Part shown: positions 1-46,048 of the stretch, one piece after another | How the letters are laid out: the number at the start of each line of letters is the position of its first letter | How positions within the stretch are numbered: position 1 is the first letter of the stretch | Assembly: GCF_000154725.1 (NCBI RefSeq) | Contig: NZ_DS544873.1 | Span: forward strand, 1,395,364-1,441,411 | DNA length: 46,048 nt | DNA from: Kordia algicida OT-1 | Lineage (GTDB): Bacteria > Bacteroidota > Bacteroidia > Flavobacteriales > Flavobacteriaceae | Direction of reading: 5' to 3' | Position numbers and translations under genes: made by a program | Notes under the pieces: generated by a model | What the model was told of the DNA's origin: nothing | Database searches by the model: none | The model's input: the letters and a program-made list of their open reading frames with translations, nothing else

Positions 1-1099
1 CATTTGAATTTCCTTGATAGTTTTTGGTAATTTCTGATGAAATATTGTCTGGATAAGCTTCAATATACTTTTTATAATTATCTGTAAATGAATTCAATAG
101 AAATTCTTTTGGTGTTAAATAGTTGTATAACGCTTTCGCGAGATTTGAGTCTTCTGCAAAGAACATTCGGACACATTCGCCAGCTTCTCCCATCACATAA
201 CTGTAGTTTGGCGGAATTCCTTCGTTTACAAATTTGAGCATATCTACATAGGAAATCGTTCCTAAACCACCCGAAATATTGGCTATTTGATTGGCATAAT
301 GTTCAAATTCATCTTCATCGCATAAAGTTGTGTGTTCGTAAGAAAGATCAAGTTTTACAGCAATTTCCTTTCCTTGCATGACATCTGCGGAATAGACTTC
401 GCCAAAGTTTCCCGTTTTGATACGTTCGTTACCTTCCGTTACTTGACTTAACAATGTTAAACTGTCTTTTCCCGCCGTAGCGCCAAAGAATAGATTTTCC
501 GTAACATTGATTGCATTTTTTAGTGAGAATGATGGTTTTTCTGTTGAAAATTTAATCGGTAATTCTTTGGTTGAATGTTCAAGATTTGCATGAAATGTAT
601 GCAGTTTTCCTCCTTGAATTCGTGAAATTCCTTTGTATGGTAATGGAAATGGTTGCACTTGGTAACCGAAAGCAAAATGTGTTTGGATTCCAACTTCATC
701 AAATTGTAATGGAATTTGAAATTCTTTAAAATTTTGAAAGTTTAAGAAGAACTTTAATTGATTATCTTTTATTAAATAAAAACTTCCGTTAACTCCATTC
801 AAGTCACTTAATATAAATAAGTTATTATTTTCTTTATTGTAAATAAATAGTTCAAAAACACCTCCTAAATTATCATATATAGTTTCAAGCGTTTTGTCAG
901 TTTCTTGATGAAGATTTTCAATGAAATGCCTAATTTTTTCTTCTTCATGATCTGATGAACACCAAATAATTTCAAACAATTCACTATCAAAAGTGTATAG
1001 ATCACTTCCTTTGTTTTCTTCTTTAAAAAGTTGCACGTTAAATTCGTTCTTATCAAAAGAAATATGAAAATTGGTGATGCGATGTTTTACAAGTTTCAA
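1..1099 (-). CDS. Asparagine-synthase-related protein, 3' end beyond the window
   Basis: Reading the minus strand from 1099 gives 366 codons open to the window edge. The N-terminal part resembles the class II glutamine-amidotransferase half of asparagine synthases: a GGVFELFIYN segment, then LSDLNGVNGSFYL, then HFAFGY followed by GISRIQGGKLHTF. The nucleophilic Cys2 is absent. Near residue 210 comes a PP-loop-like segment, FFGATAGKDSLTLLS, where the GKDS core fits an ATP-pyrophosphatase AMP-forming ligase. The best start is TTG at 1099, overlapping the neuA stop by four bases (TTGA); no ATG lies in frame nearby. That overlap implies translational coupling. Its place at the end of a nonulosonic-acid operon suggests amidation or another ATP-dependent modification of the sugar or glycan. 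The substrate is unknown, and only the first two thirds or so of such a protein is visible. Confidence 0.75.
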   Translation of the reverse strand, partial: MKLVKHRITNFHISFDKNEFNVQLFKEENKGSDLYTFDSELFEIIWCSSDHEEEKIRHFIENLHQETDKTLETIYDNLGGVFELFIYNKENNNLFILSDLNGVNGSFYLIKDNQLKFFLNFQNFKEFQIPLQFDEVGIQTHFAFGYQVQPFPLPYKGISRIQGGKLHTFHANLEHSTKELPIKFSTEKPSFSLKNAINVTENLFFGATAGKDSLTLLSQVTEGNERIKTGNFGEVYSADVMQGKEIAVKLDLSYEHTTLCDEDEFEHYANQIANISGGLGTISYVDMLKFVNEGIPPNYSYVMGEAGECVRMFFAEDSNLAKALYNYLTPKEFLLNSFTDNYKKYIEAYPDNISSEITKNYQGNSN

Positions 1100-1794
1100 A
1101 GTGTGATGGTTTTTGCTAGTTCAGTTGCTTTTTCCCAATCAGCTAACGTATCAATGTTAACGTAGTATTTTTTTTCAGAAACAATATACGCCAAAGAATT
1201 TCCGTAGAGTGAGTTTTCTTGCATGAGAATTTCCGTTTTTGTGATGTATATACTTCCATCTCTGTGATAAGCTTTTGGTAATTCCTGTCGTCTTGGAATG
1301 ATATTTTGTTCGCCTGTCGCAATTTGCAAGATACCATTTTCATTGGCTTTAAACGTCCAATGCGGATTGTATTCATGTGGAACTTCCAAGACAGAGACCA
1401 ACGAATCGGTCTGCTTTTCTTTGAAGGTTTCCAACGCTTTATCTAAAAATCCTTTTGGTCGAAATGGACTTGTTGGTTGTAATAAACAAATCGCATCAAA
1501 GCGTTTTCCTTCGTTTTGCAAGAATGAAACCGCGTGCTGAATGACTGGTAATGTTGGAGTTGCGTCTTCCGCTAAGTGTTTTGGTCGTACAAAAGGGACA
1601 TTCGCGCCAAGCGATTTCGCAATAGTAATAATTTCAGAATCATCCGTTGTAACGACAACTTCAGAAATGTATTTTGATTGCAAAGCAGCGTCAATGCTAT
1701 ATTGAATTAAAGGTTTCCCGTTGAGTAGTTTTTTGTTTTTCCCTGGAACACCTTTGCTTCCGCCTCTTGCTGGTATGACTACGAGAATGTTCAT
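1096..1794 (-). CDS. neuA: CMP-sialic/legionaminic-type acid cytidylyltransferase
   Basis: A 232-residue cytidylyltransferase of usual length. It activates a nonulosonic acid with CTP to give the CMP-sugar used by glycosyltransferases in the cytoplasm. The N-terminus carries the nucleotide-binding signature IPARGGSKGVPGKN, followed by KPLIQYSI, then LLQPTSPFR near residue 105, and a C-terminal NIDTLADWEKA segment. All are typical of NeuA/LegF/PseF-like enzymes. It lies downstream of neuC and neuB on the same strand and overlaps the asparagine-synthase-like gene. The ATG at 1794 is preceded closely by a short heptamer repeat instead of a purine-rich ribosome site. Whether the substrate is Neu5Ac, legionaminic acid or a related sugar cannot be decided from this sequence. 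Confidence 0.93.
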   Translation of the reverse strand: MNILVVIPARGGSKGVPGKNKKLLNGKPLIQYSIDAALQSKYISEVVVTTDDSEIITIAKSLGANVPFVRPKHLAEDATPTLPVIQHAVSFLQNEGKRFDAICLLQPTSPFRPKGFLDKALETFKEKQTDSLVSVLEVPHEYNPHWTFKANENGILQIATGEQNIIPRRQELPKAYHRDGSIYITKTEILMQENSLYGNSLAYIVSEKKYYVNIDTLADWEKATELAKTITL

Positions 1795-1798
1795 TTTT

Positions 1799-1819
1799 TG
1801 TTGTGTGTTGTGTGTTGTT
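1799..1819 (-). repeat. Short heptamer array upstream of neuA
   Basis: About three copies of the 7-bp unit TGTTGTG (CACAACA on the coding strand) lie within five bases of the neuA start codon. The same unit forms the long arrays upstream of neuC and neuB. There is no IVP gene here, so this is either a minimal or decayed array or a seed site. Confidence 0.85.
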
Positions 1820-1870
1820 TCAATTTAGAATTCAAAATTTATCATTTAAAATTTTAATTTCAGAATCAAG

Positions 1871-3028
1871 TTAATACATAATCATTTTGTGCGCAATTAG
1901 TTCTGTATTTGCCAAGGCGTCTGCAATTTGCTTTCCAGAGTTTCCATTGCCATAGATATGTTCTGAAAGCATTCCTTTTTGACCAATTCGTTCTTGAATT
2001 GCTGTTTTGATTGCTTCTTTATTATATTCCGCATCAACTACATTTTTCCCACGCTGACGGCGATTTTGACGCGTTCCGATGTTCACTGTTGGCACTCCGA
2101 TGAATGAACATTCACGAATTCCCACACTAGAATTTCCAACCAAACAATCACAATTTTTTAATAAATGTAAAAAATCATTTGGTTCCATGTTTTTGAAGAA
2201 ACGAATGTTCTCTGGATTGAAATTTTCTCTGTAATAGCGAATTCCGTTGGAAGTTCCATCTGAACCTGCGTCTACGTTTGGCCAAAACCAAAACGTTGGA
2301 ATGTTGAGTTCGTGAACTGCTTCTAAAGTACATAATACATCTTCTCGCGCCGATTTGTAACGATTCGTTTCTGGATGCTGCATTACAACTAAATAACCGT
2401 TAGAAATGTCTAAATCAGCTCCAACTCCACCATATTTTTTGATTGGGTCAAATTCGTAGTTGTTATTTTCCAAGACTTCTTTAGCAATGTCAATAGATGG
2501 ACAACCTGTGTTGATTACATATGCAGGATCTTCACCTAATTTGACGACACGATCTTTTGCATCTTCAGAAGCAACTAAGTGTAAATCTGCCAATTTCGTA
2601 TTTGCATGACGTACTTTTTCGTCAATGTTTCCAGTAACTTCTCCACCTTGAATATGTACTAACGGAATGTTTTGATACGCCGCAGCAATACTTGTCGCAA
2701 TCGTTTCAAAACGATCGGCAATGGTAATGACTGCATCGGGTTTTAGGTTGTAGAATACGTTTGAAAGCTCCATCACACCTAAGCCTGTCGTTTTTGCCAT
2801 TGCGGTAGGATTTTCTCCTTCCAACACCATAAATACCTTTTCATCAATCTTAAAACCATCTTTTTCAATGACATTTACAGCATTTCCGTAACGACCTAAT
2901 AACGCCGAACCTGCTACAACCAATTGTAATTCTAAATTTGGATGTTCTTGAATGGCTTTTAGTGCAGTTTTTATTCTACTATATGATGGTCGTGCGGTGA
3001 CTACGGCACATATTTTTCGTTTGTTCAT
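1871..3028 (-). CDS. neuC: UDP-N-acetylglucosamine 2-epimerase (hydrolysing), NeuC/LegG type
   Basis: 385 residues with the GT-B-like fold of hydrolysing UDP-HexNAc 2-epimerases. It would release ManNAc or a 2,4-diacetamido-6-deoxymannose and UDP for NeuB. Visible signatures are KICAVVTARPSYSRIK at the N-terminus, VITIADRFETIA and PLVHIQGGEVTG in the middle, and DCLVGNSSVGIRECSF followed by GVPTVNIGTRQNRRQRG near residue 320, the nucleotide-binding region. It sits between neuB and neuA, so the three enzymes form one pathway: epimerase, synthase, then activation. The start ATG at 3028 lies 12 bases from the end of a roughly 150-bp heptamer array. NeuC (sialic acid) and LegG (legionaminic acid) cannot be told apart by eye. 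Confidence 0.9.
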   Translation of the reverse strand: MNKRKICAVVTARPSYSRIKTALKAIQEHPNLELQLVVAGSALLGRYGNAVNVIEKDGFKIDEKVFMVLEGENPTAMAKTTGLGVMELSNVFYNLKPDAVITIADRFETIATSIAAAYQNIPLVHIQGGEVTGNIDEKVRHANTKLADLHLVASEDAKDRVVKLGEDPAYVINTGCPSIDIAKEVLENNNYEFDPIKKYGGVGADLDISNGYLVVMQHPETNRYKSAREDVLCTLEAVHELNIPTFWFWPNVDAGSDGTSNGIRYYRENFNPENIRFFKNMEPNDFLHLLKNCDCLVGNSSVGIRECSFIGVPTVNIGTRQNRRQRGKNVVDAEYNKEAIKTAIQERIGQKGMLSEHIYGNGNSGKQIADALANTELIAHKMIMY

Positions 3029-3040
3029 TATCGGTTGTTC

Positions 3041-3190
3041 TGTTGTGTGTTGTGTGTTGTATGTTGTATGTTGTATGTTGTGTGTTGTGTGTTGTGTGTT
3101 GTGTGTTGTGTGTTGTGTGTTGTGTGTTGTGTGTTGTGTGTTGTGTGTTGTGTGTTGTGTGTTGTGTGTTGTGTGTTGTGTGTTGTGTGT
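3041..3190 (-). repeat. Heptanucleotide array, about 21 copies, upstream of neuC
   Basis: Near-perfect tandem 7-bp units TGTTGTG on the plus strand, with three consecutive variant units TGTTGTA at 3055-3075. It lies between the end of the IVP gene and the neuC start codon, so on the mRNA it is a CA-rich, purine-poor leader. It contains no coding sequence; the cysteine/valine-rich open frames across it are artefacts of the repeat. Confidence 0.97.
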
Positions 3191-3198
3191 TAAATTGT

Positions 3199-3570
3199 TT
3201 AATTTCGATTAACTTTCCAATCTTTTTCTACATATTTAATAAAATTATACAATTTTCCGCCTAAATTTTCATAATCAGCTAACAACATTTTGACTTCATT
3301 TACATCATGCAGTTTTTCAATCATTTGTAATTGAGAAATACATTCCAATAATGAAGCATGAGCATAAATTAAAAATTTTATAAAGTCTGCTTTGTATTTT
3401 CTTCTTCCGTAACCTTCTACAATATTGTCTTTGATACTTTTAGAAGATCTTCTAATTTGACTTCCTTGCTCGTACAATTCGTATTTGGGCAGTTTTAAAG
3501 ACATTTTATGAACTTTTTCTGCTAAACTGAATGCGGTAGTATATACTTCTAAATCTTTATATGATTTCAT
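3199..3570 (-). CDS. Four-helix-bundle protein, S23 rRNA intervening-sequence (IVP) family
   Basis: 123 residues, the usual length of this family. The N-terminal MKSYKDLEVYTTAFSLAEKVH segment is a hallmark (YKDLxVWxxA), followed by the central RRSSKSIKDNIVEGYGR motif and an FLIYAHASLLECISQL helix. The family was first found inside intervening sequences of 23S rRNA genes and is structurally related to the Avd accessory protein of diversity-generating retroelements. Stand-alone copies are common in Bacteroidetes and their function is not established. Here the stop codon lies 8 bases from the heptamer array, and the gene sits between neuB and neuC as part of a duplicated cassette. RNA or nucleic-acid binding is plausible but unproven. 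Confidence 0.88.
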   Translation of the reverse strand: MKSYKDLEVYTTAFSLAEKVHKMSLKLPKYELYEQGSQIRRSSKSIKDNIVEGYGRRKYKADFIKFLIYAHASLLECISQLQMIEKLHDVNEVKMLLADYENLGGKLYNFIKYVEKDWKVNRN

Positions 3571-3628
3571 AAGTTACTTGACTATTTAACTCACAACCCA
3601 AAACTCATAACTATAGCGTTTTATAACT

Positions 3629-4633
3629 TCAAAGAATATCTTCTTCATTCAAAAAATCCCACTGTTTCATATTGTTTACTAACTTCTTCCCGATGACTTC
3701 TTGGAATTTTGAAGCCAGTATTCCGTAATTTTTAGGCTTTTTGGCTTCTAAATCGTCAAAAGTTAACACATGTCCTTTTGGTAAATCTTTGTTAATTGCT
3801 AACGACTTTTCAAAGATTTGCTTTAATTCTGAATAGTGTGAGTTGTCTTTTTTATCGATCGGATGATTTAATGCTTCATCAATGTTTCTGATGGCACTAA
3901 CCAATTGCGTGGTTTCTGGAAATGTGAGTGACGATTTTGCATCTGGTCCAAACATTTCTTTGTCAAATACTACATGAAATTCCAAGATTTCTGCACCAAG
4001 CGTCGCTGCTGCGATTCCTGCTTCAATTCCTGATGAATGATCCGAGAATCCAATTTTAACTTGGTAACGCTCTTTTAATTCTTGAATAACGTTTAATCCA
4101 AATTGTTTCGGCGCTGTCGGATACGACGTTGTGCATTGCAATATGGAAAATTCACAGTTTTTTTCTTTGAGAAAAGCGACCGTTTCATCTAATTCTGCAA
4201 ACGAACTCATTCCCGAAGAAATGATGATTGGTTTTCCCGTATTGGCTATTTTTTCTAGCAATAGAAAGTTATTGACTTCCCCAGAACCAACTTTGTAACA
4301 CGACACACCAACTTCTTCCAACAAATCTACCGCCGCATTACTAAATGGAGACGAAAGGAAATCTAAACCAACTTCGTCACAATGCGCTTTTAATTCTTTC
4401 CATTGCGATAAGGAGAATTCCATACGTTGCCAATATTCGTAACGCGTGGCATCTTGCTTGGAGAATTTTACTCTAAAAGGTTCGTGAATGCTACTTTCCG
4501 CCGCAGCGATATGCGTTTGAAATTTGATTGCGTTCGCACCCGTTTTTGCCACAGCATCAATATACGCATGCGCCATTCCGAGACTTCCATCGTGTGCTTG
4601 CGCAATTTCTGCTATGATGTAGGTTGTTTTCAT
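3629..4633 (-). CDS. neuB: N-acetylneuraminate/legionaminate synthase
   Basis: 334 residues. It condenses phosphoenolpyruvate with ManNAc or a related hexosamine to give a nine-carbon acid. The N-terminal TIM barrel shows YIIAEIAQAHDGSLGMA, ANAIKFQTH, SPFSNAAVDLLEEVGV, KVGSGEVNNFLLLE, GKPIIISSGM and IGFSDHSSG, all standard for NeuB. The C-terminal 60 residues form the SAF (antifreeze-like) domain, with KDLPKGHVLTFDDL. It precedes neuC and neuA in the operon. The ATG at 4633 is only six bases from the edge of a 22-copy heptamer array. The stop codon at 3629 lies just outside the shared cassette sequence. Confidence 0.94.
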   Translation of the reverse strand: MKTTYIIAEIAQAHDGSLGMAHAYIDAVAKTGANAIKFQTHIAAAESSIHEPFRVKFSKQDATRYEYWQRMEFSLSQWKELKAHCDEVGLDFLSSPFSNAAVDLLEEVGVSCYKVGSGEVNNFLLLEKIANTGKPIIISSGMSSFAELDETVAFLKEKNCEFSILQCTTSYPTAPKQFGLNVIQELKERYQVKIGFSDHSSGIEAGIAAATLGAEILEFHVVFDKEMFGPDAKSSLTFPETTQLVSAIRNIDEALNHPIDKKDNSHYSELKQIFEKSLAINKDLPKGHVLTFDDLEAKKPKNYGILASKFQEVIGKKLVNNMKQWDFLNEEDIL

Positions 4634-4639
4634 TTGTTA

Positions 4640-4797
4640 TGTTGTGTGTTGTGTGTTGTGTGTTGTGTGTTGTGTGTTGTGTGTTGTGTGTTGCGTGTTG
4701 CGTGTTGCGTGTTGTGTGTTGTGTGTTGTGTGTTGTGTGTTGTGTGTTGTGTGTTGTGTGTTGTGTGTTGTGTGTTGTGTGTTGTGTGTTGTGTGTT
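4640..4797 (-). repeat. Heptanucleotide array, about 22 copies, upstream of neuB
   Basis: Tandem TGTTGTG units with three consecutive TGTTGCG variants around 4689-4710. It ends six bases from the neuB start, so the whole ribosome-binding region of neuB is made of CACAACA repeat. The variant units differ from those in the neuC array, so the two arrays have diverged separately or expanded since duplication. Confidence 0.97.
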
Positions 4798-4804
4798 AAA
4801 TTGT

Positions 4805-4996
4805 TTAATTTTGATTAACTTTCCAATCTCTTTCTACATATTTAATAAAATTATACAATTTTCCGCCTAAATTTTCATAATCAGCTAACAACGTTTTGAC
4901 TTTATTTACATCATGCAGTTTTAAAGACATTTTATGAACTTTTTCTGCTAAACTGAATGCGGTTCTATATACTTCTAAATCTTTATATGATTTCAT
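4805..4996 (-). pseudogene. Internally deleted IVP-family gene
   Basis: A 63-residue frame that matches the first 27 and last 36 residues of the neighbouring 123-residue IVP protein almost exactly. The missing part is 180 bp, an in-frame loss of 60 residues. In the intact copy this stretch is bounded by the direct repeat GCAGTTTT, and one copy of that octamer remains at the junction, so the loss looks like recombination between short repeats. The central RRSSKSIKDNIVEGYGR core is gone, so a normal four-helix bundle cannot form. It may still be translated, but a decayed gene is more likely. Confidence 0.8.
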
Positions 4997-5036
4997 AAGT
5001 TACTTGACTATTTAACTCACAACCCAAAACTCATAA

Positions 5037-6239
5037 CTATAGCGTTTTCAAAAACACATTCAACTTCTCCACTTGTTCTTCAACAGTAAAGTTTTCTGTA
5101 AACGTTTTTCGAGCATTATTGCCTATAAATATCCGCTTTTCTGTGTTGTTATACAAATCTACTAATTGCGTGGTCATTTGTGGTAAATCGTTGCTTAAGA
5201 TACTGTTTTGATCGTGAACAACTTCCGGATAACAACTTGCCGCCGCTTTTGTACTCACCAAAACTTGAGCATAGTTAAAAACTAACGGAATTCGCGTGCG
5301 TGTTCCTGTGTTGTATTCCCACGGAATGATGTGAATATCATATGGTTTTAATACAATATTTAAGTCTTCTACAAAACCTAAACATGCTATTTGTGGATCT
5401 TCTAAGCGTTTTTTCAACGATTCGGAAGCATATTTTAAATTTCCAATGACTTTTAGTGTAATATTGGGAATTTTCGCTTTGAGTTCCTTCCAACAAACTT
5501 CTAAAAATCGTTCGAGTCCGATGCGATTTGCCGTTGTTCCCATGCCGCCTAAATGCACTATGGATGGTGTTTCTGAGCTATTTTTTGAAAGTTCAACCTT
5601 TTTGTATGTCAACGGAATATACAATGCATTTGGATTTCCGTACTCTTTGATTTCCTGCGTTTCCGTGAACGAAGCTGAAACACAAGCATTCACGCTTTTC
5701 ACTAAATCTAACTCTACTCTTTTCTTTTGTTTTAGGTGGAATTTTTGTAGAAAAGACAACTTACTTTTTAGTTTTCGCAATTTAAATTCCCAATCGTGAT
5801 GTGCGTAAATGATTGGAATGCCTAGATTGGAATAATTTGCCAAAATTGCGGTCCATCGCCATTCTGCCCAAACGAAATCGATTTTATTTTCTGAAATGTA
5901 TTTTTTTAGAACTTGCTCGTTGGCAGAATTTACAAAGAAATATTCAAATTTTTCAGGTGAAAAAATCGCCATTTTGATTCGGTCAAAAATACTTTTTGGA
6001 TGAATTTGTGCGACTTGAAAATGTTGTATTTCACTATAAAAATTCGTAATTTCTTGAATGAACTCAGCATTTACATCCGACGAAAGTCTCGCCGTTGGTT
6101 TATCTGAAAAATCTACCAATAACACATGAACCTTGTAATTCAGTTTTGCCAATAATTGCAAGTGACTGAAATATACAGACGCGCCACCGTTAGCGTTCGG
6201 GGAAATTTTCGTGTTATTTACTAGAAATAGAACGTTCAT
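5037..6239 (-). CDS. Glycosyltransferase, GT4-like (GT-B fold)
   Basis: 400 residues. The N-terminus MNVLFLVNNTKISPNANGGA, followed by a YFSHLQLLAKLNYKVHVLL stretch, is typical of the acceptor domain of GT-B enzymes. The C-terminal half has PSIVHLGGMGTTANRIGLE, LKVIGNLKY and CLGFVEDLNIVLKPYDIHIIPWEYNTGTR-like donor-domain features, ending with a helix of the form VEEQVEKLNVFLKTL. It presumably adds a sugar during glycan assembly on the cytoplasmic face. It abuts the GT2 gene upstream with no gap. Its final codons and TAG stop fall inside the duplicated IVP cassette, so its C-terminus may have been altered by that insertion. Donor and acceptor are unknown. Confidence 0.85.
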   Translation of the reverse strand: MNVLFLVNNTKISPNANGGASVYFSHLQLLAKLNYKVHVLLVDFSDKPTARLSSDVNAEFIQEITNFYSEIQHFQVAQIHPKSIFDRIKMAIFSPEKFEYFFVNSANEQVLKKYISENKIDFVWAEWRWTAILANYSNLGIPIIYAHHDWEFKLRKLKSKLSFLQKFHLKQKKRVELDLVKSVNACVSASFTETQEIKEYGNPNALYIPLTYKKVELSKNSSETPSIVHLGGMGTTANRIGLERFLEVCWKELKAKIPNITLKVIGNLKYASESLKKRLEDPQIACLGFVEDLNIVLKPYDIHIIPWEYNTGTRTRIPLVFNYAQVLVSTKAAASCYPEVVHDQNSILSNDLPQMTTQLVDLYNNTEKRIFIGNNARKTFTENFTVEEQVEKLNVFLKTL

Positions 6240-7097
6240 TTACATGAAGTATTTGTTTAAAAAACCGAGTCCGTAAGCGATGAAAATACGTCCAATTTTT
6301 GATTTTATCGCCACTTTTTTTGGGCTTCCCCATTTTTTATGAAAAATAATGTGTCCTTCCAATAGTTTTTTACGCTCCAACATCCAACGGTTTTGTTCCG
6401 TGTAGATATATTTCGGAATGTCCTTTTCGGGAATTTCCACGTCATCAAAGAACGCACTTTTCTTTTTTTCTAATTCTTTGGAAACTTTACTTTCTAGGTG
6501 CGAAACTTCAGAATTTGCTACGATTACGTGCTTTTTTCCATGTTTTTGCAACATCAAACTATAATCGTCATCTGCGTAGAAAAAGCTAAAACGCTCGTCT
6601 AATAAACCTGTTTTATTAAATAGTTTCCTTTCTGCAATGATACACCAACCAACAATATGACGGCGCACTTTGTAACCAAATACATACGGTTTTCCATTGA
6701 AGAAACTTTGAGGTGTAAATTTAGAATCATAATCTACCGGACAAAACGATTGCACGTTTGGATGTTTTTCTTTCACTTTCAATATTTCCGAAAACCAGTT
6801 TTTTTGAAAGATCAGATCATTATTAAACAAACCTACAAAATCGCCTGAAGCAGCTTTGATTCCCACATTTAAAAACGCATGAAAGTTGAAATCTTCCGAA
6901 GGAATGATGACTTTTACATAATCTGGAAATTTGTATGTGGAATCGTGAATTTGCTTGTTACTTTCTATTAAAAGTACTTCAAATTTTATTGTTGAATTGT
7001 CTTTTTCAGCATCTATCATACTTTCCATACAATGCAAGGTCATATCGAAAATCGACTGACTTTTAGTGTTTGATAATATGATGGCAGAAAATAGCAT
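6240..7097 (-). CDS. Glycosyltransferase family 2
   Basis: 285 residues with a GT-A fold. The first part reads MLFSAIILSNTKSQSIFDMT and then FEVLLIESN. It is followed by FHAFLNVGIKAASGDFVGLFNNDLIF, where the NND segment sits at the position of the metal-binding DxD. The acceptor region contains LDERFSFFYADDDYSLMLQK, as in rhamnosyl/GT2 enzymes. The C-terminus is basic and amphipathic, which suggests peripheral membrane attachment. It is packed directly between the methyltransferase and the GT4 gene, with one base separating it from the former, and likely acts in the same glycan assembly. The sugar is not predictable. Confidence 0.87.
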   Translation of the reverse strand: MLFSAIILSNTKSQSIFDMTLHCMESMIDAEKDNSTIKFEVLLIESNKQIHDSTYKFPDYVKVIIPSEDFNFHAFLNVGIKAASGDFVGLFNNDLIFQKNWFSEILKVKEKHPNVQSFCPVDYDSKFTPQSFFNGKPYVFGYKVRRHIVGWCIIAERKLFNKTGLLDERFSFFYADDDYSLMLQKHGKKHVIVANSEVSHLESKVSKELEKKKSAFFDDVEIPEKDIPKYIYTEQNRWMLERKKLLEGHIIFHKKWGSPKKVAIKSKIGRIFIAYGLGFLNKYFM

Positions 7098-7098
7098 G

Positions 7099-7746
7099 TT
7101 ATTTTTTTACACAGCGAAATACATACTGAAATGTAAAGAAGTTTTTGAATAGTCCCAATTTCTTGAAGATTCTCGGAATTAACGGAAATCCGCCTTTGTA
7201 AGCGCTGTATCGCATAACACGCGTTAATTCTTCGATTTTCATATCTGCTTGATCGACCAGTTCTTCTATATTTTTGAGCGTAAACCAACGCATGTGTGTT
7301 TTGTCGTATAATCCGCTTGGTTCGTACGGGAATTTTCCTTTGAATACTAAGTGTTTCAACGTTTCTATATGTTGTACATTTGGTAGTGAAATAATTATTT
7401 TTCCAGAAGATTTCAAGGATTTTTCCAATTCAGACAATACATGCCACGGATCTAGTAAGTGTTCTAAAACGTCTCCCAAAATAATATAATCAAACTTCTC
7501 GCCTTTTAGACTTTGTAATAATGCCTCGTCTTCAATGCTTTTTTCAATGACTTTTGTGATATTTTTTTTCGCATTTACAACCGATTCTTGATGCGTTTCC
7601 ACACCAATCACTTCTGTTGCCATTCCTTGATCGAGCAACCATTTTCCATTGATTCCGTTGGAACAACCAACATCCAAGACTTTGAGATTTTTACCTTCAA
7701 TCAAAGAAATGATATCTTTTCGGAGTTTTATGTAGGCTTGATTCAT
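7099..7746 (-). CDS. Class I SAM-dependent methyltransferase
   Basis: 215 residues. Motif I is VLDVGCSNGINGKWL near residue 24, motif II is EVIGVETHQESV, and motif IV is FDYIILGDVLEHLLDPW, a Methyltransf_11/23-type arrangement. The GDVLEHL segment is characteristic of small-molecule and glycan methyltransferases. Its position directly after the ABC exporter genes suggests either a chain-terminating methylation recognised by the Wzt C-terminal domain or methylation of a glycan residue. The start ATG at 7746 is six bases from the Wzt stop. Confidence 0.85.
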   Translation of the reverse strand: MNQAYIKLRKDIISLIEGKNLKVLDVGCSNGINGKWLLDQGMATEVIGVETHQESVVNAKKNITKVIEKSIEDEALLQSLKGEKFDYIILGDVLEHLLDPWHVLSELEKSLKSSGKIIISLPNVQHIETLKHLVFKGKFPYEPSGLYDKTHMRWFTLKNIEELVDQADMKIEELTRVMRYSAYKGGFPLIPRIFKKLGLFKNFFTFQYVFRCVKK

Positions 7747-7752
7747 TTTGGG

Positions 7753-9081
7753 TTATTTTGAGTCTAAAGGTTGTTTTTTTATCTTCCAAGAAAGCATCGG
7801 GCGAACGATTCCTGGCCATTTTCCTGCGTATGGTCCGCGAACACCATCGCCTGTCGTATCGTCAAATATTTCAAAACTTAATAAGTTGTCTTCTACTGCA
7901 TGAATAATTTCAGGATTGTAGTTTCCAACAGCAACTAAGAGACTAAATTGTCCTTCTGCCAAGAAATGACGCGGAATGGTACAGGTTGCAGTAACGATCC
8001 CTTTTTCTTTTTTATCGTGAAATTCTAACCAATCTGGCGCGTTGAATTCGTTGGAAGCAAATAAGCGTTGCCCGCGTTCGTTGACCACATGAATGATTGC
8101 TGTATTGTTGTATTCTGTGTTTAAATCCCAATAGGTAACTTCCACAAAAATATCATCACGTACACTAAAACGATTGCACAATTCGCCATTTTTATCACGG
8201 ATTGCGGCACTTTTTAAGCGACCAAAGTCATTTCCTGGAGCAGTTTCTAGACTTTCCCATTCGTGATAAGGTTTGGTGTCCAATCCTTGATTTAGATATT
8301 CTTGAATCGCTTTGTCGGTATCGCCATCGAATAATACTTCTCCATCAGCCAACACAACCGTTCGCTGCGTTAGTTTTTGAATGGCATCCATATCATGACT
8401 TACAAATAAAACCGTTCTACCTTCACCTTTGGCAATGTCTTGCATTTTTCCAATGGCTTTTTTCTGAAATTCGGCATCACCAACAGCTAATACTTCATCA
8501 ACTACTAATATTTCAGGTTCTAAGTGTGCCGCAACCGCAAATGCTAAACGCACTTTCATTCCTGAAGAATAGCGTTTTACTGGCGTATCTACGTAGCGTT
8601 GCACACCTGCAAATTCTACAATTTCTTCAAATTTTGATTTGATTTCTGCTTTGGTCATTCCCAAAATAGCACCATTCAGAAAGATGTTTTCTTTTCCTGT
8701 GAGTTCTGGATGAAATCCTGTTCCAACTTCCAACAAAGAGGCAATTCTACCTTTCGATTTGATAATTCCTTTCGTTGGCATCGTTACTTTTGATAGAATT
8801 TTGAGCAAGGTCGATTTTCCCGCACCATTTTTTCCAATGATTCCGAGCACTTCTCCTCTACGCACATCAAAACTCACGTTTTTTATTGCCCAAACGTAGT
8901 TTGATTTTCCAACAGAACTACGTTTGTTACGCTCGCCAATGCGCAAATACGGATCTTCTTTTCCGCGAATTTTATGCCACCAACGATTGAGATCATGGCT
9001 GATGGTTCCTGTACCAATAACGCCCAAACGATATTGTTTCGATAAACCTTCTACACGTAATATGATTTCTTTCTCCTGCAT
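7753..9081 (-). CDS. wzt: Polysaccharide ABC exporter ATPase with C-terminal carbohydrate-binding domain (Wzt)
   Basis: 442 residues. The ATPase half has Walker A GIIGKNGAGKSTLLKIL, ABC signature YSSGMKVRLAFAVAAH, and Walker B PEILVVDEVLAVGDAEF, followed by a switch histidine in VLFVSHDMDAI. From about residue 255 there is an added beta-rich domain (VRDDIFVEVTYWDL, CTIPRHFLAEGQFSLLVAV), the Wzt_C type that binds the completed O-antigen or capsule chain. It pairs with the permease gene, whose stop overlaps this start by one base (TAATG). Together they move undecaprenyl-linked glycan across the inner membrane. Confidence 0.94.
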   Translation of the reverse strand: MQEKEIILRVEGLSKQYRLGVIGTGTISHDLNRWWHKIRGKEDPYLRIGERNKRSSVGKSNYVWAIKNVSFDVRRGEVLGIIGKNGAGKSTLLKILSKVTMPTKGIIKSKGRIASLLEVGTGFHPELTGKENIFLNGAILGMTKAEIKSKFEEIVEFAGVQRYVDTPVKRYSSGMKVRLAFAVAAHLEPEILVVDEVLAVGDAEFQKKAIGKMQDIAKGEGRTVLFVSHDMDAIQKLTQRTVVLADGEVLFDGDTDKAIQEYLNQGLDTKPYHEWESLETAPGNDFGRLKSAAIRDKNGELCNRFSVRDDIFVEVTYWDLNTEYNNTAIIHVVNERGQRLFASNEFNAPDWLEFHDKKEKGIVTATCTIPRHFLAEGQFSLLVAVGNYNPEIIHAVEDNLLSFEIFDDTTGDGVRGPYAGKWPGIVRPMLSWKIKKQPLDSK

Positions 9082-9950
9082 TATACCGTATCTATGAAAT
9101 TACGTTCTGTTTTGTTGAATATGATAAGACCGAAAAGGAAGATTATTACTGAAATTCCTAAGGTTATAAATATGTATTGTAATGAAAATTCGCCTTCTTG
9201 AAATACCATAAAACGAAATGATTCAATTACACGCGCTAGCGGATTGTATTCCACGATCCACGAAACATATGATGGTAATTTGTCTTTTACGATTGCTATT
9301 GGATACATGACTGCGGACACATACATCATCAGCTGAATTCCAAATTGTACTAAGAAGGTTAAATCGCGATATTTTGTAACCATTGACGAAATTATCATTC
9401 CTAAACCTAAGCCTAGAAGTCCCATGATGAGTACGATTAGTGGTAAAAGCACTAAGTAAATCGAAACTGTTCCTGCATCTCCACGGAAAGCAAAGAAAAT
9501 GTAAAAAGCAATGAATATTAAGATTTGAATTCCGAATTTTAGCAAGTTAGAAACCGTGATTGATAATGGCATGATGACTCTTGGAAAGTACACTTTTCCG
9601 AAGATGTTTTCGTTTTTCTTAAACGTATCGGAAGTTGCTTTTAGACATTCGGCGAAATAATTCCAAATGGTAATTCCCGCAAGGTTAAAGAGAAAAGCAT
9701 TTACGTTTCCTGTATTGATATCGGCAATTCCGTTAAAAACTAAGGTGAATATTACCGAAGTTAATAATGGTTGAATAAGATACCACAACGGACCTAAAAC
9801 CGTTTGTTTGTATAAGGTAACGACATCACGGCGCACAAAAAGCAAGAGTAAATCGCGATATTGCCAAATTTCCTTGAATTTGAAATCGAGAAGATTGCTT
9901 TTTGAAGATATTTCAAATAACCATGTGTTATTTTTTTGGGACTTGTCCAA
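9081..9950 (-). CDS. wzm: Polysaccharide ABC exporter permease (Wzm)
   Basis: 289 residues of the ABC-2 type. The cytoplasmic N-terminus is followed by RRDVVTLYKQTVLGPLWYLI, the diagnostic segment of this family, then six hydrophobic spans from about residue 55 to 285. The start is TTG at 9950 because no ATG lies near in frame. It overlaps the Wzt gene by one base, so the two subunits are translationally coupled. The presence of a Wzm/Wzt pair beside Wzc-like and Wza-like genes means the locus mixes parts of the ABC-dependent and Wzy-type export routes, a combination also known from other Bacteroidetes. Confidence 0.93.
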   Translation of the reverse strand: MDKSQKNNTWLFEISSKSNLLDFKFKEIWQYRDLLLLFVRRDVVTLYKQTVLGPLWYLIQPLLTSVIFTLVFNGIADINTGNVNAFLFNLAGITIWNYFAECLKATSDTFKKNENIFGKVYFPRVIMPLSITVSNLLKFGIQILIFIAFYIFFAFRGDAGTVSIYLVLLPLIVLIMGLLGLGLGMIISSMVTKYRDLTFLVQFGIQLMMYVSAVMYPIAIVKDKLPSYVSWIVEYNPLARVIESFRFMVFQEGEFSLQYIFITLGISVIIFLFGLIIFNKTERNFIDTV

Positions 9951-9967
9951 ACAGATTGTTTTTTAGG

Positions 9968-10354
9968 TTACCAGATGTTTTCTAAATCTTTTTTTGTGTA
10001 GGTATGATTGCGTTCTACAAAAGTAGTATTGGAATCGTTTTTGAGTTTGAGATTGCTTTTTGAGAATAATCGTGAGAGTACTCCAAAAGGCGTCAATAAC
10101 ACAAAGAAAACTACGGATAGAATAATTTTTGTGTTGATCCATCCTAAAACCAAAGCAATTTTATCCCAAATCCAAACAACTAAACGTTCTAAAGGAGGAA
10201 AAAATGATGCAGCTCCAACTCCTAACGCGACGTAACGAATGTATTTTGCTAAATCTTGTTTTTCTGTATAGAATTCTAGGTATGCAGAAATGATTAAAAA
10301 ACCTGCAATCATGACCAAGATTACTTTTGAATTTTCTTCTTTTTTTTGTGTCAT
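9968..10354 (-). CDS. SxtJ-like small membrane protein
   Basis: 128 residues. It has hydrophobic spans at about 12-25, 40-55 and 78-98, and a conserved tail of the kind TPFGVLSRLFSKSNLKL near residue 100. This matches the SxtJ family of membrane proteins that travel with NodU-type carbamoyltransferases. It lies 53 bases after the DUF5989 gene and just before the exporter permease. The function of the family is not known; a role in holding a glycan-modifying complex in the membrane is an inference from context. Confidence 0.75.
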   Translation of the reverse strand: MTQKKEENSKVILVMIAGFLIISAYLEFYTEKQDLAKYIRYVALGVGAASFFPPLERLVVWIWDKIALVLGWINTKIILSVVFFVLLTPFGVLSRLFSKSNLKLKNDSNTTFVERNHTYTKKDLENIW

Positions 10355-10407
10355 TTTATATTTTGAATTAAGTCAAATGAAATTTACCCAAAGGCACTTT
10401 TCAAATC

Positions 10408-10557
10408 CTAGAATAATGTGTAAATAAATGGCGCTGCGGCTGTTCCTGCGGCTAATACTAAGATAACTCCAAGTAATATTAATACGATAATCATTGGCAA
10501 AAGCCAGAATTTTTTTCGCTCTTTTAAGAAGTTGAATATGTCTTTCAAAAACTCCAT
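10408..10557 (-). CDS. DUF5989 small membrane protein
   Basis: A 49-residue gene found by direct translation. It begins MEFLKDIFNFLKERKKFW, continues with a single strongly hydrophobic span (LLPMIIVLILLGVILVLAAG), and ends APFIYTLF. This layout (FLKERKKFWLLP, then VLxxGxAxAPFIYTLF) is the DUF5989 signature. The ATG at 10557 is three bases after the SGNH hydrolase stop, so translation is probably coupled. DUF5989 proteins usually sit beside NodU carbamoyltransferases, SxtJ and SGNH proteins, as here. It has no catalytic residues and is probably a membrane adaptor. Confidence 0.9.
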   Translation of the reverse strand: MEFLKDIFNFLKERKKFWLLPMIIVLILLGVILVLAAGTAAAPFIYTLF

Positions 10558-10560
10558 GAT

Positions 10561-11700
10561 CTATTTATTTAATGTCTTGATAAATGTTGCTAATTCGTCG
10601 CCCATTTTTTTGCTTCCCGCAGGATTGAAATGGCAATCGTCGTACAAATACGTACTTGTTTTTGGAATGATGGAATCTGTTCTAAATACAGGAATTCCAA
10701 ATGTTTTTCCTTCGTTGATAGTAATTGCATTGATACTGTCAACTTTTTGTTGCAATCGTTTTGCATTGTATCGAGTTCCGCCACGAGACGTCATCCAATG
10801 CCAGTTTTTTAAGGTTTCTTCTTCCGTATCCCAAGTTACTACTTGCGTCGCAAATATAAGCTTTATATCATTCGCCTGACAAATACCAATCAACGATTTT
10901 AGTTTGTTGGTGTAATTGCCATAATCTGTTTCAGGCAGCTGATTTTCAACAGGTCGCGATTGTGTCTTTTTTACTTTTTTCTGATAGTTTGATTCAATTT
11001 CAATGGTTTCCAACGCGTCTTCTTCACTTTTGAACGCGTAGTATAAACGTCGTGGAATTTGAAATTCATAGAGAAAAACGCCTAACATTTTCCCAAAACC
11101 TACTTTGGCTTCTTCTTTTTTGTTTACGTTAAATTTTAACGGGTTTTTATCCAACATCAATCGTGTTACGTCGTTAATCCCGCAAAAAACAATGACTTCA
11201 TCAGGTTGCAAGTGAATGATTCTGTGTGACAACATTGCCAAATGATCTTGAATATTATCACCCGATTTTCCTGCGTTGTATACTTTTACGTTTGCAGAAT
11301 CATTATTTTTATTGAGATTTTCTTGTAAAACCTGCGTCCACACGTCTTTGTCATCAATGTAGAGACTTTCCGTAGAACTTCCGCCAATCGCAAAGATTCT
11401 GTATTCGCTGTTTGGCTTTGGCATCTTAAGTTCGTCACCGCGAAAACCGTAATTGTTTATCGTAAATTTTGTAGGTTCTTTGTAGTTTTCAAAACCTAAT
11501 AAACCATCTTCCGTAGCAAATTCTAAGTTTAAATTCGGGTCAAATTGCGATTCTATATACATGTTTCCAATTGGTGGATAAAACATGTTCTTCTTTGCAT
11601 TTTCGTACGGATCTGGCACAGGAAAAAACCACAACACAATTTCTACCAATGCCAAAAGCACTAGCAAAACGATCAAATTATATTTAATTGTTTTCCACAC
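10561..11700 (-). CDS. Membrane-anchored SGNH/GDSL-type hydrolase
   Basis: 379 residues with an N-terminal membrane anchor (LIVLLVLLALVEIVLWFF) and an extracytoplasmic SGNH domain. Block I is FAIGGSSTES with the candidate nucleophile Ser, block II is VYNAGKSGDNIQDH, block III is VIVFCGINDVTRL, and block V is DDCHFNPAGS with the Asp/His pair. Such proteins act as acyl esterases or acetyltransferase partners on glycans. It follows the carbamoyltransferase by four bases and precedes DUF5989 by three, so this is one tight module. The start is GTG at 11700. A long insertion around residues 190-240 separates block III from the C-terminal part. Confidence 0.85.
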   Translation of the reverse strand: MWKTIKYNLIVLLVLLALVEIVLWFFPVPDPYENAKKNMFYPPIGNMYIESQFDPNLNLEFATEDGLLGFENYKEPTKFTINNYGFRGDELKMPKPNSEYRIFAIGGSSTESLYIDDKDVWTQVLQENLNKNNDSANVKVYNAGKSGDNIQDHLAMLSHRIIHLQPDEVIVFCGINDVTRLMLDKNPLKFNVNKKEEAKVGFGKMLGVFLYEFQIPRRLYYAFKSEEDALETIEIESNYQKKVKKTQSRPVENQLPETDYGNYTNKLKSLIGICQANDIKLIFATQVVTWDTEEETLKNWHWMTSRGGTRYNAKRLQQKVDSINAITINEGKTFGIPVFRTDSIIPKTSTYLYDDCHFNPAGSKKMGDELATFIKTLNK

Positions 11701-11704
11701 AGTA

Positions 11705-13564
11705 TTAGTCTAATAAAAATTCTTCTTTCCAGTCGTCTGTATCTTGCCAACTCGGTTGTTCTTCTTTTTTATATACATAATTTCCAATGACCAAATAGTC
11801 CATTTCCGTACGCATAAAACAGCGATATGCATCATCTGGCGTACAAACAATTGGTTCTCCACGAACGTTGAAACTTGTGTTTACCACAACGCCAACTCCT
11901 GTGATTTTCTTGAACTCGTTGATGAGTTCCCAATATTCTGAATTGGTTTCTTTATGTACTGTTTGAATTCTTCCAGAGAAATCAATATGTGTAATGGCGG
12001 GCAACGACGAACGTTGTACATATAGTTTTTCACGGATTGGCAATTCGTGATAGTTTGCAGGAACTTCATGTTTGATCTTTGGATGTACTTTGTGCACCAA
12101 CAACATGTATGGTGAAATTCCTTCGTAATCAAAATATTCATTCACATCTTCTGCCAAAACCGAAGGTGCAAAAGGTCTGAACGATTCTCTGTATTTTATT
12201 TTTAGATTGAGTTTTTTCTGCATTTCAGGATTTCGTGCATCACCCAAAATACTTCTGCGACCCAGCGCACGCGGACCAAATTCCATGCGACCTTGCATCC
12301 AACCTATCGCGTTTCCATCAGCAATATATTTAGCAACTTCTTTGGTCAATTCGTTAAAATCTGAGAAGTGTGTTGCCTTTGCATTGTATTTTCTGTTGAT
12401 GGTTTCAATGTCCAAATCTGAAAATTCTGGACCTAAGTATGAACCACTCATTGCATCATTGGTAGCAACTTCACGTTCTTGTTCAAAATACGTATGATAT
12501 GCCGTTAATGCTGCTCCAAGCGCGCCACCTGCGTCTCCTGCGGCTGGTTGAATGAATATTTCTTTAAAGATGTTTTCATTTTGAAGTTTTCCATTGGCAA
12601 CACAGTTTAGTGCAACACCACCTGCCATACACAGAAAGTCTGCTCCTGTAATTTCTTTGGCGTGTTTTGCCAGTTTGATGATGATTTCTTCCGTAACATC
12701 TTGAATTGCCAAACCTAAGTCTGAATGATGTTGTTCATATTCTGATTCGGAAGTTCTTCTCGGAAAACCGAATAATGCTTCCCATTTATCATCATATACC
12801 ATGCGTAATCCAACTGCATAGTTAAAGTATTTTTGATCTAACCAAATAGAACCATCATCGTTGATTTTGATGAGTTTCGTCTTGATGATTTCTTTGAATT
12901 TTTGCACACGTTCCGAATCTGGATTTCCGTATGGCGCCAATCCCATGAGTTTGTATTCTCCTGAGTTTACTTTGAATCCTAAGAAATAGGTAAATGCTGA
13001 ATAAAGCAATCCAACAGAATGCGGAAATTGCAATTCTTTCAACATGGTAATGTCTTTTCCTTCTCCCAAACTTATGGACGCTGTTGCCCATTCTCCAACA
13101 CCATCAAGCGTTAAAATTGCTGCTTTTTTATACGGCGATGGATAAAATGCACTTGCGGCGTGTGATAGGTGATGTTCTGGAAAGAGTAATTTGAGATTTC
13201 GCTTGTTGTATGATTCTATTTCTTTTAGTTCGTCTTTAATCAGTTTTTTAAGGAACATTTTTTCCTTCAACCATACTGGAATTGCGGTAATGAAAGAAGC
13301 GACACCTTTCGGCGAAAAGCCATAATATGTTTCTAGTAAACGTTCAAATTTTAGTAAAGGTTTGTCGTAAAAGACAACTGCATCTAACTGATCTATTGAT
13401 GTTCCTGCATATTCCAAACAGTATTTTACTGCATTCGTAGGAAACGCTGGATCGTGTTTTTTTCGTGTAAAACGTTCTTCCTGCGCAGCTGCTATTACTT
13501 TTCCATCTTGGACAATAGCGGCGGCAGAATCATGGTAAAATGCGGATATTCCTAATATCGTCAT
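11705..13564 (-). CDS. NodU/CmcH-family carbamoyltransferase
   Basis: 619 residues from ATG 13564 (a GTG six bases earlier is less likely). The N-terminal YrdC/HypF-like ASKHA domain shows ILGISAFYHDSAAAIVQDGK and AQEERFTRKKHD, then HHLSHAASAFYPSP, metal- and phosphate-binding features of the family. FLCMAGGVALNCVANGKL follows in the middle, and the C-terminal domain has GRMEFGPRALGRRSILGDAR and VVVNTSFNVRGEPIV. It transfers a carbamoyl group from carbamoyl phosphate to a hydroxyl, here most likely of a glycan sugar. It heads a module with SGNH hydrolase, DUF5989 and SxtJ. Confidence 0.92.
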   Translation of the reverse strand: MTILGISAFYHDSAAAIVQDGKVIAAAQEERFTRKKHDPAFPTNAVKYCLEYAGTSIDQLDAVVFYDKPLLKFERLLETYYGFSPKGVASFITAIPVWLKEKMFLKKLIKDELKEIESYNKRNLKLLFPEHHLSHAASAFYPSPYKKAAILTLDGVGEWATASISLGEGKDITMLKELQFPHSVGLLYSAFTYFLGFKVNSGEYKLMGLAPYGNPDSERVQKFKEIIKTKLIKINDDGSIWLDQKYFNYAVGLRMVYDDKWEALFGFPRRTSESEYEQHHSDLGLAIQDVTEEIIIKLAKHAKEITGADFLCMAGGVALNCVANGKLQNENIFKEIFIQPAAGDAGGALGAALTAYHTYFEQEREVATNDAMSGSYLGPEFSDLDIETINRKYNAKATHFSDFNELTKEVAKYIADGNAIGWMQGRMEFGPRALGRRSILGDARNPEMQKKLNLKIKYRESFRPFAPSVLAEDVNEYFDYEGISPYMLLVHKVHPKIKHEVPANYHELPIREKLYVQRSSLPAITHIDFSGRIQTVHKETNSEYWELINEFKKITGVGVVVNTSFNVRGEPIVCTPDDAYRCFMRTEMDYLVIGNYVYKKEEQPSWQDTDDWKEEFLLD

Positions 13565-13619
13565 AATCACTTTGTTCTGAAATACTATTACAGCATTTCA
13601 TAGTTGGGGATTTTATTTT

Positions 13620-16073
13620 TTATGTTCTTCCAAAAAGACCTAAAAGTCTTGATAATAGTGTTTTGCGTTCGTCTTCATGGTAACCATTTCCGTAACTTCC
13701 ATAGCCGTAACCGTAGCCATAACCGTATCCGTAACCATAACCGTATTTGGCTTTTTGACGGTAATCGTTTAACACAAAACTTATATTTTTAACTTCTCCT
13801 TTTTTGTATTTATCATTGATGATATTCAACATGGCTTTTTTTGAATAGTCTTGTCGAACCATATATATTGTGGCGTCTGCGTGATTGATTAAGTCTAACG
13901 CATCCGATACCAAACCTAATGGTGGCGTATCTAAAATGACGTAATCGTAGCGTAGTTTTAATTCCGCTATAAATTCGTCTAATTCTTGACTGATTAACAA
14001 TTCGGAAGGATTCGGTGGAATTGGTCCCGAAGTAATAATATCTAGATTGTCATATTTGGTAGATTGAATGACTTCATCGAGAGTTTTTTGTCCGATGAGA
14101 TAATTGACAACTCCCGTGTCGTTATCGATTCCGAAATCTCCGAAAATTTTTGGTTTACGTAAATCCAAACCGACTAAGACTGTCTTTTTTCCTGTAAGCG
14201 AAAATACCGAAGCAACATTGATGGAACAGAATGTTTTTCCTTCTCCACTCACTGAAGAAGTTACCATCACCGTTTTTGTTTTGTCTTTCGATAGGTTTTT
14301 ATAGATGTATTGCAGACTGGATCGAATTCCTCTAAACGATTCTGCTACCGACGATTTTGGACTTTCAAAGACTGCCAAATTATTACTCGCTCTACTTCTG
14401 CTTACAATCCCCAAAATAGGAATGTTTGATAGTTTTTTGATGTCATCTGGCGTATTGATATTGTTGTCCAATACCGTTACCAAAAATACGAACGCCAACG
14501 GAAGTAATAAACCTATAAAAAGTGCAATGGAATAGTTTTTCTTTGTGTTTGGCAAGATGGATTTTTGTCCTAAATCTTTTGCGCTGTCAATTACTTTTAC
14601 ATCAGAAACATTGGCAGCTTTTACAATGCCTGCTTCGTTTTTCTTTTCTAGCAACAGTGTGTATGAAGCTTCACTCAGCTTGTAACTGCGTTCAATATTG
14701 AATAGTTGTTGTTCTTCTTCTGGAAGTTTTCTAAATTCAGCATTGGCTCTTGCCGTTCTGCTTTCCACATTGGCAATGTCAATATTTGTGGATGAACGCG
14801 CCGTTTTTACATTTTCAAGTAAGACACGTTTGGTGGCTTCAATATCTTGATCTATTTCTTTAAAAAAGATGTCATTTTTTACCGTTTCACCCAATTTTGC
14901 TCGTTTTATGGATAAACTGACAATTTTAGAAACATTGTTTACAATATTCGGATCATCAATTCCTGAAGATGCTGGCGCGGGCAACGATCTGAAATCAGTA
15001 CTATTTGTTAGGTAATCTTCTAGTAATTTGTAGTATTGAAGCTTTAATGTATATCCATTTTTCTCAATACTGTATTGATTCAACTTTGCAAATACTTCTT
15101 CTCCTTTTAGTGATGGATTGAATACTTTGTTGTCTTGCTTATATTTTTTGAGTTTTTGCTCGTCTTTTCGCAATGAATCTTCTACTCCAATAATCATTTT
15201 ATCGATAAATTCAAGCGTATTTGTAGCAAATTGGTTTTTTTCTTCGAGTTGTTTCTCCTTTAAAATTTCTGTAGTAACGTTTAAATAATCTGCCAAAATA
15301 GCTCTGTTTGGTCCTGTAAGACTCAATACCAACATAGAAGCTCCTTGTACTTTTAGGTTTACCGCAATGGAACGATATTTAGAAATTTCTGAGTTTAAAC
15401 TCGTAAAATAGATGTAATATTCTTTCCCGATTTCTATCGGCGTGTTTCTTCTTGGTGTCAGCGCAAACTTGAAATAATCAGTTGCTGCTTCTGCATTCAT
15501 CACAAAATTACCTGCGTAATTTTCACCTTTTGGCATGATTCCAGAAGCTTTGTTCAGTTTGTAATTGATGCCTGCAAAACTTTCTGCATTGGTAAAATCG
15601 ATACTTGCCGTATAATTTTGTTCGTCTTTAAAAACGATTTTTATCGGCGTATTGAGAATTTGCGGAAAATCTTCATCCAAACTCGCAATAAACGGTGCGT
15701 TTGTGTGAATGTCTTCCAAACGGTATTCGCCTTGTTCTTTGTAATGAATGTATGATTGTAACACACGCACTACATTTTCGTTGTGCGCTCTCGATTTCAG
15801 AATAGTTTTGATGGTTTCTACTTTGTCACTTGCGCCGCCCCAATTAAAAGTGAGGTTCATGCTTGACGAAAAGAACGGATTTTGTTCTTCTTTGATAGAA
15901 ATTAAGCTTTCAATACTGTAAATACGCTCCAAACGTTTGTTGTAGAAATAGGTTGCTACAAAGGCAATTCCTAAGGTAATCACAAAAAGATACCAATAAT
16001 TGAGCGCTCGAAATGCAAGTGCTTTGATATCGAAGGAGTTTTGCTGTCCTAATTCTTCAAATTCATCTTCCAT
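13620..16073 (-). CDS. wzc: Chain-length regulator with fused tyrosine autokinase (Wzc type)
   Basis: 817 residues. An N-terminal Wzz domain is bounded by hydrophobic spans near residues 29-45 and 510-530, with a long coiled-coil periplasmic region between. The BY-kinase domain has Walker A TSSVSGEGKT (ending at residue 614), Walker A' VLVGLDLRKP and Walker B YVILDTPPLG (about 709). The tail has eight consecutive YG pairs (776-791) plus two more tyrosines, the expected autophosphorylation cluster, then a basic end LLSRLLGLFGRT. It controls polymer length and export with Wza, whose stop is four bases upstream of this start. The YG run is encoded by an imperfect hexanucleotide repeat. Confidence 0.93.
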   Translation of the reverse strand: MEDEFEELGQQNSFDIKALAFRALNYWYLFVITLGIAFVATYFYNKRLERIYSIESLISIKEEQNPFFSSSMNLTFNWGGASDKVETIKTILKSRAHNENVVRVLQSYIHYKEQGEYRLEDIHTNAPFIASLDEDFPQILNTPIKIVFKDEQNYTASIDFTNAESFAGINYKLNKASGIMPKGENYAGNFVMNAEAATDYFKFALTPRRNTPIEIGKEYYIYFTSLNSEISKYRSIAVNLKVQGASMLVLSLTGPNRAILADYLNVTTEILKEKQLEEKNQFATNTLEFIDKMIIGVEDSLRKDEQKLKKYKQDNKVFNPSLKGEEVFAKLNQYSIEKNGYTLKLQYYKLLEDYLTNSTDFRSLPAPASSGIDDPNIVNNVSKIVSLSIKRAKLGETVKNDIFFKEIDQDIEATKRVLLENVKTARSSTNIDIANVESRTARANAEFRKLPEEEQQLFNIERSYKLSEASYTLLLEKKNEAGIVKAANVSDVKVIDSAKDLGQKSILPNTKKNYSIALFIGLLLPLAFVFLVTVLDNNINTPDDIKKLSNIPILGIVSRSRASNNLAVFESPKSSVAESFRGIRSSLQYIYKNLSKDKTKTVMVTSSVSGEGKTFCSINVASVFSLTGKKTVLVGLDLRKPKIFGDFGIDNDTGVVNYLIGQKTLDEVIQSTKYDNLDIITSGPIPPNPSELLISQELDEFIAELKLRYDYVILDTPPLGLVSDALDLINHADATIYMVRQDYSKKAMLNIINDKYKKGEVKNISFVLNDYRQKAKYGYGYGYGYGYGYGYGSYGNGYHEDERKTLLSRLLGLFGRT

Positions 16074-16077
16074 GCTC

Positions 16078-16878
16078 CTATAAGTTTCTAGACAATACTA
16101 ATACACTTGTTACCAACGATAATACGGTAACAACTGTTGTGATAGATTGCACCAAGGTTGTTCCTGTTCCTAACGATTTTTGCTTTAACGGTTTTACATA
16201 TATCATATCATTCGGCTGAATGTAATAATATGGAGAATCAAAAGCATCTACGCTTGTCAAATCAATATGATGTATTTTTTGTCCTTGCGGATATTGACGA
16301 ATTATCAATACATCTTTTCTATTTCCAACAGTCGTAATGTCTCCTGCGCTTGCTAATGCTTCTATAATGTTGACACGATCTTGAAATAAAGTATAAATTC
16401 CCGTATTTACTACTTCTCCTGTTACGGTAAAGCGTAAACCTGCCAGTTTTACCACAATAAATAAATCTTCTGCCTTATTAAAATATTCGTCTAATAGTTT
16501 TTTCTTAACGGATTCTTCAATTTCATCAAGCGTATACGCAAGTACGTTCATTTTACCAAGAATCGGAATTTCTATATTTCCATGCTTGCTTACGGTAAAA
16601 CCATTGTAATATAAACTTTGTTCCGATTGAATTCCTGCTGCATTTTCGGCAGCTACAGGTTGAAACATTGCAACTAACCTCTTGTCTGTAGATTTAATAC
16701 TGATAGATAACAAATCGCCAACTTGTACTCTGTATGGCTTTTCATTCATTCGTATTGACTGTTCAATAAGCGCTTCGTCAGTTTCTTTTTCACCAAAATA
16801 CGTAAGTTCCTTATTGGTAACACAAGAAGTCAACGAGAAGATTATTGCAAGAATAGATATTGAGGCTTTCCAATTCAT
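16078..16878 (-). CDS. wza: Outer-membrane polysaccharide export lipoprotein (Wza type)
   Basis: 266 residues from ATG 16878. This start is chosen because it gives a clean lipoprotein signal peptide, MNWKASISILAIIFSLTSC, with the lipobox Cys at residue 19; the upstream TTG at 16905 would overlap the promoter motif. The mature part has a Poly_export domain (YRVQVGDLLSISI), a SLBB-like segment (LRFTVTGEVVNTGIYTL), and a C-terminal hydrophobic helix (TTVVTVLSLVTSVLVLSRN) suited to span the outer membrane. It is the first gene of the polysaccharide operon and pairs with the Wzc kinase. Confidence 0.92.
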   Translation of the reverse strand: MNWKASISILAIIFSLTSCVTNKELTYFGEKETDEALIEQSIRMNEKPYRVQVGDLLSISIKSTDKRLVAMFQPVAAENAAGIQSEQSLYYNGFTVSKHGNIEIPILGKMNVLAYTLDEIEESVKKKLLDEYFNKAEDLFIVVKLAGLRFTVTGEVVNTGIYTLFQDRVNIIEALASAGDITTVGNRKDVLIIRQYPQGQKIHHIDLTSVDAFDSPYYYIQPNDMIYVKPLKQKSLGTGTTLVQSITTVVTVLSLVTSVLVLSRNL

Positions 16879-16902
16879 TAATAAACGCTGTTGTTTAATA
16901 AG

Positions 16903-16910
16903 CAAATATA
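16903..16910 (-). promoter_or_regulatory. Possible -7 promoter element of the polysaccharide operon
   Basis: The minus strand reads TATATTTG, a full match to the Bacteroidetes -7 consensus TAnnTTTG, 24 bases before the chosen wza start. No convincing -33 TTTG lies at 19-21 bases spacing. The divergent ABC-F gene starts at 16988, so the intergenic region must hold both promoters. Confidence 0.4.
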
Positions 16911-16987
16911 AGTTTTACGCACTAATAATAAAATTCTATGCAACATATCTGATCTTTTTATTTTTAATTTGTAAAAAAATCAGCAAA

Positions 16988-18847
16988 GTGAATTATTTAT
17001 CTGTCGAAAATATATCGAAGTCTTTTGGAGAACGCGTATTGTTTAGCAATATTTCTTTTGGAATCAACAAAGATCAAAAAGTAGCTTTAATTGCCAAAAA
17101 TGGAACAGGCAAAACGTCCTTGCTTAATATTCTTACAGGACGTGAAGAAGCCGATAGCGGACAAATTGTTTCCCGAAAAGGCATTCACATTGCTTTTTTA
17201 TCACAGAATGAAATCTTAGATCCGAATCTTACGATAGAAGAAACCATTTTTGCTTCCGATAATCCAATTTTGGATGTTATTGCCAATTATGAACGTGCAT
17301 TGCTCAATCCTGATGATACCGAAAACTACCAAAAAGCGTTTGAAAAGATGGATTTGCACAATGCTTGGGATTTTGAAACGCAATACAAACAAATTCTGTT
17401 TAAGCTAAAACTCGAAAATTTATCGCAAAAAGTGAGCAATTTGTCTGGTGGACAGAAGAAACGACTCGGTTTGGCAACAGTTCTTATCAATAAACCCGAT
17501 TTGTTAATTCTGGATGAACCTACAAATCACCTAGATTTGGAAATGATTGAATGGCTCGAAGATTATTTCAAAAAAGAAAGCATTACACTCTTTATGGTGA
17601 CGCACGATCGCTACTTTTTAGAACGTGTTTGCAATGAAATTGTAGAATTGGAAAACGGACAATTATACAATTACAAAGGAAGTTATTCGTACTATTTAGA
17701 TAAAAAAGAAGCGAGAGTTCAATCTGAGCAAGCTTCTGTGGAAAAAGCCAAAAACTTATACAAAAAGGAACTCGATTGGATGCGTCGTCAACCAAAAGCA
17801 CGAACGACCAAATCGAAGTCGCGCATTGATGATTTTTACGTGATTAAAGAAAAAGCACACAAACGTCGTAAAGAACACGAAGTGCAATTGGAAATTAATA
17901 TGGAACGCATGGGAAGTAAAATTCTGGAGTTGCATAATATTTCAAAATCATTTCAAGATAAAGTGTTGTTAAACAAGTTCGAATATGTCTTTAAACGTGG
18001 CGAACGCATCGGAATCATTGGAAAAAACGGAACCGGAAAATCTACGTTTTTAAATATGATTACGGGAAATTTAAAACCTGATGCGGGAAAAGTGATTGTC
18101 GGTGACACAATTAAATTTGGTTATTACACGCAAAGCGGCATCAATCCGAAAGAAGGACAAAAAGTGATTGATATCATTAAAGAATATGGCGAATATATTC
18201 CGTTGAAAAAAGGACGATTAATTTCGGCGGCGCAATTGCTTGAACGATTTTTGTTTGATAGAAAACGACAGTACGATTTTGTAGAAAAATTGTCTGGTGG
18301 CGAATTGAAACGCTTGTATTTGTGTACGGTTTTGATACAGAATCCGAACTTTTTAATTCTGGATGAACCTACAAACGACTTAGATATCGTTACGCTGAAC
18401 GTTCTCGAAAGCTTTTTACTTGATTTCCCAGGTTGTTTGCTCGTGGTTTCTCACGACCGATATTTTATGGATAAAATTGTCGATCACTTGTTTGTATTCC
18501 GTGGAAACGGTGTCATTGAAGATTTTCCCGGAAACTACTCCGATTTTAGAACGTATGAAGATAGCGCCGAACCTGAAACGACTACAGTTGAAAAGAAAGA
18601 AAAGAAATCGTGGCGACAAGACGAAAGCGAGAAATTAAGCTACAACGAACAGAAAGAATACAAACGTTTGGAAAAAGATATTCAGCGTTTGGAAGAAGAA
18701 AAAGAAAAGATTGAAGCCGAATTTGTTTCAGGAGAATTGTCTCAAGAAGAAATTCAGGAGAAATCTTTAGAATTGCAGAAAATCATCAACGAATCGGAAG
18801 AAAAAACCGAACGTTGGTTTGAATTAGCATCTAAAATTGAAGAATAA
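16988..18847 (+). CDS. ABC-F family ATPase (Uup-like)
   Basis: 619 residues from GTG 16988; the longer open frame reaching back to 16682 overlaps wza and has no family similarity, so it is rejected. Two ATPase domains are fused. The first has Walker A AKNGTGKT (36-43), signature NLSGGQKKRLGLA and Walker B LLILDEPTNHLD. The second has GKNGTGKSTFL, KLSGGELKRLYL and FLILDEPTNDLD. Between them is the basic interdomain linker (RRQPKARTTKSKSRIDDF), and the C-terminus is a charged coiled coil (YKRLEKDIQRLEEEKEKIE), as in Uup. ABC-F proteins of this type bind ribosomes or branched DNA, not a transporter. It is followed closely by a methyltransferase gene. Confidence 0.93.
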   Translation: MNYLSVENISKSFGERVLFSNISFGINKDQKVALIAKNGTGKTSLLNILTGREEADSGQIVSRKGIHIAFLSQNEILDPNLTIEETIFASDNPILDVIANYERALLNPDDTENYQKAFEKMDLHNAWDFETQYKQILFKLKLENLSQKVSNLSGGQKKRLGLATVLINKPDLLILDEPTNHLDLEMIEWLEDYFKKESITLFMVTHDRYFLERVCNEIVELENGQLYNYKGSYSYYLDKKEARVQSEQASVEKAKNLYKKELDWMRRQPKARTTKSKSRIDDFYVIKEKAHKRRKEHEVQLEINMERMGSKILELHNISKSFQDKVLLNKFEYVFKRGERIGIIGKNGTGKSTFLNMITGNLKPDAGKVIVGDTIKFGYYTQSGINPKEGQKVIDIIKEYGEYIPLKKGRLISAAQLLERFLFDRKRQYDFVEKLSGGELKRLYLCTVLIQNPNFLILDEPTNDLDIVTLNVLESFLLDFPGCLLVVSHDRYFMDKIVDHLFVFRGNGVIEDFPGNYSDFRTYEDSAEPETTTVEKKEKKSWRQDESEKLSYNEQKEYKRLEKDIQRLEEEKEKIEAEFVSGELSQEEIQEKSLELQKIINESEEKTERWFELASKIEE

Positions 18848-18849
18848 GT

Positions 18850-19614
18850 ATGTGGTATCAGATTTTTGGTTACTTCAAATTCTTTTTCAAATCGACCAAT
18901 CAACACGGCGTGCATTCACCTTTTGTATATGAGTTGATTACGAAGTGTTTTTATGATACATCATCAAAGGAAATCTACAAGACGCTTCAACAGTATCGAG
19001 ACGATTTATTAAAAGATGAAACGATCATTGAAATCAAAGATTTTGGCGCAGGAAGCAGAGTTTTTTCCTCCTACAAAAGAAAAGTTTCCGCCATTGCAAA
19101 AAACGCAGGAATTACTCCAAAAAGAGCAAAATTATTAGCTAGATTAATTCCGTATTTAAACATCGAAAAGTGTTTAGAATTGGGAACTTCATTGGGAATT
19201 GGAACGATTGCCATGAAAGAAGCTAACGAAGTTTTTACTTTGGAAGGTTGTCCTGAAACGGCAAAAATCGCACAAAAACAACTTAAAAAATACGCTGCAA
19301 CTACTGTAAAAGTTCAGGTTGCAGAATTTTCAGAAGTGTTGTCAAAATTCGCAGAACAACATTATGATTTGATTTATTTTGACGGAAATCATCAAAAAGA
19401 AGCAACATTACAGTATTTTGAACAGTTATTAAAAACTGCGCACAATGACAGCGTTTTTATCTTTGACGATATTCATTGGAGCAAGGAAATGACCGAAGCG
19501 TGGGAAATTATTAAAAATCATCCGAAAGTCACCGTAACGATTGATACGTTTTTTTGGGGATTTGTATTTTTCCGTAAAGAACAAGTAAAAGAACATTTTA
19601 TCGTACGTTTGTAA
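18850..19614 (+). CDS. Class I SAM-dependent methyltransferase
   Basis: 254 residues. The N-terminus, MWYQIFGYFKFFFKSTNQHG followed by VHSPFVY, recurs in a Bacteroidetes family annotated only as SAM methyltransferases. Motif I is KCLELGTSLGIGTIAM near residue 109, followed by FTLEGCPETAKIA and the acidic motif YDLIYFDGNH, then FIFDDIHWSKEM. This order resembles O-methyltransferases of the class that includes catechol-type enzymes, with DGNH and DDIHW as possible metal ligands. The substrate is unknown. It starts two bases after the ABC-F stop and ends four bases before the next gene, so the three are probably cotranscribed. Confidence 0.8.
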   Translation: MWYQIFGYFKFFFKSTNQHGVHSPFVYELITKCFYDTSSKEIYKTLQQYRDDLLKDETIIEIKDFGAGSRVFSSYKRKVSAIAKNAGITPKRAKLLARLIPYLNIEKCLELGTSLGIGTIAMKEANEVFTLEGCPETAKIAQKQLKKYAATTVKVQVAEFSEVLSKFAEQHYDLIYFDGNHQKEATLQYFEQLLKTAHNDSVFIFDDIHWSKEMTEAWEIIKNHPKVTVTIDTFFWGFVFFRKEQVKEHFIVRL

Positions 19615-19618
19615 TTGT

Positions 19619-21469
19619 ATGTTAGCACTCGTTTTCACAACTTTACTACTTTTATGTTCCCTTTTGGGAAGCATGCTTTTTGTACAGCGTAAGTTCAAAA
19701 TTTATGCTGGCTTCTCACCTATTTTGACCTTTTGTAGTATTGGAATTGTATTGACGATTGCCTTATTATTCAACATGCTTCAAATTATCACATATCTACT
19801 ATTTATAAGTGGTTTGGTAAGTTTTGGGTATTATATCTACAAGCATTTTAAACACAAACAAACTGAAGTTTTACTAGAATTCCCGTTGCGATTGTTTATA
19901 GCAATATTTGGAATTAGTTTTTTGCTATACGGAAGCGCATATTTTTCTGCTTGGGACGAATTTAGCTTTTGGGCAGTTGCACTAAAAGAATTGGTCGTGA
20001 CCGATAAAATGTACGGATTAAACTTTACTGATTTCCCTGAATATCCGCGAATTACCACCTTAATTCAATATTATTTCAATAAAACTATTTCGGGCAATTT
20101 GCATGAAGGTATCAGTATTTCGGCGCATGTTGTGTTTTCCTTGGCATTTCTTCCGATGATTTGCTACAGACGCAAACGAAAATACCTAAATTTAATATTG
20201 ACATGTATTGTGCTTTTTGTAGCGTATCAAGTGTTTTGCACGCCAATTTTTTACACATATGCCGATAATACAATTGCCATGCTTTTGGGCGTTAGTTTGG
20301 CAATTTATTTTTTATTGGATGATAAAAACCAAGCACTCTTACTAGCGGCAATTCCTTTGGCAGCACTCACATTGACAAAACCAATTGGCATTTTATTCAG
20401 TAGTATTGGTTTGGGAATTATTGGTGTAAATTATCTTTTTACGAATACCATTCGTGGGCAGTTTCTACAGAAAATAAAACCATTAATTTTGACAGGATTG
20501 ATCGTTTTTGGGTGTTTTGGAAGCTGGAAAGTGTTTATTTCAATGAAAAACACGCAACCAATCTCTAAAACGACTTCACAAATTACGCTTGAAAATATTA
20601 CAAATCCGCCAGCACATTATTTCCCTATTCGCGATTCATTTATCAATGCTTTTTTCTTGGGCGAACAGGAAATTGGAAGCGCTATTTTGAAACCTTCTAC
20701 CATTCAAAAAGATATTAAAAAATACACGGGAATCAACTTGTCGTTTCTGGAAGATGCTTCCAACATAAAAATTAGCGCACTCGTAATGATTCTTTTCTTG
20801 GCAAGCATTGTCTTTTTCCATAGAAAGCGCGTTTTTGCCTACTTTCCAAAGAAATACAGCTTTACAATTTTAGCGATTACCATGTTACTTGCAATTGTTG
20901 GGTACGCCATTTTACTGCTGTTTATTTATGCCTTTGTTTTTTATGAAATTACGCAAAAAGAAGCTGGCGAATTGGCGAGTTATTATAGATATATGGGAAG
21001 TTTGTTGTTGGCATTCTTCTTCTTTTTTAGCATTTTGGTTTATAGTTCTAAAAGAAAATACACGTATTATATCTTTACGATTTTGTTGTTATTTATGTTG
21101 GTTTTACCGCGATCATTCTTTTCCAATCTTGTCAATTCAAAACCAATTGAAAGCGTTGAAAACCGATTGCATATGGGTGAACAATTTAACACGTTTATTC
21201 AAAATGAAAAGGTGGAGAAGATTGCTTTTATGACCTATGATAATATTGAAGATATTACGCTGTATCATTTAAAATATGAATTATTGCCTGTACAAACCAA
21301 TAGCGAACCACTGACTTTTAAAGCGCTGACAACTTCTTATACGATTCCAGAAATCAAAGAAAAACTAGCAACATACGACATGATTGTCATTAAAGAAATG
21401 CATAGTGAGGAAATTCAGCAATTCTTTATGAAACATTCAATTGTAAAGCCAATTTTTATATTAAAGTGA
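19619..21469 (+). CDS. Large polytopic membrane protein, glycosyltransferase-like
   Basis: 616 residues with about a dozen hydrophobic spans through residue 500, then a soluble C-terminal part of about 110 residues (MGEQFNTFIQNEKVEKIAFM onward). After the second or third span is a segment YFSAWDEFSFWAVALKELVVTDKM, where the acidic WDEFSFW loop resembles the catalytic first loop of GT-C fold (PMT/ArnT-like) glycosyltransferases. That would make it a lipid-linked sugar transferase, but the match is by shape only. It could equally be another integral membrane protein of unknown role. It follows the methyltransferase by four bases. No gene follows on this strand, and a hairpin lies downstream at 21514. 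Confidence 0.65.
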   Translation: MLALVFTTLLLLCSLLGSMLFVQRKFKIYAGFSPILTFCSIGIVLTIALLFNMLQIITYLLFISGLVSFGYYIYKHFKHKQTEVLLEFPLRLFIAIFGISFLLYGSAYFSAWDEFSFWAVALKELVVTDKMYGLNFTDFPEYPRITTLIQYYFNKTISGNLHEGISISAHVVFSLAFLPMICYRRKRKYLNLILTCIVLFVAYQVFCTPIFYTYADNTIAMLLGVSLAIYFLLDDKNQALLLAAIPLAALTLTKPIGILFSSIGLGIIGVNYLFTNTIRGQFLQKIKPLILTGLIVFGCFGSWKVFISMKNTQPISKTTSQITLENITNPPAHYFPIRDSFINAFFLGEQEIGSAILKPSTIQKDIKKYTGINLSFLEDASNIKISALVMILFLASIVFFHRKRVFAYFPKKYSFTILAITMLLAIVGYAILLLFIYAFVFYEITQKEAGELASYYRYMGSLLLAFFFFFSILVYSSKRKYTYYIFTILLLFMLVLPRSFFSNLVNSKPIESVENRLHMGEQFNTFIQNEKVEKIAFMTYDNIEDITLYHLKYELLPVQTNSEPLTFKALTTSYTIPEIKEKLATYDMIVIKEMHSEEIQQFFMKHSIVKPIFILK

Positions 21470-21513
21470 TTCATATCACTTTGCTCAATTGAAATATTTT
21501 GTTGATAAAAAAA

Positions 21514-21535
21514 CCTCAAAATGTTGATTTTGAGG
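21514..21535 (-). terminator. Hairpin terminator between convergent genes
   Basis: A perfect 9-bp stem, CCTCAAAAT and ATTTTGAGG, with a GTTG loop. On the minus strand it is followed by seven T residues, so it is a good intrinsic terminator for the dehydrogenase gene. On the plus strand the tail is weaker, though it could still serve the membrane protein gene. Confidence 0.85.
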
Positions 21536-21565
21536 TCTTCATATAAAATATTCGTAAGCTTGTAA

Positions 21566-23378
21566 TTATTTCTCTGATTTTTTAACGTTTCTAACGTCTT
21601 TCACAGTGTAAAAATTTGGAGTTTTATTTCCCCAAGAACTAGAAATATAATTCATGACATCTGCAATTTCTTTGTTATTCAAACCTAAAGGTGCCATGAC
21701 TCCTGTGTATTTTTTACCATTTACGGTAATTTCTCCTTTCAATCCATATTTGATAGAATGTATACTTGCCACTACTTTATCGCTTAACCAATCTGATTTT
21801 GCCAATGGCGGAAATGCATTCTTCACTCCTTCTCCATTTACCATATGACATTGTGCACAATAATTGTTATATACTGCTTTTCCGCGTTTCATACTTTCTG
21901 AATACTCAGCTTTATCTGTGTTAGCAATTTTTTCAAATTCCATTACCGCATCGTTTTGCTTGGTAGCTTTAGCTGTATCATCAGCCATTTCTTTGGTGAT
22001 TTGTTCGGTTTCTAATGCTTCTTTATCTGCATTTGCTAGCTCCTCTTTATCAACACCTTTTTCAATCTTTTCACTTTCGCTGACTAATTTGGTAGTATCA
22101 AGTGTTTTAGTTGTTTCTGTGATTTCTTTTTTAGTTGTTTCTTCAACTTTGTCGGAAGTTTCAGTAGTAGCAACATTTTCAGTTGTTGTTGTAGTTTTCT
22201 TTTTAGATGAATTCGAAACCATTTTATATACGCCTTTTCCGTCAATTCCAACATAAATATAACCATCAGGACCTTGACGAACCGAACGCACACGACCAAT
22301 TCCGTTGAGTAGTTTCTCACGTTTTGCAACTTTTTCATCCTGCGTAAGTAGTAATAATTCTAAATATTGAAATTTTAAAGAACCAACCAATAAATGCCCT
22401 TTTAATTCAGGATATACGTCACTTGTAACAAATGCCATTCCGCTTGGCGCGATAGATGGAACCCAATAATACAACGGTTGTTCCATACCTTCACGAGCTG
22501 TTTCTTCGGTAATTGTTGTTCCGCTATAGTTAATTCCGTAAGTGATAACTGGCCAACCATAATTAACAGCTTTCTTTACAGGATTGATCTCGTCTCCACC
22601 GCGCGGTCCGTGCTCGTGCACCCAAACTTGTCCTGTACGCGGATTGATTGCCATTCCTTGTGGATTACGATGTCCGTACGAGAAAATTGCTTCTTTTGCG
22701 TCTTTCTGTCCCACAAAAGGATTATCTGACGGAATACGTCCGTCGTCGTGCAAACGATATACTTTTCCACCATCTTTTGTAATATCTTGCGGATTTACAT
22801 CACGTTTTCCGCGATCGCCAATAGTAAAATAAACATATCCATCACTATCAAAAGTAATACGCGAACCAAAATGATGTGCAGTGTTTACGTTTGGACTTCC
22901 TTGGTATAATTTTTCAATAGAAGTCAATGCATTGTCTTTGAGTTTTGCTCGAATTAACGCAGTATGACTACCTTTTTCCTTTTTATCTACAATAGAATAT
23001 GTAATGTAAATCCAACCATTCGCTTTATAATTTGGATGAATCATCACGTCTAGCAAACCTCCTTGATTTTTGTTAAAGACGTCCGGCACATTTTTTATCG
23101 AAGTTTTTTGACCATTTTTCACATGATACAATTCTCCTGAACGATCTGTGACCAACATACTACCATCTGGCAACAGGTCATTCCCCACGGAACCTCAATG
23201 CCATCAACAACCAGTTCTGCTTTGTAATTTTCTTGATCTTTTGTGATTTCTTCAGTGGTTTTTATGGCCGTTAGCGGAACTGTTGATTCGTATCTGCTTT
23301 GGCTACTTCTTTTTGCTTTTGCCCACAAGAAATAAAGAAAAATGTGACTAAAACGAGGAAACTAAAAGACTGTTTCAT
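21566..23378 (-). pseudogene. PQQ-dependent sugar dehydrogenase with cytochrome c domain, two apparent frameshifts
   Basis: The frame opening at 23378 gives a lipoprotein signal (MKQSFSFLVLVTFFFISCGQ) but stops after 36 codons. Homology continues in the next frame (KAELVVDGIEVPWGM) and then in the third (LLPDGSMLVTDRSGELY), which stays open for 540 codons. Both changes fit loss of one base, near 23285-23295 and near 23180. The main frame has a GSDH/sorbosone-dehydrogenase beta-propeller (GLLDVMIHPNY, AHHFGSRITFDSDGYVYFTI, GHRNPQGMAINP, HEHGPRGGDEIN), a Thr/Glu/Lys-rich linker, and a haem-binding YCAQCHMVNGEG domain. It would oxidise a sugar in the periplasm and pass electrons to its cytochrome. 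With so little decay elsewhere, a sequencing error is as likely as a true pseudogene. The TonB receptor lies 20 bases upstream. Confidence 0.85.
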
Positions 23379-23398
23379 AATATAGATGGTTATAGTTT

Positions 23399-25696
23399 TT
23401 ATAATTTATATGCTAATTGAATTCCGCCATACATATTGAACGGTAATCCAGGATAAAAATAACGTGCATTTGTATCGTTTCCAAACGCATTCACTTGTAA
23501 TTGTGACGCATATGATTTATCAAAAATATTATTAGCGCCAATTGATATGTCATAACGAAACTGACTTCCTATCGAATTTTGATAGCCAATTTTGCCATTT
23601 AACAACTGAAAAGCATCGCTATACACGGTATTTTCGTCGTTTGCAGGCATTTCGCCAACAGCTTGAAAATCGAATCGTCCGTAAAAACCTTTTGTGCTTA
23701 ACGCTTCAATTCCTAAATTTACAACAGATTTAGGAACTCCTGTTAAGTCATTCCCTGAAAAATTTGTGTCATTTTCCGTAAATTCTTTGAAACTAAAATC
23801 ATTAATACTTGCATTTACATGCGAATAGACTGTGATATTTTTATCGCGAAGCAACTCATAACGAACGGCTGCTTCTACTCCATTATGTGCTGTTCTTCCT
23901 GCGTTGAGCGTAATATTTTGATCGGTTTCGGTTCTTCTATTCACTAATAAATCGCTTACCGCCATACTGTAAATTGAAACTGAACCTGTCAATTTTCTAT
24001 TTTTTGTATGGAATCGTGAACCAACTTCAAAATTCCAGCCACGTTCTGCTTTAATATTTGGATTGAATGCTCCATTTGGAAATAATGTTTCTGCCGTTGT
24101 TGGTGTAGAAAAACCGTGCGCAATGTTTCCAAAAAGATTGAAATTGTTTGAAATAGCATAATTGATTCCTAATTTTGGAGAAACAATCGCATCAAAGGTA
24201 AAATCTTCTTCTGTTGAAGCATTAAGTCGCTCCTGAACCGTATATTTTGTTTGATTCAAATGCAATCCTAAACTTAACGTTAGCTTTTTTCTTGTGTAAA
24301 TTGCCTCTGCAAAGAGATTAAAATAATTTCTATTTTCATCAATATCTGACAAAATATCTCCTGCAACACTTCCCGTACCATCAGGAAAATCTTGATACAG
24401 ATTGTCAAACTGTTTTGCGTTGTAATCATCAAAAAATAATTCGCCACCAACAGACCATTTCAACGAACTATTTTCAAAGTTTTTGGTCGCTAACAATCGT
24501 GTTCTTATTCCAAATGTAGTTGCTTTTTCTTCTAAAATATTAAAAGGTCGTGGTTCGTAATTATTGTTGAAACTTGTAAATACGCTCGTTTTCTGTGTGA
24601 AGGTTTCATTATAATGATGACTCCAATTGATTCCAAAAAGTGTTTTCTTAACATCTTCAAATCCGCGTGCATTTTGCCAAATAGTTGCTGCGTTTCTTGG
24701 CGAATTTTCAAAATCTTCTCTGTTTAATGAACTTGGAATAAATGCTTTTAAACTTGTATAATTTCCGATAAAAGAGAGTTCATTTTTATCATTTACAAAC
24801 CAATTTGAAGTAATCGTCGCCGTAGCTTTATCTAAGGAATTATTATCACGATAGCCGTCAGAATGTGTATTGCTATAAATTAAGTTTACATTCGCTTTTT
24901 CGCCACCATGCGAGACTTTGGCAACCGTTCTAAACAAGCCAAAACTACCAACCGTTGTATATAAATTCGCGCTTGACGCATTATATTTTGCATATTCAGG
25001 ATATAATAAAATAGTTCCGCCCAAACCAACACCGTAACTACTCGAAGAAGGTCCTTTGTGAATTTCCATACGTGAGATGGTGGCTAATTCTAAATCTTCA
25101 ATTGCCGATTCGCCATTTCCGTCTGTTAGCGGAATATCTGCATAATAGGCACGAATATTTGCCGTAGAAAATGGACTTCGCGCGCCAATTCCTCTAATCG
25201 TAATTCTATTCGTGTTTAACGTACCACTTTGCATAAAAACACCTGGAACTCTATTTAAAATTGGTGCTAGTTGCACGGTGTTTTCGCTGTAAATTTCACG
25301 TTCGTTTACAACAGCAACCGCTTCGGTAGTTTGCTTTAGTTTTTGTTGAATGGTAATTCCGTTTACAATCACTTCATCCAAAGCATTTGTCGTTGGAAAC
25401 AGCGCAACAACTATCTTTTTGCCTGTATATACCAATACTGTTTGTGTTTGGTAACCTTTAAGCGAAATACGTAATGTTGTATCTACAGTATTTTTTGTAA
25501 CAATAGAAAACGTTCCTCTTGCATTTGTTGTTATTGCTGCTTTCGATTCCACATTTTGAATAATTGCATTTGCTAGTGGAATATTCGTCGATTGATCGAT
25601 TACCGTGCCTTCTATCACATATTGAGCCATTAACATATGCGAACAACATAAAAATAATAGAAAAAAGGAAAGCGTTTGTGGAAGTTTTATTGGCAC
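23399..25696 (-). CDS. TonB-dependent outer-membrane receptor
   Basis: 765 residues: signal peptide ending in HMLMAQ, a carboxypeptidase-regulatory-like domain (YVIEGTVIDQSTNIPLANAI to about residue 90), a plug domain (TTEAVAVVNEREI, LAPILNRVPGVFMQSG, RITIRGIGARSPF, MEIHKGPSSSSYG), and a beta-barrel ending in an aromatic-rich strand. It uses TonB energy to import a bulky or scarce ligand. The plug stretch RGIGARSPF ... ADIPLTDGNG is close in pattern to the same part of E. coli PqqU/YncD, a PQQ importer, and the next gene encodes a PQQ-type enzyme. Import of PQQ is therefore a reasonable inference, with a ferric siderophore as the main alternative. No clear promoter was recognised. Confidence 0.9.
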   Translation of the reverse strand: MPIKLPQTLSFFLLFLCCSHMLMAQYVIEGTVIDQSTNIPLANAIIQNVESKAAITTNARGTFSIVTKNTVDTTLRISLKGYQTQTVLVYTGKKIVVALFPTTNALDEVIVNGITIQQKLKQTTEAVAVVNEREIYSENTVQLAPILNRVPGVFMQSGTLNTNRITIRGIGARSPFSTANIRAYYADIPLTDGNGESAIEDLELATISRMEIHKGPSSSSYGVGLGGTILLYPEYAKYNASSANLYTTVGSFGLFRTVAKVSHGGEKANVNLIYSNTHSDGYRDNNSLDKATATITSNWFVNDKNELSFIGNYTSLKAFIPSSLNREDFENSPRNAATIWQNARGFEDVKKTLFGINWSHHYNETFTQKTSVFTSFNNNYEPRPFNILEEKATTFGIRTRLLATKNFENSSLKWSVGGELFFDDYNAKQFDNLYQDFPDGTGSVAGDILSDIDENRNYFNLFAEAIYTRKKLTLSLGLHLNQTKYTVQERLNASTEEDFTFDAIVSPKLGINYAISNNFNLFGNIAHGFSTPTTAETLFPNGAFNPNIKAERGWNFEVGSRFHTKNRKLTGSVSIYSMAVSDLLVNRRTETDQNITLNAGRTAHNGVEAAVRYELLRDKNITVYSHVNASINDFSFKEFTENDTNFSGNDLTGVPKSVVNLGIEALSTKGFYGRFDFQAVGEMPANDENTVYSDAFQLLNGKIGYQNSIGSQFRYDISIGANNIFDKSYASQLQVNAFGNDTNARYFYPGLPFNMYGGIQLAYKL

Positions 25697-25813
25697 AGAT
25701 TGGGTTTTAAGGTATAAAAATAAATAGATTATTTCTCTTTTGTCGTCAGTTTTAAAAAAGTTAACAACAATTATTACAATTGTGAAGCTTGTGCTAGACT
25801 TGTAAAAACTTTC

Positions 25814-25844
25814 TTGATGATTGCGTATAAAGTTATTACATTTG
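25814..25844 (+). promoter_or_regulatory. Bacteroidetes-type promoter of the small secreted protein gene
   Basis: TTG at 25814-25816 and TACATTTG at 25837-25844, separated by 20 bases, fit the -33 TTTG / -7 TAnnTTTG consensus. Transcription would start near 25850, leaving a leader of about ten bases before the ATG at 25861. Confidence 0.6.
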
Positions 25845-25860
25845 AGAAAACTACTGACTT

Positions 25861-26298
25861 ATGAAAAAATTATTGATTGCAACATTCTTACTCTGTGCTA
25901 GTCTACAAGTAAACGCGCAAGAAAAGTACATGAAAAATGTTGCCGAAACAGAAGCTGTTTCAAAAAATGTTATGCAATTATTTACCAAAGGAGATATTTC
26001 TGAATCTTTTGATTTAATTACTCCGTATTGGCCGTTACCATATAACGAAATTGAAGCCTTGGAAGAAAAAACATTGAAATATGTGAATATTATTGAGCAA
26101 CGCTTTGGGAAATCGATAGGGTTTTTAAGAGTTAAAAGAGAAACGATTAAAGACATTGCTATTAGAGAAACGTATATCATCAGACATAAATTTCATGCTA
26201 TGCGTGTCATATTTACGTATTACAAAAGTGACGAAGGTTGGCTGATAAATTCTTTTAAATGGGACGATTCCTTTACAGACGAATTTAAAGAAGATTAA
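25861..26298 (+). CDS. Small secreted protein of unknown function
   Basis: 145 residues with a standard signal peptide (MKKLLIATFLLCASLQVNAQ, cleavage after NAQ). The mature part starts with a helix (AETEAVSKNVMQLFTKGDIS) followed by a mixed region rich in aromatic and charged residues (ITPYWPLPYNEIEALEEKT). It ends with two beta-like strands of the form MRVIFTYYKSDEGWLINSFKWDD. The layout of a helix, a GDIS turn and C-terminal strands reminds one of NTF2-like folds (DUF3887/DUF4019 type), but no family is recognised with confidence. It is followed after 26 bases by the HipA-like gene on the same strand and could share its transcript. Confidence 0.7.
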   Translation: MKKLLIATFLLCASLQVNAQEKYMKNVAETEAVSKNVMQLFTKGDISESFDLITPYWPLPYNEIEALEEKTLKYVNIIEQRFGKSIGFLRVKRETIKDIAIRETYIIRHKFHAMRVIFTYYKSDEGWLINSFKWDDSFTDEFKED

Positions 26299-26324
26299 TA
26301 CAATAGTACAGCTCAAAAAAGTAG

Positions 26325-27104
26325 ATGAATTCACTTGACATCAGAACCGTAAATGTGGTTCAATATATAAAACCTTTGCGTGAAGGCGGATCGCTTCCTG
26401 CAATTGTAAAAGCAGATGACGATTTTCTGTACGTTTTAAAATTTCGTGGTGCAGGACAGGGAAAAAAAGCATTGATTGCTGAATTGATTGGTGGCGAACT
26501 CGCGCGTACTGTCGGTTTGAAGATTCCTGAATTGGTCTTTATGAATTTAGACGATTCATTCAGCAAAACAGAACCCGATGAAGAAATTCAGGATTTACTA
26601 AAATTTAGTGTCGGATTGAACTTAGGATTACACTTTTTATCAAGCGCAATCACATTTGATCCTTTGGTCACTACGGTAGATGCAGTCACAGCTTCCAAAG
26701 TGGTTTTGTTAGATAGTATTATTAGCAATATCGATAGAACGGTAAAAAACACTAATTTACTGCAATGGAACAACGAATTGTGGGTTATTGATAATGGCGC
26801 AAGTTTCTACTTTCATCACAATTGGGCAACCTGGGAAAATCATTTGACACGCACTTTTCCGTTGATAAAAAATCATGTATTGTTAACGCAAGCAACACAA
26901 TTAGATGAAGTTGCCAAAGAATTTCTTCAACTAATTACCAAAGAAAAGATTGCAGAAATTATACAAACTATTCCTGAAGATTGGTTAGCACACGAAGCTG
27001 ATGACTTGTCTCCTGACGAAATGAGAACAGCATACACAAGCTACTTGGAAGCCAAATTGGCAATGATTGATTCACTTGTAAAAGAAGCGGAAAATGCAAG
27101 ATAA
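26325..27104 (+). CDS. HipA-family kinase-like protein
   Basis: 259 residues, much shorter than classic HipA (about 440), lacking the N-terminal HipA_N domain. Kinase-fold features are a candidate ATP-binding lysine in FLYVLKFRGAGQG (K39), a catalytic-loop equivalent SNIDRTVKNTN (D137 and N142, five apart as in HipA), and a metal-binding IDNG (D156). The start MNSLDIRTVNVVQYIKPLRE, followed by GGSLPAIVKAD, is shared by this Bacteroidetes subfamily. It would phosphorylate an unknown target, perhaps tRNA synthetase or translation factors as for HipA, but that is not shown. Its 3' end overlaps the DUF3037 gene by 11 bases. There is no HipB-like helix-turn-helix antitoxin next to it. Confidence 0.82.
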   Translation: MNSLDIRTVNVVQYIKPLREGGSLPAIVKADDDFLYVLKFRGAGQGKKALIAELIGGELARTVGLKIPELVFMNLDDSFSKTEPDEEIQDLLKFSVGLNLGLHFLSSAITFDPLVTTVDAVTASKVVLLDSIISNIDRTVKNTNLLQWNNELWVIDNGASFYFHHNWATWENHLTRTFPLIKNHVLLTQATQLDEVAKEFLQLITKEKIAEIIQTIPEDWLAHEADDLSPDEMRTAYTSYLEAKLAMIDSLVKEAENAR

Positions 27105-27477
27105 AGTAACCTTCGAATACGCAATCATACGATTCATGCCCAAAGTTGAGCGTGAAGAATTCTTTAATATTGGCGTGATTGTATTTTCTAAACGCAAACG
27201 GTTTTTAAATCTAAAATATCACGTTGATCCTAAAAAATTGGCTGCATTTTCATGCGAAATCACACTGGAAGAAGTCACCAAATATCTAAAAGCTTGGGAA
27301 GCTATCTGCAAAGGAACACCGCATGGTGGCGCCATTGGCGAATTTGAAGTTTCAGATCGTTTTCGTTGGTTAGCCGCTTCCAAAAGTACGATGATTTTGT
27401 GTTCGCCAACACATGCTGGTTTAACAGATGATCCGCAACAGGAATTAGAGGCTATTTTTGAGGAATATGTGCTTTAG
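27094..27477 (+). CDS. DUF3037 protein, partner of the HipA-like kinase
   Basis: 127 residues. Family signatures are FEYAIIRFMPKVEREEFFNIGVI at the N-terminus, then VIVFSKRKRFL, and a C-terminal region DRFRWLAASKSTMILCSPTHAG with DDPQQELEAIFEEYVL. DUF3037 has no known biochemical role. Its start lies inside the end of the HipA-like gene, an 11-base overlap that implies translational coupling and a stable two-gene unit. It may be a substrate, regulator or antidote of the kinase; none of these is shown by the sequence. Confidence 0.88.
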   Translation: MQDKVTFEYAIIRFMPKVEREEFFNIGVIVFSKRKRFLNLKYHVDPKKLAAFSCEITLEEVTKYLKAWEAICKGTPHGGAIGEFEVSDRFRWLAASKSTMILCSPTHAGLTDDPQQELEAIFEEYVL

Positions 27478-27591
27478 GGTGTTGGGTATTTAGGTGTTGG
27501 ATATTAGGTCGCTTTGCTTTTGGGTTTTAAATTCCAATTTTAGTATCTTGTGAAGAAAGTAGAAAATGCTAAAAAACTACTTTACTTTGCT

Positions 27592-29106
27592 ATGAAAAAA
27601 CGATTTCAAAATACACTTATATTCCTACTCTACTTTTCTGCCCATTTTACCATTGCACAAACGGATTGGGACGCGAAAATTAAAGAAGAACTTCCAACTA
27701 TTTTAGAGAAACATCGTGAATTGGTGAGCATTCCCAATGTAGCTTCCGACGAAGCAAATATGATGAAAAATGTAGATTGGGTGACAAATGCCTTTGAAAA
27801 ACTACAGTTTAAAGTTTCTGTTTTAGAAACTGCTACTTTGCCTGTTTTTTTGGCGGAAAAAGAAATTGATCCACAAGCAAAAACAATTTTATTTTACCTG
27901 CATTTGGATGGACAAGCGGTTAATCCACGGAAGTGGAATCAAAAAGATCCTTTTCGTCCTGTGTTGAAGGAACAAGATGCAGCAGGCAATTGGCAAATTA
28001 TCAATTGGTCGCGCATAAAAACGCATATTGATCCCAATTGGCGTGTGTTTGCTCGCGCCGCCGCAGATGACAAAGCACCGATTATTATGATGTTGTCTGC
28101 TTTAGAGTTTCTTCAGAAGCAACAACAAAATTTAAAATATAATGTAAAAATCATTCTCGATTTACAAGAAGAAACACGCTCGGAAGGTTTTCTCAATACA
28201 TTGAAAAAGTATAAAAATCGCTACGCTGCCGATTATTTGATTATTATGGACGGACCAGCGCATCCAACGAATAAACCGACGTTGACTTTTGGCTGTCGTG
28301 GAATTGCGACGATAAATATTAGTGTGTACGGCGCAAAATTGCCGCAACATAGCGGACATTATGGAAACTACGCGCCAAATCCTGTGTTTGAAATGTCGCA
28401 TTTGTTGGCAAGTATGAAAGATGAAACAGGAAAAGTGCAGATTGCTGGTTTTTATGATGGAATTCGCTTAGATGCGGAAACACAAAAGTTGCTTGCACAA
28501 GTTCCTGACGACAATCAAAAGATTCAGGCAGATTTGGGCATTGTGAAACAAGATAATGTTGGAAGAAGTTATCAAGAAGCGTTGCAATATCCATCATTGA
28601 ATGTGCGCCATATTGAAACTTCTTGGAAAGGTCCTGGCTTGAAAACCATTATTCCTGAGATTGTTACGGCGTATTTGGATGTGCGTTTGGTAAAGGAAAC
28701 GGATGGAGCTATTCAACTTGAAAAAGTTAAAAAACATCTAGAAAAACAAGGATATTTAATATTATCGCGTACACCAACAGCAAGAGAGCGTTTAAAACAT
28801 GCTAAAATAGCGACGATTCAAACAAATGCTGGTATCAATGCTTTTCGAACGGATATCAATTCCTTTATTGGAAAGAAGTTACGACAAACTATTGCCAACG
28901 AGTTTGGCGAAGAACCGATTATGATTCGAACAATGGGCGGAACCGTTCCAATTACACCTGCGATACAAGTATTGGATATTCCTGCGATTATTGTTCCGAT
29001 GGTGAATATGGACAATAATCAGCACAATCCAAACGAGAACATTCGTATCGGAAACATTTCACAAGGAATTAAAATGTGTTTGGCGATTTTGTCGATGGAA
29101 TTGTAA
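27592..29106 (+). CDS. Secreted M20-family peptidase
   Basis: 504 residues from ATG 27592, chosen because it begins a signal peptide (MKKRFQNTLIFLLYFSAHFT, cleavage after IAQ); a GTG at 27550 adds 14 unlikely residues. Metal ligands are visible in order: ILFYLHLDGQAV (His, Asp), ARAAADDKAP (bridging Asp, catalytic Asp), LQEETRSEG (Glu pair), IMDGPAH, and a C-terminal QHNPNENIRIG His. A long dimerisation lid lies between. It is a di-zinc dipeptidase or aminoacylase acting in the periplasm on small peptides. It stands alone after the DUF3037 gene. Confidence 0.88.
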   Translation: MKKRFQNTLIFLLYFSAHFTIAQTDWDAKIKEELPTILEKHRELVSIPNVASDEANMMKNVDWVTNAFEKLQFKVSVLETATLPVFLAEKEIDPQAKTILFYLHLDGQAVNPRKWNQKDPFRPVLKEQDAAGNWQIINWSRIKTHIDPNWRVFARAAADDKAPIIMMLSALEFLQKQQQNLKYNVKIILDLQEETRSEGFLNTLKKYKNRYAADYLIIMDGPAHPTNKPTLTFGCRGIATINISVYGAKLPQHSGHYGNYAPNPVFEMSHLLASMKDETGKVQIAGFYDGIRLDAETQKLLAQVPDDNQKIQADLGIVKQDNVGRSYQEALQYPSLNVRHIETSWKGPGLKTIIPEIVTAYLDVRLVKETDGAIQLEKVKKHLEKQGYLILSRTPTARERLKHAKIATIQTNAGINAFRTDINSFIGKKLRQTIANEFGEEPIMIRTMGGTVPITPAIQVLDIPAIIVPMVNMDNNQHNPNENIRIGNISQGIKMCLAILSMEL

Positions 29107-29329
29107 TTCGCTTTGCTTAATTGAAAGATTCAATGATTTAAGGATTTAAGGTTTGTTTCTGAGATCATTATTTTATCTTAATAAATATTAAATATGTTTC
29201 TTAGACGAAATTGAGCATTATTTGAAACTAATGGATACATTTTTAAATTTTCAAATTGCCACGTTAATAAAGTTTTAGACTTGCTTTCTAACTATAAAAT
29301 AACTCACTACTAAAATCTCACAACTCCTT
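29107..29329. other. Intergenic region with repeat remnants
   Basis: The stretch begins with TTCGCTTTGCTTAATTGAA, similar to sequences after the membrane protein gene (21476) and after recG (37096), so it belongs to a dispersed family. It then holds the first direct-repeat copy described separately. No reading frame or promoter was recognised. Confidence 0.6.
29195..29277 (+). repeat. Direct repeat left of the GIY-YIG-like gene
   Basis: About 83 bases beginning TGTTTCTTAG and containing TTTGAAACTAATGGATACAT and TCAAATTGCCACGTTAATAA. It is similar over its whole length to 29717-29800, on the other side of the GIY-YIG-like gene, with scattered substitutions and small gaps. The core TCAAATT-CCAC-TTAA also recurs at 37371 and 38211. 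Confidence 0.75.
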
Positions 29330-29680
29330 ATGCCAAGAACAGAATATCGCATATATGTCGTAGAACTTTCTAAACGTGTCTTTACGGAAAATACAAAGTT
29401 TAGATTGGCAAATCCGCAATTTAATGGTGTGTTGCAATGTTTGTATGTCGGAATGACGAGTAAAACGCCGAGAGAACGTTTTCAGCAACATAAAATAGGT
29501 TATCGCAATAAAAAAGGGCACAGACTTTCGTCGAATATTGTGGAAAAATACGGTTTGTATTTACGTCCGAGTTTGTACAATCATATTGATCCGTTGCCAA
29601 CGCGACATCAAGCATTGCAAATGGAGAAAATGGTAGCGATGGAATTGCGCAGAAAACGTTATGCCGTTTGGTTTAACTGA
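29330..29680 (+). CDS. GIY-YIG-like small protein
   Basis: 116 residues. The first strand IYVVEL and the later CLYVGMTSKTPRERFQQHK match the two halves of a GIY-YIG motif (xxYVxxL ... xYVGxTxxxPxxRxxxH), including the family arginine. C-terminal LQMEKMVAMELRRKRY could supply the metal-binding Glu. About 20 extra residues lie between the two halves (SKRVFTENTKFRLANPQFNG), more than in most family members. It is probably a nuclease-fold protein, but without a partner domain its role is unclear. It is flanked by direct repeats of about 83 bases, and a heptamer array follows the stop codon, so it may have been inserted as a unit. Confidence 0.65.
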   Translation: MPRTEYRIYVVELSKRVFTENTKFRLANPQFNGVLQCLYVGMTSKTPRERFQQHKIGYRNKKGHRLSSNIVEKYGLYLRPSLYNHIDPLPTRHQALQMEKMVAMELRRKRYAVWFN

Positions 29681-29688
29681 TTTGGATT

Positions 29689-29716
29689 TTGAATGTTGAA
29701 TGTTGAATGTTGAATG
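29689..29716 (+). repeat. Four-copy heptamer array TTGAATG
   Basis: Four perfect tandem 7-bp units starting eight bases after the GIY-YIG-like stop codon and ending at the second direct repeat. The period is the same as in the arrays of the polysaccharide operon, and the unit is related (TTGxxTG). Confidence 0.9.
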
Positions 29717-29800
29717 TGTTTCTAAGAAGAAATAGAGTTTTGTTTGAAACTAATTGATACATTTTCAAATTATCAAATTGCCACATTAACAAAATTTCTA
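29717..29800 (+). repeat. Direct repeat right of the GIY-YIG-like gene
   Basis: Second copy of the 83-base element at 29195-29277, with TTTGAAACTAATTGATACAT and TATCAAATTGCCACATTAAC. The rest of this intergenic space, 29801-29951, is AT-rich with no recognised feature. Confidence 0.75.
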
Positions 29801-29951
29801 TACTAACTTTGGTCATTTTCAAAATAAAGGCACTATTTGGCAACTATAGCTGGATTTTTAAGCGGTACTAATTTTTAAATATGAATAGGGAAAATAAATA
29901 CTTCCTTAAAAGGACTAAAATCAGCCAGTTTTTATCAGATTATTGGGTTGT

Positions 29952-31364
29952 TCAACGGTTACCCGTGTTATGCCACGTTACTATTTTATCAATTCCAATA
30001 TCTTTAAACTTATTTCCTTTATAAAAACTGTTATAAAAATCGGTTCTGTTTTTTGAATAGTCAATTTTATATTCGGGTGGCACTCCTGAAATTTCATAAA
30101 TATTTCCTTTAGGGTCGCTATAGACTTCATTAGATAAGCTAAACTCCCAGCCATTAGGTAAGCTTTTCCATAAAATTTCTGAGAAAATTCCATTAGTTGA
30201 AGAGCCAAAACGTTTTATTTCAGGGTACGCCATTGTACCAAGAGCGAAAATTTCGGCGGCACTCGCTGTATTATGACTCGTTAATACTGTTACTTTCCCT
30301 TGATAAACGTTTTTTGCTGGATTTAAAATGTGTTCTTGCACATCTGTGTAATTATTTCCTTTTTTTGCTTTAATTGATAGAATATGTTTTTGCTCTTTAA
30401 TGAAATAACTCAATAATTTTAATGCAACTATTTCATAACCACCTCCGTTAAATCGCAAGTCAATAATTATGGATTTAGTTTCTACTAAATCCGATAATAC
30501 TCGGTTCATAATAAAGTTTACTCCATTAAGCTCATCATCTAATTGAGTAATGCCAGATTTAGTTTCCAGAACTTTTTCATATTCTTTGTCAAACTGCTTT
30601 ACTGATAAATCTTGATTTGGAATGTAATTAGAGAAATTGTTCATGTCCGTAACTACAATGTAACCTATATTTTCATTCTTTAGGATTCCCCATTGTATAA
30701 CTCCATTATTATATCCCTTGAAACTGTTCAAATAAGTAGATAGAATGTCGTTTATTACTTCCTTTTTTGATTTTATGTTATCACTCTTTTTACTAATATT
30801 GTTTTTTACTCTCAATGAATCTGGTACATCTAATCTGATATGTCCGTCATTAAAGCTATTTAAAATATCTGCGAAAAAATTGTATAATTCCTTATTGGAT
30901 TGAATGTTGTTTAGTTTTTCTTGGGATTCTATTTTTACACTGTCCCAGTCAATATTCCGCTGTTCGAAAAACGCATAGTGTTTGTCAAAAGTATTCCATA
31001 AAACACCAAAGTTTAGTTCAGGTGAATTGTTTTTATTTGTGTCGTGATTTATACAATATTCAGGAAGTTTGTCTATCCTTTTGAAATGATAATCAACAAT
31101 CCCACCTGGGTTCAAAATAAGTTTATCATCTTTGAAATCTACAATTTTAAATCTATGGGTTATATTACCATTCGAAATCAATGGTATGCAGGAGTTTTCG
31201 GTTGTGTTGAAATAAGTGTAAATGGAATCTTTGATTGATATCATTCTACCATAACCTTCTTGAACCCAAATTCCGTCAATGGTTTTATTTTTCAATGTTT
31301 TTTGACAAGAAACCAGAATTATAAAAAGTAAAACAGATAATTTTAATTGAGTTCTAATATTCAT
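29952..31364 (-). CDS. S41-family (C-terminal processing-type) peptidase lipoprotein
   Basis: 470 residues from ATG 31364, which starts a lipoprotein signal MNIRTQLKLSVLLFIILVSC; in-frame starts at 31391 (TTG) and 31388 (ATG) are possible but add residues before the signal. An N-terminal beta-rich part is followed by the S41 helper domain (FADILNSFNDGHIRLDV). The protease core has IIDLRFNGGGYEIVA and the nucleophile in TVLTSHNTASAAEIFALG, which gives a Ser with a nearby Glu. There is no clear PDZ domain. It resembles tricorn/IRBP-type S41 enzymes attached to a membrane and facing the periplasm or surface. Codon use is more AT-rich than in the flanking genes, which hints at later acquisition. 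No operon partner. Confidence 0.85.
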   Translation of the reverse strand: MNIRTQLKLSVLLFIILVSCQKTLKNKTIDGIWVQEGYGRMISIKDSIYTYFNTTENSCIPLISNGNITHRFKIVDFKDDKLILNPGGIVDYHFKRIDKLPEYCINHDTNKNNSPELNFGVLWNTFDKHYAFFEQRNIDWDSVKIESQEKLNNIQSNKELYNFFADILNSFNDGHIRLDVPDSLRVKNNISKKSDNIKSKKEVINDILSTYLNSFKGYNNGVIQWGILKNENIGYIVVTDMNNFSNYIPNQDLSVKQFDKEYEKVLETKSGITQLDDELNGVNFIMNRVLSDLVETKSIIIDLRFNGGGYEIVALKLLSYFIKEQKHILSIKAKKGNNYTDVQEHILNPAKNVYQGKVTVLTSHNTASAAEIFALGTMAYPEIKRFGSSTNGIFSEILWKSLPNGWEFSLSNEVYSDPKGNIYEISGVPPEYKIDYSKNRTDFYNSFYKGNKFKDIGIDKIVTWHNTGNR

Positions 31365-31596
31365 TGATTTGAGTTTCAATAAGGACATCAAGTTTTTTAA
31401 TTTGTTACATTCTTAATGTGGCATAACATATGCATATACCAAATTCGGTATATTTCTACTATAACCAAACCTGTTTTTATTTAAGAATTTAGTTATTTTT
31501 AAAACTACAATTTTCTTACTTAGCCTCAAAATCATCCAAAAGATTTTTAATGTTTAGTTAGAATCAATTTTCAAAAAAAATTTTATAAAACTAAAA

Positions 31597-31617
31597 CCGA
31601 AATCAGATCGATTTCGG
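31597..31617 (-). terminator. Hairpin downstream of the aldehyde dehydrogenase gene
   Basis: Stem CCGAAATC / GATTTCGG with a 5-base loop. On the minus strand it is followed by TTTTAGTTTTATAAAA and then a run of T, as expected for an intrinsic terminator. Confidence 0.6.
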
Positions 31618-31635
31618 CTTTGGTTTTGTCTTAAA

Positions 31636-31690
31636 AAAACGCTGAAGTGATAGAATTTAGTCGTTTGGTTTTTATGGACTTCAGCGTTTT
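31636..31690 (-). terminator. Long-stem hairpin, first terminator after the aldehyde dehydrogenase gene
   Basis: A perfect 13-bp inverted repeat AAAACGCTGAAGT / ACTTCAGCGTTTT with a 29-base spacer, ending in a run of T on both strands. It lies 56 bases after the stop codon. The spacer is longer than in a usual terminator. Confidence 0.65.
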
Positions 31691-31745
31691 TAGGGTGAAT
31701 TAATTAAAAGTAAATTCTTTATTTAAGGTTATTGTTTCATACTTG

Positions 31746-33113
31746 TTAATCTATCCAAATAGATTTTGTGTTGGTAAACTCTCTAATTCCGTAACCGGAA
31801 AGTTCGCGTCCGTAACCGCTGTTTTTTATGCCTCCGAATGGCAAACGCGGATCAGATACGACAAGTTTGTTTACAAAACTGTTTCCTGCTTCAAGTTGCA
31901 AAGCAATTTTTTCACCACGATCTTTGTCTCCCGTAATAACTCCTGAACCTAATCCGAAAGTAGAATTGTTCGCTAATTCGATAGCATGTGCTTCGTTTTT
32001 CGCTTTGATGACTGAAGCAACAGGACCGAATAATTCATTGTCAAATCCTTCCATTCCAGGTTCAACTTCTGCAAGAATGGTTGCAGGATAATAAGCGCCT
32101 TTTTGCTTCGGAATTTTTCCGCCAATTACCAATCGTGCACCTTGAATCACCGTTTTTTCTACTTGATCGTGTAATTCGTCACGCAAGTCTGCACGTGCCA
32201 TCGGACCAAGAAAAGTATCTTCATCCATTGGTTCGCCCATTTTTTTAGCTTGCATTTTTTCTGTGAACATTTCTAGAAAATCATCGTATATTTTATCTAC
32301 AACCACAAAACGTTTCGCAGCAATACACGTTTGTCCGTTGTTTTGCAATCTTCCAAATACTGCTAAATCGGTAGCTTCTTCCAAATCGACATCTTCCAAA
32401 ATGATATACGCGTCGCTTCCGCCCAATTCCATCACCGTTTTCTTCAAGTTTTTTCCCGCAATAGCGGCAACAGATCGTCCCGCAGGTTCACTTCCCGTTA
32501 AGGTCACAGCTTTTACGTGTTCGTTTTCAATAACTTCTTCTACAGCATCCGAACTGATGTTTAAGTTGGCAAAAATTCCTTTTGGAAATCCTGCTTTTTC
32601 AATCATTTCTTCTAAAGCAAATGCACAACCTTGTACATTGGAAGCGTGTTTTAAAACACAAGTATTTCCCGCCATAAGCGCAGGTGCGGCAAAACGAATG
32701 ACTTGATAGAATGGAAAATTCCAAGGCATTACCGCCAATAAAACGCCCAAAGGTTGAAATGTTACGTAACTTTTTGATGCTTCTGTTTCCACAGATCGGT
32801 TTTCCAATAATGAAGCGGCATTGTCAGCGTAATAACGACAGATTCGTGCACATTTTTCAACTTCTCCTCGCGATTGACCAATGATTTTACCCATTTCTTG
32901 CGTTGCCAATGTTGCGTATTTGTCAGTGTTATTTTCTAAAATATCTGCGAGTTTGTGCATTAATTTTGCACGCTTTTCAAAACTTTCATTTTTCCAAGAT
33001 TGAAATACTTTGTTTGCTTTGGCTATTTTTTCTTTTGCTTCGTCAGCAGTTATTCGATCGTAGGAAGCAATTTCTTCGCCTGTAGCAGGATTGATTGTTT
33101 TTGTAGTTTCCAT
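31746..33113 (-). CDS. NAD(P)-dependent aldehyde dehydrogenase, succinate-semialdehyde type
   Basis: 455 residues, the length of the short GabD/Sad-like group. Signatures are TINPATGEEIASY at the N-terminus, LGVLLAVMPWNFPFYQ, the cofactor-binding TLTGSEPAGRSVA, catalytic Glu in VMELGGSDAYIIL and catalytic Cys in LQNNGQTCIAAKRFVV, then FGPVASV and the C-terminal PFGGIKNSGYGRELS. It oxidises an aldehyde such as succinate semialdehyde to the acid. It follows the acetolactate-synthase-like gene by four bases, so the two belong to one transcript, and two terminator-like hairpins lie downstream. The actual substrate may be another short aldehyde. Confidence 0.9.
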   Translation of the reverse strand: METTKTINPATGEEIASYDRITADEAKEKIAKANKVFQSWKNESFEKRAKLMHKLADILENNTDKYATLATQEMGKIIGQSRGEVEKCARICRYYADNAASLLENRSVETEASKSYVTFQPLGVLLAVMPWNFPFYQVIRFAAPALMAGNTCVLKHASNVQGCAFALEEMIEKAGFPKGIFANLNISSDAVEEVIENEHVKAVTLTGSEPAGRSVAAIAGKNLKKTVMELGGSDAYIILEDVDLEEATDLAVFGRLQNNGQTCIAAKRFVVVDKIYDDFLEMFTEKMQAKKMGEPMDEDTFLGPMARADLRDELHDQVEKTVIQGARLVIGGKIPKQKGAYYPATILAEVEPGMEGFDNELFGPVASVIKAKNEAHAIELANNSTFGLGSGVITGDKDRGEKIALQLEAGNSFVNKLVVSDPRLPFGGIKNSGYGRELSGYGIREFTNTKSIWID

Positions 33114-33117
33114 AGGA

Positions 33118-34776
33118 TTATTTTTTTATATTTTCTGAATATTCTTTTAGTAATACATTTAGTATTTTGTGATTTAGCGAGTAATCTACTGCCAAATCGA
33201 TCAAGTGAACGCCATCGGTATTAAGTGCCGTTTCAAGATCGTTTGTAAAATCTACAACAGATTCCGGACGATATCCTGTTGCGCCAAAACTTTCTGCATA
33301 TTTTACAAAATCTGGATTTTTGAAATCGAGACTATATTTGTCTAAATCATCTTTTTCTTGTTTCCATTGAATCATTCCGTATGCGTTGTCATTTAAGATA
33401 ATTACGACTAAATTTAAGTTGAGTCGCACAGCAGTTTCTAGTTCTTGTGAATTCATCATAAATCCGCCATCACCATTTATTGAAATTACTTTTTTTTCTG
33501 GATATAATTCACTTACCATCATTGCAGAAGGCAATCCTGCACTCATGGTAGCCAAAGCGTTGTCTAGCAATAATCCGTTTGGTACATACGTTGGATAGTT
33601 TCGTGCAAACCATATTTTGTAAATTCCGTTGTCTAATGTTACAATTCCATCATCAGGCATACTATCTCGAATTACTTTTACGGAACGTTGAGGTAAGATT
33701 GGAAAACGATCGTCATTTTGATATTTTGCCAAACGTTCTGTAACATGCTTCTTTATTTTCATAAAAAAATCCGTGTTCCATGATTTTGCCACAGGTCGTA
33801 AAGCATTTGTAAGCTGATTGATGCTGTAAGCGATATCGCCAATGACATTTAATTGCGGAAAATAAACCTCATCTATTTCTGCGGGAAAGAAATTTACATG
33901 AATTACTTTACGTTCGTTATCAGGATGCATGAAAAAAGGTGGTTTTTCAATCGTGTCATGTCCAACATTTACAATTAAATCGGCACTTTTGATCGCTTCG
34001 TGAATAAAATCATTGTCTGATAACGCTGCAGTTCCTAGATATAAATCGTGACGTTCGTCAATAATTCCTTTTCCCATTTGTGTGTTGAAGAATGGAATTC
34101 CAATGGTATCTACAAATGAATTCAATGCTTCGGAAGCTCTTTTTCTATTTGCTCCTGCTCCAATTAATAATAGTGGCATTTTTGCGTTTTCTATCATCTT
34201 TGAAGCTCTTTCTAGAGAAGCTGATGTAGCATTTGGTATGTGAACACTTACAACATCAAATATTTGAGGAGATTTTACTTCTTCTCTAGCAATATCTTCA
34301 GGGAATTCTATGTGAACTGCGCCAGGACGTTCATCTTGCGCCAAGCGAAATGCTTCTCGTGTAATCGCCGAAATCTGATCGCCGTTGGTAACTTGTTTGG
34401 TATATTTTGTGAGTGGTTTCATCATTTCAACCACATCTATAATTTGAAAATTTCCTTGTTTGCTTTCTTTGATCGGTTTTTGACCAGAAATGATTACTAA
34501 AGGCATTGCGCCAAGTTGTGCATACGCTGCTGGTGTTACCATATTTGTTGCTCCTGGTCCTAATGTTGACATACAAACTCCTGCTTTTCCTGTAAGTCTT
34601 CCGTAAGTTGCAGCCATAAAACCTGCGCCTTGTTCGTGACGTGTAAGTACAAATTTTATTTTGTCTGATTTACGAATGGAATCTAAAATATCTAAGTTTT
34701 CTTCTCCTGGTAGTCCAAAAATATATTCTACGCCTTCATTTTCTAGTGCTTTGATAAATACGTCTGATGCTTTCAT
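33118..34776 (-). CDS. Acetolactate-synthase-type thiamine-diphosphate enzyme
   Basis: 552 residues, near the length of catabolic AlsS. The PYR domain has EYIFGLPGEENLDILDS with the conserved Glu of ThDP activation and CMSTLGPGATNM. The middle domain has PLLLIGAGANRKRASEAL. The PP domain has the ThDP-binding ISINGDGGFMMNSQELETA followed by VIILNDNAYGMIQWKQE. The protein most likely joins two pyruvates to acetolactate, or decarboxylates another 2-oxo acid. There is no regulatory small subunit and no ilv gene beside it, which favours a catabolic role. It is the first gene of a two-gene operon with the aldehyde dehydrogenase. Confidence 0.88.
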   Translation of the reverse strand: MKASDVFIKALENEGVEYIFGLPGEENLDILDSIRKSDKIKFVLTRHEQGAGFMAATYGRLTGKAGVCMSTLGPGATNMVTPAAYAQLGAMPLVIISGQKPIKESKQGNFQIIDVVEMMKPLTKYTKQVTNGDQISAITREAFRLAQDERPGAVHIEFPEDIAREEVKSPQIFDVVSVHIPNATSASLERASKMIENAKMPLLLIGAGANRKRASEALNSFVDTIGIPFFNTQMGKGIIDERHDLYLGTAALSDNDFIHEAIKSADLIVNVGHDTIEKPPFFMHPDNERKVIHVNFFPAEIDEVYFPQLNVIGDIAYSINQLTNALRPVAKSWNTDFFMKIKKHVTERLAKYQNDDRFPILPQRSVKVIRDSMPDDGIVTLDNGIYKIWFARNYPTYVPNGLLLDNALATMSAGLPSAMMVSELYPEKKVISINGDGGFMMNSQELETAVRLNLNLVVIILNDNAYGMIQWKQEKDDLDKYSLDFKNPDFVKYAESFGATGYRPESVVDFTNDLETALNTDGVHLIDLAVDYSLNHKILNVLLKEYSENIKK

Positions 34777-34913
34777 GTAGTGTTTTAATAATTCTGCGTG
34801 AAGATACCTTTTGATATTATTTTGGATTGACTGTATCCGTTTTTTAATTAGCTGAATTAAAAATTCTTTACTTGTTTTTTGATAAAATGCTTCAAATGGA
34901 ATAATTTTTCAAT

Positions 34914-34921
34914 CAAAAATA
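34914..34921 (-). promoter_or_regulatory. Possible -7 element of the acetolactate-synthase operon
   Basis: The minus strand reads TATTTTTG, matching TAnnTTTG, about 137 bases before the start codon. A TTG lies 23 bases further upstream, somewhat beyond the usual spacing. Confidence 0.35.
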
Positions 34922-34952
34922 GATTCCTGCCTATATAGGAATGACAATTCCG

Positions 34953-34984
34953 TTTGCTTCACAATTCTGTTTGACTTACTTTTG
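34953..34984 (+). promoter_or_regulatory. Promoter of recG, close to the start codon
   Basis: TTTG at 34953-34956 and TACTTTTG at 34977-34984 are 20 bases apart, an exact fit to the Bacteroidetes -33/-7 pattern. The predicted transcription start (about 34988-34992) coincides with the recG ATG at 34990, so the mRNA would have almost no leader. Confidence 0.6.
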
Positions 34985-34989
34985 AATTG

Positions 34990-37095
34990 ATGAATAAAAA
35001 CGTATTACAAACTCCTATCGATTACTTAAAAGGCGTTGGACCAAACCGTGCCGATTTGCTTCGTAAAGAACTTGGAATACATACGTATCAAGACTTCATC
35101 AACCTGTTTCCAAATCGATATATTGACAAAACTCGCTATTTTAAAGTCAACGAATTGCAACGAAATTCTTCGGAAGTACAAGTTGTTGGGAAGATTGTGC
35201 ATATCAAAATGGTACAGCAAAAACGCGGAAAACGCTTGGTTGCCACTTTTGTGGATGCTACTGGCGAAATGGAATTGGTTTGGTTTCGCGGACACAAATG
35301 GATTAAAGACAGTTTAAAACTGAACACGCCATACGTGATTTTTGGTAAAACGAATTGGTTCAACGGAACGTTTTCTATGCCACATCCTGAAATGGAATTG
35401 CTTAAAGAACACGAGCAAAGTCTACGAACTGCGATGCAACCTGTGTATCCTTCCACAGAAAAATTAAACAACAAAGGCATTACAAATAGAGTGATTAATA
35501 AGTTGATGCAACAATTGTTCATAGAATCACGCACGCAGTTTTATGAAACCTTGCCTCCAACTATTTTGAATGAACTGAAATTGATTTCCAAAACGGAAGC
35601 ATTGTTCAATATTCACTTTCCAAAAAGTCAAGAATTATTAGCGAAAGCACAATATCGATTGAAGTTTGAAGAACTTTTTTACATTCAAATTCAACTTATT
35701 ACCAAAAACCTCATCCACAAAAGCAAAATAAAAGGGTTTCCATTCGATCAAGTTGGTGAAAAGTTTAATGAATTTTATGCAAATCATTTGCCTTTTGAAC
35801 TTACCAATGCGCAAAAACGTGTGATTAAAGAAATTCGGAATGATTTAGGCAGCAATGCACAAATGAACCGATTGTTGCAAGGTGATGTTGGTTCTGGAAA
35901 AACGATTGTCGCACTCATGTCTATGTTATTAGCGATTGATAATGATTTTCAGGCTTGTATTATGGCTCCAACGGAAATTTTGGCAATTCAGCATTACAAC
36001 GGTATCATGGAGTTAGTAAAACCATTAGGATTGAACGTAAAGCTGTTGACAGGTTCCGTAAAAACGAAAGACAGACGTGTGATTCACGAAATGTTAGAAG
36101 ATGGATCGCTGCATATTCTTATTGGAACACATGCCATTTTGGAAGATAAAGTACAATTTAAAAATCTTGGTTTGGCAATTATTGACGAGCAACATCGCTT
36201 TGGCGTGGCGCAACGTGCTAAATTATGGCATAAAAATACGTTTCCACCACATATTTTGGTAATGACTGCAACGCCGATTCCACGAACGCTTGCCATGAGT
36301 TTGTATGGCGATTTGGATGTTTCTGTGATTGATGAATTGCCACCTGGAAGAAAAGCCATTAAAACCGTTCATCGCTACGATAGCAATCGTTTGAAGGTAT
36401 TCAGATTCATTCGTGATGAAATTGCCAAAGGACGACAAATTTACATCGTATATCCGCTCATTCAAGAATCAGAACAACTGGATTATAAGGATTTAATGGA
36501 TGGTTATGAAAGCATTGCACGCGAATTTCCAATGCCTGATTATCAAATTTCAATTGTACATGGAAAGATGAAACCTGCCGATAAAGATTTTGAAATGAAT
36601 CGTTTTATCAAAGGAGAAACGCAAATTATGGTGGCTACAACTGTGATTGAAGTTGGTGTAAATGTTCCGAATGCTTCTGTTATGATTATTGAAAGTGCCG
36701 AACGTTTTGGGTTGTCACAATTGCATCAGTTACGCGGTCGCGTAGGACGTGGCGCAGAACAAAGTTTTTGTATTTTAATGACAAGTCACAAGTTAAGTGC
36801 CGATGGAAAAACACGTTTAGAAACAATGGTTCGCACGAGCGATGGATTTGAAATTGCAGAAGTCGATTTGAAACTTCGCGGTCCAGGAAATATTATGGGA
36901 ACCCAACAAAGTGGCGTGTTGAATTTGAAAATTGCAGATATTGTAAAGGATAATGATATTCTTAAAACGGCGCGTTACTTTGCGCAACAAGTTTTAAAAG
37001 CTGATCCGAGTTTGATGGCTCCAGAGCATAAAGCTGTTCGCTATACCTTTGCGCAATTGGTAAAACATAAGAATATTTGGAATTATATTAGTTAG
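34990..37095 (+). CDS. recG: ATP-dependent DNA helicase RecG
   Basis: 701 residues, the usual length. It remodels stalled replication forks and Holliday junctions. The N-terminus DYLKGVGPNRADLLRKELGI leads into the OB-fold wedge domain (QVVGKIVHIKMVQQ, then LVWFRGHKWI). The helicase core has Walker A LLQGDVGSGKTIVALMSM, IIDEQHRFGVAQR (DEQH box), MTATPIPRTLAMSLYGDLD, TTVIEVGVNVPNAS and LHQLRGRVGRGAEQS. The ATG at 34990 is preferred over TTG 34987. It stands alone; the next gene on this strand is 570 bases downstream. Confidence 0.97.
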   Translation: MNKNVLQTPIDYLKGVGPNRADLLRKELGIHTYQDFINLFPNRYIDKTRYFKVNELQRNSSEVQVVGKIVHIKMVQQKRGKRLVATFVDATGEMELVWFRGHKWIKDSLKLNTPYVIFGKTNWFNGTFSMPHPEMELLKEHEQSLRTAMQPVYPSTEKLNNKGITNRVINKLMQQLFIESRTQFYETLPPTILNELKLISKTEALFNIHFPKSQELLAKAQYRLKFEELFYIQIQLITKNLIHKSKIKGFPFDQVGEKFNEFYANHLPFELTNAQKRVIKEIRNDLGSNAQMNRLLQGDVGSGKTIVALMSMLLAIDNDFQACIMAPTEILAIQHYNGIMELVKPLGLNVKLLTGSVKTKDRRVIHEMLEDGSLHILIGTHAILEDKVQFKNLGLAIIDEQHRFGVAQRAKLWHKNTFPPHILVMTATPIPRTLAMSLYGDLDVSVIDELPPGRKAIKTVHRYDSNRLKVFRFIRDEIAKGRQIYIVYPLIQESEQLDYKDLMDGYESIAREFPMPDYQISIVHGKMKPADKDFEMNRFIKGETQIMVATTVIEVGVNVPNASVMIIESAERFGLSQLHQLRGRVGRGAEQSFCILMTSHKLSADGKTRLETMVRTSDGFEIAEVDLKLRGPGNIMGTQQSGVLNLKIADIVKDNDILKTARYFAQQVLKADPSLMAPEHKAVRYTFAQLVKHKNIWNYIS

Positions 37096-37666
37096 GTTCG
37101 CTTCGCTCAATTCAAGGATTCAAGGTTGTTTCTGATAGTATTTTTTGTTTTTTAAGAAGCCTAGATAATATTGAATATTTGTGTGTAAGCAAGTTGTTTG
37201 AATTTGAATCTTTTATCAGTAAGTTTAAATTTAAGAATGATGAATTTGTAGGTTTTGTCACGAATTCACGAATTGTTTTTCTTTTTTTCTCTTTGTTTTG
37301 ATGATTTTCACAAATGACTTACACATGTGTGAAGTTGATTTAGTTTCACATAAAATTTAAAGATCGATTGTTACACTTTCAAATTATCAAATTACTTCAT
37401 TAAAAAGAAACGTCTTGCGAGCATTTTACAGTTCACGTAGCGGAAATCGAAAAATGTTTGGCAATCTGTTTAGAAAAACTGAATATTTCTAGAAACAGAT
37501 TGCCACGAATTTCTTCTAAATTCTCGCAAAGACGATTCTAGAATACACATAAAAACAAATCAACAGAAAACGAATACACAAAGAACAGATTCACAGATCA
37601 TCAAAAAACAAATCCAAAAAAATTGTATTTTTAAACAAACCTTATTACGAATCAACACAAAACAAT
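37096..37666. other. Repeat-rich intergenic region
   Basis: No credible gene. It starts with TTCGCTTCGCTCAATTCAA, of the same kind as after other genes in the window. It then contains an AT-rich stretch and a dispersed-repeat block at about 37340-37590 that includes the nested palindrome 37411-37534. A near copy lies beyond the VOC gene. Confidence 0.7.
37411..37534. repeat. Nested palindromic repeat, copy 1
   Basis: Outer arms CGTCTTGCGAG and CTCGCAAAGACG enclose an inner hairpin formed by GGCAATCTGTTT and AAACAGATTGCC around a short AAAACTGAATATTT centre. The transcript could fold into one long two-stage hairpin. It matches the general form of dispersed palindromic elements (CGTCxTTGCGAG ... 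CTCGCAAxGACG) known from many bacterial genomes. The left outer arm has lost one T compared with copy 2. Confidence 0.85.
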
Positions 37667-38038
37667 ATGAAATTAGGTGCATTTTCGGTGAGTCTTGCCG
37701 TAAAAGACATTCACGCTTCCAAAGCTTTTTATGAGAATTTAGGTTTTACCAAATTCCACGGAGATATTGAACAGAATTGGCTTATTATGAAGAATGAGCA
37801 GATTGTTATTGGACTTTTTCAAGGTATGTTTGAAGATAATATTCTGACGTTTAATCCTGGTTGGTCGCAAGATGCACAACCATTAGAATCGTTCACAGAT
37901 GTTAGAGAGATTCAAAAAGAATTGAAAGAGAAAAATTTTGAATTTGCTACAGAAGCTGACGAAAGTACTTCTGGTCCAGCAAGTTTTGTGATTAAAGATC
38001 CTGATGGAAATGTGATTTTGATGGATCAGCATGTGTAG
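37667..38038 (+). CDS. VOC/glyoxalase-family protein
   Basis: 123 residues with two beta-alpha-beta-beta-beta modules. The first has FSVSLAVKDIHASKAFYENLGF, NWLIMKNEQIVIGLFQG; the second has SFTDVREIQKELKEKNFEFA and ends with FVIKDPDGNVILMDQHV. Most of the usual VOC metal positions can be found (a Glu/Gln pattern), but no specific substrate can be named. Similar small proteins are often called bleomycin-resistance or glyoxalase-like. It sits alone between two copies of the palindromic repeat, so it may be an accessory gene. Confidence 0.85.
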   Translation: MKLGAFSVSLAVKDIHASKAFYENLGFTKFHGDIEQNWLIMKNEQIVIGLFQGMFEDNILTFNPGWSQDAQPLESFTDVREIQKELKEKNFEFATEADESTSGPASFVIKDPDGNVILMDQHV

Positions 38039-38244
38039 TCTAGACTCGCTAGCGCTCTTAGAATATTAGATTGTTAGATCGCTTCACTTCGACAAGCTCA
38101 GTGTGAACGCTTTTAGATTCCTTTGTTAGATTTCTTTCTTCTTCTTTGGTGTTTTTTATCTACGTCAAACTGAATCAAGTTCAGTTTCACATTAAAATTT
38201 GGGATAAATTATTACATTATCAAATTACTCTATTGAAAAAGAAA

Positions 38245-38365
38245 CGTCTTTGCGAGCATTTTACAGTTTGCGTAACGGAAATGAAAAAATGTGTGGCAAT
38301 CTGTTTCTTAGAAAAACTGAATATTCCTAGAAACAGATTACTTTGGCTTTCGCCTCGCAAAGACG
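38245..38365. repeat. Nested palindromic repeat, copy 2
   Basis: Outer arms CGTCTTTGCGAG and CTCGCAAAGACG are perfectly complementary over 12 bases; the inner stem is AATCTGTTTCT with AGAAACAGATT. Similarity to copy 1 extends outward on both sides (about 38180-38430 versus 37340-37590), including AATCAACAGAAAA downstream. The rest of the space 38039-38580 has a CTTCGACAAGCTCAGTGTGA segment, a widespread Bacteroidetes intergenic motif, and the CTGAATCAAGTTCAG palindrome at 38170. Confidence 0.88.
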
Positions 38366-38493
38366 ATTCATAGGGTTTGCAATAAATATACCCAAAACGA
38401 ATCAACAGAAAATAACAAAAAGTTTATAAGTTGAATAGTTCGTTGTTCGATTCACAATGAAGAATTCAAAAAAAGATCAGAATAATTTACTAA

Positions 38494-38526
38494 AAAAAGC
38501 GTCTATCGTAATGACAGACGCTTTTT
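38494..38526. terminator. Bidirectional hairpin terminator
   Basis: An 11-bp stem, AAAAAGCGTCT and AGACGCTTTTT, with an 11-base loop. The A and T runs make it functional on either strand. It lies 55 bases beyond the 3' end of the DUF2911 gene (minus strand) and may also end transcription from the VOC side. Confidence 0.88.
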
Positions 38527-38580
38527 ATATGTGATGAATGACGGTGATTGATTCTCATTCATATAGCAATTTTCATTTTT

Positions 38581-39690
38581 CTAATTGATATCTTCTCCCT
38601 TTTTTAGCTTGTCCAAATTTGCTTGAACATTTGCTTTACTACGAGCATTTGGTGCATTTTTTAACGCCTTTTCTAAGTGTTTTATTGCCTTTTTAAAATC
38701 TCCTTTAGCTGAATATCCTCTTGCCATTCCGTAATGTACAGGCCAAGTTCCTTTGTGTTTTTTTGCATTGTATTCAAAAATTTCCATCGCTTTGTCTTTC
38801 ATTCCTTGTGCAATGAGTTGACGTCCGTAGCCATGAATTTCAAGTGCGGTTGCAATTGGCAATACTTCATCCATAGCAGATAAAGCTTCTGCTTTTTTAC
38901 CTTGTTTCATCAAGATTGCAGCTTTTATTTGTGTATTATTAAACGTTTGCTTGCTGTAAAATTGTCCTGAAATTGCATTATTAATCCAAGTTAACGCTTC
39001 GTTTAAGTCGCCACCATTGTTAAGCGAAAACGCCGCAGCTTGTTCCCAAGTTTGACGACTGAATCCTGGTTGATCTTGCATTTTTTTACGAATATCTGCC
39101 AAAACAATGTTCGTTACATCAAAACTAATATTAAAAGGAATTTCTTTTGTTCCCCATTGTAAAGCCAAAGTTGCCGAATTTGGGTTTACTTGAATGAAAT
39201 CAAACGTTAATAATTCTTCATGCGGAATTTTAGTAGTTAGTACATCTACGCGCAATACATCTTCAGAAGGTTTATAAAAGTAGCTTCCCCAAGAATTGCT
39301 ATTGCTAGAAATGATAATCGTTGCTTTGTCATTTTCTTTGATAATCATGTGTAGTCCGTACGTTCCTGCTTTGATAGGCTTTCCTCCTATTTTCGCATCA
39401 TGTGATAGCGTAATTGTGGTATTTTCATCTGCTCCTGCACGCCAAGGCGATTCTTTTGCGGTTCCAAATCCGAGATTATTCATTCCGTATGGAACTAATT
39501 TCCCCCAAATTTCACGTTCTCTTACTTTTGGTCTTGAATAGGTAACTTCAATTGTAGAGATTCCAACGGTTTGAGAAACTGTAGCTTTTTGGCTTCCGCG
39601 TGGTGTGTTTAGCTGTGCAAATACTGTAGAACTTGTGAGTAAGAATATAAAAATAGCAAAGCCAGCAATGTATGTAATTTTTGCTTTCAT
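38581..39690 (-). CDS. Secreted DUF2911 protein with tetratricopeptide region
   Basis: 369 residues. A signal peptide ends at STVFAQ; residues 25-200 form a DUF2911 domain (PRGSQKATVSQTVGISTIEV, EIWGKLVPYGMNNLGFGTAK, then WRAGADENTTITL and GTYGLHMI). DUF2911 proteins are abundant in Bacteroidetes and lack a known function. The C-terminal 150 residues have TPR-like helices (AMEIFEYNAKKHKGTWPVHY, AKGDFKKAIKHLEKALKNAP), a protein-interaction scaffold. It is probably periplasmic or outer-membrane associated. It is a single-gene unit with a strong terminator downstream. Confidence 0.9.
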   Translation of the reverse strand: MKAKITYIAGFAIFIFLLTSSTVFAQLNTPRGSQKATVSQTVGISTIEVTYSRPKVREREIWGKLVPYGMNNLGFGTAKESPWRAGADENTTITLSHDAKIGGKPIKAGTYGLHMIIKENDKATIIISSNSNSWGSYFYKPSEDVLRVDVLTTKIPHEELLTFDFIQVNPNSATLALQWGTKEIPFNISFDVTNIVLADIRKKMQDQPGFSRQTWEQAAAFSLNNGGDLNEALTWINNAISGQFYSKQTFNNTQIKAAILMKQGKKAEALSAMDEVLPIATALEIHGYGRQLIAQGMKDKAMEIFEYNAKKHKGTWPVHYGMARGYSAKGDFKKAIKHLEKALKNAPNARSKANVQANLDKLKKGEDIN

Positions 39691-40246
39691 AATTTTAGGT
39701 GAGTTAATTAGGTTTGTGAAAACAAGTTAGGATTTCAATGCGTGTACGCTTGTTATAACTTTGTTAATCTTAAGAATCAAAATGTTAATTAACATTTTTA
39801 AAAGTCATCAACATAGAAAGATATGTTAACGTCAGTTCGATATAAATCATTCAATTTATATTTATAGTAATTTTAGAAATAATTCTGCTATACAATTCAT
39901 TTTTAAGGTTTTATTTTCATTTTCTTTGCTTACCCAAAGAATACTGAATCAAGTTCAGCACAGGCATCAACAAAAGAAAGGGAACTTTTAGTTCGTATGA
40001 TTTCTATTTCCAATTATGGAACTCATGAATCTTTGATTTCCAGAGGTATTTTTAGTTTTTCTCTTATGGAAAAACTAAAACCGCATGAGTTTTTCTAAAT
40101 TTTAGTTCACCATGCTCTATTTTCAGTTATGGAGTTCATGAATTAACATTTCTCCAAGGCTTCGAAAATTTTTAACAAAAAACTCCTGCTATACTGCGGA
40201 AAAGAAAAGTTTCAAACTAAAATTCTTACGTCGAACTCTCGTTATG
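39691..40246. other. Intergenic region with dispersed repeat fragments
   Basis: No gene supported. It contains TTTCTTTGCTTACCCAAAGA, a fragment of a repeat seen in many Bacteroidetes genomes, a second CTGAATCAAGTTCAG palindrome (39944-39958), two related copies of ATGGARYTCATGAAT (40016 and 40124), and a perfect 12-bp hairpin at 40050-40080 (TTTTAGTTTTTC / GAAAAACTAAAA). The hairpin may end transcription of the DUF4174 gene, 170 bases away. Confidence 0.6.
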
Positions 40247-40690
40247 TTAGTTTTTTTGCTGCTTTCTTCTGAGTTCGTTACTACGCATAGGCATAGCGTC
40301 TATTTTATTGAATAATGCTTTTTTGGTTAATACAGTGTTTTGTTGCAGTTTGATTCCGCCGTCTAAACCAATCAAAAGTATTTCAAAATCATCTTTCGAA
40401 TTTAAGATTTTCTTTATCTTTTTAGATACTTTCCCTTTGTTATTGAGCTGACAGTTTTCGTAATTCATAAAAATGAAATCATCTTCGATAATGGTGTAAA
40501 GCACTAATTTTCGTTCAATCATTCCTTCTTGCGACATATTGATTTCTTTGAGTTGTGCTTGTGCTTCTTTAGAATTTACACTTGGCATTTTCACGATTAA
40601 GATTCTGTGTTCCCAACGGTGCTTTTTTAAATCTTGTGCGTTTATGTTTAAACAATAGATGATACTGATGATAAAAAGAGTTATTCGCAT
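40247..40690 (-). CDS. DUF4174 secreted protein
   Basis: 147 residues. A short signal peptide (MRITLFIISIIYCLNINAQ) precedes the DUF4174 domain: DLKKHRWEHRILIVKMPS, then a C-terminal FEILLIGLDGGIKLQQNTVL, then FNKIDAMPMRSNELRRKQQ. The IGxDGGxK and IDAMPMR motifs are diagnostic. The fold is thioredoxin-like but has no CxxC, so no redox role is implied. Function is unknown; related proteins in animals are secreted. It is transcribed after the endonuclease gene but separated from it by a terminator. Confidence 0.87.
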   Translation of the reverse strand: MRITLFIISIIYCLNINAQDLKKHRWEHRILIVKMPSVNSKEAQAQLKEINMSQEGMIERKLVLYTIIEDDFIFMNYENCQLNNKGKVSKKIKKILNSKDDFEILLIGLDGGIKLQQNTVLTKKALFNKIDAMPMRSNELRRKQQKN

Positions 40691-40717
40691 ATCGTAAATT
40701 TAATCATTCGTAAGCAA

Positions 40718-40743
40718 AAAGCCCTGCAAAATTGCAAGGCTTT
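40718..40743 (-). terminator. Hairpin terminator after the endonuclease gene
   Basis: AAAGCCCTGCAA and TTGCAAGGCTTT form a 12-bp stem with one mismatch and a 2-base spacer, so a few pairs at the top probably open into the loop. On the minus strand it continues CTTTTTGC. It lies 24 bases beyond the stop codon at 40767. Confidence 0.75.
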
Positions 40744-40766
40744 CTTCATATATTTTGATTGAACGT

Positions 40767-42881
40767 TTATTTCTTCATAAATTTCTTTGTCAAAATTTCG
40801 TCTCCATCGTTTACTTGTAATATGTACATTCCTGCTTTTAAGTTACTCACATTGAGTGTTTTGTTTTGTAAGTTTCCAACTTTTACTACTTGTCCAAATA
40901 AATTGTGGATTTTGTAAGAAGCATTTTCTGCAGCAAAAATCTTTATTTCTAATTGATTTACGACAGGATTGGGATAGATGGTAAAATCTTCATTAACAGC
41001 CAATTCGTCTTCTTCTGGGGAAACTGACAATAATGTAATGTCTGATGATTTGGTTGGCTCCGAGTTCATTCTCGCGGAAGCGTTGATAATACCCGTAATT
41101 TTCACCTGATCGATATAGATTTCATCTGCATTTGCCGAAGCATCACATTGAAATCTGAATTTGGCATTGCTTGTAAAGTTATAATTCGCGCTGCTCAACG
41201 TCACTTTTGAGCTGTAGAAGTTATTGTTTTGGAAATCTGTTCCACTTCTATACGCTCTCACCGTTTGCCAGCTAGAACCATTGTAGTAACGCAACCAGAA
41301 GTCTTCTCCGCTTTCCATACTGTATGCATAGAAATAGAATTCTACTTCTACTTCATCATACGCAGCAACATTTACATTATTTAATGTCATTGATGAGGCT
41401 GTTCCTGAGTTGTCACGAATACGTACAGAGTAGTTTCCTTCATACGATCTGCTTCCGCTATAACGGTAACAATCGCCGCCGCCATCAACCCAACCATCTA
41501 AGCCAGATTCAAAGAAACCTTCGTGTAATACAGTTGTACTTCCTGCTGTTGTTCCGCTTCCGCTTCCGCCACCATTAACTGAATGTGAACCTAAGTTTGA
41601 AGAAGTATCGGTAGCATATTCATCCCATTCTGCTTCTGTGTAGCTTGTATTCGGACTCGTGATGCTTGCTTTTCTACGCAAAGTTACATTTTGTGCAAAG
41701 TTAGAACTTCCGCCATTGAAATCTCCAATAATATCGATTAAGACATTGTTTTTGAATAATCCTACAGGATCGTTTCCATTAAAGGTAATAATTGCAGTTC
41801 CTGTAGTGGCATCTGCTTGATTTCTTATGGTAGAACTCGCAGAACTGTGCGCTATTACATATACATTTCCATTGCTTAGATTTCCTGACAAACTGTATGG
41901 CGAAGACCAACTTCCCGCACCATTGGTTTGTTTTTTAATTGTGTAGCTAGATAAGTTTACAGTACTTCCTGTGAAGTTGGCAATTTCCAATGCCTTGTTA
42001 TTTGATGAACCTTCAATGTATTCTGAGAAAAATAAATCGTCTGTACTTCCGCCAGGATTTCCTCCGCCACCATCACCAGAATCGCCGCCACCATTTCCAA
42101 ATTTGTCTTCTGCTTGTGGACCGCCCCAAATTTGAGTTGCAAATGCTGGATTGTCGATAAACGGATTTCTGTTTCCTTGAATGTTTGCTATGACATCATT
42201 ACGAGAAGCTTCAAAGGTAGAAACTGGATCGTCTGCATTCCATTGTAAAAATAAATCAATCATATTGTTGTCAATACTTACTGAGCTTCCTGTTCCTACA
42301 TTTATAGGTGAACAGCGATTTCCGTAACGTATGTACATGAACATAATCATACGTGCAACATCGCCTTTCCATTCGTCTCCAGGATACCAATCACCATTAG
42401 AGTTGATGAATCCTGCAGCTCCAGTTCCTGTTCCGAATTTACGGTTGTTACGAGTGGAATTTTGCTGAAAATCACACGGACGCAAATTGTGTGCGTCTGC
42501 TCCTGCTCCAGAAGTTCCCAAGTCTGGATTTGCCAATGATTTTGCAAATACGTGTTCTCTGTTCCAATCGCCTACGCTTCCGCCATTGTCATATTTTCCA
42601 CGTGTTCTGTCGGTTTTTACATTTCCGTCATTGTCATTATGACCGTAAATTAAGATGACTTCGTTGCTGTTGTTTGGATTTACATCCGATTGTTGCAATG
42701 CGTTCCAAACGCCAGGCGTGTACGATAAGTAGGTTGTGTGTGTTGAAATCACTTTGGTTGCCAATTCGTCTTTTAAATCTGTTCCCGATTGAGATAGATT
42801 GACATCGTTGTAATACGATGGAATTTGTGCATACGCTGTGATGCTTACGGCTAAAAATAGCCAGAGTAAAAGTTTCTTCAT
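40767..42881 (-). CDS. Secreted endonuclease I with lamin-tail domain and T9SS sorting signal
   Basis: 704 residues. Signal peptide MKKLLLWLFLAVSITAYAQ; residues 20-260 are an endonuclease I (EndA/NucM) domain with the catalytic WNREHVFAKS (His110) and HNLRPCDFQQNSTRNNRKFG, which degrades DNA non-specifically. A Gly/Asp-rich linker follows, then a lamin-tail-like domain (LFFSEYIEGSSNNKALEIAN), then a beta-sandwich carrying the SGLDGWVDGGGDC segment, and finally a type IX secretion sorting domain (FTIYPNPVVNQLEIKI ... KAGMYILQVNDG ... KKFMKK). It is therefore exported across the outer membrane, probably to recover phosphate and nucleotides or digest extracellular DNA. Confidence 0.95.
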   Translation of the reverse strand: MKKLLLWLFLAVSITAYAQIPSYYNDVNLSQSGTDLKDELATKVISTHTTYLSYTPGVWNALQQSDVNPNNSNEVILIYGHNDNDGNVKTDRTRGKYDNGGSVGDWNREHVFAKSLANPDLGTSGAGADAHNLRPCDFQQNSTRNNRKFGTGTGAAGFINSNGDWYPGDEWKGDVARMIMFMYIRYGNRCSPINVGTGSSVSIDNNMIDLFLQWNADDPVSTFEASRNDVIANIQGNRNPFIDNPAFATQIWGGPQAEDKFGNGGGDSGDGGGGNPGGSTDDLFFSEYIEGSSNNKALEIANFTGSTVNLSSYTIKKQTNGAGSWSSPYSLSGNLSNGNVYVIAHSSASSTIRNQADATTGTAIITFNGNDPVGLFKNNVLIDIIGDFNGGSSNFAQNVTLRRKASITSPNTSYTEAEWDEYATDTSSNLGSHSVNGGGSGSGTTAGSTTVLHEGFFESGLDGWVDGGGDCYRYSGSRSYEGNYSVRIRDNSGTASSMTLNNVNVAAYDEVEVEFYFYAYSMESGEDFWLRYYNGSSWQTVRAYRSGTDFQNNNFYSSKVTLSSANYNFTSNAKFRFQCDASANADEIYIDQVKITGIINASARMNSEPTKSSDITLLSVSPEEDELAVNEDFTIYPNPVVNQLEIKIFAAENASYKIHNLFGQVVKVGNLQNKTLNVSNLKAGMYILQVNDGDEILTKKFMKK

Positions 42882-43208
42882 GTGAGTTATTTTGGTTGTG
42901 TTTATTAGTTGTGAAACTATACGGCAAACATTCTAAAGCAACTAAACATAATTTTATATGCTCTCAAAAAAAAACGTCTTAATTCCGAACGGAAAGAAGA
43001 CGTTTTGTCGGATATCTTTTGAGATATCATATATGTGAATTTTGATAGTTGTATCTGAAAATATTTTTGGCATGGTTTCTATTTCTACACACTAAAAATA
43101 CTTCGTTTTAACAATTACATTCCTAATTTTATGTTAACAAATTGTTGACTTATTGTTTTAAATGCATTTTTACGTTTATACCTTACAAATCAATCATTTA
43201 AACCGTAA
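42882..43208. other. Intergenic region
   Basis: Between the TlpA-like gene (ends at 43209) and the endonuclease start. It holds the hairpin at 42971-43006, a small GATATC / GATATC hairpin at 43011-43028, and presumably the endonuclease promoter near 42900-42950, where no full TAnnTTTG match was found. Confidence 0.55.
42971..43006 (-). terminator. Hairpin terminator after the TlpA-like gene
   Basis: AAAACGTCTT and AAGACGTTTT enclose a 16-base loop that can itself pair CCG with CGG. On the minus strand the stem is followed by more T residues. It lies about 200 bases beyond the stop codon at 43209. Confidence 0.75.
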
Positions 43209-44432
43209 TTATTCTTCGTTTTGAAGCGCTGAAATAAAGTTTTCAAAGTCTTTTTTGAAGTTGAGATACTTGTCGCCTGTGGCAGGTCCATTAAAACCTG
43301 TATGAATGCGTCGAACTTTTCCTTTTTTGTCTATAAAAATTGTCGTCGGATATGATAGTACATGATTTAACATCGGTAATTTTTCTTGCGCTTTTTTCTT
43401 GTCGGATGTTCCAAATTGTGCCAATAAGATTGGATATGGAATGTTTAATCGTTTTTGCAAACGCTGAATGCTGTTGAATGCTTTTTCTTTCGTTTTAACA
43501 TATTCAAATGCTAGTGCGACAAACTTTACTTCAGGATTATTTTTTGCATAGTTGGCATAATACGTAGATTCATCCAAGCAGTTTGGACACCAAGTTCCCA
43601 TAATTTGTACGATTCGTACTTTTCCTTGTAGATTTTCATCTGAAAGTGAAATCATTTTTCCGTTGCTGTCTGGGAATGAAAAATCAAATGTATCATATCC
43701 TTCTTTGAGATACGTTAATGTTTTAGCATCAGGTAATTCATAGTTTTCGTTGCGTTTTGCGATAAATGGTTCTTTCCAATGATTTCCCGATTGAAATTCG
43801 CCAATCATCGTACTGTCTGTGACCGTTGCTGTAAATAGAAATGCATGTGCGCCATCAAACGTAGAGACTTGTAATTGATTTCCATTAAGAGTTCCTTCTA
43901 GGTAGCGATAATCACCTGTAGTTGTTCGGAATGTTCCTGTGACGTTGTTTCCGTTCTGTTGAAAAATTCCTTTGGCAATATAACGATCGGCTTCTGTATT
44001 TGGACTAAACACGGTTTCCCAGTTCCCAGAAATATCCGCTACAGCGTCAGTGTTACCATTCGGAAAACGTTTCGTTTCGCCAAAAGTTGCGGAAAAAGGC
44101 ACATATCTATCTAAGGAAACTTTGGCAAATTCTCCTGAAATCGTGTTTTCATCAGTAAATTTTCCTCGTAAAACACCTTCGTATACGTCCATTTTTATGA
44201 TAATTGAATCGTCTTTGATGGTAATATCGCTCACAGGAATTCGTTCGGTAGCATTGTGAATTTCGATTCCATTTGAAGTTGTCGTGAAAATAAATGGTAA
44301 TTCTTTTTCATCTTGTACTTGTAACGCTACAAGCCAAGAACCTTTTTTTAGACTGTAGGTTTCTTTTTTTGCTTTTTTTTCTCCACAGGAAATAAGTAGT
44401 ATTCCTAGTAATAGTATATATATTTTTTGCAT
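43209..44432 (-). CDS. TlpA-like thioredoxin-fold lipoprotein
   Basis: 407 residues from ATG 44432, which begins the lipoprotein signal MQKIYILLLGILLISCGEKK; the longer frame back to 44585 overlaps the divergent gene and is rejected. A beta-rich N-terminal region of about 230 residues (GSWLVALQVQ, DISGNWETVF, NNVTGTFRTTTGDYRYLEG) precedes a thioredoxin/AhpC-TSA domain with WCPNC (CPNC 282-285) and the cis-proline loop SYPTTIFID. This is the layout of Bacteroidetes TlpA-type disulfide reductases anchored in the periplasm, with a DUF4369-like N-terminus possible. The substrate is unknown. It is divergent from the DUF2200 gene. Confidence 0.88.
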   Translation of the reverse strand: MQKIYILLLGILLISCGEKKAKKETYSLKKGSWLVALQVQDEKELPFIFTTTSNGIEIHNATERIPVSDITIKDDSIIIKMDVYEGVLRGKFTDENTISGEFAKVSLDRYVPFSATFGETKRFPNGNTDAVADISGNWETVFSPNTEADRYIAKGIFQQNGNNVTGTFRTTTGDYRYLEGTLNGNQLQVSTFDGAHAFLFTATVTDSTMIGEFQSGNHWKEPFIAKRNENYELPDAKTLTYLKEGYDTFDFSFPDSNGKMISLSDENLQGKVRIVQIMGTWCPNCLDESTYYANYAKNNPEVKFVALAFEYVKTKEKAFNSIQRLQKRLNIPYPILLAQFGTSDKKKAQEKLPMLNHVLSYPTTIFIDKKGKVRRIHTGFNGPATGDKYLNFKKDFENFISALQNEE

Positions 44433-44547
44433 GCGACTGGTTTTATTACAGGTTAGTTCGGACAATTGTTCACAAATTACAATAATTTGTGTGATGATTT
44501 TGTATTGCAAAAGAATTCCATTAGTTTTAATTATAAAATTTTTAAAG

Positions 44548-44919
44548 ATGAAAGTTACAGCTGAACACAATGAGCGTATTGCCAATATGAAGTTTTTTTC
44601 GGTATATCCGCATTATGTTACCAAAGTAGAAAAGAAAGGGCGAACTGTAGAAGAATTGCATGAAGTGATTACTTGGCTTACAGGATTTGATGATGAAAAG
44701 ATTCAGGAAATGATTGATCGGAAAGTAACTTTTAAAACTTTTTTTGAAGAAGCCACGCTACATCCAAACGCGCCGCTTATTAAAGGTGTGATTTGTGGTT
44801 ACAGAATTGAAGAAATTGATAACGAACTGACTCGAAAAACCCGCTATTTGGATAAGTTGATTGACGAACTTGCCAAAGGACGAAAAATGGAGAAGATTTT
44901 GAGAGTGCCAAAAAAATAG
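44548..44919 (+). CDS. DUF2200 protein
   Basis: 123 residues from ATG 44548; the longer frame from 44431 has an implausible hydrophobic extension. DUF2200 signatures are IANMKFFSVYPHYVTKVEKK, GRTVEELHEVITWLTGFDD, ATLHPNAPLIKGVICGYRIE and the C-terminal YLDKLIDELAKGRKMEKILR, which are highly conserved in this family. Its function is unknown; the fold is suspected to be a small cytoplasmic enzyme-like domain. It is a single-gene unit. Confidence 0.93.
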   Translation: MKVTAEHNERIANMKFFSVYPHYVTKVEKKGRTVEELHEVITWLTGFDDEKIQEMIDRKVTFKTFFEEATLHPNAPLIKGVICGYRIEEIDNELTRKTRYLDKLIDELAKGRKMEKILRVPKK

Positions 44920-45019
44920 AATTGACAACTATATTTAATTTCTGGGTAGCACTATCTTGAATTCATTTAAATAATATTTTAGCTAATTTGAACAATACGT
45001 AAATAATTTAAACCAAAAT

Positions 45020-45027
45020 TAACTTTG
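45020..45027 (+). promoter_or_regulatory. Possible -7 element of the last gene
   Basis: TAACTTTG matches TAnnTTTG and lies 54 bases before the ATG at 45082. The only TTTG upstream (44987) is 29 bases away, which is too far, so support is weak. Confidence 0.3.
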
Positions 45028-45081
45028 TGAAAGAAAAATCTTTAGTTATTTTTAGATGAAAATTTTTAACATAACAACTTT

Positions 45082-46020
45082 ATGAAGTTCTTAAAATGGT
45101 TTAAATCAGAGCAAAAAAAGAAAGTAAATGACTTTATAGATTATGATACTAATTTTGAAAATATTAAGTTAACTCAAGATATTTGTGAATCTGTAATAAA
45201 TAAAAAAATTCCTTCCTCAGAAAAATTTTATCTAAATGAATATTACATATCTGAAGGAGAATATTTCAGGGCAAATGAAATTTTATTCTGCTTAACTTCT
45301 AAAATACATGGTAGCGGTTTAATTAACATAAAGCTTCCTTTTAGTGGTAAATTAGAAAAAGTATATTTTAAGTTGTTTCAAACTATTTCATTTGATAGAA
45401 TAATATTTTCTATTACTAGAATTGATGATAATATGATTGATGAAGCAATATTCAATCAAAGCAGAATTAAATTAGAAGATACAGTAGTTGTATTGCTTGA
45501 AGACGAATTTACCGACGAAAAAACAATTAAAGTAAATAAGGTAAGTTCTGAAGATACTCAGTATTTTAAATTATATTTAGATGAAACCTCCAATGCCAAT
45601 GATTTTTTAGGGCTGACCTTAATAAATCATCAAGGCTTTGTGTATATTTCTTTTTATTCAAAAAATGAAGATATCACTCTTGCATTAGGAGATTCATTAA
45701 TATTACTTTTTGAGGATAAAACTAAACTTAATTTCACTTTTAAGAATGCAGGAGAAGGTACAAGAGGAGATAGATTCAATCATGCTCCTATTGGTTTTGA
45801 AGAATTAAACACTTTTTTAACTAAGGATTTATTAAAAGTAAAATTAATTAGTAAGCGTAAAAATCTATATAGTATTTATCATATGGATCATTCGATAATT
45901 AAAAATAATGACTCTGATTCATCACAACAAACTCAATATTCTAACAAAAAAGAAGGTCAGTTTTTATTAAAATACATGACTGGTTGTTTCATTGAAATGA
46001 ATCAAAAATATAAAATATGA
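45082..46020 (+). CDS. Uncharacterised protein
   Basis: 312 residues, no recognised family. The N-terminus is basic (MKFLKWFKSEQKKKVNDFID) with no signal peptide. From about residue 60 the pattern EILFCLTSKIHGSGLINIKLPFSGKLEKVYF resembles a lipoyl/biotinyl-type beta hairpin (hydrophobic strand, turn, P-x-x-G-x-L), but the modified lysine is absent, so this is only a shape match. The middle is rich in Asp/Glu and Ile (TVVVLLEDEFTDEKTIK), and the C-terminus carries a Ser/Gln/Asn-rich stretch before KEGQFLLKYMTGCFIEMN. Base composition is more AT-rich than in most of the window, which suggests recent acquisition. Only 28 bases follow it in the window. Confidence 0.75.
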   Translation: MKFLKWFKSEQKKKVNDFIDYDTNFENIKLTQDICESVINKKIPSSEKFYLNEYYISEGEYFRANEILFCLTSKIHGSGLINIKLPFSGKLEKVYFKLFQTISFDRIIFSITRIDDNMIDEAIFNQSRIKLEDTVVVLLEDEFTDEKTIKVNKVSSEDTQYFKLYLDETSNANDFLGLTLINHQGFVYISFYSKNEDITLALGDSLILLFEDKTKLNFTFKNAGEGTRGDRFNHAPIGFEELNTFLTKDLLKVKLISKRKNLYSIYHMDHSIIKNNDSDSSQQTQYSNKKEGQFLLKYMTGCFIEMNQKYKI

Positions 46021-46048
46021 CTTTATTGTCTTTTTAATTAATCTTTGA

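Follow-up and report, generated by a model that had tools for sequence, protein, structure and literature searches.

We know of no function for the four-helix-bundle/IVP family of proteins. Intergenic hairpins associated with a protein gene are familiar from the REP and REPIN elements, which are linked to RAYT (Y1) transposases. For the IVS in the 23S rRNA of Coxiella burnetii, the passages of PMC4990558 cited here describe an S23p ORF, a 28-bp terminal stem that is cut by RNase III, GACAGAT heptamers at the start of the ORF, and one strain with a 176-bp deletion within the ORF. Heptamer direct repeats, TAACTGA, are described for Beggiatoaceae and for some Cyanobacteria and Bacteroidetes in the cited parts of PMC4679880; the terms S23 and four helix are absent from the main text of that paper. 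An intercistronic IVP unit was not found by title or abstract in the open-licence PMC literature.

Two IVP cassettes in the neu operon

The window, by which we mean the whole analyzed stretch of 46,048 nt from Kordia algicida OT-1, contains two IVP cassettes, located at the neuB-neuC junction (cassette 1) and the GT4-neuB junction (cassette 2). They sit between neu and GT genes and not in an rRNA gene, and no match to rRNA genes was obtained in the window or in seven fetched loci. The features are as follows.

1096..1794, minus strand, neuA-like cytidylyltransferase (CTP_transf_3)
1799..1819 (about), minus strand, short array just before neuA, without an IVP gene (2 perfect and 1 imperfect copies)
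1871..3028, minus strand, neuC-like epimerase (Epimerase_2)
3041..3191, minus strand, expanded 3' arm of cassette 1, 21.6 copies of TGTTGTG on the plus strand (sense CACAACA)
3199..3570, minus strand, intact IVP/S23p gene of cassette 1, 123 aa (PF05635/TIGR02436)
3309..3316, plus strand, GCAGTTTT direct repeat, one edge of the stretch absent from copy 2 (alignment of copies)
3489..3496, plus strand, GCAGTTTT direct repeat, second edge of that stretch (alignment of copies)
3582..3610, minus strand, 5' arm of cassette 1, sense GTTATGA GTTTTGG GTTGTGA GTTAAAT (coordinates by ruler reading)
3611..3622, minus strand, 12 nt of cassette 1, AAAACGCTATAG, common to the GT4 coding end
3629..4633, minus strand, neuB-like synthase (NeuB + SAF)
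4640..4797, minus strand, expanded 3' arm of cassette 2, 22.6 copies of TGTTGTG
4805..4996, minus strand, IVP gene of cassette 2 with an in-frame 180-bp deletion, leaving a 63-aa ORF
5008..5036, minus strand, 5' arm of cassette 2, equal to the cassette 1 arm (alignment of copies)
5037..5048, minus strand, three final codons and stop of the GT4 gene, from which the 12 nt of cassette 1 probably derive
5037..6239, minus strand, GT4-type glycosyltransferase (profile match)

The cassette 1 protein, P0001, is a member of the IVP family (PF05635 with an E-value of 5e-25 and 88.2 bits against a cut-off of 33.8; TIGR02436 with an E-value of 1.5e-27 and 95.9 bits against a cut-off of 24), and the 63-aa ORF of cassette 2 gave no Pfam or NCBIfam match at E <= 0.001. 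Both TGTTGTG arrays consist of 98% matches and directly precede start codons. A sequence-only reading of this DNA had described two repeat-plus-IVP units with few differences between them, and this was borne out by alignment: outside the arrays, the copies form two gapless blocks identical at 245 of 251 positions. The same reading had noted a 180-bp loss between direct repeats in the second copy, and copy 2 indeed lacks exactly 3309-3488, bounded by GCAGTTTT, which occurs at 3309, 3489 and 4915. The shared flank that it had reported is real but is not plain flank; it is a short arm of degenerate heptamers, inverted relative to the 3' array (inverted match GTTATGAGTTTTGGGTTGTGAGTTAAATAGT / GTTGTGTGTTGTGTGTTGTGTGTTAAATTGT). 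The 22-copy TGTTGTG array is thus the overgrown 3' arm of an inverted, degenerate pair of 7-nt arms that flanks the IVP gene. A third, short array, absent from the list of the sequence-only reading, has no IVP gene and lies at the neuC-neuA junction.

The block common to both copies stops at 3622/5048. Because cassette 1 holds 12 nt that match the GT4 coding end, copying looks to have run from the GT4-neuB junction to the neuB-neuC junction; the arms and array, which resemble those of G001, further support this direction, while the protein comparison speaks against it (P0001 is closer to the G002 copy, with 82% over 123 aa, than to the decayed G001 copy, with 68% over 56 aa). The event looks like recombination or conversion between neighboring junctions rather than a fresh hop. 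The GT4-neuB cassette would have been copied into the neuB-neuC spacer, probably replacing an older cassette and carrying along 12 nt of the GT4 end, after which the GT4-neuB copy would have lost 180 bp between the 8-nt repeats.

Inverted heptamer arms of IVP genes

The host genome encodes 12 PF05635 genes above the cut-off at unrelated sites, so that the unit is not confined to this operon. For 8 of the 12, the inverted match of one end to the gene's own other end beats all 22 mismatched pairings, and 9 of the 12 rank in the top 3% of 322 control genes (MWU p 2e-7). Ordinary intergenic structure was ruled out as an explanation by these control genes together with 111 spacers between co-directional genes of this host, the best of which scores 27 and the top ones of which look terminator-like by eye. 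The sequence-only reading had described the unit as multiplying between glycan genes, but its sites are not restricted to these. The arms are locus-specific, with other cassettes using other 7-mers, and TGTTGTG is repeated three or more times at four further sites where no IVP gene was seen; therefore, the array is not the defining part, and the constant feature of the cassettes is the inverted pair of arms. Spacers that host other cassettes include those of atp, suf, fad, paa, sco, men and ffh-folD.

We extended the comparison to a wider set of loci, 29 of which were selected automatically, while 60 more were taken down the E-value order among the matches listed, leaving aside matches with in-frame stops, those close to a locus already taken and some others; a second IVP sample comprised 80 of at least 582 confirmed matches. 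An IVP ORF was present in 207 of 208 loci, giving 234 ORFs, 222 with 150 nt on each side and 221 unique. Using a threshold of 26, chosen after the own-genome scores were known, an inverted own-end match was found for 135 of 221 IVP genes (mostly from Bacteroidota) versus 6 of 187 neighbor genes, 28 of 221 in direct orientation and 9.7% of 1768 GC-matched permuted pairs; when each of 28 crude clusters contributed a single gene, the figure was 64%, and 86 of the 221 genes fell below the threshold. The terminal inverted repeats of the 135 genes, with a median length of 29 nt and a mean identity of 87%, are able to form a stem of ∼20 to 40 bp. Upstream periodicity at 7/14/21 nt was 0.38/0.35/0.34 in these genes, 0.36/0.34/0.34 in the 86 below the threshold and 0.31/0.31/0.31 in neighbors, whose flanks thus also carry a weak 7-nt period (other lags shown, 0.27-0.30). 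A lag of 7 was best in 85 of 116 arms, whose median length is 29 nt. The family is widespread in Bacteroidota and multi-copy there, with matches in 44 of 60 sampled genomes and up to 16 matches per genome. In the GxxExxY set, 27 of 30 loci were used (three were dropped when the motif check failed), and direct-orientation scores were raised as well (8 of 27).

The two arms of a cassette change in concert. As the identity of the IVP proteins compared falls from 80-95% to 50-60%, the within-locus arm match stays at 29.8-31.5, whereas the cross-locus match drops from 31.7 to 19.7; above 80% protein identity the two are alike (31.2 versus 31.7, 52 pairs). Within-locus match exceeded cross-locus match in 773 of 915 pairs and fell below it in 120. 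Because the loci share phylogenetic ancestry, all p-values given here are too small. Purifying selection acts on the IVP protein, with a median dN/dS of 0.09 (74 finite values of 86 pairs). Pairing in RNA was considered as the force that keeps the arms alike, but transitions that keep pairing through G-U wobble were no commoner than those that break it (114 versus 109, p 0.79), which argues that RNA pairing does not play this role, or not strongly. The arms of cassette 1 do pair in the predicted MFE structure of its RNA, and this fold is no stabler than those of shuffled sequences (z of 0.76; 15 of 20 shuffles fold at least as well).

Operon junctions and cassette turnover

Both neighbors run in the same direction as the IVP gene in 174 of 199 cases, compared with 47 of 70 for control genes (22 of the 221 IVP genes were unclassifiable, 16 not called and 6 at an edge). 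If only genes flanked by a co-directional pair are counted, sense orientation holds for 174 of 186 IVP genes and for 47 of 49 control genes; since the controls are in sense as often, we dropped orientation as a special sign.

What occupies a given junction varies among relatives, from a different IVP cassette to a hairpin lacking an IVP gene or a short spacer, so that presence is sporadic, and even close relatives have unrelated arms and different IVP types at one and the same junction. Such turnover was seen at the fadB-fadA-ACDH and paaG-paaH-paaI junctions (types judged by eye) and at atpA-atpG, inspected in 30 of the 60 genomes searched, where the spacer is as short as 15-39 nt in some relatives. 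The sequence-only reading had proposed a search for sites without the unit, and such sites exist, so that the condition it had set for its own refutation fails: among 11 genus members, with junction types judged by eye, the GT4-neuB cassette is absent from 8 of the 10 that have this junction and the neuB-neuC cassette from 5 of the 7 that have that one, the neighbor genes differing in the remaining members. Its suggestion that the unit may be a mobile element is in keeping with gain, loss and replacement at fixed sites, from which we infer mobility. At some IVP-less junctions, C/A-rich degenerate heptamers precede start codons (by eye). The idea that IVP-less hairpins are dispersed miniature elements was unsupported, as a coarse scan of 400 kb for arms within ∼160 nt found two, the same number as in shuffled sequence.

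Nature of the cassette and comparison with known systems

We consider that the two units are probably copies of an intercistronic, IVS-like cassette, a mobile or recombinogenic unit composed of a sense-oriented S23p gene and inverted, locus-specific heptamer arms. The duplicated unit is one instance of a widespread one-gene cassette of bacterial operon spacers that looks like a messenger-RNA counterpart of the 23S rRNA IVS. Such a cassette would be a small mobile or recombinogenic element riding on host transcripts, in which an oligomeric IVP protein may recognize its own heptamer arms, as DNA or as RNA, and help to keep or spread the unit. The arms would be renewed as a pair, one being copied from the other, and occasional overgrowth of one arm by slippage would yield the 22-copy TGTTGTG arrays.

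Alternatively, the arms could be a resident regulatory device of host mRNA, affecting how it is processed, how stable it is or how the following gene is translated, with a domesticated IVP acting on the arms and an immobile unit. The location between co-directional genes, the placing of the window's arrays immediately ahead of start codons, the purifying selection that acts on the protein, inverted repeats at junctions without an IVP gene, and RNase III cleavage of the Coxiella IVS stem (reported in the cited part of PMC4990558) are all consistent with this. We nevertheless judge it unlikely, in view of the unrelated arms and different IVP types at the same junction in close relatives, the atpA-atpG spacers of only 15-39 nt, the missing G-U signature of RNA pairing and an RNA fold no better than shuffles. 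That the TGTTGTG arrays are simple repeats grown by slippage near start codons, with IVP genes present by coincidence, would fit the four further TGTTGTG sites, the C/A-rich heptamers at IVP-less junctions and the weak 7-nt period of neighbor flanks; this reading is very improbable and largely refuted by inverted end matching that is concerted and far above that of neighbors and permutations.

Movement in trans, by a reverse transcriptase (RT) with IVP in an Avd-like role or by a Y1 transposase as in REP/RAYT systems, would accord with the weak Avd similarity of some members (NF033474 E-value of 9e-7 for L054) and with the correlation of IVP and Y1 counts (rho 0.51). However, the Avd model reached at best 29.1 bits of its 80-bit cut-off among six proteins, IVP counts do not follow RT counts (rho 0.07, 60 genomes), and of 24 genomes with at least five IVP genes, 12 have no RT match, 5 no Y1 match and 3 neither. 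The present host, with its 12 IVP genes, has no PF01797 (Y1, RAYT) match at E <= 0.001. As judged by RT and Y1 matches per genome, mobilization by either is unsupported, and we regard it as very unlikely.

Returning to the intercistronic cassette, we tentatively entertain a broader proposal, that it represents a class of its own of mobile one-gene cassettes that is common in Bacteroidota and includes both IVP and GxxExxY PD-(D/E)XK genes, with concerted, locus-specific arms of ∼7-nt period in the spacers of essential operons, and that the 23S rRNA IVS is its rRNA-dwelling branch. In this proposal, each subunit of a pentameric IVP ring may hold one heptamer, which would account for both the 7-nt period and arms of 20-40 nt. 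With the IVP family tied to a cassette with matched, concerted heptamer arms in spacers of atp, suf, fad and similar operons, an orphan family becomes an element open to test. The link bears on the long-standing question of the nature of rRNA IVSs and the role of S23p, and it leads to the prediction that heptamer arrays are the ligand of this protein, whose fold is known.

Among known systems, Avd of the diversity-generating retroelements shares with some IVP members a weak profile similarity (NF033474, below cut-off), but IVP numbers do not track RT numbers. REP/REPIN elements with RAYT are likewise intergenic hairpins with a link to a small protein gene; the cassettes differ in that their host has no Y1 match, their heptamer arms are locus-specific and the scan of 400 kb showed no dispersal of IVP-less hairpins. 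The TAACTGA repeats resemble them as 7-nt repeats in spacers, often just upstream of start codons, but are, in the cited parts of PMC4679880, one fixed heptamer in direct rather than inverted arrangement (with one inverted case reported). The 23S rRNA IVS, as described in the cited passages on Coxiella (PMC4990558), shares one S23p gene inside the element, sporadic presence, terminal inverted repeats (∼28 bp there, a median of 29 nt here), tandem heptamers adjoining the ORF start, and a 176-bp ORF deletion comparable to the 180 bp lost here. Unlike it, the cassettes occupy spacers of protein genes and number several per genome; their arms are locus-specific, a 7-nt period flanks the gene on both sides and the protein is subject to purifying selection.

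The window cassettes and their ancestry

The sequence-only reading had described two heptamer arrays, each with an IVP gene (S23p/four-helix-bundle family, PF05635/TIGR02436) and a common flank, together with a 180-bp deletion, and all of these are present in the window. The copies were also said to differ by few substitutions, which alignment bore out (245 identities in 251 aligned bases outside the arrays); the stretch absent from copy 2 is exactly 3309-3488, bounded by GCAGTTTT repeats. The window array is one half of an inverted pair around the IVP gene: on the coding strand, GTTATGAGTTTTGGGTTGTGAGTTAAAT lies 5' of the gene and ATTTAACACACAACACACAAC..., its inverted counterpart, lies 3'. 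We refer to the gene with its two arms of degenerate 7-nt repeats as a cassette. A small TTGAATG x4 array at 29689-29717 of the window has no adjoining IVP gene that we could see.

The junction between neuB and GT4, the glycosyltransferase gene of the neu operon, is present in 10 of 11 genus members, with an IVP gene in the host and, decayed, in the genus member G001. The neuB-neuC junction is present in seven genus members (11 compared), with an IVP gene in the host and, carrying stops, in a second member, G002. In arms and array, the two copies in the host are like the cassette of G001. Within the neuB-neuC copy, AAAACGCTATAG reproduces exactly the final 12 nt of the host GT4 coding sequence, and the far end retains ACAACCGATAATG, similar to ACAACCGAAAATG of G002. 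Read most simply, an earlier cassette would already have stood at neuB-neuC, and a copy of the GT4-neuB cassette would have been placed over or inside it, with the 180-bp loss from the source coming later. The intact 123-aa IVP of the neuB-neuC cassette (P0001) shares 82% identity over 123 aa with the G002 copy and 68% over 56 aa with the decaying G001 copy; because it is nearer to G002 by protein, we are less certain where the gene body came from than where the ends did.

At neuB junctions of the genus (loci L093, L095, L097, L098 and L100) we observed a palindromic element of ~120-180 nt, CGTCAGTTCGAGTG...CACTCGAACTGACG, with variable ends, which is present at these neu junctions in several relatives that have no IVP cassette there; L093, the GT4-neuB junction of G008, has a long AAAC tetranucleotide array 5' of neuB. 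At three of the four host TGTTGTG-array sites that lack an IVP gene (L041, L042, L044), TTAAC stands immediately 5' of CACAACA arrays, as at the 3' end of the window cassettes.

Inverted arms around IVP genes

The host genome (5.03 Mb, single contig) encodes 12 PF05635 genes, most with the same architecture but different 7-8-mers; for one of them, the matches listed include a relative at 91% from Kordia zhangzhouensis. Scored for inverted match, a gene's own flanks beat all 22 mismatched pairings in eight of the 12, with one tie and three failures. Nine of the 12 rank in the top 3% when set against 322 control genes drawn from 400 kb of host sequence (MWU p 2e-7), and the maximum among 111 ordinary co-directional host spacers is 27.

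We assembled a wider set from the host, the genus, a 60-genome phylum sample and 80 named loci (among at least 582 confirmed matches). An inverted score of at least 26, a threshold chosen after the host scores had been seen, is reached by 135 of 221 distinct IVP genes (own 8/12, genus 14/28, phylum 58/93, named 55/88) and by 64% when one gene is taken per crude cluster (28 clusters, one of 171 genes). The same score is reached by 28/221 IVP genes when their flanks are compared in direct orientation, and by 6/187 neighbouring genes; among permuted pairs the rate is 3.8% (n=2637), or 9.7% with GC matching (n=1768). The p-values take no account of shared ancestry and are to be read as descriptive. 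Periodicity of 7 nt, with peaks at lags 7, 14 and 21, is strongest in the flanks of the 135 and is seen also in the 86 below threshold, and the best lag within 5-11 is 7 in 85 of 116 arms and 8 in 21. The 5'-side arms are G-rich (23.6%) and C-poor (7.2%). Over 76 clear loci, the repeat unit has a consensus of roughly A-R-R-W-N-T-K. The 187 neighbours, which are ordinary genes close to IVP loci, also have a weak 7-nt signal in their flanks (0.31 vs 0.27-0.29 at other lags).

GxxExxY genes (PF13366) have inverted flanks in 12/27 cases, permuted pairs in 2.1% (MWU p 9e-11); direct-orientation matches are likewise raised (8/27). Genomes with more IVP genes tend to have more GxxExxY genes (rho 0.68). 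At loci L314-L343, short repeats, for example of CACAGAG, flank the GxxExxY (PDDEXK_3) genes in inverted orientation.

Location and turnover

Host cassettes lie at what we take to be atpA-atpG, sufA-sufB, ffh-folD, scoA-scoB, tolC-MFP and MBL-fold gene-menC, with two each in presumed fadB-fadA-ACDH and paaG-paaH-paaI runs. Both neighbours share the IVP gene's direction in 11 of 12; the twelfth (locus L060) adjoins an opposite 78-aa ORF. Neighbour orientations in the wide set (n=221) are 174 co-co, 12 anti-anti, 7 anti-co and 6 co-anti (22 unclassed), vs 47 co-co and 2 anti-anti among 70 control genes, so IVP genes are more often within co-directional runs. Sense orientation within such runs is no stronger for IVP genes (174/186) than for ordinary genes (47/49). 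PMC5524665 places a four helix bundle protein gene between guanylate kinase and nucleotidyltransferase in both Flavobacterium columnare genomes compared, which fits a spacer location.

Occupancy changes at fixed junctions. Judged by eye across 11 genus members, four share one IVP type at fadB-fadA, a fifth has another IVP whose arms also differ, and the remaining six have inverted repeats of three sorts without an IVP gene. At fadA-ACDH, eight carry IVP genes of three types between them (two frameshifted), and in the other three a hairpin stands without an IVP gene. The paa junctions showed similar turnover by eye, one host paa cassette lying just upstream of an apparent older hairpin; at paaH-paaI, four genomes (loci L304, L310, L312, L313) have an unrelated small gene, starting MEKLL or MEKFL, where relatives have an IVP gene. 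Among 30 Flavobacteriaceae, atpA-atpG contains IVP-like genes in three (one, at locus L346, stop-interrupted), what looks like a decayed one in a further genome, and an IVP-less spacer with an inverted score of at least 26 in four; the five shortest spacers measure 15, 27, 30, 39 and 39 nt.

Evolution of the arms and known systems

Across 915 related IVP pairs (50-95% identity), the two arms of one locus match equally well at every divergence (29.8-31.5), whereas the cross-locus match falls from 31.7 through 28.5 and 24.8 to 19.7 as identity drops from 80-95% to 50-60%; the arms therefore change, but together. The difference is clear below 70% identity, with none yet above 80%. By eye, among three orthologous cassettes 5' of the same gene, those of two species have GGTTGCT at either end, and that of the third has GGTTTCT together with GAAACC. 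The median IVP dN/dS of 0.09 (74 finite values from 86 pairs) indicates that the protein is under selection.

Arms kept matched by RNA pairing should favour changes that leave a G-U pair, and such changes are not dominant in the arms (114 vs 109, p 0.79); in the folded cassette transcript the arms pair, yet stability is not unusual. Reverse transcriptase matches do not track IVP numbers (rho 0.07). Matches to Y1 (REP/RAYT-type) transposases partly do (rho 0.51), with none in the host and four other genomes having at least five IVP genes. We infer that two explanations are left: one arm may be copied from its partner at the DNA level, or selection may act on the binding of both arms by protein.

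P0001 matches PDB 2gsc (E 8.5e-8), and the Xanthomonas S23p is a homopentamer according to PMC4990558. A full-text search of open-licence literature returned no description, by title or abstract, of the intercistronic cassette form. PMC4990558 describes the Coxiella 23S IVS as an S23p ORF in a loop, closed by terminal inverted repeats that form a 28-bp stem cut by RNase III, with tandem GACAGAT heptamers 5' of the ORF. On that description, the Coxiella IVS and the cassettes are alike in sequence features, but the rRNA location is not shared by the cassettes.
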